A DNA stretch of 64,000 nucleotides. It comes from Branchiostoma floridae (taxonomy: Eukaryota; Chordata; Leptocardii; Amphioxiformes; Branchiostomatidae). This document shows positions 1 through 64,000 of this stretch, piece by piece. The notes below the pieces were generated by a model that was not told where the DNA came from, ran no database searches, and was given only the letters and a program-made list of their open reading frames with translations. Made by a program: the position numbers and the translations under genes. Every line of letters begins with the position of its first letter. The stretch's first letter is position 1. The DNA is taken from the NCBI RefSeq assembly GCF_000003815.2, contig NW_023365769.1:89923-153922 (forward strand). Reading direction: 5' to 3'.

Positions 1-849
1 TTGTGCTTATCAAAAAGATCTAGGGTAATTTCCCTGGTACAATAAACCTGTATGTATTATACAAGTAGTGTCTTTCTTCTCTTTCACAACCAGTGGAAAA
101 CTAACTCTTTGGTGAGCTAAAACTGGATAAAGATCCCTTTCTTTTCTTTCCACATCTCATGTGTTTTCAACAATAGATATTAAGCAGTAATGCTTGGGCC
201 AGGATGAGTTGTGAGACACTAAGTTATGTAAGTACATTTCTACATCTTGGTAAATAGTTGATAAATTGTTGGCTGGGATTTGAACCCTGAACTTCAGGTT
301 ACAGCTTTATATGCTTGAATCCAAGCTCACAAGACCTTTAAGAACAGTTTTTACATGTATGCTTTTCACCAACATACTACCAATAATGATAGTGACAAAT
401 GTATTAGCAAACATTCCAGGGGATATAAACCTTCCTTTCACCCGAGTCTTGTAATCTGCTTGAAAGATCTGGTGAATAGCCTAGGGGGCTTTTAGCGCCT
501 CCCGGTTATGTATGTAGCAGCTTACATTGCCAGCAGGATCTTAGACTACACATTATGTTGTTCACATCTTTCTTGGCTAGTCAAACTTTAAAGCAGATTG
601 ATAGGATTTATGTGAAGGAAGGAAGGATGAAATATGAGCATGATGAATCAGTGTTAAGATAGCAGTGAATAATAGGTTGATAGTGGTTTAAAGCAATGTT
701 AGTTTGTTGTTTTGTTTTGTTTTCTTTGCTTAAATTCTTGGAACTGCATCTTTCCTTATGTCACACTGATATTTGATACTTTTTTTATGCCTACACACTA
801 AATGAAGAAAATACATCAAAAGATATGTTGTGTTTTACAATAGTGGGAG

Positions 850-1095
850 TAAGAACATGCATGTTTTTTGTAACATTTAGCATGCAAAATTATGTGCTTA
901 TCAATTTTCTCCCATGAACCTAAATAGCAAGAACGCCCTGGGCAATATGTATTAAAAACATACGTATTCTTTTACCACCTTGGGAATAAGAACATACATA
1001 TATCTGTAACATTTTTGCATACAAAAAACTGCATGTATATCAACTTTTCCCTTATAAACCTAATTAGCAAGAACGCTCTGGGCAATACAGACATC
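850..1095. repeat. Two-copy tandem duplication, about 125 bp
   Basis: Two diverged copies follow each other (about 850-955 and 988-1095). Both contain 'aagaacat', 'gtaacattt', a run ending in 'cctaa(a/t)tagcaagaacg' and 'ctgggcaata'. No coding potential is seen. Confidence 0.7.
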
Positions 1096-1188
1096 TACAG
1101 ACGTAAATATTACTTCATGTTGTGCATATTTTGTTTCTGATATTTCAAGTTACTTGACAGGTGCACTTTTCCCCTTGCGATTGTAGGT

Positions 1189-1211
1189 ATACATATATAT
1201 ATATATATATG
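1189..1211. repeat. (TA)n microsatellite
   Basis: About ten TA dinucleotides in an AT-rich non-coding stretch. Confidence 0.9.
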
Positions 1212-2280
1212 GGTCAATGCAGTTGGTTGGCCCTATTAGGACAGCATTGTCCAATGCAAACCTTTACCCATTTACTGATTACTCCATTACATTAGCTGAG
1301 TAGCTTACAGCAAGAGGTTCTCAGCTTAGATTAAGCTTCTTGGCCTTGCTAAGTGCTCAGTGGTATTTCAAATGGAAGATGTACTTCTATATGTAAGAAT
1401 GTAAGAACAGGTTGTCAGACAAATCCCATTTGTATAATATATCAATTCTCATATCCTTTAAGTCAAAATAAGTTTAAAAAAGAGATATTAATATATGACA
1501 ATATGAATTCAAACAAGCCAAGTAAAAGTGCATAATGTGGATTTGTAATATCCCTTGAGCTCCCATTCCCACTTTCAAGGTGCATTTATCATTACGTTGT
1601 GCCAACAAAATCAGGAAAAATCGTGCAATCAGTAAAACTAACAACAGAATCTGTATTCATGGGGGATTTTATCATCCAACTTTTATGGTCCTGATGTGGT
1701 TATTAGAAAACAGGGGCCACCTTGTGACAGTAACTGGGCGTATCATTGACAGCTCAATATATAAAGGCTTACTAAAACATATTCATGAACACAACCATGT
1801 ATTGTGCTATGCTATGCTTTAAGCCATTTGTAGCATTATACCACCTATACCCAACTTACTAGACTTCAGTACTAGTAACTGTTCAGACCATAATTGTGTT
1901 AGATTGAGAGACACAATTTAATTGATCAAAGGCCCTTCGAAATTCCTACACATCCAAAAACATAAGCGCAGAGAACCATTTCAGACTGCCAGCAATTTTA
2001 TATAGGAATGAAAGAAAAATTGCTCCAGGATATTTCTGACACACAGATGAGGTGGAGGGTCAGTGGATTAGAAATGTCATTGTTGTGTATTTAATGAGCT
2101 GTAACGTTACAGTATGTAGCAAGCCATCCAATTTACTGTCCAGATTGGAAAGTGGGCTATTATTGTTTATGGTCTAGTGGAGAGTAATGGCTCAATTTTG
2201 GTGGAGAAGATCATTTTGAGTTGTTTCATTCAGGGATAGTAGTGGCCAGTAAAAGTATCCTGAATTGTTGGTGTAAAACT

Positions 2281-2317
2281 ATGTGTGTGTGTCTGTCTAT
2301 CTGTCTACAGGGATAAA

Positions 2318-2351
<34 letters not shown>

Positions 2352-2388
2352 AACACAGAGAGAGTGTGTGTGTGTGTGTGTGTGTGTT
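2281..2388. repeat. (TG)n microsatellite, interrupted
   Basis: Two long TG runs are separated by a short 'caacacagagagag' interruption, preceded by a TCTG/TCTA-rich leader. Confidence 0.95.
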
Positions 2389-3402
2389 TTAGAAAGTTAT
2401 GTCAGCAAATGAGAAAAAAATAGAAAAATCTAGTCTTCTTTACTTTCATTCAAGAAGCAACAAAATATTTTTATAGAAAGAATATTATCAGAGGAAGCAC
2501 AGATCAGCTTGTTTCAAATTGGTCAAAATTGGTTAGTCTAAGAACTATTGCAGATGAGTTTGCAGTCTGCATTAGCAAACTACATACACCTGAGGTGGAA
2601 TCAAAGGATACAGATTTAGCTCCTGCTTGACTTGATTTGAACAGTTAGACTTCAATTTGCCACCAGTAAATTGCAATTGATCTGATTGTCTGGTATGGAA
2701 ATTGTCTAGAAAGATAGAGTTGGGCTAAACTTGGCACATGGGTTAATAAACTTTAAGGTATAGTACTACTATGGCCTTACTAAGGTAACACATTTGAGGA
2801 GAAGTGAAAATGACAAGGAATTTGTACAATTTTCTCTATTGAAGCACTGAAGATGCAACTTACTGCTCCTTGGGTTACAAAGGGAATATATAATATACAG
2901 AGTTTCTGACTAAAAAATTTAAAAGAAACTGCCAAAAATAGATTGTTTCGAATTTCATCTTCTAAGATAAAACCAGAGTTTGGCTTGAATGGCTTATAAA
3001 TTAGTGCTGAAGAATACTTTCTGGACACTACTAATGATTTTTTTCAGTATCCTGGTGACATTTCCCATATTGAGTTTCTAATCCTGAGCAAAACGTCTTC
3101 ATTGTGTGACCTTTGCCCACTGTGTGGGAGTCTGACGTGAATCATCTTGTGTTTCCGCTGACTTTGTCTGGTTGCTTCAGTGCTTGCTGCTGAGGGTGTG
3201 GCTGCGCATCTTAATGTTTGCCAATTATGAATGTTCACTTGTGGTTTTCTTTTGGGTAGAGTGCATTGATGGTAAATTTGTAGACTACTAAAAGAACTGG
3301 GTAACTCCATTCTATTACATTGATGAATGTTGTATTTGCATAATTTTTTATCAATTCACAGCTGGGATATGAAAACTCTCTCAAACAAGATTTTTCCAAT
3401 GG

Positions 3403-3492
3403 TACTGATGAAAGACATGGTTATCTGAAATTTCTGACCATTTCCAAAATCATATCCAGTTGCTTGAGTTGCTTTTTGGTGTATCCATTTTA
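3403..3492 (-). repeat. Dispersed repeat, family seen again at 27.1 and 61.9 kb
   Basis: On the minus strand this contains 'ggatatgattttggaaatgg' followed by 'tcagaaatttcagataac'. The same core recurs at 27048-27285 and 61858-61985, so this is a multi-copy element piece. A short frame through it (residues ATGYDFGN) also recurs at 27.2 kb. I do not know the parent element. Confidence 0.65.
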
Positions 3493-4799
3493 TTACATTT
3501 TTCAGACTCATGAATATCACCAAATATGGTAACAAACTAATCTTAGTGCTTTTTCTTTTCTTTACCTTCTTGAACCATATCACAATGGTGTGCTGAATCA
3601 GTTGGAGTGATTGTATAACGTAGTCCAAACTTAGGAGACCATATTGTTGCAGTCACTATTATGCAGTCCACCCTGTGATTTGTACCCCTTGCCACACACA
3701 ATGTACATGTAGGCATTGAGGGATAGTATTTCACAGCCCTGACCATGATGCCATACATCTGAATAGCTCTCGAGTCCATTTGATAGCTCTATAAAAAAAA
3801 AGATTTTAAGTCAAAGCTGCACAAGATCAATATACTTACATGTATCAATGCATCAAATCCTTCAAGTGTAAACTTGAAGGTGAAATCAGCAAACTTGTGT
3901 GTAAAACCCTTGAAAATTGCATGAAGTGTAGATTGTAGCTGTTCACTGGACAGTGACGGATGTTGCTGATTCGATCAAGTATGACCCAAAGGTTGTGCAG
4001 TGGCAAAAATATACTGGGGAGTGTTATCGCTGGAGGGTTTCCAAAGCAGGTCTAACATCATCACCATAGCCATTCTTCATGTTCGGAAGATTAAAAGCTG
4101 GCGGCTTCATCGTCTTGAGCCTTCCCAAAGTGTGTCACAACAGTCGTTACTTTGAGAGCAACGCATTTAAGCAAGTTTAGTACACATGGAGGAAATCTAG
4201 ATAACGTTCCCTCGACAGTTTTGTAAAAGGAACGCTGTCTCAAAGTGAGTTCTAACATCAATCTGCAGGTCCAGGGGTCATCAGTTGGGAACTTAGTGCA
4301 GAAAAACATCCCACAATTCCATTAAAACTCTTACTCAGGGGGTAAAGGAGAGTCAATGTCATGTTCAAGTCAGTTGGTCTTACTGTTATGAGAGTAAATC
4401 ACTTACTTTAAGGTCATTGCTTCCTTTACTATCTGCCTTTGGATAAAAAAAGAACCAACTTGTGCATTGCAACTGCCTGTCCTTACTTCACCTTGCCTAT
4501 CCCATCATGCTGTAATGTTATGAGTTTGCCTGCTGTATTTTCAGTAAATACATGCAACCATTAATTGCAAGTACATGTATAATGGAATCACACCAACCTG
4601 GTGAGATAGCAAGATTGGATTGATCCAGGTTTTTTGGCTACTATTTGTTCTACACTCAACAATTCCCTTGATTCTATGGCTAATTCTGAAGCGGAGAAAG
4701 ATAAGAATCCATTTCAAGGAAACTTCCCATGTTCCCTTTCTATTATCTTTTCCAATTGAAATTTTCCTTCTTCTTCTAAGCTTCAGTGCATTATCTACT

Positions 4800-4832
4800 T
4801 TTTTTATGAAAATCAATCAATCAATCAATCAA
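4800..4832. repeat. (AATC)n microsatellite, possible retrotransposon tail
   Basis: 'aatcaatcaatcaatcaat' follows a T-rich stretch. Short tandem tails of this kind end several non-LTR retrotransposon families, and the sequence just upstream could be a decayed 3' end, but I see no reverse transcriptase motif here. Confidence 0.6.
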
Positions 4833-5889
4833 TTGCTTGCATATAAGAAATGCCTCTCATAAATGGAAAAAGTTTCTGTTTTCATATCTTAACTGTTTTT
4901 TATGTCGTTATGCAGTATATGAATAGAAATGTATAATGTTGTAGAAGATCATGCGTTCAAGAAAAGCAGGATATTACAGAACTCATATTTCAGCTGCGTT
5001 AAATTTTCATACCTTTTCCCTAGGCCAATATCGTAGCATTGATTTATGCTATGGGGAAGTTGTAATCAGCTTTTAGCTTGGGGAATATTCCGACGGGATG
5101 TGATGGGATAGAGAGTTCATAAAAATGACAAATTGGAAACGGATAATGCCTTTTGTTATCTAGTATGTGGGAGTGGAAATGTCTGTATCAAAGTGCTGAC
5201 AGATCAGAATGTGGTTCTTCTAGCAGCATGTTAAGAAAAATTGATCGTTACCATTGCAAAAATGAGCTCCTTTTTTTATTTTGCTGTCTGATACCAGATC
5301 TGTCATTTGATATAAAGCAATTTAAAATCTATTTTTTTGACACATTGCCTTGTGAAAATCATTGCCTTTGTATTGAAGTGTAGATGTCTATACATTGAGC
5401 GTAAATCATCAATACCAGACAAGCTTCATAGATAATACTTCAGCAAAACTTCACTCTGGCTTTCTAATTTGGCCCAGGATATTGATTTTGGGTCCTACGT
5501 AAACATTTTGCAGACAGAGCCTCCTCCATAATTGATGAAGGAAACTCAGCGGTGCTGAGGGGTGGTGTAGAATTTTATCTGCTGGTAATGTGTAGCAAGC
5601 CTTAGATGAGATTAGTTTTCTCACGAGAGTGTGTAGTTGTGGTTGCTTCAGTCTGACCCTCCGGTCAGATTTTATAGACTAAATCTTAGGGCTGTAGGTT
5701 AGGGGATGCCAAGCACATTAGAAACTACAAGGTTTGGTTGAAAAGCTGTGCTAAACATACCCCAAAGCCAAGTCTTCATCCGTGTTACACCATTGCTTCG
5801 ATCATTTACAACTCTGTAGCTATTTGATGATTGCGCCGTAACGGCTGCCTGGCTCTCAGACCATGACCCTGTTACATCATTAGAGAGAT

Positions 5890-6030
5890 CAGCTCACACC
5901 AAAGTGTGAAATTCAGAAGGGGGAGCATTAGCTTTCTGTGCCATCATGCCCGTAAACATTAACTAGGTCCAAAGTGTGAAGGTTGGGAGGAAGAGCATTT
6001 AGCATTCTATGCCATTATGCTTTTGAATAT
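5890..6030. repeat. Two-copy short tandem duplication
   Basis: 'ccaaagtgtgaa', 'gagcatt(t)agc' and 'tgccat(c/t)atgc' occur in the same order twice, about 75 bp apart. Confidence 0.6.
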
Positions 6031-6619
6031 TTTTTTAGTCAGAGGAAGGAAGCTGTACAAAAGGATGACAGCAGGAAAGCTGATGCTTTTCCTCCCACTT
6101 TTAATCTAATCTAACAATTTAGTCCCCTTTAACAAATTTGTAAAGGCAATCTCTAGAATATATCAAATACTCAGCCAGGCATTAAAACACAGAATTCAAT
6201 CATAGAATGTAGACATGTATATGGGCAATTAAACTATTGACCCTAAGCACAATGTCCTAGATTACATGTAAGAGCTGCTAGGTCTAGGACGACACATACA
6301 TAGCAGGGTTCAAAATACAGCATGACCTGCATATGCAGCTTAGGGCAGGTAAAATTTGCAAAGGTCAACCTGCACCTGACCAGTACCTATCATATACTGG
6401 GCACATTTCTGTTTCCTCAGTGTTTGCTTCCAAACTTGCCCTGCACAGTTCATAATTAATAGACAACATATTCATCACATCTACATACCTACATATACTT
6501 GTATGAATCTGCAGAAAAATGTATTTCAATAGACTCAAGTATGCTGTTAATGAGTACCTGCTGTACTTATGTAACAGTGGGGTTCAAGCACTGCCAAACT
6601 GACCATGCCAAAGGGTTCA

Positions 6620-6700
6620 ACCTTTTGGTGTAGTGGTTAGCGTTAGTGGATTGTGAGCTGGCCGCCCGGGTTTGGCGCAGGTTTCCGGGAGCCAGAAAGC
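6620..6700 (+). mobile_element. Decayed tRNA-like SINE head
   Basis: 'tagtggttagcgttagtgg' resembles the D-arm/A-box of tRNA-Glu/Lys-type genes, and 'ccgcccgggtttggcg' about 35 bases on resembles a B-box region with a mutated GGTTCGA core. No acceptor stem closes, so this is not a functional tRNA. A derived SINE fragment is the likeliest reading. Confidence 0.4.
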
Positions 6701-7554
6701 TGTTTATACTTGCCCCTTGTGTTTCACTTAAATCAGGATTTTCAAGAAAGTTGGTGACCCACATCCCACACTGTCAGCAGATATCTTTTGTCTACAAACT
6801 AATTGAGAATAGACCAAAATATCAAGGGAAATCAAAAGAAGACAACAAGAGCAAGATGAGACTCTCTTGCTAGAGGACAAGTAATCAGACTGTAAATCTT
6901 CCAACATTTAAGTATTGATTAGGGACAGACTTAGTCACAGTTCACAAACTTTGCAATAAATCAAACTGTGGGATTATCTTTGTGGTTTTGGTGCTGACAT
7001 TTTGATTAGTTTCTACAAGAGGTACTTTCCAGTTATCAAAAATAAACTCAGTTAATCAAACAAACTGTCAAAACAAGGGAAGAGTGTAAAAGTGCATTCT
7101 AGTATGAGATATTGAAAAGTAAAATAAATAGCCAAAATTTGGCAATAATTTAATGTTCCTTATCTTACTGGTCCTATACCACTGGAAGGGTAAATAAGGT
7201 ACTTTATGACCACCTACTACTACCGTAATAATGTCCTTATCCTTAATGTAGGTCGAAGTAATGACATTAGACACACTATGATTGCTCTTCTTGCTTCCGA
7301 CCTTATAGATTGTATCTTTAAATCGGATACCAGTTTTATGGAAAAGGATATAATTTTCCCTTGTAATTTTAGGGCTGAAATTAGTTTTTGCAGTGAGTAC
7401 AAGATTTAAAAAATCAATTAGGACCTGACAGGTGAATGTCATGGTTACTGCAGTGTTTGTGCATGTACTGAGACCAATGAAGTCAGGTCTTCATCAAGGA
7501 CAAGCCATTTACTCCTGCTTTTACAAGTCATATATTATGTAAATCAGTTTATGT

Positions 7555-7936
7555 CATACCTGTGACTCGAAAACGTTCGATACGGGTGTTCCGGACCGGG
7601 CCGTACGTTTCCGTATCGCACAGGTTCGAAAGGCGTATCACACAGGCTTTCTTCGAGTAAATCAAACCATTTCGAGCGGGCCAAATACGGCTCGGTTGGC
7701 AATTCGAATACCTGATTCGGACGTTGGAACATTGCTGTTGCAACACTTTTGGTTTGAGGGCACCAAATTTGTTCAACTTCTGGTGCATTTCGCATCAAAA
7801 CATGGGTTTTCTCAGGTGTGTATGACATAAATAAGATACAACACGGTGTATTCCGCATCACCCTCGGTCCCAGCCCTCCCGCGGGTCGGATCACCCTCCG
7901 ACCTTGGGTGATACGGAATACACCGTGTTGTATTCT
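7555..7936. mobile_element. Foldback-type repeat, copy 1
   Basis: The right end is a near-perfect inverted repeat: 'acaacacggtgtattccgca' near 7840 pairs with its complement ending at about 7936, around a GC-rich spacer. About 250 bases to the left (from 'caggttcgaaaggcgtat') match copy 2 at 36901-37255 in the same order and orientation at roughly 80% by eye. GC and CpG content are clearly higher than in the surroundings. No transposase frame is visible, so it is probably non-autonomous. Confidence 0.75.
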
Positions 7937-8218
7937 ATATGTATTGATGAATTGACTATTGATATGCTAAGTTGCATAACAAGTAGTATGTGTACTACAT
8001 CAAACTAGCCGAGAAAGTTCCCAGGATCCTTAGATATCAGGCCATATCTAAACAGAGGAGTCTACTTCATTACATTTACATTTACAGTTAGTCTGACATT
8101 ACGAGAAACTAATCATATACCACTGCATATGAGATTCCAACTATTTTTCTTTCCTTTTTGTAGCCCCTGGTGCTAAATTCAGCGCAAAATTTGTACAGTC
8201 TTTGCAATGCAAAAACAA

Positions 8219-8444
8219 GTAACTCTAGTTCACCTTAAGTTTATCCACAGGGTGACATTTTTCCATTGTTTGCTTTTAAATATCGTATTTTAGGGATGTC
8301 CAGTTGTCAGACTGTGGTTTCAAATTGTAATATTTTCAAATCATGCAGTTTGAAACCGTCGTCCATCGACTTAATCTCTAAATACCCTGTCATTAAGACC
8401 AACGGATATTGGTTACCCCGCAGATAAAGGTGAACCTGCGTTAC
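8219..8444. mobile_element. Palindromic MITE, copy 1 (diverged)
   Basis: Ends 'gtaactctagttcacctt' and 'aaggtgaacctgcgttac' are complementary, enclosing inner inverted segments around 'ccgtcgtccatcgac'. The same structure is better preserved at 11547-11766. It carries no coding sequence, and its size and form fit a miniature inverted-repeat element. Confidence 0.75.
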
Positions 8445-9159
8445 TTGCATGTTGAAAGAAACTGCATGTGTTGCTCAAGTCCTAATTTTTCTAAATTCAA
8501 TACTTTACATGTAGGCACCAAAGGTAACCCATACATATCTCAGACTGGTAAGTCTGTGTGATCGTATATTTCAAGCCAGATTTCTCTGGCTTATCATCAT
8601 CCCACCATCATGCTCTCCTGCCCTTCAATAACAGGCTTAACAGCATGAAACTAGTTCTTAGTGGAAAGCAATAATACTACACATAGGGCAAATTTGATTT
8701 TACCAGCAGAGCAAGTCAGACATAATTGATGCAGAAGTGTGAAAGTCACCTTCCAAATAATCTCCCCAGGTAGGCATAGCGTGATTCGGATTGTATCCTA
8801 TAAAAACCTGTGCAAAGTCTAGAGTCTAGAAAAGTGATGTGGGCAAGTTTAACATTGTGTACTTTGGGAAGGGTAAGTAATGTTTAACGTAGAAATATTC
8901 AACATTGCAGATGGAAGAAAATACCCCCATGATAGCATCATATATGCATGTTTTTTCTCTACCTATTGTTCATGTATGTACATAGCATCATCAGGTCAAT
9001 AGGCCATCCAGAACTTCATCCCTGTAAGTGATATGATGCTTTTGACATGTGTCAATGTTTTGATACAGTCACCATGAGGATAAGTACTTCAATTTTGCAC
9101 AAGTGTTAAGAAGAGGTTGCATATTAGGCATTTCTGGGATGCTCTTATTCGAAGTCTAT

Positions 9160-9335
9160 GACCAGATTAACATTTTAGATATGGTACTGCTACTGTAAGA
9201 AGAATAAGGTTTCCCGCGGTTCTGAAAGGATGTTTGCTGTTGTGTTGTGGCCTTCAGGACAGTTAAGGTCTTTTCACCTCTCAAGCTTTGCATGCATTTG
9301 AAGGCTCTTAACCCTACACAAGTCACGCCCTTATG
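9160..9335 (+). repeat. Isolated copy of the 10.5-kb tandem unit
   Basis: 'ttagatatggtact', 'tgttgtgttgtggccttcag' and 'cacctctcaagctttgcat' match, in order, the unit that is tandemly repeated at 10.48-11.53 kb. Confidence 0.7.
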
Positions 9336-9341
9336 TCTCAC

Positions 9342-9384
9342 AAGTAAGTAAGTAAGGATAAGTAAGTAAGGATAAGTAAGTAAC
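9342..9384. repeat. (AAGT)n-type simple repeat
   Basis: Tandem 'aagtaagtaaggat' units, slightly irregular. Confidence 0.85.
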
Positions 9385-10479
9385 CCTACACAAGACCTGT
9401 GCTCAGTAAATGTGGTGAGTCAGCTAGAGTTACAAGTTAGACAAGTCAATAACACTTGTACAGATCAGCTCATGAATTGTTAGTCTCAACCCATATCTTA
9501 TTCCCATTTTCAGCATTTATATGTTGAGTATAAGCATTGTTCTGCTTGGCAAATGACCCTTATGCTAAAAGAAATTTTTTCCGGAAACTTGGATGTTGTC
9601 CATGAAATGAAGTTTGTGTGGCCGTCATAATGCCATGTATATACATCTACTACATGTATGCTTGTTTGCTGGCTATATTGTATTAAAGTTACTATCTCTA
9701 ACAGTAGTACAGAAATGTGTTGTTCACAGGTATCATAAAGCTAGAGTGGTGGTGTCGAAGCAGGCCATTTATCTTTTCCATTGAACTTCACACAACCTTC
9801 ACCACGTTATCAAGGTCATGACTAATGGAGCACTCTGACAAGTCTATAGTTACGTCCATACAGTGTAGATCCCCTGGTTATCACCCGTATCCTAGGAGAC
9901 AGCACCGCTGAATGGATGAGGTAATTTTCCTGGTATAGTCTTGGCTTAAGCCGGCCAATCCCATGGGACATAACAGGGATGTGGGATGTGATACAAGGCT
10001 TATTCCCTGAGAAGTGATGATATGACGAGATGAGAATTTTCTGCCTGTCTCGTCTGTGTTGGATTGTACTGTATGAGCATATTAGGTACAAAATCAGCCA
10101 GCGGTAGCTTGCGATATCACCTCCGGTGCAAATGATTCAAAGTTGTGGTATGTCCAGTGTAGTTTGGAGTAAGAGCTTTCAACTTGTCGAAGAATGCATT
10201 TTAGTGTAAGAGCATTTTTTTAAGAAAAGGGAATTAATATCATTGAAGAGGTTCATCAGTCACGTATGTTTACAGTTCCTATCAATTTTCTTCAAACAGT
10301 GACTGTTTATTAAAGGTAGAGAACATACCTCCAAATTTTCGATGTCTATCAGTACATCTTGGACACGGAGAATGGTCTAGTCTCGTTCTTGTGAATTAAT
10401 AGCTTATGCTGTATTCAATGATGCTTTTTATGACATTTGTTCACTTTAATAGCGATTCAAAGTCTCTGACCTATGCAAC

Positions 10480-11530
10480 ACTTTAGATATGGTACTTATG
10501 CCTGTAGGAAAAATTAGTTTTTTCCAAGGTGCTGAAACAATGGCTACTGTTGTGTTATTGCCTTCAGCACAGTTACGGCCATTTCACCTCTCAAGCTTTG
10601 CATGGAATTTTAAGGCTCATAAGCCTGGGGGTAAAATATGCATTGCCTATCCTCAGAGATTCAGTGGTGTATCAAGTACAGATTTGGCTGGTTAGGTGGA
10701 ATTTTTTAACACTTCACAGATCAGATCAGGAATTGCTAGGTGAAGACAATTCCTTTTTCCTCCAAAACCATAGCCCATTCTCACCAAAATATGTTCTAGT
10801 CTCTTTAACTTGTAGCTTGATAAGATTACTGGTATCTTACTTTTGCTAGTAGGAAGAATGAGTTTTGTCCAAGCTGCTGAGATGATGGCTGTTGTTGTGA
10901 TTTTGCCTTCAGGACAGTTACGGCCCTTTCACCTCGCCATTTCTAGATTCATAACCATGTGAGGTAAAATAGACATTGACTGTGGTCAGAAGAGATTTGG
11001 TGGTGTATCAACTACAGCTTTGCCTGGTAACGCTACATATTAGGTGCAATTTTAAAACGCTTCACATATCAGATCATAACCAAAACCATAGCCCATTCTC
11101 AACAAAAGATGTTTAATCTCTTTAAATTGTAGCTTGATAAGATTACAGGTATCTTACTTTTGCCTGTAGGAAGAATAAGTTTTGTCTGAGTTGCTGAAAT
11201 AATGGCTACTGTGTTATTGCATTCAGTACAGTTACGGCCATTTCAGCTCTCAAGCTTTCCATGGAATTTCTAGATTTATAACCCTATGAGGTAAACTCTA
11301 TATTGCCTATGGTCAGAAGAGATTTGGTTGTGTATCAACTACAGCTTTGGCTGGTAAAGCTATAAGTCAGGTGCAATCTTACAACACTTCACAGATCAGA
11401 TCAGGGATTGCCAGGGGAAGACATTGCTAGGTAAAGACAATGCCTTCTCCCTCTTTAACCATAGCCCATTCTCACCCAAAGGATGTTCTAGTCTTTTTGA
11501 ATTGCAGCTTGATGGAAAGTGAATGCCCTA
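10480..11530. repeat. Tandem array, three units of about 320-340 bp
   Basis: Units begin near 10489, 10828 and 11146. Each contains a 'tggta(c/t)ctta' start, 'tgcc(t)gtaggaa', 'gctga(a/g)a(c/t)aatggct', 'acagttacggcc(a/c)tttca', and a later 'cagatcagatca' and 'catagcccattctcac'. Short frames here are shadows of the repeat. Confidence 0.8.
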
Positions 11531-11546
11531 TAAGCTACAAGTAATT

Positions 11547-11766
11547 GTAACGCTAGTTCACCTTTATTCGCGGTGTAACCTATATCCGTTGCTATCAGAA
11601 ATGGGTATTTGGGAAGATGAAGTCGACGGACGGCAGTTTAAAACTGCAATATTTTGAACATATTACTACTTGAAAACACTGTCCGTCCAGTTGATATCCC
11701 TTAATACCGTGTTGGTAAACACAACGAATATAGGTTACCCTGCGGATAAAGGTGAACTAGCGTTAC
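11547..11766. mobile_element. Palindromic MITE, copy 2
   Basis: Outer ends 'gtaacgctagttcaccttta' and its complement at 11747-11766 are almost perfect inverted repeats. A second inner pair (ggacggcagttt / aaacactgtccgtcc) surrounds a short AT-rich loop. The flanks share a direct repeat of about 20 bp ('ttgatggaaagtgaatgccc' at about 11511 and a one-mismatch match at about 11768), so the element sits inside duplicated target sequence. Confidence 0.85.
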
Positions 11767-12133
11767 CTTGATGAAAAGTGAATGCCCTCATTCTCCCTCT
11801 TACCTTTAGATTTATGTTCATGTACATGGCATGAAATGTCTGGTGTATTTTCATAATTATGAAAATACTTGCGACAGTCATATTGAGGTTACCTGAGTGG
11901 CGCCAAATGGCAGCTTGCTCGGGATCCTTGGGATTTAGCCCCGCCTATTATAAATATAAGCTCCTTGCAATTCAGCCCCTGACTGAAAAGAGGGAGTAGT
12001 CGACCAACCCAATAACCAATAACCAATGCACCTTTCTTTCTGACTTTTGCAAGAAGTTGAAAATGAACAGATGTAAATACAAGTACTAGTATGTAATACA
12101 TCAGTAGAATTAATATTCTTTTCCTCTTCTTAG

Positions 12134-15100
12134 TCTGGAGAGTTCACGGTGCCGAGTGACATGGGACAGCTGATTGAAGATGAGGACCAGAAGCGAGAGC
12201 AGAGTAACATCCCGCAGGCATCCTTCAACTTCATCAACTCCATCATCGGCTCAGGCATTATAGGTCAGAACAGTCCTCCAATGGAGACAAACTACAAAGA
12301 AATTACCAGCAGGGTAGAAGGCTAAATGAAGAACACAGTATCACAAGACTTAGATGATCTTGTACCTACACCTAGTAGATTTTCCTCGATTTCTGCACAG
12401 TTGTAAGACATGCAAGTAAGGCTCTATGCAAACTTTTGCAATCTTGTTCAAACAGAGCAGCTCTTACATGAAATTTGGAAAATGTTAACAAAGAAATAAG
12501 ACCAGGACTATTTGCTAATTTAGAGGGGTGGAATAGCATTCATTTGTGGTATGGCAATGTTGGAATGCAAACTTTTACAGAGACAGATGGTCAGCTTAAG
12601 TTGAATTGATTGCTGGTCTACATTTAAGTTGATGACAGGTACACATATCTTGCTGATGCACTTTCTTCATCCGACCCCCAGGATAGACCGATACCTGCAC
12701 TCATGTTTTTTCCAATCCATCATTGAGTTTAAGGAAAGTTTTGATAATGTAGAAAACACACTTTTAGAATGAACAAATATACTGGTACTTCTGAATGTTT
12801 CCACGTGTTTCTCATTAGGTATGCCCTATGCCCTGAAGCAAGCAGGGTTCCCCATGGGGGTTTTGCTGATCCTGATTGTGGCCTTGATAACAGGTGAGCT
12901 ATTTGTGTTTACACTGTTTATTTTCTTGATCACTGATTTAAAAATGAACTTGATCATTGACTTAAAAAGCTCCTTTGATCATGATTTAGAATGTTCTTTG
13001 AAGTAATATACCATAATTATGTACATTGATCCNNNNNNNNNNNNNNNNNNNNNNNNNNNNNNNNNNNNNNNNNNNNNNNNNNNNNNNNNNNNNNNNNNNN
13101 NNNNNNNNNNNNNNNNNNNNNNNNNNNNNNNNGAGTTTCTTGTCAATAAGATTGCTCAATATCTTTTATATGATAGAATTTTTCTTTCAACATGTACAGA
13201 TAACACTTTGTTTTCTTGATATCATAGATGGTTGAATGACTGTCTAAATAAAACTTCTGGTCCATCTTGCACAGACTATTCAGTGATTCTTCTTATACGT
13301 GGTGGGAACCTATCAGGCACAAAAAATTATCAGGTAGGGGATTGTTGTTGCAGCCTTTGGTTGAATTATAGTACTGTTGTATGATAGTGATAACATTATT
13401 ATCAAAGTTATTTGGTGATATTAATTTAATATTAGACATTTTCCACTCGAAATCATGATCCGAATGTTTCATTTTCTTCCTTCATTATACATGGTTAGAT
13501 TACACATAAAACGTATATTCAGAGCATTATATCATGCTTCTACAGGACCTGGTTCGAGCTGCCTTTGGCTTCCCAGGGTTTGTCTTCCTGTCCATAGTCC
13601 AGTTTGTCTACCCTTTTATCGGTAAGTGTGTGGGAGGGAAAACAGCAGACATGATTGCACTCCCATAGGCTGTAATCTCGTGCTAATTGTCTCCGGCTCT
13701 ACAAACAGCCGGGTTAGATTGCCTGATTTCATGTACAAGATGTATCTTTTAGTTTGTGTAGTTTGTGTACTAAAGTTTGGCCTAATGCTGTTATGCAAAT
13801 TAAACCATATGCACACCAATCTGTCAGTGTCTGCCCAGCATTTAATATCAACCTTGAGCTTGCTAAGCTTAATATAACCTTGAGGTGTTAGGTATCAAAT
13901 TTGTATTAGTTTTGGGGTTAGGTAGCAGGAAAAAGGTTAAGCCAAATGAATAAATGAACCGTACACTGCAAAAACAGTGATTTTCAAAACTCCAAACTTT
14001 AATGACAATGACAATAACATTAAGGTTAAAACTCATACAGAAGTATTTGCAGAAAGTCAGAAGAAGAAATTGCTCGTGGATGCAGACAGCTGTATGCCAA
14101 AGAAACCCAATCTGCAACGACCTAGAGATTGGACTGAAATATTGGTTATGGAGTTAGGTAGTAGAGAGAAGCTTCAGCAAAACAAATCTTATAGTAACAC
14201 TACAAAATAAGGGTGATTTTCAAAACACATTAGCGACAATGACAATAACATCAAGTTAAAGCTTGTACAGAAATATTTGCAGATAGTCAGAAGAAGAAAC
14301 TGCTCGTGGATGCAGTCGTATAACAAAGAAACCCAATCTGCAACGACCTAGTGATTGGACTGAAATTTTGGTTATGGAAATAGGTAGTATAGAGAAACTT
14401 AAGCAAAATTAGAAATATTTGCAGAAAGTCAGAAGAAATTGCTCGTGGATGCAGACAGCCGTATGACAAAGAAACCCAATCTGCAACGACCTAGTGATTG
14501 AACTGAAATATTGGAAGCAATTGCGCCTCATTAAGTTAATGGCAGGGGGGGTAATACGCTTGTAAATTGCAGAATAATGGTGCTGCAGGTCTCTCTAGTG
14601 GAGCGTTTGTGATTAAGTCAGTTATAAGCTGATTAGAAATGACTGGGGGAATGATTGCTTGACTTAAGAAGCCCAGCATGGTTTGTGCACAGGTTCTAGT
14701 AATATTGATTCTAAGGCTGTAAGGAGGAACATGACTTGGAACAATTCAATTGGTAAGGATTTAAGACTCAAGATACAAAATCCTAGAGGTTTAGGTCTAT
14801 TCATTGTTAACATGATTCCTTTTTCCTATAGCAAGCCAAACATGGGTTTGCTTATCTTTACCTGAGTATGATATACCAACTATAAAGCCATGATTTAATC
14901 AGGATTCATAGGGTTCATACTTTAGTTTGCAAGTTTGCACTGCAATCTCCCTCTCACAACAGGGGTAACTGGGGTATCAGGGAAAACATTGACAATGACA
15001 TTTTTTTTTCATAAATTAGTATCGCTTTACTCAAGCCTTGACTTGTTCTTGGATCCTCACAGTTGATTGCAATTCTTTAAAAGATGAAAAATGCATGATC

Positions 15101-18100
15101 ATGAATCATTTTATCAAACACTGCTTCCTAATAGATAGGTATTCACTGTGAGTCGTATTCTTCCCTGAACCAGCAATGATCAGCTACAACATCATCACAG
15201 GTGACACCATTACCAAGGTCATGGTTCGAGCTGCCAGACGTAAGTATTCTCTACATGTATCTGATTTCTTTTGTTACCTTTTCTTTTTGTTTCTTTCAGC
15301 CATGATTAGCTACAACATCATTACTGGAGACACCATCACAAAAGTCATGATGAGAATTTCTGGAGGTAATAAAATCTTTATATTGCATGGTACTGTCTTT
15401 TCTTTGGTGCTTGCATATTCATTTTATGGTTTATTGTAGAATTTGTGAAATACTGCATTTACTAGAATTCATTTACTGTTTAAGTATTTTATCATGAAAG
15501 TTGACTGCATCATGAAAATTTTCACAATTTTCCTACAAATGAATTTTCAAAATTAATGAAGTGATATCGGAAAGATTTTATAGCGTGTTGCAGTATTGTA
15601 ATATTGGTAAAGTACAGACTTTAAAACACCTTGGCTGTTACCAATTTTGTTTATTTAGAATAATATAAGTATTCTTTTCCGTACGTTTTGTATGCTTTTT
15701 CTTCTTTTACTGCTGAAAAACAGTGGATGCTGTTTGAAACGTCTAATAAATCATATGCTTATGTCCAGTGGTAAAGATCTTACTTACATATCTAAACATC
15801 CTGGATGACTTATCTTCACAAACGTATTGGTTAAGTAGTGCTTTTCAGAATCAAGTAATAATGGGGACAAGATAGTTCTAAATACTTCTGTATGGCATAA
15901 TTACCTTTTCATATCAAGAGAACAATAATCCATTTGTTGCCTCTAAATTTGTCATACCTGTCCTTGGTGCTGAAAGTACAGAGTCAGACACTTTTCTATA
16001 CCCAGCATCACTAGCTTGTGCTCATTTTGCCTAACTGTGCAAAAATGTGTTGCATTTCCAGTGGAGGTGGATGAGGAAACTGGGCAAGTCTATGGTACAG
16101 TCTGAAATGTGTCCCTACAACTGACATGACTAAAATGACTAACTATCAAATTCTCAGTAGTATAGCTTCTACTCTTGGTGCTGTTACCCTGGAATTCATA
16201 GAGCTTAGAAATAATGACAAATTAATGAAAAAAGTCATGAGTTTCACATATTTACTCACAATCTAAAAGTTTGTTGTTACTCCTTACACGAATAACTAAC
16301 ACTCACATTCATACTTCAGATGCCTGTTAGCCAATACTAGTTAGCCAACTATCATCTTTCATTATGCAGATAATAAGCTACGAGTGAATGTGATTTGCAA
16401 AGTTCAATATAAAAACCAGCATATTATCCTTCCTCTGTAATACTTGATCAACATAGGCAGAAATATCCCACTGTTTTAACATGATGGACATGCATTATTG
16501 GAAAGGATAGATGAAAATCAAAAAGCCTAGAGACATCTTAACAAAGACACAGCCTCTGTGACCAAGTTCCATGGCACTACATATGTTCATTTCTAGAGGC
16601 ATTAATGCCTTTGAATGTTTCATATGTTTTGTTACCAGTCACAGAGACCAACATCCTGGCCAACCGTTACTTCATCATCTGTCTGTGCACCCTTCTGGTC
16701 ACACTGCCACTGTCTCTGTACCGCAATGTTGCAAAACTGGCAAAGGTAAGTTCAAGACCTTCACATACTCCAATGATGTTACTAGGTATTATGTTGACAT
16801 TTGCATATCAGACTTATTTGTAGTTTTTTCTTTCTCAGTATAAATGATCATGAGGTTCAATTTACAGTAAATTATCAGCTAGCACAACTTGTATGTTTTT
16901 ATAGATGGTAACGATAAGAGAGTTGATGTTTTTTTATTGCACTTCCTTCTCCACAGGCCTCCCTGTGGGTTTATGATATAGACGGATTACAGAGAGTTGA
17001 TGTTTTTTATTGCACTACCTTCTGTACAGGCCTCCCTGTTTGCCTGTCTGCTGGTGGTGTTCATCATCATCGCAGTCATCATTAGATCCACAGACATGCA
17101 CATGTAAGTCTCATCTACAACAGTTACAGGGCTTCTGCATACTTAGACGTTTCAGCAGCAGCTTAACAGTGCCCCCTTACAATATTCTTACATACTGCAC
17201 TGCAGAGTGTAGCAAGTGCACTTGACACTATCAACTATCCATAGTTGACACTAACCCAGACTCTATAGAAAAAACAACTTTGAGGTGGTTTAAAACAAAG
17301 ATTGAGTTAGTTTATTGTTCTGTTGATCCTAATCACTTTTGTTGTTGACTTTTTCCAGCCCTCCTACAGAAGATGCCTACACCTTTGCCAAGCCAGGATT
17401 TGCACAAGCAGTGGGCATCATGGCTTTTGGTGAGGCAAAAACCTCAGAGTCTGTGCTTTGTCCTGACATTATTTGTAACATTCATAGCCAAAAAATTGTA
17501 AATTTGCATATCAAATCTCAGTGGTATCTACTTCTCTAATAGGTATGAGTTATTCCAATTTGCTGAATTGTTAATTCAAAACCCATTTTGATACTGTTAC
17601 TCAGTCACTGTGTACAGTTTATTATTTTCAAGTCAAGGCCAAGTTTCCCTACATTACCACTATCTTTAATACCTATAGTATGTTTTCTCTATTACAGAAT
17701 GCCCAGATATTGCATGATTTAATGTATCATGGATCTACCGGTGCAATAGCTGAGTGGGTAGAGTGTTCACCTTGCATTCCGTAGGTCATGAGTTTGATCC
17801 CCGGCCGAGTCATTGAGCACTGAGCATTCAAAAAAGAGAATGAAAGTTGAACTCACAACACCTGTGGACAAGCCCCCCTGCTGTAGTGATTGCACAAAGT
17901 TGTGTGGCCAAGGGCCACTGAAACGGAGATGGGTGCTACCTTATGCACCATCTGGTTCTGGAAGAATGAGAATCCATATTTATCCCCACAGCCTTCGTCT
18001 GCCACCACAACACCTTCCTGATCTACGGTTCGCTGGAAGAGCCCACCGTACACCGCTGGTCCATCGTTACGCACATCTCCGTGGTCGTGTCGTTCATCGC

Positions 18101-21100
18101 CACTGTCGTGTTCGCTGCCTGTGGATACGCCACCTTCACAGGGTTTACCCAAGGTCTGGAACCACTCGCTTTATGCATGGTGTCTTTTTTGACTCCCCTT
18201 AAAAACTCTGACTGCTTTCTGGTTATATAGTCAAGAAAGTTTAGAAAGCTTCTTGATTTAGACTAAGTCTTGAAATAATGAACAATTCACATGTGAAGGG
18301 AGATTACTAAACCTCTTATTCTTCATTGTTTGTAAACTTAACACTGTCAGAATGATTTTAATCTGATTTACTGAAACACAACATTTTTTTGTATTTTCAC
18401 TGTCAACCTCTTTGGCCCTCCTCACAATGAATTGACCTGTGACCCCAATGGTGCCCGGAAGAGTGTACTGCTTCTGGTCATTGATGATTAATGTGTGGCT
18501 GACATTAAACATTATGTATGGCCTCTTCCCTCCCTTATGCAAGGGTCAGATTTCCAATCTGGGGCCCGGCCAGGCAGTTTTAGGGATTAGATAAAACACA
18601 AAAAAAACACAAAACATGCCTTAAAGACCAGAAATCTGGACCCAGGGTCCACAATAACCATAAAACTATATAGATGCTCCCTGCTGAACTCTGCCAGGAG
18701 GTTTGAAAGCTGAATTGACCCTCCAGACCACATAAACTAATTAGAAGCCATGGGGAGTCCAGCCAGTGTCTGCTGCCAGGAACAAAGGGATGGTATTACG
18801 ACATAAGGTTGAAAGTTATTAGCATATTAACTGTCAGATCTGTTTGAAAAAATTTTTCCACTACTTGTCAACAAAATGCTGTCAAACAAAGCAAAATGAC
18901 ACATTAGCTTGCTGCAAGGCTAAAGACACCATACCATATTTTCTACAACATTAGGTTTGAAGGAAGAAATTTCAGACCAGTGTTGAAAATTCAAAATGTT
19001 GCCAGATTTCTTGTGCCTTTGAATTCAGTCTAGAAGTACATCTGCACTCTTTCCTGCACTCTCTACCTTTGTCTGAGTTACTGAATGTCAGTATCATTGC
19101 CATTAGGATCTTGCCTTTCAGAGGCTATGTGGTATCTTGTTTTGAAATAAGAGCTGTCACCCTCATTGTATCTATATAGAATAAGATCATTTATTTTGGT
19201 AAAGATTAGTCCCTCTCAAATTTGTATTTCTTTTCAAATAGTTATGAGCTTCCTGTTGGATTTTGCGTGTCTCCAAATAGAACTTGTAATCGTAGCACCG
19301 TCTTTGCAATGTGAATGAGTAAAATTGCTTGTACCACCAGCAACAAGGGTATAATATCTCAGTGCCCCAATGTTTCCCTTCCACAAAGTTCCAGGCTGGG
19401 CTTAGTGGGTCTGTGGTCATTACTTCACATGATTTCTGTTTAGAGAAAGCTTACAAATTTACTTTTTATGTGCAAACAAACTAAAACTCTTCATCTATCT
19501 GTAACTATTTGAACTCTACAGACTAGGTATGAGCCCTGCTCCAGCACCCTTGTTCACTGTATGAGAGCCTGTTGTAGACTGAACCCGGTAGTTTACGTTA
19601 GCCGAATTTATTGGGTGATTTTATAGTACCACCTTGGTCTTTAAAATGTGACCCTAGCATAGCTTAGTAAATAAATGGTCAATTCAATGAGGCCATGTTG
19701 AACTTAAGATTATTTATCTTGTTGTAGCAGAGATGATATTTGTGTGATTTTCCCAGGCGATGTGTTGGAGAATTACTGCCATGAGGATGACCTGATCAAT
19801 GCTGCCAGGTTCTGCTACGGTGTCTGCATCATGCTGACCTTCCCTGTGGAGTGTTTTGTTTGCAGAGAGGTGAGACTTACACCAAGAAGGTTAAATGTAC
19901 TCTGTGACTGCTTTTGTATTCAAAGCACTATAATGATACCTAATTATTTCCACGATAAATGGAGATATTGTTTTGGTTGTGTATGTGCCACTGTGCGTGC
20001 GTGCGTGCGTGCGTGCCTGCATGCATGCAGGCGTGCACATGTTTGTCCATCCCCAAAAATCTGGATTTCACATGAAATTGATGAAAATGTACTACTGTAA
20101 GCATAAAATGACAGATTTAACAATGAAAATTATACAACACTGACTCCCAAGCTATGAGTGTAAAGGAAATCGAATTAAACCTAGGGACAGCCCTGTATGG
20201 TTTTGTAATTGGCTTTCTCTCACTCCAACTGACTGTAGAAGTTTGTGACTGTTATGTCATGTCCATCTTTGTCTTTTATTCAGGTGATTGAGAATTTCTT
20301 TTTCCAAACTGCACAACCCACAACTACACTGAGACACGTGATTGAGACCGTTATCATCGTGGGGGCGACTCTGGGAATCTCATTGGCTACTGACTGTCTG
20401 GGCATCGTTCTTGAACTGAATGTAAGTGTGGAGATAGAGGATATCGGGTTACAGGGGGCAGCCCTATATTCCCTATATTCTAACAGCCCAATGTTCTGTC
20501 GCCCTCATGTTTCAATAGCATACTCCTACATTTCGAAGCCCATATGGTCCAAGACCTGTGTTTCGACGCTTTCATTTTAGGGTTAGGGTGTATCGGAACA
20601 CTCCATGGAGGGTTGTAACCGATGTACATTGTACTTCTGTACAGGTTAGACTTGTACAGGTTAGACTTGTCAAAGTGGCTTTCTCTAAAGTGAACGAAGG
20701 AAAATTGTGTTACAGAACATTGATCCAAAGATAGCTTACCTAGTAGGAACAAAGTATTTTACAGTAAATCAAAGACAGGAAACTGCTCTTTAACAAATGT
20801 ACTGGACTCACCTGTTGCAGGGCACCCTGGGAGCCACCCCGCTTGTCTTCATCCTCCCGGCTGCTTGCTACATGAAGCTGGAGGAAGGAAAGGTCTACAG
20901 CGCCAAGAAGCTCCCGTCTCTACTCATCGTCATCACCGGGGCCATCGTCATGGTGATAGGGTTTATCATGGCCGTCCTCAGTCCGCAGGGGTGCTCGCAC
21001 GGGAAGGAGATGTCCTACTGTCACGCCAACGACGTCAACGCCACTGATTTTTCCACCTTCATTCCCAGTACAGAGATGCTTGCCAGTAGCACTGTTGCCT

Positions 21101-21156
21101 CTATGGTCAGCAGTACTACCCCTCCGTTTTCCAACTTCTCGTCATTAGGACCATAA
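12134..21156 (+). CDS. SLC38A11: SLC38-family amino-acid transporter, SLC38A11-like
   Basis: Predicted multi-pass permease of the AAAP/SLC38 (SNAT) family, moving neutral amino acids across a membrane. Exons by splice signals and phase: 12134-12263, 12819-12893, 13275-13333, 13546-13621, 15174-15239 or 15300-15365, 16639-16745, 17030-17103, 17359-17429, 17992-18153, 19757-19869, 20284-20421, 20821-21156. All phases join. From the ATG at 12161 the protein is 459 residues; the frame stays open upstream, so a 5' exon could extend it. Family hallmarks are NSIIGSGIIG (TM1, about residues 26-35), AMISYNIITGDT (TM3), LPLSLYRN, CHHNTFLIYGSLEEPT, TFTGFTQG and DCLGIVLELNG. The order and C-tail (GCSHGKEM.YC, then Ser/Thr-rich with N-glycosylation sequons) resemble vertebrate SLC38A11 more than SLC38A1-A10; this assignment is from memory and needs a tree. 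Gap 13033-13132 falls in an intron, and phase shows no coding sequence is lost there. Confidence 0.9.
13033..13132. other. Assembly gap (100 N)
   Basis: A run of exactly 100 N, the usual placeholder for a gap of unknown size, in the transporter intron between 12893 and 13275. The exons on both sides join in phase. Confidence 0.99.
13975..14515. repeat. Three-copy tandem repeat in transporter intron
   Basis: Units start near 13977, 14214 and 14411, and are progressively shortened. Shared words in order are 'gacaatgacaataacat', 'atttgcag(a/at)agtcagaaga', 'ctcgtggatgcag', 'aagaaacccaatctgcaacg' and 'attgga(c)tgaaat'. Confidence 0.85.
15174..15239 (+). CDS. SLC38A11: SLC38A11-like alternative exon 5a
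   Basis: 66-nt exon, preceded by 'ccctgaaccag' and followed by GTAAGT, phase 1 in and 1 out. It encodes the TM3 segment AMISYNIITGDTITKVM and then VRAAR. Exon 5b, 60 bp downstream, has the same length and phase. The first 17 residues are identical in the two exons although eight codons differ at synonymous positions, so both have been kept under protein-level selection. Only the last five or so residues differ (VRAAR here, MRISG in 5b). The 5b form is closer to the usual family sequence. Confidence 0.85.
15300..15365 (+). CDS. SLC38A11: SLC38A11-like alternative exon 5b
   Basis: 66-nt exon with a strong pyrimidine-rich acceptor (ending 'tttgtttctttcag') and GTAATA donor, phase 1/1. It repeats the TM3 coding of exon 5a and ends KVMMRISG, which joins to Val at the next junction and gives the R-I-x-G-V pattern expected of the family. 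The 60-bp intron separating it from 5a is very short for this gene, which would disfavour direct 5a-5b splicing. Including both would keep frame but repeat 22 residues inside a membrane segment. Confidence 0.85.
16062..16094 (+). CDS. Possible optional 33-nt microexon of the transporter
   Basis: Bounded by 'tgcatttccag' and GTACAG, phase 1/1, it would insert 11 residues (VEVDEETGQVY) between TM3 and TM4, in the loop after the alternative exon. Without it, the 5b-to-16639 junction aligns to the family without a gap, so if real it is a cassette exon adding an acidic insert. The donor is weak. Evidence is limited to splice signals, frame and length. Confidence 0.35.
16918..17039 (+). repeat. Duplicated intron-exon boundary
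   Basis: A segment of about 50 bp running from 'gagagttgatgttttt' through the pyrimidine tract and 'acaggcctccctgt' occurs twice (about 16918-16970 and 16992-17039). The downstream copy leads into the true exon starting at 17030. The upstream copy gives an acceptor with exon start 16957. The 73-nt offset is not a multiple of three, so using the upstream acceptor would shift the frame. Confidence 0.8.
17740..17965 (+). mobile_element. tRNA-derived SINE, copy 1
   Basis: The head has an A-box-like 'tagctgagtgggtagagtg' and a B-box-like 'gagtttgatcccc', as in tRNA genes. The body ('ccccctgctgtagtgattgc', 'gtgtggcc(a)aagggc', 'ggagatggg(t/c)gc') matches copy 2 at 24686-24966. It lies in the transporter intron in sense orientation, and its 3' end is within about 30 bp of the acceptor at 17991. 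The 3' tail is less clear than in copy 2. Confidence 0.85.
19588..19632. repeat. Short dispersed repeat, partner at 38.05 kb
   Basis: 'tagtttacgttagccgaatt' plus 'tattgggtgattttatagta' recurs in inverted orientation at about 38055-38095, nearly identical over 40 bp. Both copies lie in non-coding DNA. Confidence 0.75.
19993..20035. repeat. (GCGT)n / (GCAT)n microsatellite
   Basis: Alternating purine-pyrimidine run of GCGT units grading into GCAT and back, in the intron after the exon ending at 19869. Confidence 0.9.
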
Positions 21157-22197
21157 CTTATCACTCTGACAAGATTCTATCTAACTTATATTGTTGTGTA
21201 TGTTTGTGTATGTCAGTAATCATATGGGAGAATAGATTATGATCATGATTATGGCCAGTACCTGTATAAAAAATATCTTATCATGAAAGTTGAATTCTCG
21301 TATTCTTCTGTGTTGTTTAGCACTGAAGTTGAACACTTGACCAGATGTAACTGTATGAAAAATGGATACAGTTTGAAGACTTGCTGAAGTGTCCTAAGTA
21401 GACTGACCTCTAACCCCAAAAAACTATGAACCTTCCTAACATTTGACCCCCACATGGGGTTACATGTTGCTTAACAAAGAAGCTTGCTGGTCATGACCCC
21501 ATCTTGTCCAAAAGGTTACACAGGCTGGTTCAAGGTTATAGCACTACTGAAGATGGCGACTTTGGCAGAAATTGAAGGTATCTACATACATTTGTATCTT
21601 TGCTGTATATGTGGAATTTAGAGGCTCATTATCACTTATACTCAAGAGAGAATGGACTAAATTACAAGTTAGTATCTAGACAACATTTGTTGTGTTTGTA
21701 GCATGACCAAGTGAGTACATTGTACATGTATGCTGGGTAACATTGTAACAAGTTAGATTTACACATATTATTACAGTATTCATATGTACTTGAATTTGCT
21801 TATTTGTGAACCTCATTTTCAGCATGGTGCAGGTATTAATGCCAAGCAAAGCTATCATACCTTACTAGATTAGCTTAATTCTGACAAGCTAGTGCTAAAT
21901 GAGATGGAAGAAAAATTTCTTTTATTGAAAGCAATACAATCAGAAGTATCAGTATTTGGCCATTTAAAAGATTAAGGTACTGAGATTAAGGTTTTCTTCT
22001 CAGTACATAAGTCCTTGATTGTTCTCCTATTCAAACATTTTGTAAAAGTGCAGTTGACTTAGACAATGTACGATGTTTCAAGTGCAGACAAAAGTTTTAC
22101 AACTAAAATGCCACTGCAGTACTTTTAAGTTGCTTTAAGGTTACTACCCTGTGGATAAAGGTTACTTCCCTGTGGATATTGTGAAGCCTACACAGAC

Positions 22198-22226
22198 CAA
22201 GGACGTTGTATGAGATAACGTCCTTG
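22198..22226. other. Perfect short hairpin
   Basis: 'caaggacgtt', a 9-base loop, and 'aacgtccttg' form a perfect 10-bp stem. It lies in the probable 3' UTR of the transporter, so it could fold in RNA as well as DNA. Confidence 0.85.
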
Positions 22227-22861
22227 CACAGACAGAACCTGGATTGCATAATGTGGTAAAGAGTAGTGCTTTAAAATCAAGAGTACATGATTGTTTGATA
22301 AGTAAACTGAAAGACCAAGAGGGCTTGAGGACAAGAAGACAGTATATATGTATGAACATACCGCTATTTCTAAAAGGTGCTCTGTAGAAAGGTCTGGGTC
22401 ACTTTCTTGTAAAGTACAACTGAGCTACAACTTCTAAATGGCCCTTAAGCTGTGTGGACTTATTGCCAGTCTAAAATGTAAAATACAAATGACATGACGT
22501 AGGGTGCTATGGTAAACATACCAGTCAACAGTGAACTACATGTGTATGAATTTCTAAGGTTACAGTGTAAACAATTTCTATTGCTTCATAAAGCTTGAAT
22601 GCAAGCTTGCTTTATATCAACTTAAATGTGCCATAGGTAGCTGTGTTTTGTGTAAAGCTTTAGAGTGTATGGGTAACGTTATTTATCAATGAAAAGGAAT
22701 GGCTGGTTGTGTTGTGAACTATTGTGTATATAAAACAATTCTGGAAATTAAGCTAGCTTGTTATGTGAGATTGTGACTTCCTGATATAGAAATATCCAAG
22801 ACTCAGAACTGGTAACAGATGAAGAGATTATGTTTTCTGCTCAAGTGCAATCTGCTCTGTG

Positions 22862-22867
22862 AATAAA
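22862..22867 (+). terminator. Candidate poly(A) signal of the transporter
   Basis: AATAAA, 1.7 kb after the stop, in an A-rich context. The convergent CNOT9 signal lies about 555 bp further on. Confidence 0.5.
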
Positions 22868-23115
22868 AAAGATTTAATGATCATGAGGATAAATGCATTG
22901 CTTATGATTATACATAAGCTGTTGATTCTTCAGATACGTGAAAGATGTGGGAGAAAAAACAATAAATCTGCACAGTATGAAAAGTGTCATGCCTTCTTTT
23001 GTGTGCATGTGTGATGTAAATTTTGGTATGAAAATGGCAAATGGGAATACACTGTCAGGCATTTTCCTAAAAATTTTCATACATATTACATGCGTCTATA
23101 TTTTGCACTGGGCAT

Positions 23116-23138
23116 GTGTGTGTGTGTGTGTGTGTGTA
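23116..23138. repeat. (TG)n microsatellite
   Basis: About eleven TG units between the two convergent genes. Confidence 0.9.
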
Positions 23139-23419
23139 TGGGGTGCTATTAGTTCTTGTGTGATATTAAAGACGAATGACATTAAGTTCGGTAAGGACAG
23201 TAGCTTGGGAATACACATGAATGCTTAATTGTTCTTTTTCACATTTTTGAAGCAGTTCTTTGAATCAATTATTCTAAAAGATGTATCTCTGGCATTCGAA
23301 GCTAAATTTATCTACTGCTTCAAAATATTACAAAACCTGGTTATGCTGTAACATTATAAAAAATCAATACTGACACACAAAGATAGCCAACAGAGGTAAG
23401 ATTTTCACTGCACATGACG

Positions 23420-23425
23420 TTTATT
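23420..23425 (-). terminator. CNOT9: Candidate poly(A) signal of CNOT9
   Basis: AATAAA on the minus strand, 485 bp beyond the CNOT9 stop codon. It faces the transporter's poly(A) signal and marks a tail-to-tail gene pair. Confidence 0.5.
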
Positions 23426-23909
23426 GACCAAATCTGTACAGGCCCCCAAAAAACTCAAAACTGAGGTCTCCATTCTGAATTCTTGAAACCTTCAATTAGA
23501 AATGTACATTGTTGCATCGTTTTACAAGATGTTATTACATCTCTGCACGGGTAGTTGTAAGTAAAGGGATATGTCTGAATAATTTGCACCATGAACTTTT
23601 CTGTCAGTTAAAGAAAATCTACCCCTATCCTCATTGTAGTTAGCTCCAAAGCAGGCAACCTGTAAGTGAAATTTGGTCAGCACCACTCTCCTGCTGGGGG
23701 AAGTTTTTTGTCCTCACTTAGACAAATTGTCATACCTATACAGTCTGTATATGGCATTCCTGGTAACTGAATGTACTTATGATCCTTAGTGAACATGTCC
23801 TAAGCAGATACAGCACCAGTTTACTGCATGAGAGCACCCTTAGCAAGAGAAAGGTTAAGTCCTCTTCACCATGGGATGACGTCTATGGCACAAGATAGGG
23901 GGTGGGGGA

Positions 23910-26900
23910 CTACTGTGGGGGGAGGGGGATGCCTGTGGGGGTGGGGGCCTCCTGAAGGTTTTTCACCAGCTGAGCCAGCCAGCGTTTGGTGGAGTTGTCG
24001 TCCTTCAGTACAGCCGCAAAGGTTGTGTCCTTGAGTTGGTCGGGTAAGCATTGCCGCAGCGCCTCCCGTGCTCTGTGGGAGGAATTGCAGGTGTCAGCCA
24101 ATTCGGACCACTCACAAACTTTTGGACATTTGGACATTTAATGCTCAGTCATCAAAGAACTCTAAAGATTAACTGAATATCATGGCATACCTGTGTAAAA
24201 ATCTGTACAATTAATTTTTAAACCAAATATATATTTTTTGGGCCCCTGTGCCCTGGTATTATAACCTAATGAAATGAAATTTGGTACAGAGGTGCATTGG
24301 ACATGCCCACAGGACTCTGTCAACACTGTTTTGGTACAACAATAGTAGGAAGGTCTTACCTGGGGTTGTCTGACAGTCTGAGGTAACAGCGCACCACATG
24401 TTTGAGGAGACGGGCGGAGGGCTCTTTAGACAGCTGTAGCACCATCTTACCCTAAACAGAATACAGAATACAACTGAGTGTAGTTTTTGTCAGTCGAAAC
24501 AGCATGTGGAACAGGACAAATTAAAATCTTACATCATACACAAGATAGAAGGCTACTGAGTGATAGCCACTTTCTACAAATAACATGCTGTCTGTCTACA
24601 CATTGGCACAGCCATGCTTTTTCATACTTTGGTAGCTGCATATGTGAGCTTATTACAGAAGGAATATGATATGCCACTTTCTAGGTGCAATGGCCGAGTG
24701 GGTAGAGTGTTCGCCTTGCATTCGGTAGGTCGTGAGTTCGATCCCCGGCATACCAAAGACTCTAAAAATGGTACATGCTGCTTTCTCTGCTTAGAACTAA
24801 GCACTAAAGAGGAAGAGTATGGAAGTTAAACACACATCACTACCAGCTGACCAGCCCCCTGCTGTAGTGACTTGCACAAATGTGTGGCCCAAGGGCTTTG
24901 AAGTGGAGATGGGCGCCACCCTACACATCCGTAGATCCATGGGCAAACTTTAACTTTTTAACTTTAACTTTCTAGGAGAAGTAGACGTAAGTACAAGCCT
25001 TACCAATATCATGGCTACATGGGAGAACCTCTCGTAAGTCTGACAGATGTAGGACAGGCCTGTCTCATCCAGCAGGATCTTCTGCAGGATAAATGTTGCA
25101 ACCTGGAAAAAACAAACTGAGTTACATTTGGGGCCACATCCTTGTCAACTCTAGAAAGGGTAATGGCAGATAACTTGAATAACATGAATACATTTTGGTA
25201 TTGGGTGGGCCGACTACTCTCTCTCTGCAGCCAGGGGCTCAATTGCGAGGAGCTTACAATAGGCTAAATCGCAATAGGCGGGGCTAAATCACAAGGGTCT
25301 GGAACGAGCTGTCATTCGGCGCCACTCAGGTGACCTCAATGCGACAGTAATTGCCACAGGTGCGGCCATGGGACTGTAGGTTTCAAACCACTCACACCAT
25401 GATGGAACCCTACAGCACTCTTTTCAGTAAGTGCGGTGGGATCTCCAACGTGCTCAAGGTGTGGCTCTCCCCAAACACAGGACCTACATTTAACATTCTA
25501 TCTGAGGGATATTTTTCACAATTGTTACAGTTTAGTTTTTGAGTGGTGTTACTCACAGTTTTGGAGAGCTCGCTGCCTGACTCCATGATGCGCAGACACA
25601 GTGGAATGATCTCTGTAGTTAGCAGGAAGTTGATCACCTCCTGTTCATCAGTCTGAAACACAAAAAGGTTTGCAAGTCCTCATCATCAATTTTTCAATTG
25701 CATAAAACCTTCAAACTTTGGGAAACAACTTCTTTTTTAAAAAACATTTTGACTACTCAAAATTGAACCAAACTGGTACATGTACCTATCATCTTTTCTA
25801 GCACAATCATGTAGTCAACCCTGGTCTCAACAACTACTTAAGAGACAAACGAAAATAGTTGGTAACTGGGGCGTACACTCTAGACAAGATGGTCTTATCT
25901 ATGTGAAATTGCATGGGACTATTTTAATGTGGCTTATTACAATAGGTGCGAGGTAGTTCCCTGCCAATGTTCTACAGTAAACATGCATCTTGCAATGAAA
26001 AAACAAAGCTTAAACAAACATGAACATCTCATCTACCGTGCAAAATCTACGCACAACTTTTGTGTCTATCAGTTCATCCTCTGCTATCACAATACAAACC
26101 CTTATATTCATTCATCAGCCTGCTTACCTTGACTAAGGCACCAATGACCCCCAGACTGGTGAGGCGGAGGTACTCGAAGGGTCGTGTCTTACTGACAGTG
26201 TGGAGGAAGGGGTACAGGAACAGGGGGATGTGAGCTGGGGGGTGGGGGGTGGAATGAAAGACAGTTACTGGTATTGATATAAATTTATCAAACAAACATC
26301 AAAGCTGTTTAACAATGCAAACATGACCTAAACTTATGACACTTCGCACAAAGATATTGAATCTACTCTATGTTAGCTTGAGGAGAACTTAGATGTCGAT
26401 GTTTATTTCATACCAAACAACAAAAAACAAACACTGATCTATGCTCCACTTTTTTCTTAATATGTATAGTCAGAACAGTTTAGCCCTTTATCATACAGAA
26501 CTTGCAATTTGTTATCTTTTTTTTTCTTCATTTTTTCTGCCCTCCATTTTAAGTAGTTTTATTACACCAAAGTATAAACACAGACATACCTGCCAGGAAG
26601 GCTGATCTTGTTTCAGGATGTGAGGCCACACACTGTAACAGTGCCAGGGCATTGCAGACCCTGTTGGACTGGTGTGCCTGGGTGGGGGAATATGGAACAA
26701 TGTCTTTTAGGCTACTATTACATCCTCACACAGGTACTTTCAAGAAAGGTGCACCAGCGACTGGCTAGGACCCAGTTCCAGTATATGGACATGGATGGTC
26801 CTTGTATCCATAACCTAAAAACTGAATGCACCCCTATAGTATATGTATGTAATGTGCTCATATGCATGTGATACATGACACAAAATACACCACTACAGGT

Positions 26901-29473
26901 AATCCTTGCTTAAAATATAGACTTTAGGTCAAAACCTCATATAGAGTACATCTTACAAATGCAAAATAAGATGCTAGAAACTGAGATACACCAAAACAGT
27001 TTTTTCCACAAATGCTGAAGAAGGTCAATAAAGGTTGGACATCATGGTAATAAGATATGCCAAAAAGCAGTTAAAAGCAATTGGATATGATTTTGGAATT
27101 AGATGGTTCAGACAACCATCCAGTGTCTTTTATCAGTGACACTGAAGAGGTCTTGGAAAAACTCTCTCAAGAAAGATCTCTCCAGTGTCACTGAGGAAAG
27201 ACACCAAATGGTTATCTGAAATGTCTGATTGTTTCCAAAATCATATCCAGTTGCTTGAGTACTAACTGCTTTTTGGCATTGAAGAAAGTTTTCACCCATG
27301 AGTTGATGCCAAAAGTGTTGTCACTGTCAGATCTGAGAAAGTGTTCCTTACTGTAAGATGTGGGGGGTTGATGGCAGGGTAGATGTTGACTATCTCCTGC
27401 AGCAGGGCTGCCACGGTACCGAAGGAGTGCCACAACATGGGGGCCAGGTCCGACACAACCTCACGCTTCTTACTGTGGTTTTAAGAGAGAAGTGATGTTT
27501 TTATGAATACCCTACTGGAACTACCCTAGTATCTACCAACATCCAAATACACAATCAGTTTATCAACACATACATTACATGACTAGCTGTCGTGACACTA
27601 GGAGGACGTACCTGTATTTGCTTGTACAAACACACCACTGCTACTAGTACATGTAATGATGTATATGTAATGTTTGTATACATTTGTACGAGCAATACAT
27701 CCTCAAACAGTCACCAACTCACCATGGCTAATACAGTATCCTCGTTTATGCATAAGCTATTTTATGAACTACTAGTATATGTGCCTGCAGCTACGAGTAT
27801 GAGCATACAGCCTAAAGGATAAGGAAACTGACGGTCTGCACTGTGCAATATGTATTGACTACATGATACATTAAACGTTGGCATTTTTTGGCACCGTATC
27901 ACACCTTTTAACTGAACAGAGTTGTACCTCAGCTCCAGTAGTGCATTCTCCCTTGTCTCAGGGTTGGTTTTCACAGATAATTAGGTTCAGGTTCAGGTCC
28001 CTGATTCTCTGAACCTGGATTGTACCTGTACCTCAATTTTCTGTACTGGTACCCACCCCTATTAAGTATTATCACAATATATCACACATTGAACTGAACA
28101 GAGTCGTACCTCAGCTCAAGCAGTGCATTCTCCCTTGTCTCAGGGTTGGACAGCTCCACGATCCACTGGTAGATCTTGTCCCTGTCCACCTGCTGCCCCG
28201 CAGCTGCAGCTGCAGCCACCTGCTGCGCCTGGTGGAGGGGAAGGGGGGTGCAGAATTAGCTGTCAGCCAGGTTTATGTTTCTAGCTCAAATCCAGTCCTT
28301 CTTCTCAAATTCACTCCAAAATGGGCATGTAACACGGGGACATAGTCTGAAACTTGAGGTAATCCTGGCCAGGAATAGAGTTAGAGCTCAGTCTTTTAGC
28401 ATCAGGGTAGTAAATGACTGGAATGCCCTACCACAGAATGCAGTCTACCTAACTTACTAAGTCTGTGAATGCGTTTAAATACAGGTTAGATAAACTGTGA
28501 GAGAGTGCAAAGAACAAACAACAAGAGTGAAGATCGGGAGCTTACAGGCATTGGGCCTGCCATCATCCCGAGGATGGTATCAAAGGTGTTAGGAAAGGAA
28601 AAAAGGAAAGTGATCTCAATCCAGTTTAAGCTCAATGAAGAGCTACAGTATTCTTCCACTGGTTGTGACAGAACAGACAGATGCTATGTACAGTGTAGTA
28701 GTTACAGGTTCATTGTACCAGGGAAATTCCTGTAGCTCTTTTTGACAAGCACAATGAACAGTGGACCACAGATTAACATTTCGTCCTAAGCACGTTCTAT
28801 TCCAGTAGCGTACATGTTGGGTGAGCAACACAGCTGGAGTCAAACTCATGGCTTGGAGTTCTTGAGGCAGGGCCGCTTTAATTTACTCAACCAAATTATA
28901 ACCATTTTGGAACTGCCCATTTGTAAATAAAGAAAAGAAACTTCTAGTTTGCTGTCTTCGTTACCCTCTAAAAACCCCACTGGGGTGTCGCTGAGCAGAG
29001 GGCTATATCTGAATATAGTCTGGAATCCTCACAAAGAAAATGCAAGCCTGCATATTCAGTTTGGCTACATCTGTACTAGTGATCGCAGCTTTTGACGTTT
29101 TGTTGGTCAGAAAAAAATTGTCACGGATAATTTTGCCTGAATAAGCTTAACAAAGAGTGATCAACCGACCCAAAAACCATGAGGCTCACCACAAAGAGCC
29201 ACATGCTGTTTTATAAACCTCACATCACCATCTACACTGATCACAATACATCTAATGGTCTGGAGTGTGCAGGGAGAAGCTAGAAGTGCAAAAAAATTTG
29301 AGCGAAAAAAATTTATTCATCACCCCCCTCCCCACACCAATGGTGCAAAATCTTTCGAAAAGGAACGGCCACAAATGACCTGATACCACAAAACAGAGGG
29401 GATTTAAGTCGTCTGCAATAAAAAATATTCTGTTTTAACTTACCTGCTGCGACAATGTGTGCATTTGTTGCAT
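23910..29473 (-). CDS. CNOT9: CCR4-NOT complex subunit 9 (RQCD1/CAF40)
   Basis: Scaffold subunit of the CCR4-NOT deadenylase, an armadillo-repeat protein that binds CNOT1 and Trp-containing partners such as GW182/TNRC6. Nine exons (minus strand, in order): 29473-29444, 28228-28110, 27472-27352, 26677-26590, 26234-26128, 25652-25557, 25102-25004, 24451-24360, 24072-23910. All have GT-AG borders, the phases join, and the sum is 915 nt, so 304 residues, close to the usual 299. Near-invariant blocks are [107 protein letters not shown] and the C-terminal GIPLPPQ. The N-terminus ([10 protein letters not shown], then an Ala/Gln-rich run) differs from vertebrates. The first ATG of exon 1 was taken as start. 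No lesions seen. Confidence 0.96.
24686..24966 (+). mobile_element. tRNA-derived SINE, copy 2, with target-site duplication
   Basis: The head has an A-box ('tggccgagtgggtagagtg') and an intact B-box ('gagttcgatcccc'), followed by a non-tRNA body shared with 17740-17965 and a short (AACTTT)n tail. The 10-bp direct repeat 'actttctagg' at 24676-24685 and 24967-24976 brackets it, as expected for retroposition. It sits in a CNOT9 intron, antisense to the gene. Confidence 0.9.
27048..27285. mobile_element. Foldback copy of the 3.4/61.9-kb dispersed repeat
   Basis: The left half ('gccaaaaagcag', 'ggatatgattttgga', 'cagacaaccat', 'cagtgtctttta') is mirrored by the right half ('gacaccaaatggttatctga', 'tccaaaatcatatcc', 'ctgctttttggc'). 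Two copies therefore lie head to head, in an intron of CNOT9. Confidence 0.75.
27897..27966 (-). pseudogene. Partial duplicate of CNOT9 exon 2
   Basis: About 70 bp copy the 3' half of exon 2 and its donor side (residues [12 protein letters not shown], then GAG and a GTAC donor). The real exon is at 28110-28228. The duplicate has no acceptor in front of it, so it cannot be an internal exon, although its 5' splice site could compete as a decoy. A short GGTACC-type repeat (27979-28065) lies between the two copies. Confidence 0.8.
27979..28065. repeat. Short copy of the GGTCC/GGTACC element
   Basis: 'caggttcaggtcc', 'gaacctgga' and the end 'ttttctgtactggtacccac' match the right end of the larger element at 41846-43031. 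It is probably a miniature copy, lying in CNOT9 intron 1. Confidence 0.65.
28275..28505 (+). mobile_element. Non-LTR retrotransposon remnant, RT C-terminus
   Basis: The frame reads RGHSLKLEV, then [17 protein letters not shown], the conserved end of the reverse transcriptase protein of jockey/CR1/RTE-like elements. It is stopped at 28458-28460. A neighbouring frame continues with [11 protein letters not shown] and a stop, the usual last residues, so a frameshift separates the two parts. Only this 3' fragment remains, as is typical for 5'-truncated copies. It is in CNOT9 intron 1, antisense to the gene. Confidence 0.8.
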
Positions 29474-29539
29474 AATTTCCGCCGTATTTCACGATGTTTG
29501 GACGGATCGTCGCTTTCAAAATGCGGAGGTGAAAACAAC

Positions 29540-29610
29540 AACCCAGCCTCTCAACACAGGAAGTAGATGTGACGTCATGCACGACCCGGAAATACTACGT
29601 ATAGTGTGGA
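29540..29610 (-). promoter_or_regulatory. CNOT9: Candidate CNOT9 core promoter
   Basis: Within 140 bp upstream of the CNOT9 ATG are a full CRE palindrome TGACGTCA (29570-29577) and two ETS/GABP-like sites, ACAGGAAGT (29556-29564) and ACCCGGAAAT (29584-29593). CRE plus ETS is a common composition for housekeeping promoters. No TATA box was seen. The transcription start itself cannot be fixed from sequence. Confidence 0.55.
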
Positions 29611-29702
29611 AATATGTCAGCTTACCGATCACGGTCAACAGAAAGAAGAACTTGTTTGCTGTTGTCGATCTGTACTCTACTGCTATCGATGTACTGCTAT
29701 AA

Positions 29703-30254
29703 AATTCCATAATTAGGAAGAAAATGGAGACTCTAACAAAGAAAGTAAACGTAACCCCATTAACGTTACTAAAATAACGTTGCAGTTCTCAATTTCGTCA
29801 AAGGGGGGCGATTGAAACACAGGGCATAACTAAATTTGAAAGGATAAGAGCTATTTCGATTTCTCCTCGCAAGCTACCTCACATAGATTTCCTATTTGGA
29901 AAGTTTGACACTGGAGTGAGGTTTCGATTAAACTTTTCAGTGAATTGACATAAACCTTCAGCAAGAGTTAAGTTGTCCTCTAATATCACAATTCATATAG
30001 GAAGAAAATAGAGAATCTATCAAAGAAAGTAACGTTCATTTAAACGTAACCTCAAAGATAACTAGAATAACGTTGCAGGTCTCATCTTCGTCAAAAGGAG
30101 GCGAATGAGAAACAGGATATAACTAAGTTTGAAAGGATGAGAGCTCTTTGGATTCCCCCTCGCAGGCTAATATTAACTCACATAGATTTCCTATTTGGAA
30201 AGTTTGACACTCGAGTGAAGTTTTGATTAAACTTTTCAGTGAATTGACATGAAG
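29703..30254. repeat. Two-copy tandem duplication, about 265-290 bp
   Basis: Copies 29703-29962 and 29991-30254 share 'aggaagaaaat(g/a)gaga', 'acgttgcag(t/g)tctca', 'catagatttcctatttggaa' and 'aaacttttcagtgaattgac'. The pair lies directly upstream of the CNOT9 promoter. Confidence 0.85.
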
Positions 30255-31155
30255 TTTTGTAACAGAGAGACACAGCCTTTACAGATCCATTTGTAAGAAA
30301 ATGGTTGGTTTATGTCACACATTATAAATGCATCCAATATTCAATAAAACAATCTATAATGGGCCTGGTAGGAAAGTTTTTCCCTACTACAGATGTACTT
30401 CTTTCCTTTAATTTACCTTAGATTTATCACCACAAGTCAGGCGTTTATCTTTTCTTCTTCAGTCCATGACAGAAGCATAACATACCTGACTTTGACAGTT
30501 AATGCATGACTTCGATTAATTATAAATAAAGAGGATGGGTGGTACGAGCTCAGACAATGTTGCCTCCTTCGCAGTCTTCTGACGGCGCTGGCGTTTACTT
30601 TTTTGAGGAAGCGATCATTCGGGATTTCCAACGTGGGCTAAGGTTCTCTAATGCCAAAATAGGCAATTTCCCTCTCCGGCAATACTATTCACCACTCTAA
30701 GCCCCTGGCCCACACAAACTGATATACAAAAGGTAGTGCTGCGAAGGAGGGTAAGAAAATGGCTGCACGGTGGCACTTTGACTTCAATGGTTTTATAAAT
30801 ATTAGATTGCCATATATTGCCATTCAAGTGGCACACGTTAACATGGTAAATCTATCAGACTTAATGTAATCGCGGACAGGCAGATGGACTTTGCACATAT
30901 CCATGTACGTTTTCGCGCATCAGGTTAGGTTCTTTCTCCAAGGCCATTTTCTTATCATACAAGTCACAAAAACATCACGAACCTCATGCGTCGGAAAGCG
31001 TGAGTGATCTGACAAACACGCTTCCTCACTTTCCGGAGATCAATAGAGATGCCCTTTTTAGATAATTTCCTGGATTCTGTCAGCTTGTGCTGGCGGGCGT
31101 GGGCTGATGTGCCCTTTGAAGAGCAAACGTTGATACGGTATGGCCGCCTACTTAA

Positions 31156-32108
31156 CCCTATTCAGACCGGGCTTTTTTGGTCATCCCTGGACCGGGGGGG
31201 GGGGGTCTTTTGAGGCCCTCCACTTCTAAGTCCTATAACTCTAAAACGACGTGCCGTAGGGCCACCAAATTTTCAGGACAAAATTTCGACATAATATCTG
31301 ACAAGTATGTGACGTTTGACGTTACGTTGACGTAAGATGACGTAATTATGACGTCATCAATTTGATTACATTGGCCAAACCCATGAAAAATGGGTATTCT
31401 CAGAAAACTTCAAGTTATGCTACAAAAATGTAACAACAAGTGCAGATAACAGAATAGTAATATTTATTACGACTTGCGTTGCCAATAGCAACATCAATGA
31501 CGTCAGTATGACGTCATAAAATGACGTCATGCACATCTAAGATACGAGTTGGGCTCCGCCATATTATATCCACCATCTTGAATTTTTGAAAATACTTTTT
31601 TTGCAACAAATAATCACAAAGGGCAATGGAAAGAGACTAAATTCATTCATTTAGATGGTTTTTGATGAAAAAATACCAGGTAGTTACAAATTTTAATGGA
31701 TAATTATCTTGTTATTATTGATTTGGCCATTCGGTCCGCCATCTTGGATTTTGGGCTGATGACGTCATCAAATTAGCATAATTTATGCATATATAATTAT
31801 GAAAGATATGCTGAATAATATAAGATGTTATTTATGTAACAAAATCGCAGTAATATAGCAAATAAATGTGAAAAATACATAGTTAGAACCAAAAATAGTG
31901 ATTTTTGGCAAAACTGCCTGTCAACAAACGGTTGCCATGGCAACAAGAAAAAATGGAAAATTTGTCAAACTTCGCAAAATTGTTGCCAACAATATTTTAG
32001 GAAAACTCACCAAATTTGGTGGCTCTAGCGTAAGCCGTTTTGGCGTTATAGGACATCGAAGTTAGCGCGGGCCTCAAAAGCCCCCCCCCCCCCCCGGTCT
32101 GAATAGGG
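31156..32108. mobile_element. piggyBac-like non-autonomous element
   Basis: TTAA target duplications (31152-31155 and 32109-32112) flank a 953-bp element whose ends are the inverted repeat CCCTATTCAGACCGGG. Subterminal inverted similarity ('cttttgaggccc', 'gtcctataac', 'ccaccaaattt') continues for about 130 bp. TTAA targets with CCC-starting ends are the signature of the piggyBac superfamily. No transposase frame is present. Long G and C runs sit just inside the ends. It carries five TGACGTCA palindromes and lies about 1.7 kb upstream of the CNOT9 start codon. Confidence 0.88.
31349..31767. promoter_or_regulatory. Cluster of five CRE palindromes
   Basis: TGACGTCA at 31349-31356, 31498-31505, 31509-31516, 31522-31529 and 31760-31767, with extra TGACGTAA half-sites near 31330-31345. 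This is the full CREB/ATF consensus. All copies are inside the piggyBac-like element. Binding is not shown by sequence alone. Confidence 0.7.
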
Positions 32109-32301
32109 TTAAAGTACCTGGACTACGTGATAAGTTGCAAAGCGCTGGGTAAATGTGGTATCTCACTGCAATTGGTGTACCGGTGCGGTATTGCGGGGGT
32201 TCGAAAGATTACTCAGCGATTTTTAGAGATAATGAACGAATTTTCTTACGTTTAGTGTATTTCGTTGTCTTCTAAGTCATACTTTTATGTATACACAATA
32301 T

Positions 32302-32401
32302 NNNNNNNNNNNNNNNNNNNNNNNNNNNNNNNNNNNNNNNNNNNNNNNNNNNNNNNNNNNNNNNNNNNNNNNNNNNNNNNNNNNNNNNNNNNNNNNNNNN
32401 N
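32302..32401. other. Assembly gap (100 N)
   Basis: Exactly 100 N, the second placeholder gap, between CNOT9 and the RING-protein gene. Confidence 0.99.
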
Positions 32402-34490
32402 ATGTTTTCCTCTTTCGACATCATCACATAGAATGCTACAAACTCCCAGAGTGAGAAAAGACAAAACCCTGTCTGGGAACTCTTATTAGTCATATAGTCC
32501 TTAAAATCAAATAAAAATTTATTGATACTTCATTACTTAAATGCAGATCGAGTCTGGGGATATTGCCAGGGAGTAATCTTAACATTTGCCTACTTCACTA
32601 CAATTTCTCCTAGGTGAAAATGACCATTTAATGATAGCCAAGTCCTGCTTGACTAGATACATCAACGTGTCCTATGTTCAGAAAGTAACAACGGTAAGTC
32701 AAATATATACAGCATTTTCCACAGTGCCACAGGAACAACACAGTATATTGAGCACAAAAATAAAATCAGCAACAAATACAAATTTTAAGACTATTCACAG
32801 AAAATTGCACACAAAAGGATCGTGATAATGATTGTTACCTGAAACAGTATACAATCTACACAATAGACTACGTCAAGGAAGGTTAGACATCCAGGTACTT
32901 TGCTTCAGGAGAATACCTTTAGCTAACTTAAGAGTGATAAACCCTGCGCTAAGAGTGTGCAGTATAACAACATAGTTATTACACTCAGTACGGTCAAATG
33001 TGAAAAATACATCTTCTTGCACAGTTCACCTGTTTGTCAATTAGGCATTTCTCTCTGAAAGCAACCTTGAATTTTTAGTCTTCACTAATCCATTATTGCA
33101 GCCTTTGCAATCTCTCAACAGTACAATCAAAAGGCAGGATAAAGTGATGTTTAACTTCTTAAGACATAAAACAGTTAATTTTTCACAACTGTACACATAA
33201 CTTATCAAGTTCTAATCAGAAGCTAAAATCCTTAACTATAGTCCATTTTAGTAAATACGACTGCATCGTTTTGAAAAGACAAACGTCTTAAAATGGTAGT
33301 GTCCTGAATTCTAACAACATAAATCAATACCTGGAAGTAGGGCAAGGACTTATTCCTACTGGTACATTTAGATAAGTGGAAAATAAAAGGGAATGTAATG
33401 GATTCTTGGAAATAGACTAAAAGCTAATTGAAGGAAGGGATAGATTTATCATTAGGCCACAGCAAGCAAAATTCTTATGAATGACAACCTCTGACTCCAT
33501 ACCAATGCAACATTGGTTGGAAAAAAACAAGTGCCTACATTTTGTACATAAGAAAATTTTCAAATTTATGTACTATAAACCTAGAGCATAGTATCAGGAC
33601 CAAGAAAAGTTTTATTCCAGGATCTGTATTCAATAACACAGCAATGACATTGCCGTATTTCCTTATCAGTATCTTAAGTTTACACAAACAGCGCAGAATT
33701 TTCTGTAGGTCATCTTGCTGTCAGGAAAACAGCAATGTGGATGTCAAAATGCCTTTTAATGGCATATAGGACATTATAATATAACTGATATGAGTTTACT
33801 GGATGTTCCCATTTTTTGTATGTTGACCATTTTAATCAGAATGAAAATCAATGCAAGCAGTGCTATCATCCATAAAATTTATTCGTTGTAGCCTTACTGA
33901 AACTAGGTCAGGGATAGCTCAAGCTGGATGAATGTTACTTCAGGTGTGAACAATAAGTGATAATAAGATTATGCTCAGCACAATAGCTCAATGTAACGTA
34001 ATGGGATGCATAATATGGATTTGTAAGGTTGTTTTATGATGTACACAGCAATTTTACTATTTTTTGTGATTTTGAATTTTCTTTAGGCAAAGGCCTTCAA
34101 AAGATGTACATTTATGACAATCCAAGCTGATATGTTTTTTTTTTACAACAGATAAAAAGTTAACCTATCTTCCATAACATGATCTTTCACCAGTGTAGTT
34201 GGTTACAGCAGAATCAAGTTAGTGGGAAGTTTAATGAATCAGGAATAAATTAAGTGAAAACAGTGAAAATGCTAAACTTTCTTCCAACACAAAGGTCATG
34301 TATACAAAAAAAGTACACGGATAAAATTTTCAACGATCACTGTCGCCTTCTGCAGGATCAATACTGATGACCAATCACTTCAGAACATAAACTCGTACAG
34401 ACATAAAGTATCATAATCATGATCTTGCAGACATGTGATGTCAACAATTGTCAAATACGCCAGGAAGTTCATAATGGCCGTCTCTGTTTA
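32402..34490. other. AT-rich non-coding stretch
   Basis: No exon or clear element is recognised. It may include the 3' UTR of the RING gene, which is transcribed toward it. Minus-strand AATAAA hexamers occur at 33878-33883 and 32517-32522, but neither can be preferred. Confidence 0.4.
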
Positions 34491-34504
34491 GTTGTTGAAA
34501 ATTT

Positions 34505-34740
34505 TATCTGTGTATCACCTCACCTCACTGGTCCCAATTATATTAGCTTCAACGGCCGTAGGGGCAGCAATGCCATCAACATAAGTTTTCCATCTTTGTC
34601 TATCTTCGGCCAAGGTTTCTAGCTGGTGTACTGTTGTCCCGACCATTCTTTCAAGTCACTAGTCCAAGTCCGTCAAGGACGTCCCCTAGGTCTTACACCC
34701 TCCGCCCTACCTTGCAGTATAGTGTGAGTCAAAGTGCCCT
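34505..34740 (-). mobile_element. Retrotransposon remnant, RT C-terminus
   Basis: On the minus strand one frame reads GVRPRGRP, stop, RTWTSDLKEWSG. A second frame then gives TLAEDRQRWKTYVDGIAA and ends in TGA. This matches the C-terminal end of many non-LTR reverse transcriptases (GRP-R-TW ... DR-W---V). The internal stop and frame change show it is dead. It begins about 110 bp beyond the RING-gene stop, so it may be part of that gene's 3' UTR. Confidence 0.75.
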
Positions 34741-34846
34741 TTGCTCTCGTGTATACATGTACCTTCATGTTAGAAAAGAGTTTAGCATTGTACTACCAAC
34801 ACGAATGAGCTTCCATGACAACTGGAAGTTGAGGAAGAGTGGGTTG

Positions 34847-37800
34847 CTACATGATGGTGGACTGCTTGAGCTTGAGGATCCTGGTCCTACAGATGACACA
34901 GCGGAGCGGCAGACATCTCTGAGACACCGCCATCTGGATAGTCTTCACAAAACACTTCCTACAGACCACCTTGTGGCCACACGGGTACGTCTGCATCTGG
35001 GCCTTGGCGTTGATGCAGATTACACACTGGGGATAAACAGCACAAGAGTCAGACATGTAGTACATACCGAGTGCATTGAAACAAAAATACTATACTGTCA
35101 GTAGTATAATGTCCAGTATTTGTTTATATTGCTGCTGGGGTCCCTGACACGGGTAGGCAGCAGTCGGCTAGTTTCACACCGCACTCCCATGTCAGGATGA
35201 CATAAGTTTTGAGGTAATGTTTGCAAACAAGTCAATTACAAGAGATTTATAAAATAAAAGTACATGTATTATGTCAAATCAAAGGTAAGGTACTGTAGGT
35301 AAGTTAAAGGTAGTCTCATTGCCCCTGTCATTCTAGGGGCAGTGGGTTGATATCCATTGAGTCTAGGCCAAAGTACTGGAAGGTGGAACCCAACCCTCTC
35401 CTTCCACCACTTTTTTACCTAGCCCCAACCAATGTCAGGTATCAATTTTTACACCTGGGCGGAGTGAGAAAAGTTGTGCCTTTCCTAGGGACAAAACGTC
35501 TACTAGAGTCAGGAACATCAGGAATTGAACCGTGACCTCTCAATTTTGTGTCCGCCATCCTAACCACTTGTACACGCATGAATATACAAATACTTTGAGC
35601 TAAAAAACTATTTATTCATGGAGAGAAAGAGACATCCAGCCAATATCTTGCAAAACTGAAAAAGATTTGTATTGACTTGATGGAAAAGCCTCCTCCTTAC
35701 CACTTGACATCTTCATTAGATGGTGAGATTGTGTGGCCTATTTCATCACCTAGTATATCGACTGTTGGGTAGGTGTGAATTGCCTCCTGACTGAAATCAA
35801 TACGCAGCCAAATGGCAGTCATGAAAGCTTTCAGCGTAGGGGTATGGCTGGTACCTATTGGATGAAATTCTTGCTTTCGTGTGATGTCTTGTTTTAAATC
35901 ATAATCCCACTTACCATTATAAATGAAGCATCTAAGGATAAGGTCCTGTGCAAGGAAAATTGCCAGGGGAAATGACTTTTATTTAACTTTCTGTGGGTGA
36001 AATTGTCTCACTCAGCCATTTTGTGAAGGTGTTGGAAGTGTGGGCACCTGTGGGTGGTGGGGTGGTAAAATGAGCAGTAGGCATTTTAAAGGCATAATTT
36101 TGAGCTGCTAGCCTGCTATATTAAAACTTAAGTGGGTATCTCCCACACTGTGTGAGATACTAGCTAAAGATATGCGTAATGTGACCTTAACATATGTGTT
36201 TTAGAAGGCATTGAATGAAAAAAAGGCTCAAATTAAAGCATAAAAGGTCAGGATGACATATCAAAACTGGTCAAACGGTTCCTTTAGGGGAAAATGTTGC
36301 CTAATCAAGTTGATACATACACACGCTTCCCTTCGTAACATAATGGTACATATCAATTGATGACTGTAACAACAGCAAGCGATTATTTATATCAGCTCAG
36401 TCCCATTGAGTAGGATGGAAAGACAGGAGCAAAGTAACAACAACAAGCAGGAAATATTTCAATTGCTGAAAATATTGGTCTCATGCAAGCAGTTAAAAGC
36501 CCTCTAACAACAAACTACTACCTGAGCAACGTTCTTGGACCTTGTCACAACCCTACTGCTTCGTTCATCTCTTCCATCTTATAACCCATAATTCTGCTAA
36601 ATGACAATAACTCAAAATCTAAAATCCATATTTGACAGTGTGATCTCTATGAATAATGAATGACAGGTGCATTGAAGTACATGTACCAACTCCTAACAAG
36701 TTGGCAAAACATCTCAGGGCTTGAAATACTTTTTTCTACCTGCACCAGACAAATTTTACCTGCACCACCCTGAGTTTAGGAAGTATGGATCACACTAGAA
36801 ATGCCCGGGAACCATTACTATTTTTTTTCTTTTTTACTTTCTAGGTGGTACATTGTAACATTAAATGCAGCTTATAACAATCCACATACACCTACACAGC
36901 TTCAGGTTTGAAAGGCGTATAACACGGGCTCCATTCGAATAAATCGAACTGTTTCGAGCGGGCCGAGTGCGGTGCCATCAAAAGTTTGAATACCTGATTC
37001 GGACGTTGGAACATTACTGTAAGTTGCAACACTTTTTGTTCGAGGGCACCAAATTTGTTCAACTTCTGGCGCATTTCGCATCAAAACAGGGGTCTTGTCA
37101 TGAGTATGACATAAATAAAATACAACACGGTGTATTCCGCATCACCCTCGGTCCCAGCCCTCCCGTGGGTCGGATCTCCCTCCGGCCTTTAGGCGATCCA
37201 ACCCACGGTCGGGCTGGTACCTCGGGTGATACGGAATATACCGTGTTGTATTCTATATAATTTTAATATTATATATATAATTAATTCTATATAATATAAA
37301 CGATCAAAGATGTACACTATAGGAAGGCCTGGTATATAGCTCCAAGGACAGTGGATGATATTATAACCATGATGAAAATACATGATTTGTACTCATAAGG
37401 GCAGTTTGACCAAGGTTTGAGTAAATCATCATGTTTTGAGGTAGTACACAGGTTTTACACAAACTGGCACATGCTGGCTTTTTTTGTTTGCAAGTTACGG
37501 ACTTGTGTGGAGCTTCTTCAGAGGTGATTTCTTTTTTTTAGAGCAACTGAAAAGTACTGTGTGCATGGATGTCATCCATAAAATCGACTGTCTGTTTGGC
37601 CTATTATAAACTACAGGAAAGAAGACTAAGTTTTCATGATTGAACTATTATCGATAGAGTTATAACAACAGTCTCAGAATCTTAGAATTAGCAGTGATAA
37701 TTGAATTGACCTAAAATCAGATAAAATGTCTCAGCTGACTGAATGAGGATGAGAGATTACAGGGTAGAGAGATCATGGGAAGAGTTATTGATAGACCTAT

Positions 37801-40800
37801 GAAGTAATCATAACGTGCCAGGTCACCCAGTGTGAGGCAGTCCATGGATCTGTGTGTGAGATAATCAGGAATCCATATCCATGAGGACATTCTGTAATTG
37901 TCCATTTTGGGTTGATCTGTGACCTGCAGTGACCCCTATTTGTTGCTTTTTCCACACACTTGTACATAGAGCAACTTTGGTGGTGCTCACACAAGACAGT
38001 TAAGGTTTATTTAGTAACCAGAGTATGCCTTCCTATGTTGTATATCCTGTACTATAAAACCACCCAATAAATTCGGCTAACGTAAACTACTAAAGCTCAG
38101 TCTTCTGTTGACTGTGGTGGATTTCACATCGGGGAAGGCTGGCTGAGACCCCTGACCAACACAAGTTTATTTTCAATTCAGTTTTGATATTAGGATACTA
38201 CATAAGGTATTGAAGTATGATTATACATAAAGCTTTACCTAACCCAGAAAATAAAGCAATGAAAATGCTGGCTTGTCTTACTCTGGTACTCTGAGACATA
38301 ACTGACAGTTACAATTGTACAGTCTACATAGCCCCTGTTGGTACACTTGCAAATAGACACCACATTATTAGCCATATTAGACACATAAATATCAGAGCTA
38401 ATTCAGTTATAAGGAAGATTTTCAAGTTGCAATTATGTGTTGTAAATACAAAAAGACACTTTGATACAAAGTTGGCAAAGCAGAGTTGAAAGTTTCAATT
38501 TGAACACAAGGTTGGTTTCCCAATATTTGAAAGTCACTGTTATTAGGACCTCGATTATGTAACTTTGTTACAACTATCTGGATCATTCTGCAGGGTTTGA
38601 TAGTGTTTCCTTGAAAACCAGTAGAGAAAAATATTTGAATTTTTGACCAGTATTTTATGCTAATCTGTCCCTGCCTTTGTTTCCAGCGTGTAGACAGTCT
38701 GGGATGTTTATTAGTTTATGTATTTATAGGGGTCAATTCACCACTCTAGCTGCTGGGATGGTCACAGTAGGGAGTACTTCCTTAGTGCTTTGCCCAGGGC
38801 ACATCGGCATGGTCTTTAAGCTGTTCCTTTAACGTTATTGTACTGTACTTTGTTGATGTTATTTTGTATGTGAGGGAGAGCAACTTGTAAATTTGGACCT
38901 GTTTTGCCCTCCCATCACTTTGTGATAAATTCAAATAAACAGTTTTTGGACAACGTTCAAACTTTTCACTTGCAATTACCACTAAAGGTATGCATGGAAA
39001 TATCTAATATAATTCAATAGAACACAGAAAGTTGAGCTATATTGCTGGCCCTAACTGTGATCTATCGTAGACATGATAGTAGCTGATAGTCTTATCCACC
39101 CTAGAATGGTCTTAGTCTTCCTTCTACTGTGTGGGCACAATCCTAAGATCCATTGCAGAAGGACTTCCGTACATCTTCCAATTTTCTGCTCTACAAGGCA
39201 CCAGGATTGAGTCACCCCAGCGCTATGATCAATAAGATTTCATTATAGATCTAACTCCAGCATACCGCTGATTTGTTCTACTTTAATGAAAGCAGTAAAA
39301 GGGATTATGGCCAATCCATCGAAGGCCTTCATTACGGATGTTTTGGAGTATTTTGATTCAGCGGTGCTCAATCGCTGCCTTGCAGACTATTGCAAATGAG
39401 CAAATAGACGTTGAAGAATTGTAGTGAACGCAGCTGTGAGGAAATCCACTTTATCCACATTACTGTTGGACAAAGGAAAGGGATTGCATTGAATTCTGTG
39501 CTCTGATTATGGTACAATCAAGGCCTTAGTTTGATTATTTTATAAATCTATGTATCATGATAAATCTAAGGATGAATTTTGGAGAGGGTTCGATGTCTGG
39601 GTCCCACTCCTCTCTTTATGCATCATTTTAAACTTTAAAGTTTACCAAATGATATCTAATGCAATTAGGATACAAACCAATCCAATGTAGCAATTGGTTG
39701 GTCTCTGATGAAATTATCACCATCCTGGGGCCTCTAATTGAAACTTGCCAGTCCTATTTTAGAAACGTATTACTAACAGCACGACTAAAAGCTTTTTCTG
39801 TGAAATTGCACACAAAGCACTAAAAACTCTTAGATTAGACTTTCATTCTAAATGGTATCTTAAAAAAGGCATCACTAATCATGATATCTTAAGTGCAGCT
39901 AGCCTGAGAAGTAGGCAGTAATCATACAAAACAAACACAAAAAATCATTAAGTCTATTAGTGTCCTGGTTGCTCATTTTCAATTAATGGTGACATCCTAA
40001 AAAGTAGAATGATTAGTACAAATAGTAATTGGTATGGTGAAAGGAGGCTTTATGGCATACTCTTCGCACACACACAGGATGAACCCAAGGATAAAACATT
40101 TCATGGAAATTATAAAACATAAAAAAAGATGCTGCACAGCCATAATACCTTCTTCTTCTTTGGCAGTTCAGTCTTCAATACCATTTACTTAACATGCAGA
40201 ATGACAAACATGTCAAACTGAAGGTCTTGTTTTCTTTTCATTTCTTTTGCTACCACAAATATCTGAATATCCTAAAATCTTGTGCAATGTCTAGGAATGA
40301 TAATATCTATTCTTTTTAGAATAATGATTATTTTCAATCTTTCTCTTTATTTTGTATGTATAAAACACTAATAAGTGGTGCATGTCTATAAGTTGATATA
40401 GACTTGTGTTTTACATTCAATTTGATAATGATTAACTCTTTCCTTGGAATTTAATAAATAATGAAATTTGTCAGTTGCCTGTTTATAGCTCTATGTGTTG
40501 GTAAGTAATGATTAGCAAGTCTTTCATTCCAATTTTTGATAAAGGAAATATAATGCAAGAAAGATATTTAAGTTGCACACTCCCAGAATTCCCAAAGTCT
40601 ATTACTGTGTCTCCCCAATACCCCTGCAGCAATTCCCTAGCCGTGTCTTCCTATTTTGAGTTCACCCCATTCTGTAATTACTCCATACATCTTCATGGGA
40701 CCTTAGTTTCCAGTCTACCACTCTCGGTACGCTCTACTAACTATTATAATGTCTCACACATCAGATCCTGACAGAATATACAAGTAGGCAGTTTGGTTAA

Positions 40801-43800
40801 CTTAAAGGAGAAAAGGTCTGTTTCTATGTTTACAATCATTGGTAGATGTTAGAACACAGTTATCAAGTTTCTCACTGGTTACTGAATCTGGAGCTGATGG
40901 GGAAAATGTTATTTAACTCAATACATTAAAGATACCAATAGATTTTTATAATATCATAAATATCAAAAGCTGAAAATTGTCTTGATATCTGCAATAATGA
41001 TTGATGATGGGTGATTTCTAGGACTGTAGCTTGTAACTGTAGATAACAGTGTCTGATACAGTGTCATCCCTTTGGCGTAATCTACATTGCCCTGATGACC
41101 CTCAAACAGTAAGACATGTCATAAATCAACGGTGGAATCTACATTCAACTCGTCCCCATAGAACAGTAAGAGCATGAAAAATCCCTAAAAGTAGCAAATC
41201 TATTGGCAACTTTGGAAGTATTACCGAGTGATGGAATGATGGGTATGCATGGTTGGGACTTTTGATGATAATTGCGAACCGTTGGATTTTTAGATATTTG
41301 GGCCCACAGTAGACTGATCCCCGTCCAGCATCCTAGCTCTGAAGTCACATGCTGAGAAGTTAACCTACTTTAGGTGTCTAAAACCAAGGAGGTTTTAGGG
41401 AGGCATTCTGGCTAGAACTAATCCTTTGAAAGCTTTATTTTTCACCTAATGAATAATGATGACAACAAAAGTTCAGTCCATTGATTACTGTAACAGATAA
41501 TGTACAAACTACCTCGACCAAAAAAGATGGGTTTCATTCTCTCGATTTCTAATTCATAATGATCTAAAACACTCACAGGAAAGTACATAGTAAAATGGTT
41601 ACCTAGCATGAATGTGTTGTTTATGTGTGTCATGTCAGTTTTAGATACAGACAAACTTGATCATCTTAAAGTACTTATCCTTAAGACATGATGTAGAGAA
41701 GACAAAAGTTCATGAAGTATCAACATACCTCTTCATCTTTACTCCCAGCTAGGTCAGGCTCATGTTCCTCCAACTTCTGTAATAACTTGTCCTGGAACAC
41801 AACAAAAACATGAAGGTATTACACATGAGTATGTTTGCATGCTAAGGATGGGTATAGAAAATTCAGGTACAGGTACAGTCTAGGTCCAGAGGATCAGGCC
41901 TAGGTTAGGACCCGATCCTGGACCTAATTGTTAATGGGCAATACTCCAAATCAATGGTTCATTTCACTACAAAGGAATCTTCATGTAAACAACACTGAAC
42001 ATAGAAACTTGATAAAAATGACTATAAAATCCCCTTTACTGTGCTCTTGCTATTTTCTTGGACCAATAAGCATCAAAACATGAGAAAGCCTGTTGCCATA
42101 GTGACGGTGTAATCTGTTCATTTTCTAATCTGTCCAACATCCAGACCACTGAATTTTTTCAGGTCCATTTTTTTACGGACCAGTTCAACAGGAAAAAATG
42201 GTTTTCCAGTACTCACTCTTATTGTACGCAGCACTTTGATACAGCTCATACATCTACTAGTATGTACCTTTTCAATATTTCCTATCGTCATCATTAACAT
42301 CGCAATCACTACCAACGCAATGCACACAGAGTTACTGTGAGCCACAGGGACCTCATCTAAAATAGATTAGCTATCTGTACATCTGTAGGTAGTTCCCCCA
42401 TCACTGCTCAGCTGTACACAGCAGGGTAGAAACAGCAAACTCATTAGTCAGTAATGGTCTGGGGAAACTTTGGTAATGACCTTGGAGAATTTGTTGTAAT
42501 TTATAGTCATGGTTTGGAGACTGCTTAAAGATTACTTGTCAAGAACAGACGCTCAATCAGAGATTTCCATGATAATGTCGAACTCCTGTCAAGGTCAACA
42601 GAGGACATGGGTATATAACCGTTTTTTCTCATTGGACCGGTCCGGAAAAAACGGACCTGAAAAAAATCGGTGGACCGGATGTTGGACCTATTGGAAAATG
42701 AACACACTATACGATCAGGCATTCACATGTTTAGGGGCTTACCGGTCGAAGAAAATAACAAGGGCGAAGCAGAGTAGAGTCTATGGTCATTTCTACCAAG
42801 TTTTACATTCAATTGTATAGAGGCATTTAGCCTTCTAGGATTTCAAAATGCCAGTGGAAGTCGAATACCTAAGAAAACAGAGTTCTTTGTAGCAAAATGG
42901 ACCATTGTATTGTTCATTCACAAGTTTTCACATACAGAATCAGGTCCAGGTTCAGGTCTGGACCTGGACCTGATTGTCTGGACCTGAACCGGACCTGGAC
43001 CTGAATTTTCTGTACCGGTACCCACCCCTACTTCTATACGTGTATGCTTTTGTGAATTATCTAGTATTGTGCCATTAGTAAATATGTGAATTGTTCGTAG
43101 TCATTTAATTTTTCAGTAGGTGGAGAAATTTTTGTTGTTGTGTACATGCACACTGACACTCCTGTCTCTGTCCCTGGTACTGAACAACATTCACACTGAC
43201 ACTGCTAACGCTATATCTGTCCTTGGTACTGAACAACATTCACACTGACACTGCTAAGGCTATATCTGTCCCTGGTACTGAACAACATTCAGACTGACAC
43301 TGCTAACGCTATATCTGTCCTTGGTACTGAATAACATTCACACTGACACTGCTAATGCTCTATCTGTCCTTGGTACTGAACAACATTCACACTGACACTG
43401 CTCTATTTGTCCCTGGTACTAAACAACATTCACACTGACACTGCTAATGCTATATCTGTCCCTGGTACTGAACAACATTCACACTGACACTGCTAATGCT
43501 CTATCTGTCCTTGGTACTGAATAGCATTCACACTGACACTGACATATCTGTCCCTGGTACTAAATAACATTCACACTGACACTGCTAATGCTATATCTGT
43601 CCCTGGAACTGAATAACAGTCACACTAACACTGCTATATCTGTCCTTGGTACTGTATAATATTGACAAATTGTTATCTATGTCATTCAGGGTCCATCTGA
43701 AAAGTTGCATGTGTATTATCTCATTTAATCCCTCAAAGAGCATATTAATCCTTCAAAAATATTCTCAATATCCTATCTGGAAGATTTCAGACAAGATTAG

Positions 43801-46800
43801 TCATATTAATGCATCTGTTATATCAGTGATTATTCCCAAGAAAAACCTGAAAATACCCAAATTCAAAACACATCATTCAGGATTATTCAAATACACAATA
43901 GATAAGCATGGTTCTCCTCAAAAATATCCCAACCCTTTATATTGAAAATAATCCTATTTCAATGTGTTGTGTAGACCCTGCTCATGTTATTGACATGTTA
44001 TCTCCTCTCAAAAAAAAAAAAAAGACAGCCACCCAAAGCCTTTTGGAACCTGCAATAATTAAAGCAAGTCCCACTAAACCAGTTGAGTGATGTTTTTCCA
44101 ATATCACCACTCCACACAAAAGTCGAAACTTGCTTGTCTCTTCACAAACTGGGATGACAAACGTTCCCTATTGTCCTTTAGAACTGCACTGAATAAAACA
44201 ACAGCTTAGCCCTGACTTGACGTGTCCAGCTATTGAAATATTGTTATCCTGTTACCCTTAACAGTTTAGCCGCAGGACTACTTAGTGATCTATCTCCATC
44301 TATGTGCATACCCTGCCCAGCTCCAATAACCCAGAACATATTGCTTCTTATGAAAAATGCATACTCTTTTCATTAACCGTAGCCATGGGTGCAAGCTCAT
44401 AGGGACAGCTCCACCACAACTGATACATAAAGTCTCCACAGAATTGATCTCTTTTGGACCTTTGATGTGTATTAGGCACCCCACCTTGCAATATAACTTT
44501 ATTTAGAGCTCTGACAGTGGTTAGAAAATGACCCTCCTGAGGGGGGTACTATCATATTACTTTGCTCGAGCAGGGACTTTATGTCATAAGTCTTGATATC
44601 AAAACTATCGAGCTGTGACAGTGTGAATGAGTAGTATATATTACCTGCTTTGTGATGGGCAGACTTTTATAGGATATGTAAGTAAGAGGAGAGGTGTGCA
44701 TAAATGACAAGACCATGAAAGCTACTAACTGATGTGCATATATGATGTGAATCTAAGATGACCTGCAAAAGAGATATTTCAGATTGACTGAAGTTATGAA
44801 ATGTACTCTTTATGAGAATTACACCTTCTGGTATCTCCTTCTACACATAGGTAACAATCTGTTTCACAAGAACGACTTTGACACATACTGGTTATTTAAC
44901 ATTCCTCAAAACAAGACAAAACTTGATGACATCATTTCAACACCAGTCTAGAAGGATTTCTATGTTTGCATCAGATATCAAAGCAAATCTGAGGGATTTT
45001 TTAATGATCCACTGAATATTTGTCAACTTTTCATTCAGGTACTGTATTAACTGAAACACACACTTACTATGCATTGAAAATAAATAGATTTCAAACATTC
45101 AAGTCATTTTCCCTGAGCAACAAAATTCTACAGTAAAATGATATGTACAACCTCAATGTACATGTAACCTGCATGTTCACCTTTAGAACACTGTGACATA
45201 CTCAAGGTGACCTGGGAAGACTTACACAACTCAGATGTGATCTGACTCCCATGAGGCATAGATAATGGCTAACAGAGCTGGAGCCTTTAATGAACAACGT
45301 ATTCAGTATAGATCCATCAAATCAGATTATCGTTAGTCATTGTTTACAAAAGATACTTGCTAACAGGTATAACTATCTTGCTGTATGTCTGTACACCACA
45401 ACAATAGACATAACACTGCAGTTTCAAGCATTAAACGTTACAGTTAAAGCATCATGCACCAACAAAATTCCTTTCTTCTAAGACACACAATTGCAAAATG
45501 TAATAAATAATGACTTCTTGCATATCAATCAGAGCTGTTATTTTTTTTTCTGTCCCACTTCAATGTTTAGGAGCTCATGATGTTCAATTTAGTTGTCATT
45601 CTTATCTTATGAATACACATTTTCATCTATTTCATGTAATGGAATTCAGACTTCAAGGACGGAAAGGGTAAAATTTTTGTCTGTCCCAATAAGCAAATTT
45701 CCGTCCCATAACGGAGGGATGGGTAATGTAGAGATAAAAATGTACAGATGTTTAGGCACATGAGGGTAAAAAAAAGAGTTTGACAAAAACACTTCCATCT
45801 GCATAACTGTCAGTAACAAAAACTACTAAACCCTAAACCCTAAACCCCTTGCCACATATGGACCTTTGGGTTAAATTGAGCTGTATTGTCTTTAAGAGAT
45901 ACTGATTCTTGTCACAGGCAAGCTGTCTCTTGATAAAACCATCTTTGTGGGCTAAAGGGATATTCTTAATGGACGTCCGTTCTTGCTCAGGCAGTTAGTG
46001 TTATCCAAAATGGGACATTCACTAAAAGCTTCTTCCATCTGCTGGCGTCACTCAGCAGAAAAATAGCTCTCCTGACGAGTGGGCAAGCTCTAGATGAAAT
46101 TTTCAGAAGTAACATGCTCTCAATCATCACATAATATTTAAGGATTTACCTACATGTATGCTATCGGGTCACCGATCCCCATTCAATGTGATAGAGTAGA
46201 TTTTCAGACAAAAAACGCACTCTATACAGTCTACTCTCTGTCAATCTTTCGCAGTTAAAGTTTCTTGACTGTATGATGCCAGCTTTACTACTACAGATCA
46301 CTTAAGGTTACCCTACACTTGGTAGCATTTGCTTTTTATGTGAACTGTCACGAAACAACCTACAACCTGTCCTTGGTGCTGAATAACATTCCCATACACA
46401 CTCCTTCAATCCCTTTTCAGTATTTTATGAATTACCAAACCTGTCTCTGGTACTTATACATTCAAATATATCAGATACTGTTATACCCGTTTGTGGAAAC
46501 ATCTACTAGTACATACTAATAGATACTGTTGTGCCCGTTCTCGAAACCAAACCTTCACACAGTATTCTTGTCCCTAAGCTGAATAACAATTTATACAGAT
46601 ACTGTTATGATGGTCCCTGGAACTGAATAAAAGCAATATATAATCTGTTTCTTGTTGATACAGTGGAACTAAAAAATAAACACTGCATTATATCTGTTCC
46701 TGGATATAACATAGAAACTGTTGTATCTATCCCTTGTGCTGAATAACATTTACAAAGACTTGGCTGTGTTTGCCCTTGGTACAGAATAAAACTCATATGT

Positions 46801-49800
46801 GTGTATCTGTCCTTGGTACTGAACCATGCTTTAAGTGCAGAATCTTTTTCTCAATTTAGAACAAAAAGTTCTAAAATGTTTTAGAATCAAACTCAAACTC
46901 TTTAAAGAGTGTGCATAATACTTTTCTACTGACATTGGGGTTGTTTGTTAAGGTGGAATATCATTTCATTATATTGATTTCCATTACAAAGCGACGGGGA
47001 AACTGCCATAATCCCACAGCAGGGCATTGATTTTGGATGACTGAGTTTGAAAGTTGTGTTTTCTTGCTGGGGTGGCCGGAAACTTGAAAATCACGTTCAC
47101 CATTGATTACTAGTACTTAGCAAAACTGTTCAATTTCATGGTATCACAAATTCAAAGTACCTAGCTTGCATGTGCACAGCTCAATGTTGTACTTGTAGCG
47201 AGTGAAGAATTCTAATAATTTGTGACATATAATTTTAATCGGAGTGTAGGAGAACAGTTCTTTTTATTTACGACAGCTTATCAGTAAGTCTGCTTGATAA
47301 TTTCAATTTCCCTAAGAGAGGCCAACTGATACATTCTAGTCTATAGTGGCAAAACAACATTGTTTGCTACTTTCCTCTTCTTGACCCTATTTACGTCAAA
47401 TCACATAATAGGTAAACATTTCTGCCCGAGAAATACTATTGCAGTTGATAATTAAAATGTATCAGTAAAAGTTGTCCCATACCAGGCTCTGTGTGGTAAA
47501 ATTAAAGCTCATTATTGCATCAACAGGCCATTCATATCGTGATCTACGTGAAATTGTAATCAGCAGAGGAATATGAAATCTGGCAGTGGCTTACTCCTGC
47601 GCCATGACAAATGGCCTTTGTTGCATGTGTGAAACATTAAGGTCTACTCCATATGGAGAAAAATCAATATGGTGGTTTATCACGCCGCCGTAATGGTGGA
47701 ATCGGTGAGCTGTGGCGTTTGCTGAGCGAGGTCTCGGAAAGAAGGCACGGGGGAGGTCAAGGGAAGTGCGATGGAGACTGATATTTTTTTCCACATAGAT
47801 TAACCCTAAGACTTATTCTATCTCCTACCCACCGCTGTGGTCATAATTTTGGACAATTTTGATTTCTATAGCTATCAAGCAGAAGCTTTCACTCTCTTAG
47901 AAATTTAAAAGGAAAATACTATAGTAACTGTTACCTTGTGTATTTTATCACATGAATGTCTAACCTTCATTCACATTTCCATGAATCATATCAGCTACAA
48001 AGTGTTTTGGTTCAGAAGAAAACTCACAGACTTAAATATAGCTATCAAACAGAAGCTCTTACTCTCTTCAAATGGTTTAGAAATTTGAAAGGAAAATTAC
48101 TAAAGCACTTGCGAGTAACTGTAACCTCGCGTATCTTATCACATGAATGTCTAACCGTCATTCACGTACCCATGAATCATACCAGCTACAAACAGTATTT
48201 TGGTTCAGAAGACCCTGACTCCCAGACTGAAATAGTATCTCTTACTCTCTTCATGATCAAATGGTGTAGAAATTTGAAAGGAAAATAACAAGTGCACAAC
48301 TGTTGTCTTGCGTATCTTATTACATGAATGTCCAGCCTTCATTCACATATCCATGAATCATATCAGCTGCAAACAGTATTTTGGTTCAGAAGACCTTGAC
48401 TGAAAGTCAAAGTGCCCAGAAGGAGGGGCATGAGAATTGATGGAGTCATCCAGCTTTGTGGTTATGGCTGTTTTCCACTTCCTGCGTGAGAATTTAAACA
48501 TTAGAAATGGAAGGGGATGAAACAAAGAGGCTGTTTCTAGCGAGAAAATTGAACTGGAAGCCAGCCAGTTTGTCACAGAAGTGGTGATGCTTTTTTGCAC
48601 GTTTTAAGGTGAATTTAACCAAATGGAATCATCATTTACAATGTTCAAGAAAGGGAAATTTGTGAAAAAATAGTTTATGACAGCCCCATTTACACTAATT
48701 GCAAGGGCAAATCTAATTTACAAGGTAGGAAGCTTAAGTAGGGTCAGAGGAAACTCCCTAGTTTTGTCTGAAAAATCCAATTTTGGAATCATGTTTCCTC
48801 TCAAGTTCTCAATATTCACAAACAAGAGTTTCAATAAAGTGAAATGTTTTTATCATTTTGTCTATGCTCCAAATCATTGTTGATAAATTAAATAAAATGG
48901 AAATGAAATATAAAGTATGACTTGAAAGTCTTTAGACCTCATGAGCACCTGAAAATGAAAGTTTAAGTTACGTACTCTATAGCTATGTGTCTGACACAGG
49001 CTAATGTGTTTACCGGTATTTCTTGTTTGTTTGTCCTTATCCTGAATACTGCCATCAAACCTACAGGGTTTTTATCCTTGAAGGGGTGATAGACTAGAAT
49101 TCTTTTGAATAATGCCTCTGGTTGTCCAGGGAAGAGACTTCTGACATTTGCAAGTGTATATTTGAACATGTACATGTATCAAAATGTGGCCTTCTTCAAC
49201 TTCAGCTCTAATTGACAACCAAAGTTGCAAGTATGAAGCTCCCAAAGGTATATGGAATATACTAACGGGGCCAGCGTTGTGCAATTACAGCAGACCCAAC
49301 GCTCACCCGTCGCTGCATAGCACTGATGGGGATGGCGCGCTGTCACCTTGGGCCAAGCTTTCAGGGTCAAGATCGCAATAAACCTTCTACTTCTACTGAA
49401 TCCTACGCTGTGGACCCTAATCACAGACCTCACAGCACTGCAAGAGCAGTCACATATATCTAATAGGGTGAGATGGGGAGAAGACAAAACAATCACCATA
49501 CATAACGTTGGCTCGGGACTTCTTGTAACAAGCATTTATAGATGGCAGGGAAAATATACAACTTACAAGATGTGAATTATGATATAAGTAAAACAACTAG
49601 ACTCATCAGATGATTCACATCAATTGCTTGGTATCCAGCCATATTCAGATTTCATCCCAGTTTCTTTTAAGAAACTTTTGGTTTGACAAAAGTTGAGCAT
49701 GAAGCAACTGAAATCCCTTGCTCTTCAATTTAGATATGACTTTAATTCAGCTATATGTATTGCAATCATATTTGAAATAAAAACTGCAGCAGCTGTTGTC

Positions 49801-51706
49801 TCCCAAATAAGCCTAGATTTAGGAATCATTAGAAATGTATGTCATAATGCAATAAATCATTTTCATTCAGCTTCATCATCATTTGTTTTACTTTCATCAT
49901 CAATTTTTCTTTACTTTCAAATACTGAGAAAAGTTGACAGGAAATGAAGTTCTCAAAAGTTTGAAAGTAGAAACATCAAGATCAGCTGATGCTTTTTGCT
50001 GAATAAGCAATCTCTCCTATATTGGAAGTGCCAGTGCCAAATGAAACTGCCTGCATGTATGTGTGATATGGGTAGTAAGGGAAGCTTGAGGCTATGATGA
50101 TATTGGAAAGCTGTCAGCAAAAGTCAATAAGTGTTTACCTTGGAGTGAATTTATTGACTATAGACCATGCACAGGGGACAAGGTGGGAACCCAGCAAGCA
50201 GTCATGCATACAGTCCATCTGGGTGCATTTTGATAAGTTTTCAAGTATCTTTGCAGGGAATACCATCTGCATATATGCAGTTAGCGCAGGTGATATTGAA
50301 GTTTTGTAGGTTTTTATGATGTCTACCTGCACCTGTCCATGTACGCAGGATACATGCTTGTTAACTCAGAACTTATCATTATGCCCTTTAAAATGTTAAA
50401 CAAAGAATTGAAATAGTTACATTTACAAGAAGGTTAATGGTTCAATCAATGATTCTATGATTTCAGAAATCTCCATTTTCAACATATATCTCTGCAAGTG
50501 TAATTTGTCTGGAGCAATGCAAGTATTTCAAGCCCTGCCTTCCTACTAGTATGATTGATAACAGCATTATTTGGCTTGTTCACAAGCCACATGTATATCA
50601 TCATATCTTTGGCTTATTCCAATTTTATCCTTTTTCTTCAAATGCCTATGATTGTGAATGACACAATTTAAAGAATACTGTAAATGCAGAAAATTTTGCG
50701 ATGGCTTAATGTTCGCATATTTCGCGGTGGACGCTTCACCGCAAACTTAAAACCACCGTGAACATTTTTCCATGGCAGTAAGAGACTACTGAGCATGGTG
50801 CTACCGCGAACTTAAAACCACCGCAAAAAGTCCTTTTTCATGCTACCACAAAATTAAATCCCTGCTAACTTATGTAAATACATTTTACAGTAGTATACTT
50901 GATTTTTTAAAGTAATAAAGCAGAAGATATACAGTTGGAAAAAAATGTAACGTTACGTTGTTAGCATGTAACATTACATACACCGCCATGGTAAACACTA
51001 TCCATTCCTTTGTTAGGAATTAATCAGCAAGCATCAATGCCCCAGGGAATGTACAGCACCCTGCGTAATTTATGGCCAGGCCTATGAAGCTACCTGTACA
51101 TATATCAGAACAAAGGACATTTCCAACAAAGGGTTTTTCCCCCAGAAATTTTCAGCACATTTTGGTGGAAAACAAAGACAGCAGTTTATCGTAAAAAATA
51201 TCATTAATATTCATTCTCACCTCAATATCAATATCTGACTACCAGAAATTTAATCTGCATTTACAAATTTTAGGGTCATTGAGAAAACTTACAGCTTACA
51301 AATTACGGTTATACAAAAACAACATCAGACAATGTATCTACCTAGAATAGCAGAAAGCCTTAAGACTAAATGTAACACACACAAAAAAGAATTTTAACTG
51401 TCACTATGACAACAAATTGATATTACGTCAAAGGAAGCTATTTTAATACCGGTCATAACCTCAAAGAAACAGTTAATTCTGTTTCCCCTCTATCTATATT
51501 CTTTCATTTTGGGAACACATCGTTGTTTTGGAATGTGAACATTTCTAAAGACTTACGATTTTTTGGTTGAGGGCCAACAGCTCCTTCTCTGTCACCTTGC
51601 GGCGCTGCCTCTCCTGTTGTTGGCGGCGGTACTGGTTGTATTTGTAGAACAGATACAAACCCGGGACCGCTAGCACCACAAGCGGCTTCATGAACGACGA
51701 ATTCAT
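34847..51706 (-). CDS. Membrane-anchored C3HC4 RING-finger protein
   Basis: Three-exon model on the minus strand: 51706-51557, 41791-41729 and 35026-34847, GT-AG borders, all phase 0, 130 residues. Exon 1 encodes a hydrophobic N-terminus (about residues 6-22, FMKPLVVLAVPGLYLFYKY) followed by a Gln/Arg-rich basic stretch, suggesting a short membrane anchor with the rest in the cytosol. Exon 2 is a charged, coiled-coil-like linker (DKLLQKLEEHEPDL). Exon 3 is a C-terminal RING: CVIC, 11 residues, CGH, KVV, CRKC, 17 residues, CVIC, all eight ligands present, so E3 ubiquitin ligase activity is likely. I do not recognise the orthologue. Further exons inside the 6.7-kb or 9.8-kb introns are possible, but phase does not require any. 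Confidence 0.72.
35316..35576 (-). mobile_element. tRNA-derived SINE, second family
   Basis: Read on the minus strand, the head has 'caagtggttaggatggcgga' (A-box-like) and 'acggttcaattcctg' (B-box GGTTCAATTCC, one base off consensus), then a 200-bp unrelated body. The body does not match the SINEs at 17.7 and 24.7 kb, so this is another family. It is in the RING-gene upstream intron, sense to that gene. Confidence 0.65.
36715..36790. repeat. 'Acctgcac' dispersed repeat
   Basis: 'gcttgaaatactttttt', then 'acctgcaccagacaaatttt' and 'acctgcaccaccctg'. Related words occur at 6310-6390 and 50280-50540 ('cctgcacctg', 'agtatttcaagccctg'). This looks like a diverged multi-copy repeat. Confidence 0.5.
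36901..37256. mobile_element. Foldback-type repeat, copy 2
   Basis: Same organisation as 7555-7936: a left part from 'caggtttgaaaggcgtat' followed by an inverted pair around 'acaacacggtgtattccgca'. The spacer is longer here and itself partly inverted (tcggtcccagccc / gggctggtacctcgg). It lies in the second intron of the RING gene. Confidence 0.8.
38055..38096. repeat. Short dispersed repeat, inverted partner of 19.6 kb
   Basis: 'actataaaaccacccaataa' followed by 'attcggctaacgtaaactac' is the reverse complement of 19588-19632 with very few differences. Confidence 0.75.
38100..41700. other. RING-gene intron, no recognised element
   Basis: AT-rich intronic sequence between exons 2 and 3. I see no exon, RNA gene or structured repeat here. 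Confidence 0.4.
41846..43031. mobile_element. Nested inverted-repeat element with GGTCC motifs
   Basis: The left end 'ggatgggtatagaaaattca' with caggtacaggtac is mirrored by the right end 'ttttctgtaccggtaccca', and both ends carry tandem 'caggtcc'-type hexamers. Inside, a second inverted pair lies at about 42115-42200 and 42610-42705 (tgaattttttcaggtcc / ggacctgaaaaaaatcgg, and tccaacatccag / ccggatgttgga). The whole is about 1.19 kb and folds twice. A miniature copy of its end lies at 27979-28065. No transposase is seen. Confidence 0.7.
43165..43665. repeat. 49-bp minisatellite, about ten units
   Basis: The consensus contains 'tggtactgaacaacattcac', 'actgacactgctaa' and 'gctatatctgtcc'. Full units are 49 bp; several are shortened by 8-10 bp in the 'taatgctatat' part. 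It lies in the first intron of the RING gene. Confidence 0.9.
44009..44024. repeat. Poly(A) run
   Basis: Fourteen A residues in non-coding intron DNA. Confidence 0.8.
46355..46835. repeat. Diverged relics of the 49-bp minisatellite
   Basis: 'tgtccttggtgctgaataac', 'ccctggaactgaataa', 'ccttgtgctgaataacattt' and 'tgtccttggtactgaa' recur at irregular spacing, 2.7 kb from the compact array at 43.2-43.7 kb. The same motif is therefore present here in a degenerate state. Confidence 0.7.
47868..48407. repeat. Three-unit tandem repeat, about 165-195 bp
   Basis: Units at about 47868-48033, 48036-48229 and 48230-48407 share 'actctctt', 'agaaattt(g/a)aaaggaaaat', 'cacatgaatgtc', 'catgaatcata(t/c)cagct' and 'ttttggttcagaaga'. 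Confidence 0.85.
49260..49410 (+). mobile_element. Possible retroelement 3' end
   Basis: A GC-rich patch ends in 'cgcaataaaccttctacttc' and then tact. An AATAAA-like end running into CTTCTA repeats is seen at 3' ends of some non-LTR elements. No coding motif supports it, so the call is weak. Confidence 0.3.
50677..50893. mobile_element. MITE with TACTGTAAA ends
   Basis: The left end 'tactgtaaatgcag' and right end 'acattttacagta' are imperfect inverted repeats about 217 bp apart. The interior holds repeated 'accgcgaacttaaaaccacc' words in both orientations. It is in the first intron of the RING gene. Confidence 0.65.
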
Positions 51707-52100
51707 CCTCTCTGTACGACGACGACGAGTCCGTGAGACCAGTTCTATACTGTGATCGAGTATTGACGATGAAGCTAGGCGAGGTTGCCCCCCTAGCTTC
51801 GACTATCCGGTCCCGCTGGAACCGTACCGCTATCGCGCTGAGATGCTGAAACGTTTTTCCGGAAAAACAAAAGCGTTAAACCTTCTAAAGTCGAGCTCAC
51901 GGCAAGGCGGAAACGCCTCTGAACACAAATCCTGTTGGTCAGAAAGGAGAAAAACCGAGGAAAACGCTGAATAAACATAGAAACCTCTTCCACAATATGT
52001 GGAAGACAGAAATGTTGTGAAATGTGATGGAGTGACCTCTCTACGTCATGCGATGGAAAGGTCATAGGTTAAGTATCAATGACCGCAATCTTGTCTAAAG
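51707..52100 (-). promoter_or_regulatory. Candidate promoter of the RING-protein gene
   Basis: The 250 bp upstream of the start codon are CpG-richer than the surroundings (repeated cgacgacgacg, ccggtcccgc, ttccggaaaa). A CRE-like half-site tacgtcatg lies near 52041. No TATA box is evident. This is inferred from base composition and position only. Confidence 0.4.
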
Positions 52101-53736
52101 ATGAGATCATCAGACAATCAATGTTTTCAGAGTCGCTAGTATTGTTCTGTCAGTTTCGGACAGACTTTGAGTTTAAGTGCTTGTATACTTAGATTGCATT
52201 TCACATCGCGTAGATGATTAATTAGTTACTGTAACGGTAATAGATTCTACCAACTATTGTCACTGAAACCTCTCGGTTTTTTAGGCCACATACAAAAAGA
52301 AAAGAAAGATGACAAAACAAGTTATATCTTAAACCATTTAAATTCTTGGTACGAACCAACGTACGGATGGTTGAACCGATCACGCTTGAGGAATCAGCTA
52401 AGTTTAGGTCATAAATAATTCATCTTAAAGTTTTTGCTCTAATGAACAGCTCTAGTCGTGGCGTCGCAAACAGCCTGGCAAAGAAAGACGCACAGGATCT
52501 AGGAGGACTGAAAATGAATTCACAATGAAGACAGACTGTGATGTTTGCACGTAATTTATGGGAGGCTCAAAGTCGTCCAACGGATGCCGGTTCGCAGATG
52601 TGTAAGGGATCAGCGGTTCACGCCAACAAGGTTATCGATCTTGAGGAAAAGTTCTGTCGTCTGAGAGACAAGTCCATTAATCATAGATGCACCTTCGGGA
52701 GAGTTATCTCTCTTGGTCACGAAAGGAACTAACCTCCCCCTACGGTCGGGGGCGAATCTTTAAGACATCTTGGTCAAAATTATCTTCAACGTTAAATTAT
52801 GAGCAATTTGAAAAAGACAATAATCCAATGACTATGATATTTCACAAGTATCAATATCAAACAGTAAAAGAGCACAACTTGACGTTTTATATCAAACATT
52901 GATGGTCAAAATACAAGGCAACTTATCCACGCTTTCGACCTAAACGAACTATAGAGGACAGGGTCCCTACGTGATTTCAATAAATGGGTCCTTTCAAACA
53001 GACCGCATGGTCTTTTTAGCGAATGCCCACAAACGCCCACTCTAGAGAAGTCCGCGCTGCACGAATCTCATTTTTTTGCTTGGAATATGTCCACGTTGTG
53101 CTCCCATGTATTAATCCTGAGTTTCAAGTCAATCCATTGACCCGAAGTGACATAAATCAAAGTTTTCGATTCTCGATGGTCTTTTTAGCGAACGCCCAGC
53201 AAAATGTCTTTTTAGCGAATGCCCACTATATCCACAAAAATATCGGCCGTCGCGCAACGACACCTAAACCTACCGCCACAAACATGTTCAAGATGGTGTC
53301 CCATTGATGTGTACGGAGTTTCCGTGCTTTACAAGCATTTTAAGTCCCTGTTTTTGGTCAAAATGTACGGCGACGATACTACCATACTTTAACTATAGCA
53401 ATTCAAAATGGCGGGCACTAGTCATGTGACCTCCTTGCGGGACTGTTCTATAAGTATCGCGGGAGGGACTGTTGTAGCATAGCTTCTCATACAACCATTT
53501 TAGAGTGAATTCTGAACAAGATTTTCATTTCATAGTGCTATCATCTGACTGATATTTACAATGTGGTCATTTTTTCTGTGCTATTATTAGTACCCAGGTT
53601 TGAGGAACTTAGTGCAAATTTGGATATTGATTCACCTCAGTGCCCAATTAATGTACAAAAGGCTCAGACACATTAGGGTTATAAACCTGAATAGGGGCAG
53701 GTAACCAATACTAGAAAAACATAGCTATTTATTATT

Positions 53737-55121
53737 CTCTTCGCCAAGAAGAGTATGAGATTGCTGACTTGGGTCTGTATGTAGGTCAACAGCAAATAAC
53801 TCCAGAAATTGTGGATGGAACTTTGTGATTTTTGGTAGGTGTGTAGCGGTTGTCGAAAGGAATGCCAAGTTTGAAAACGGTTTACCTGGCGTTTTCCTAC
53901 GGTACTGCAGCGAGCTTGGTATGTTTTTTGCGGTTTGTTTTGGGCAGCATAAGTCAAAATCTAGCTGGGCGATTTTCACGAAACTTGGTAGGTGTGTAGC
54001 GGTTTTGGAGAGGAAGGTCAAGTGCGAAAATGGTTTACCTGGCTCTTACCTACGGTGCTGTAGCAGGACTTGTATGTAAGTGCGTTTGTCTGTATGCAAG
54101 ATAACTCGAGAACCCTTGAATGGATCCTGATTATATTTGTTAGGTGGCTGGGGGTTAGGAAAACGAAGGTCAAGTTCGATAATGGGCACCCTAGTGGCTG
54201 CCTAAGGTACTGCAGCAAAACTTTTAATTTTGACACTTCGTGTTCTGGACATGCTGTGGTCATGATTTTTGAGTGGTAGATAGCCCTTGGAACAGAGAGT
54301 AACTGCTGTGAGTTTAGACCCCCTAGCGGCTTTTTGGGAACTGCAGACACCGATTTCCGTTCAAACTTTGGACGAGGATAACTCGAGAACATGTAAACGG
54401 ATCATCAGGATTTTCAGTATGTAGATAGAATGAGTGATGACTTATACAATGTAATACTAATTATGCAAATCAGTAGCTTATTTGCATAATTAATGAGGAA
54501 AGTTCATAAATCCATTCCAACAGCATATAACTCAAGAAGCTGTATATGGATTTTCATGATATTTAGTATTAAAGTAGCGGTTGCGGAAAGGAAGGTTGTG
54601 TTCGAAAATAGTTGACGTAGCATTTTCCGTTAGGACGGTAGCGGGCCGAGTGTGTGCGTCCGTTTGTTTGTGGAATGCATAACTCGAGAAGCCTTGAAAA
54701 AATCCTGATAATATTTGGTAGGTGGGTAGGGGTCAGGAGATCGAAGATAATATATATGATAGTGGCCCCCCTAGCGGCTTCCTAAGGTACTGCAGCAAAA
54801 CTTATTAACAGAAATAAACTGTGCTCTATATATCTCATTTTGACCTATATCTATGGACACAGCTGTTATACAGATGTTTTGCTGGAGCTGGACGCCCTTA
54901 CACTGGGGACAAAGTCTTTGACAAGCATGAAATTCTGATTGACCAGGGATGCTACCAGGTCATCTGTCAGGTCACAGTCTGGTTTTTGGTAATATCTGTG
55001 TGTTTGTGAGGAACATAGTTCAGGCAGTCATTTGCTATTTAGTAATACATGAACAAGACCTTAAAGTCTTAAATAAAGACATGATTATTTGGCGAAGAGA
55101 TGGGTTCGTTGAACTCTAGTT
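53737..55121. mobile_element. Insertion present only in the left arm
   Basis: The right arm reads straight through the site (ttattattaacaatact in the left-arm sense), whereas the left arm is interrupted by 1385 bp. The insert starts CTCTTCGCCAA and has TTGGCGAAGAG near its other end (about 55089-55099), so it has short inverted ends. Its interior holds two sub-repeat families: 'taggtgtgtagcggtt' ... 'tttacctggc' (twice) and 'ctaaggtactgcagcaaaac' (twice). No intact coding frame is seen. Confidence 0.85.
54458..54492. other. Octamer-bearing perfect hairpin
   Basis: 'taattatgcaaat', a 9-base loop, then 'atttgcataatta' form a perfect 13-bp stem. Both arms contain the POU/Oct octamer ATGCAAAT. 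It is inside the left-arm insertion. Confidence 0.85.
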
Positions 55122-55550
55122 AACAATACTATTTACATTATAATAATAACTCTTCACCAAACTGGACTTTTCTTATCTTTATTTATCACAGAAACATTGT
55201 TACAATGAGGATTTGATTAGATGAGTATCTGTTACAGTGTGTACAAACTTATTTCAAATACAAAAATGTATTTCGTTTCACTTCCTAAATATTTTTAAAG
55301 TATTGGAAGAAGTTGACACATAAACAATATTAATTGCATTATTTATGTGCAGTAAAATGTGACCACATGCTATCAATAGCCTAATAAAATGTTGGAACAT
55401 GGCACAAGCGGGCTCCCCTTCTGAGTACAGAAAGGAAATGTTTTATAACATTTAGTTATGACGTAGAAAATTTCAATTGTAAAATGTACCTTTATTAACG
55501 TTTACAAACAAATTGTTTTTTTCTCTTCTTAATAAATGACAACAATACAG

Positions 55551-57565
55551 GTGAGTAAGGTGTGTTTTCCTTTTCCTTTCATTACAGACCAGGTAGGACA
55601 CCGTACAGGTGAGTAAGGTGTGTTTCCTTGACTACAGGCCAGGTAAGACACCATACAGGTGTGTTTCCTTTTATAACAGACCAGGCAAGACACCGTACAG
55701 GTGAGTAACGTGTATTTCCTTTGATTACAGACCAGGTAAGACACCATACAGGTGAGTAACGTGTATTTCCTTTGTTCACAGACCAGGTAAGACACCGTAC
55801 AGGTGAGTAACGTGTATTTCCTTTGTTTACAGACCAGGTAAGACAACATACAGGTGAGTAACGTGTATTTCCTTTGATAACAGGCCAGGTAAGACACCAT
55901 TCAGGTAAGTAAGGTACGTTTCCTTTTATAACAGACCAGGTAAGACACCATACAGGTGAGTAACGTGTATTTCCTTTGATTACAGACCAGGTAAGACACC
56001 GCACAGATGAGTAAGGCGTCTTTCCTTTGCCTATAGACCAGATAGGGCATTATACAGGTAAGTAAGTTGCTTTACTCACCTGTTTAATACCTATCTGGTC
56101 AATAGGCAAAGGAAAGACGCTTTACTCACCTGTATAATGGCCTATATGGTAGTATATAGGCAAAGGAAAGTTGCTTTATTCACCTGTATAATACCCTGTC
56201 TGGTCTCTAGGCAAAGTAAAGACATCTTACTTACCTGTATAATGGCCTATCTGGTCTATAGGCAAAGGAAAGACACCTTACTCACCTGTTTAATGGCCTA
56301 TCTGGTCTATAGGCAAAGGAAATACACCTTATTTACCTGTATAATGGCCTATCTGGTATATAGGCAAGGGAAAGACACCTTACTTACCTGTATAATGCCC
56401 CATCTGGTATATAGGCGAAGGAAAGACACCTAACTTACCTGTATAATACCCTATCTGGTCTACAGGCAAAGGAAAGTTGCTTTACTCACCTGCATAATAC
56501 CCTATCTGGTCTATAGGCAAAGGAAAGACGCCTTACTCACCTGTATAATGGCCTATATGGTATATAGGCAAAGGAAAGACGCCTTACTCACCTGTGTAAT
56601 ACCCTATCTGGTCTATAGACAAAGGAAACACACCTTACTCACCTGTGCGGTGTCTTACCTGGTCTGTAATGAAAGGAAATACACGTTACTCACCTGTATG
56701 GTGTCTTACCTGGTCTGTAATCAAAGGAAATACACGTTACTCACATGCACGGTGTCATACCTGGTCTGTTATAAAACGAAACACACCTTACTTAGCTGTA
56801 TGGTGTCTTATCTGGCCTGTTATCAAAGGAAATACACGTTACTTACCTGTACGGTGTCTTACCTAGTCTGTTATAAAAGGAAACACTTCTTACTCACCTG
56901 TACGGTGTCTTACCTGGTCTGTACTGAAAGGAAATACACGTTACTTACCTGTACGGTGTCTTACCTAGTCTGTTATAAAAGGAAACACACCTTACTCACC
57001 TGTACGGTGTCTTACCTGGTCTGTAATGAAAGGAAATACACGTTACTCACCTGTACGGTGTCTTACCTGGTCTGTGAACAAAGGAAATACACGTTACTCA
57101 CCTGTATGGTGTCTTACCTGGCCTGTAGTCAAGGAAACAAACCTTACTCACCTGTACGGTGTCTTACCTAGTCTGTAGTCAAGGAAACACACCTTACTCA
57201 CCTGTACGGTGTCTTACCTGGTCTGTAATCAAAGGAAATACACGTTACTCACCTGTACGGTGTCTTACCTAGTCTGTTGTCAAGGAAACACACCTTACTC
57301 ACCTGTACGTTGTCTTACCTGGTCTGTAATCAAAGGAACTACACGTTACTCACCTGTACGGTGTCTTACCTGGTCTGTAATGAAAGGAAATACACGTTGC
57401 TCACCTGTAAGGTGTCTTACCTAGTCTGTAGTCAAGGAAACACACCTTACTCACCTGTACGGTGTCTTACCTGGTCTGCTATAAAAGGAAACACACCTTA
57501 CTTACCTGTACGACGTCTTACCTGGCCTGTTATAAAAGGAAACACACCTTACTTACCTGTATTGT
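55551..57565. repeat. 51-bp minisatellite with internal inversion
   Basis: About 39 units of 51 bp. Units from 55551 to about 56070 read 'acaggtgagtaacgtgtatt', 'tcctttgattacag', 'accaggtaagacacc'. From about 56070 on they are reverse-complemented. Inner units (about 56000-56600) are a variant, 'gaccagatagggcattatac', and outer units share 'gaccaggtaagacaccgtac'. The left block is about 520 bp and the right about 1.5 kb, so expansion was unequal. Because 51 is a multiple of three, long periodic open frames arise with no protein meaning. Confidence 0.92.
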
Positions 57566-58711
57566 TGTCATTTATTAAGAAGAGAAAAAAACAATTTGTT
57601 TGTAAATGTTAATAAAGGTACATTTTACAATTGAAATTTTCTACGTCATAACTAAATGTTATAAAACATTTCCTTTCTGTACTCAGAAGAGGAGCCCGCT
57701 TGCGCCATGTTCCAACATTTTATTAGGCTATTGATAGCATGTGGTCACATTTTACTGCACATAAATAATGCAATTAATATTGTTTATGTGTCAACGTCTT
57801 CCAATACTTTAAAAATATTTAGGAAGTGAAACGAAATACATTTTTGTATTTGAAATAAGTTTGTACACACTGTAACAGATACTCATCTAATCAAATCCTC
57901 ATTGTAACAATGTTTCTGTGATAAATAAAGATAAGAAAAGTCCAGTTTGGTGAAGAGTTATTATTATAATGTAAATAGTATTGTTAATAATAAATAGCTA
58001 TGTTTTTCCAGTATTGGTTACCTGCCCCTATTCAGGTTTATAACACTAATGTGTCTGAGCCTTTTGTACATTAATTGGGCACTGAGGTGAATCAATATCC
58101 AAATTTGCACTAAGTTCCTCAAACCTGGGTAATAATAGCACAGAAAAAATGACCACATTGTAAATATCAGTCAGATGATAGCACTATGAAATGAAAATCT
58201 TGTTCAGAATTCACTCTAAAATGGTTGTATGAGAAGCTATGCTACAACAGTCCCTCCCGCGATACTTATAGAACAGTCCCGCAAGGAGGTCACATGACTA
58301 GTGCCCGCCATTTTGAATTGCTATAGTTAAAGTATGGTAGTATCGTCGCCGTACATTTTGACCAAAAACAGGGACTTAAAATGCTTGTAAAGCACGGAAA
58401 CTCCGTACACATCAATGGGACACCATCTTGAACATGTTTGTGGCGGTAGGTTTAGGTGTCGTTGCGCGACGGCCGATATTTTTGTGGATATAGTGGGCAT
58501 TCGCTAAAAAGACATTTTGCTGGGCGTTCGCTAAAAAGACCACCGAGAATGGAAAACTTTGATTTATGTCACTTCGGGTCAATGGATTGACTTGAAACTC
58601 AGGATTAATACATGGGAGCACAACGTGGACATATTCCAAGCAAAAAAAATGAGATTCGTGCAGCGCGGACTTCTCTAGAGTGGGCGTTTGTGGGCATTCG
58701 CTAAAAAGACC

Positions 58712-60690
58712 CTCCCTCAAACAGACCCATTATCCTCTCTGTGTCCTTGAATGGGTCTGATTGCACTTTATTGATCTTTCTCCATTTGATTTCGAGGTGA
58801 TATCGGTTGTTCAACTGGGGGAAAGTCCGATTGCTGGATTTCATTCTGAGTGTGACTTTTCTACCAATGATGTAAATTTGCAGTAATTTCCAACTTGCCA
58901 GGAAAGGTGGGTTGTTTGAAGCCGCGTATATGATCGGATTGCAAAGTTAGTGATAGTATCTCTTTACAGGACGATTTTTATGTGACAATCACGTACAATT
59001 TACCAGTACGCTGCGTCTGTCCGTCTAAATAGTTGAATAACAAGACTTTATCTGGCGAGGCGGCATGCCACTTTATGCATCCCTCAAATCTATATCATTG
59101 GCTAATGCCATCCGTTTCAGATAGGCAGTACGTGTATCACTCGTTCTCATTGAAATGTCGAAAATGGCGCTTTTTTGGTCGAAAAATAAATCGGCTTTAT
59201 TTTTAGTGAAAACTACCTGGCTGTTTAGGAAAATTCCTCTTTTAACCATAGCCAAAAAATGGCAACTTATTATTTTCGGTCCCATTGGTAATACATTACA
59301 GGGCGGGTAACAAACGTTATCGGTAACGTTTGTTACAACAGTAAACTTTATCCTGTTTTCTTCTAAAGGACTTACCTTATTGACTACATCATTTAGGTTT
59401 AAGTGGATGTCCCAAGGAACATTTGAAAAGTGGGCAGCTTTTTTACACCAGGTCAAATAGAAAGCTTAGACAGCATCGAACAATGGTAACGTTTGTTACA
59501 GTCATTTCTGAACAACATTTTGTTAAGCAAGGTGGGATACAAATAACAGTCAACAACCCTTTCTTGTTTCTTTAGGAAGCCAGGAAAACTGTACAGCGTC
59601 ACAAAAATGGTCATTTCTAGTCTTATATATGGATAATATAACCGTGGCAACCATCGTACTCGTGGTGGTAACGTTTGTTACAGAATCTGGCGACAGGCAT
59701 AAACCACCTCACACAGCCTCCAAGATCAGTGACAGGAGCGATCTGACGTGATCGGGCAGAGGGCCTTGGTAGCTGGTTTCACCTGCCGAACAATTATTCT
59801 CAACTGAATTGTTACATTTTTGGCTACTATTTCAATTCTTCGTTTTTTCTTAGGCGACAGCCATTTTTTAGGGTGTGAAATCCGACTCGTGGCTATAATA
59901 ACCATCTAAGCCATCAACCAATACGAATGTTGTTGTGCATCTTTTGTAAAACATTACAGGGGTTATGGAAAAATGAAGGAACCAGTGATGTTGTCTGTAA
60001 GTTTCTCCATATCAAGCCGTTAAGTCAGGCGACAGCATTTCGACATTTAAATGAGAACGAGCCGTATATGGTAGCTAGATAAGCATGCGCAATTCAAAGT
60101 ATCGCTTAAAACTGTGATGCATATTTACCTTAAGTGAGTACTACTGTACGTGCATTGATACTCTAGCTTCGTCATTGTTGTAGAACGTCACGTACAAATT
60201 TTGAGGCTTGCAAGCGACTTGAAAGTTTGTGAACAATAGACATCATCGGTCCACTTTGAGAATTCCCCTTTTCTCTCATTTGACTCTTGCCTCTCAAAAC
60301 TCCTTTTGCATAACCATGCCATGAGGGCATGGTCTGTTCATCTAGCAAATGGTAAGTAAAAGAAGAATAACATGTACTAGACGTAAATTTAGCATGCTAG
60401 AAATATCCTTACATCTCTATGTCAATTGCTTTGCGTTCTAGATCTTTCATGACCTTGGGTAAAAAATTTCCAACAACAGGCTGTGTAGGGATCATGCCTG
60501 TTTGATTGACGCTAAGGCTGGCAAATGAAAAAAAATAGGAACGCGTTGACCTGCCCTACCTCCGTAAGAACAAAGTATCTTCCTCGCATGGCTGTCACAG
60601 CCTATCGTTCTCTATGTGTAGGCAGGCTACAAGCCACTTCATCACTGACAAGACAAGCCTCTTAAGGTCTTATCTTTAGAAAAGGGATGG
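58712..60690. other. Non-coding stretch with a palindromic motif cluster
   Basis: No exon I can support. The longest frame here (59073-59456, minus, 127 codons) resembles no family known to me and has no flanking gene signals. The notable content is four copies of a GTAACGTTTGTTAC motif at 59.3-59.7 kb. Confidence 0.45.
59307..59681. repeat. Cluster of GTAACGTTTGTTAC motifs
   Basis: Exact copies at 59323-59336, 59486-59499 and 59668-59681, plus an inverted copy with one mismatch at 59307-59320. The motif is itself an inverted repeat (GTAAC-N4-GTTAC). Spacing of the direct copies is 163 and 182 bp. Confidence 0.85.
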
Positions 60691-60698
60691 GAAATAAG

Positions 60699-61177
60699 TA
60701 GACGTGACGATGATAACTTTTACCACCAGCTAGATATATAGTTGAGTTTGTCCATGATATATGTGTCGTTTTCTGCCCAACATTTCTCAAGATCTGACGG
60801 AGGATCACTTCCATCCTTACTGTAATGGACGAATCTCCATAATCCAGCAAGTTAAGTTACGTGACGATAATAACTTTTACCACCAGCTAGATTTATATAG
60901 TTGAGTTTGTACATGATATATGTGTCGTTTTCTGCTCAACATTTCTCAAGATCTAACAGAGGATCACTTCCATCCTTAAGCTTACTGTAATGGACGAATC
61001 TCCATGATCCAGCAAGTTAAGTTACGTGACGATGATAACTTTTACCACCAGCTAAATATATATAGTTGAGTTTGCACATGATATATGTGTCGTTTTCTGC
61101 TCAACATTTCTCAAGATCTAACAGAAGATCACTTCCATCCTTACTGTTATGGACGAATCCCAATCAAGTTAAGTTAC
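60699..61177. repeat. Three-unit tandem repeat, about 160 bp
   Basis: Units at about 60699, 60859 and 61025 share 'gtgacgat(g/a)ataactttta', 'ccaccagcta', 'gatatatgtgtcgttttctg', 'caacatttctcaagatct', and 'atggacgaatc'. The units are very similar, so the duplication is recent or homogenised. Confidence 0.92.
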
Positions 61178-61857
61178 TAATAACAAATGACTAGTCTCTG
61201 TTCAGGAGGCAATATTGCGTGGAAGTATTACTTCTCATTACCAGAAGGTTCTTCTACACATAATATATATTCTTGGAACGTACACCATTTGCCCATGAGC
61301 GGGTAAGTCGATGGGATTGCCAGCAATCATCTTCTTATCCATTGAAGATCGTCACTCAAGGCATGCGTTGAGAAACTACCGTTAATCAAGTTTATCTTTA
61401 GCGGATGAGTCTATCCGTTATGCTTAACTTTTTCCTCAGGAGTGCGGCTAGGGTCGTGACCTATAGGTCTCTGGTGTTCGTTTGGATAAAAGTGCAGTTA
61501 CTCTGGAGAGATGTGGTGCTCAATGCAGTCAACCGGGCAACTTATCCGCTGCTAGCGCGTATTTCACAGTCTTTGAAAGTAAAGATAAAGGTGGTGAGGA
61601 TTTTAGCTTAGCAATCCATAAAGAAAATTGCTCTGAGTCAAAGTTATATACAATATGTCTCTTGTACTCGAATGTTGAAGATGTAAACTGCAATTCATAT
61701 TAGAATTTAAAAAAATCAAATAGATCATTTTAAGAAATGCTCTAAGAAGGGCCCATCAGGAAGATAACGATTGGCTTTTAGACTGTTGTTCAGAAAGAAA
61801 AAAACCCTCTTTAATTTGTTGGCTTTCAAAATGAGTACAAATTATAAGGTTCGTCGA

Positions 61858-61985
61858 TGGAGGTTAGACATCCAGGTAATAAAATACGCCAAAAAACAGG
61901 TACTCAAGCAACTGGATATGTTTTGGAAACGGTCAGACGTCTGAGACAACCATCCTGTGTCTTTCGTCAGTGACACTTGAGAAAT
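61858..61985 (+). repeat. Third copy of the 3.4/27.1-kb dispersed repeat
   Basis: 'ggaggttagacatccaggta', 'acgccaaaaaacaggtactc', 'aagcaactggatatg', 'cagacaaccatcctgtgtct'. This copy shows a longer left end than the other two. Confidence 0.7.
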
Positions 61986-62574
61986 CTTGTTTGAGAGGGA
62001 TCTTGTTTTCAGGTAGAATACTATTTTCAGCTTGATGGCGCAGTCACGTTTTTGCACTTACACTATCGTTAAAATAGTTACGGGCTACTTTCTCTCCCAG
62101 TCTTCCGGTCGTGACTTCCTGATTACGCGTACGTCATTGACTGAACCTCTCTGATCTACATCGTGCCTCGAAGCCATATACAAGCGGCGGAAAGCTCAAA
62201 GGGTGCCAAAATCCAATTAAATTCATGATTACCTGCAATCTCAATAGTAGGTGCAAATCATTGCTGTTCAATTGGAACTAATCAGACGCTAGCACACAAG
62301 GCTAATGCATTTTGTGCCTGCTGTCTCATCTCTGACGAACGCAACAGCATAGGTTTTGACAGTATGGCCAAACTGATTTAATCTTATGGATCACATTCAG
62401 TTCTACACTTTCCTAAAAAGATTACCTCTTCGACTTTGCCAACTCATTATGCCCCTAAAAGGCTAGCATGAGTAGGATTGTCATACAACTTTATGCGGTA
62501 ACGTTTTACCTGCTGAATATTGAAGTACACAAGATGGGATGCCATTCATTATGCTGAATAGGATTTTATCATGA

Positions 62575-62590
62575 TGGTCAATATTGACCA
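62575..62590. other. 16-bp perfect palindrome
   Basis: TGGTCAATATTGACCA reads the same on both strands. Its role is unknown, and single palindromes of this length can occur by chance. Confidence 0.6.
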
Positions 62591-64000
62591 ACGGAGACCA
62601 TATTGTAGTATGCCATCCATGTTGGTTGCCAGCAAATATTACCCAAATAAGTTCAAAGATGTTCTATCAGGGCTGGCTTTTCAGCAACAAGGAAAGAAAT
62701 GCAAGCTGAAGTATATGGTGGATTTGAAGCGGGTCAGGCCTACTGTCACTCAGATCCTGGCTTTTATATGTTGATAGGGAAATGAATGTTGAGATTGAAA
62801 AGCAAAAATAAGAAGACAGCCTACAGCTAACTCCTTTGATCAACCTCAACCTACCTTTGATACACAAATAAGGAGTTGTTTCTTGTTTGACTTACGCCGC
62901 GTGCTATGGTTAAATTTGTGTTTCCAACTTTGTATTCCTGTGGGTTTTTTTTCAACAAAATTTTTGCTGGATGTTTATGTCTTTCGTCCTATTGTTATTC
63001 AATAGCTACTCCACCAGGCCTTCCTACGGGGGTGCGGGGATCATATCGTACAATTCGGCAAAAACAATCGGGAAATTGGCCAGGGGAGCCAGTCCCCGCC
63101 AAGGTTCATGTTTCCTCTGCGCGGTCGGCCAACTCCTTTGGTATCAAAATTCCCCTGGCAAATTATTCTCTCCGTGATTAATAGCCAACATAGTCAGTCT
63201 GGTAGAAACTATATTTCTAGGGTTTCCAGAGGATGTCGTCGGTAGAATTAAATCAGTGTGGACTAAGAAGTAAGATAGACGATGCGACGTCCTCAGCGAA
63301 CGTTTCATTTTCCGCATGTCGTAAAATCAGCCATCATTTGGTACCATTATGATAGAAGCGGCACCAAATGTCCATTTTCTACCACTAACCGTTGACACTG
63401 AACTTCTCCTGATTAAATCTGTACGTGACAAACGGTACTGCAGTGCAGGTGTGGTGTAGGATACAGAAACAGCTCTGGCGAACTTGACATGTGTGGGCAC
63501 GTTGGCTGCTGCGTGAGCCCCTTCCGATGATTTGCGCGCCCACGGAGTTAATTATCATGAGCAGCTTTTGGGTTTCCATACGACCTTGTGGGCTGATGAA
63601 GACTTCCTCGCTGTCTACCGGTGTGTAATCTCCGCTCTAAGAGCCCTGAAACACTTCCTACGGCACCATTACTTGATGCTATAACTGACTACTTCCGCGG
63701 CAAGTGTGTGAAGTGGAAAGGAAGGTAGTGGGATGAAGTGGTGCAGATGTTACACTTGCTTCCGGTAGATTCGTCCGCAAGAAAATCTTTGTCGACACAT
63801 CTATTGCTCGAAGTTTGAAGTTGCAGTGAACCATGCACTTGTCTGTGCCCGAGCTTTATTAGCTCCGTAGAAATGGAGATTATTTTGTCATGTTATGTTT
63901 GCATGCAATATCTTTTTCGTCATTATCCTCAGGTACAATTCGCATATTCCACATAATTAAGGCTCGAGCTCTCCCGATTAGTCCTGAATTAAGCAAAGTA

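Follow-up and report, generated by a model that had tools for sequence, protein, structure and literature searches.

A transporter gene of the SLC38 type in amphioxus carries two adjacent homologous exons, here called A and B, each encoding the second half of the third transmembrane helix (TM3) together with the beginning of the loop that follows. It is likely, in our judgement, that this arrangement goes back to an old tandem duplication within a single-copy gene, that steric exclusion across the short intron between the copies keeps them out of the same transcript, that competition between splice sites sets the choice, and that the product of the choice is a tuned helix end. Mutually exclusive use, with one of the two exons in each mRNA, is well supported by the sequence features described below, if unproven. 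The gene lies within a window of 64,000 bases, by which we mean the whole stretch of DNA analysed, corresponding to the last part of a contig of 153,922 bases (C211); the genome searched for further copies comprises 513,431,437 bases in 431 contigs.

The transporter gene

Exons were modelled from position 12134, where the gene model starts, and read as a single open frame closed by a stop codon, 12134–21156 on the plus strand, consisting of 11 shared exons together with A or B (Table 1). Each isoform has 415 residues, every junction is GT-AG, and the five junction coordinates proposed in a preliminary description of this DNA all agree with the model. Introns other than the one between A and B measure 212–1603 nt. 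Both spliced isoforms match the Pfam domain Aa_trans equally and over nearly its whole length (residues 23–409; 226.6 and 226.5 bits against a cut-off of 25.6; E 5.7e-67 and 6e-67). A search of solved structures returned three relatives, comprising two SLC38A9 sequences, which include the nearest (6c08, E 6.5e-10), and, as the third and last, proton-coupled amino acid transporter 1 (E 2.2e-8). The earlier label 'SLC38A11-like' is therefore sound as to the Aa_trans family, with SLC38A9 as the closest solved relative, while the assignment to SLC38A11 within SLC38 is presumed from resemblance to vertebrate sequences. Two papers refer to SLC38A11 as the family's orphan (PMC6985444, PMC5952004).

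Table 1. Positions within the window of the transporter exons, the intron between the alternative exons and the adjacent TGCATG motifs.
Feature	Position	Strand	Description and evidence
Shared exon 1	12134..12263	+	N-terminal segment and TM1; open frame with GT-AG; spliced protein matches Aa_trans
Shared exon 2	12819..12893	+	End of TM1, and TM2; gene model
Shared exon 3	13275..13333	+	Gene model
Shared exon 4	13546..13621	+	Directly upstream of the exon pair; encodes the first TM3 half; phase 1 at its end
TGCATG (RBFOX-type)	15092..15097	+	Upstream intron, 76 bases before A; putative function
Alternative exon A	15174..15239	+	AMISYNIITGDTITKVMVRAAR (+L at junction); acceptor ..CCTGAACCAG, donor GAC/GTAAGT
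A–B intron	15240..15299	+	60 nt; one yTnAy match, at +25 (CTGAT); 3' end rich in pyrimidines; exon frame stays open
Alternative exon B	15300..15365	+	AMISYNIITGDTITKVMMRISG (+V at junction); acceptor ..TTTCTTTCAG, donor GAG/GTAATA
TGCATG (RBFOX-type)	15384..15389	+	Downstream intron, 18 bases after B; putative function
Shared exon 5	16639..16745	+	Directly downstream of the exon pair; TM4
Shared exon 6	17030..17103	+	TM5
Shared exon 7	17359..17429	+	Gene model
Shared exon 8	17992..18153	+	Gene model and genome search with the protein
Shared exon 9	19757..19869	+	Gene model and genome search with the protein
Shared exon 10	20284..20421	+	Gene model and genome search with the protein
Shared exon 11	20821..21156	+	Stop codon included

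Elsewhere in the gene an acceptor region has been copied in tandem, at 16930–16966 and 17003–17039 (37 nt, 92% identity, 73 nt apart). If the upstream acceptor were used, so that the exon began at 16957, the exon would be 73 nt longer and the shifted frame would soon reach a stop; this may be an alternative 3' splice site with an unproductive outcome. A run of 100 N (13033–13132, unread or masked) lies in the intron that separates shared exons 2 and 3; the whole window has 200 N, the last at 32401.

Two homologous exons under coding constraint

As first described, the pair consists of two exons of equal phase (1-1), each 66 nt long with its own GT-AG acceptor and donor, 60 nt apart. They are identical at 49 of 66 nucleotides and 18 of 22 residues. 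With the split Ala codon included, the leading 17 codons specify the same residues in both despite eight synonymous differences. The exons end in VRAAR and MRISG respectively; the Arg common to the two endings is encoded by synonymous codons, and the other four positions of this five-codon tail hold every replacement among the 22 codons. At the 3' junction the codon divided between exons also changes, reading Leu when A precedes it and Val when B does. The comparison is between the two copies themselves; apportioning the changes to one or the other would take an outgroup.

When eight random single-base changes were placed in the 51-nt core under three transition biases, the probability that all eight would be synonymous was 2.8e-6 to 1.4e-5, according to the bias, and such an outcome was seen in none of the 200,000 simulated sets at each. 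Chance similarity of the two cores is ruled out by these probabilities and simulations. By the Nei-Gojobori method the core has a dN of 0 and an undefined, saturated dS, so the claim that both copies are under coding constraint stands. The 60-nt stretches neighbouring A and B are by comparison 37% and 35% identical in ungapped alignment; with flanks so unlike, the similarity that is left is that of the exon itself. Given unrelated-looking flanking introns and saturated synonymous change, the pair is old, and has been held by selection except in its last five codons. An ancient tandem duplication of the exon for the second half of TM3 would have given rise to A and B.

The same features mark neither copy as recent or drifting, since eight of eight core differences are silent, synonymous change is saturated and the flanks look unrelated, and A in particular combines a GTAAGT donor with an acceptor of ordinary quality and an unbroken frame. 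They make it very unlikely that one copy, for which A would be the best candidate, is a dead or rarely used remnant of the duplication and that the other alone is made into protein, a reading that can point to the less pyrimidine-rich acceptor of A (65%, against 95% in B) and to its tail, which departs from what we take to be a vertebrate-like exon end that B has kept.

Joint inclusion and probable mutually exclusive use

The 60-nt intron offers one match to the yTnAy branch-point pattern, and the branch point predicted there is only 25 nt from the donor of A. The available text of PMC5740500 treats a donor-to-branch-point distance below 50 bp as steric interference, and counts 57 of 629 human clusters as such; at 25 nt against <50 nt, the A–B intron falls on the steric side of this threshold, which derives from human exons and is applied here to a predicted branch point. 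The geometry for steric exclusion that had been read from the short intron is thus present. For scale, all 64 introns that could be estimated in myosin genes of this genome are at least 111 nt long (148 rows; these are rough values, many of them taken from related genes that lie next to one another); a subset of 99 of the 148 rows gave 53 introns with a minimum of 111, and four further myosin rows carry 198–309 extra bases within a match. A branch-point match at +25 and an intron minimum of 111 nt together imply that the joining of A to B should be hindered. In mechanistic terms, U1 on the donor of A and U2 at the branch point of B, some 25 nt apart, would not both be assembled; such a clash on a 60-nt intron would prevent A from being joined to B, and every mRNA would retain one copy, A or B. 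Incompatibility of U2 and U12 sites was considered and discarded as a cause, the GTAAGT and GTAATA donors both being U2-like by eye.

The reading frame provides no safeguard, being kept when A and B are both included, when neither is, and when the 60-nt intron is retained, so that exclusion would depend on sterics and regulation alone. The ends of the A–B intron also look strong, with a GTAAGT donor core and an acceptor that, at 95% pyrimidine, is the most pyrimidine-rich of the gene; joint inclusion is therefore to be expected if the spliceosome can remove an intron of 60 nt. These two properties are what favours treating both exons as cassettes that can be joined, with 22 extra residues, or skipped together. 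We think this distinctly unlikely, for it would require the splicing of an intron of 60 nt, with its branch-point match at +25, beside 64 myosin introns none of which is shorter than 111 nt, and because doubling or losing the second half of a helix that belongs to the transport core should disrupt the topology. A comparable topology argument is made for exon pairs encoding transmembrane helices in the part of PMC5740500 available.

Steric hindrance might also be replaced as the cause of exclusion by competing RNA structures, with docking and selector pairs in the manner of Dscam1. A perfect 15-nt inverted repeat, 14034–14048 with 15880–15894, does bracket the exons, and a repeat of this length was reached in only 4 of 500 simulated intron pairs; its arms lie outside both exons, however, and would loop out A and B together, so that it cannot select one of them. 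Between 15060 and 15480 the RNA folds no better than shuffled sequence (z 0.99; matched or surpassed in stability by 87 of 100 shuffles), and with no stable fold in this interval local structure finds no support as the chooser. We accordingly regard an exclusion based on RNA structure as highly improbable. The upstream arm of the inverted repeat sits inside a diverged intronic repeat (family D4); the intron upstream of A contains diverged repeats over 13904–14551, many of them about 230 nt apart, of families D1, D2, D4–D6 and D8.

Choice between A and B

Under steric exclusion the choice would be set by competition, with the better donor on A and the far better acceptor on B. Donor scores are 2.87 for A and 1.23 for B, on a scale built from human-consensus frequencies that serves for ranking only, and acceptors of the other exons of the gene have pyrimidine contents of 60–80%. 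Two shared exons have donors about as low as that of B or lower (1.36 and 0.69). The acceptor of A and the donor of B hence lie within the range of the gene, and can be called weak only relative to each other's counterparts, A against B. B would probably be the default exon.

Two TGCATG motifs flank the pair, one in each adjoining intron (Table 1). They were spotted by eye and afterwards counted among 11 motifs, post hoc; both lie this close at 144 of 63,300 window positions, or about 2.5% after multiplication by 11. The motif shows no enrichment in the window (53 found against a shuffle mean of 47.1, with 21 of 100 shuffles having as many). Given this history and the absence of enrichment, the placement is a lead only. 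RBFOX bound downstream of an exon activates its inclusion. In C. elegans, RBFOX acts through UGCAUG on mutually exclusive exons, and an upstream site represses egl-15 5B, according to the portion of PMC3585155 available. An RBFOX-type factor may likewise shift the choice to B, with A repressed from upstream and the donor of B activated from downstream. Taken together, the splice-site contrast and the placement of TGCATG suggest a regulated switch. That the switch belongs to the cephalochordate lineage, that an RBFOX-type factor and steric exclusion between them select the outer end of TM3, and that gating, coupling or trafficking differ by cell type as a result, is a more speculative and, as a whole, rather unlikely extension; such a switch would be the first known to us in the SLC38 family.

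Predicted consequences for the protein

The alternative exon corresponds to residues 114–135 of the 415-residue model, and the hydropathy peak of the helix to residues 99–117. As the two overlap only at the end of the peak, the exon accounts for the second half of TM3 and for the first part of the loop after it; the term 'TM3 segment' used in the preliminary description holds for the former and has to be narrowed for the rest. Compared with solved structures by sequence, the exon found one unrelated match (E 0.15), and the matches to SLC38A9 and proton-coupled amino acid transporter 1 skip the exon stretch. From the topology of the fold we take the variable end of TM3 to be non-cytosolic. The substrate arginine of SLC38A9 sits among TM1a, TM3 and TM8, as stated in the available parts of PMC9994763 and PMC9906736.

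The buried helix, which lines the substrate pocket in the family, would thus be common to both isoforms, and these would differ only at the non-cytosolic end of the helix and in the loop, VRAAR-L against MRISG-V, with one Arg more in A. An identical helix with variation at its end speaks for tuned gating, affinity, coupling or trafficking over a new class of substrate, and on this evidence altered gating, coupling or trafficking appears more likely than a new substrate. The tail of A includes a minimal R-x-x-R string, which we take to be furin-like.

If the extended reading, with its RBFOX-type switch, is correct, exchange of A and B would be a natural two-state experiment on the role of the TM3 helix end. 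Since the swap is confined to four residues and the junction residue, it would offer a clean handle on a tuned part of the transport core, with the 60-nt intron as a simple steric switch.

Copy number, paralogs and assembly

With the whole protein as query, 13 of 14 rows of the genome search fell on the transporter locus and the remaining one had an E of 0.36; with the exon region, three of five fell on the locus and the others had E values of 0.30 and 4.7, in both cases among the best candidates scored. Among these candidates the genome yielded no further copy of the gene, and no third copy of the exon was seen in the window or, among the candidates scored, in the genome. The nearest paralog found, on contig C1 (L046), has a single TM3 exon in the 10 kb examined. 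By eye its 5' end looks the same (AG, CC, ATG), its 3' phase seems different and the exon is longer. The seemingly matching 5' boundary makes that boundary seem older than the A/B pair, and it seems that the duplication came after the split from this paralog, or that the paralog lost a copy. At a second locus (L050), which we assume to be an A7/8-like member of SLC38, the TM3 stretch is unsplit, and one tblastn match covers query residues 80–128. At the remaining paralog loci tblastn produced no clear match across the exon.

An assembly error that merged two alleles or two loci is hardly credible as the origin of the pair. The gene does lie on a contig of 153,922 bases, where the contigs that carry the paralogs measure 17–35 Mb, and a run of 100 N stands in a nearby intron; yet the flanks of A and B look unrelated, unlike those of alleles, no second locus was found among the candidates scored, and a high-copy element of the contig is 99% identical on many other contigs, which places the contig in the same genome.

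That element, a stretch of about 735 nt at ~53000–53736, recurs at 99% identity in many places (best 40 of 4225 candidates), and a similar reading frame is found on the opposite strand at 58415–58729. Several of its copies form opposite-strand pairs 3–4 kb apart (on C13, C3 and C8, among the candidates scored), an arrangement resembling long terminal inverted repeats from a mobile element that was active not long ago. Between ~55500 and 57600 there is a long array of short repeats, open in places, with a repeated peptide like LLTCTVSYLVCNQRKYT in the list of open reading frames.

Comparison with known systems

In titles and the openings of abstracts, a search outside which most subscription papers lie, we found no report of a pair of mutually exclusive exons in an SLC38 gene, nor, in the same material, any report of such an SLC38 pair in amphioxus. 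In the available text of PMC11047122 SLC38A11 figures as an expression marker, and mutually exclusive exon events are not tied to it there; PMC12306624, as far as its available text goes, concerns cell types and not exons. Mutually exclusive exons in transporters are already established, and it is the SLC38 instance that we did not find described.

The A/B pair resembles the exon 4 variants of SLC12A1 (NKCC2), which are likewise mutually exclusive, tandemly duplicated exons of a transporter gene. Those variants encode TM2 and alter ion affinity. They differ from A and B in belonging to an unrelated transporter family, in affecting another helix and in numbering three, the third copy being mentioned in the available part of PMC9741552. 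The same source gives ion transporters as 6 of the 12 human gene families in which tandem-exon substitution occurs in fly and worm orthologues too, a pattern to which the present pair would add an SLC38-type amino-acid transporter. SLC25A3 and SLC39A14 are also solute carriers with mutually exclusive exons, although these are human genes with unrelated folds, and use of the SLC25A3 exons has been demonstrated from RNA (available text of PMC5740500).

Within amphioxus, the IIIb and IIIc exons of Fgfr are tandem-duplicated and mutually exclusive, as established by RT-PCR, but they encode part of a receptor Ig domain and are regulated by Esrp; IIIb and IIIc are common across chordates and IIIx is specific to cephalochordates, which again distinguishes them from A and B (PMC5703972, from the part available). 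Finally, the C. elegans pairs unc-32 7a/7b and egl-15 5A/5B combine mutual exclusivity with UGCAUG in a flanking intron and control by RBFOX; they are other genes, in which regulation has been tested, whereas here the likeness lies in the motifs (PMC3585155, in the portion available).
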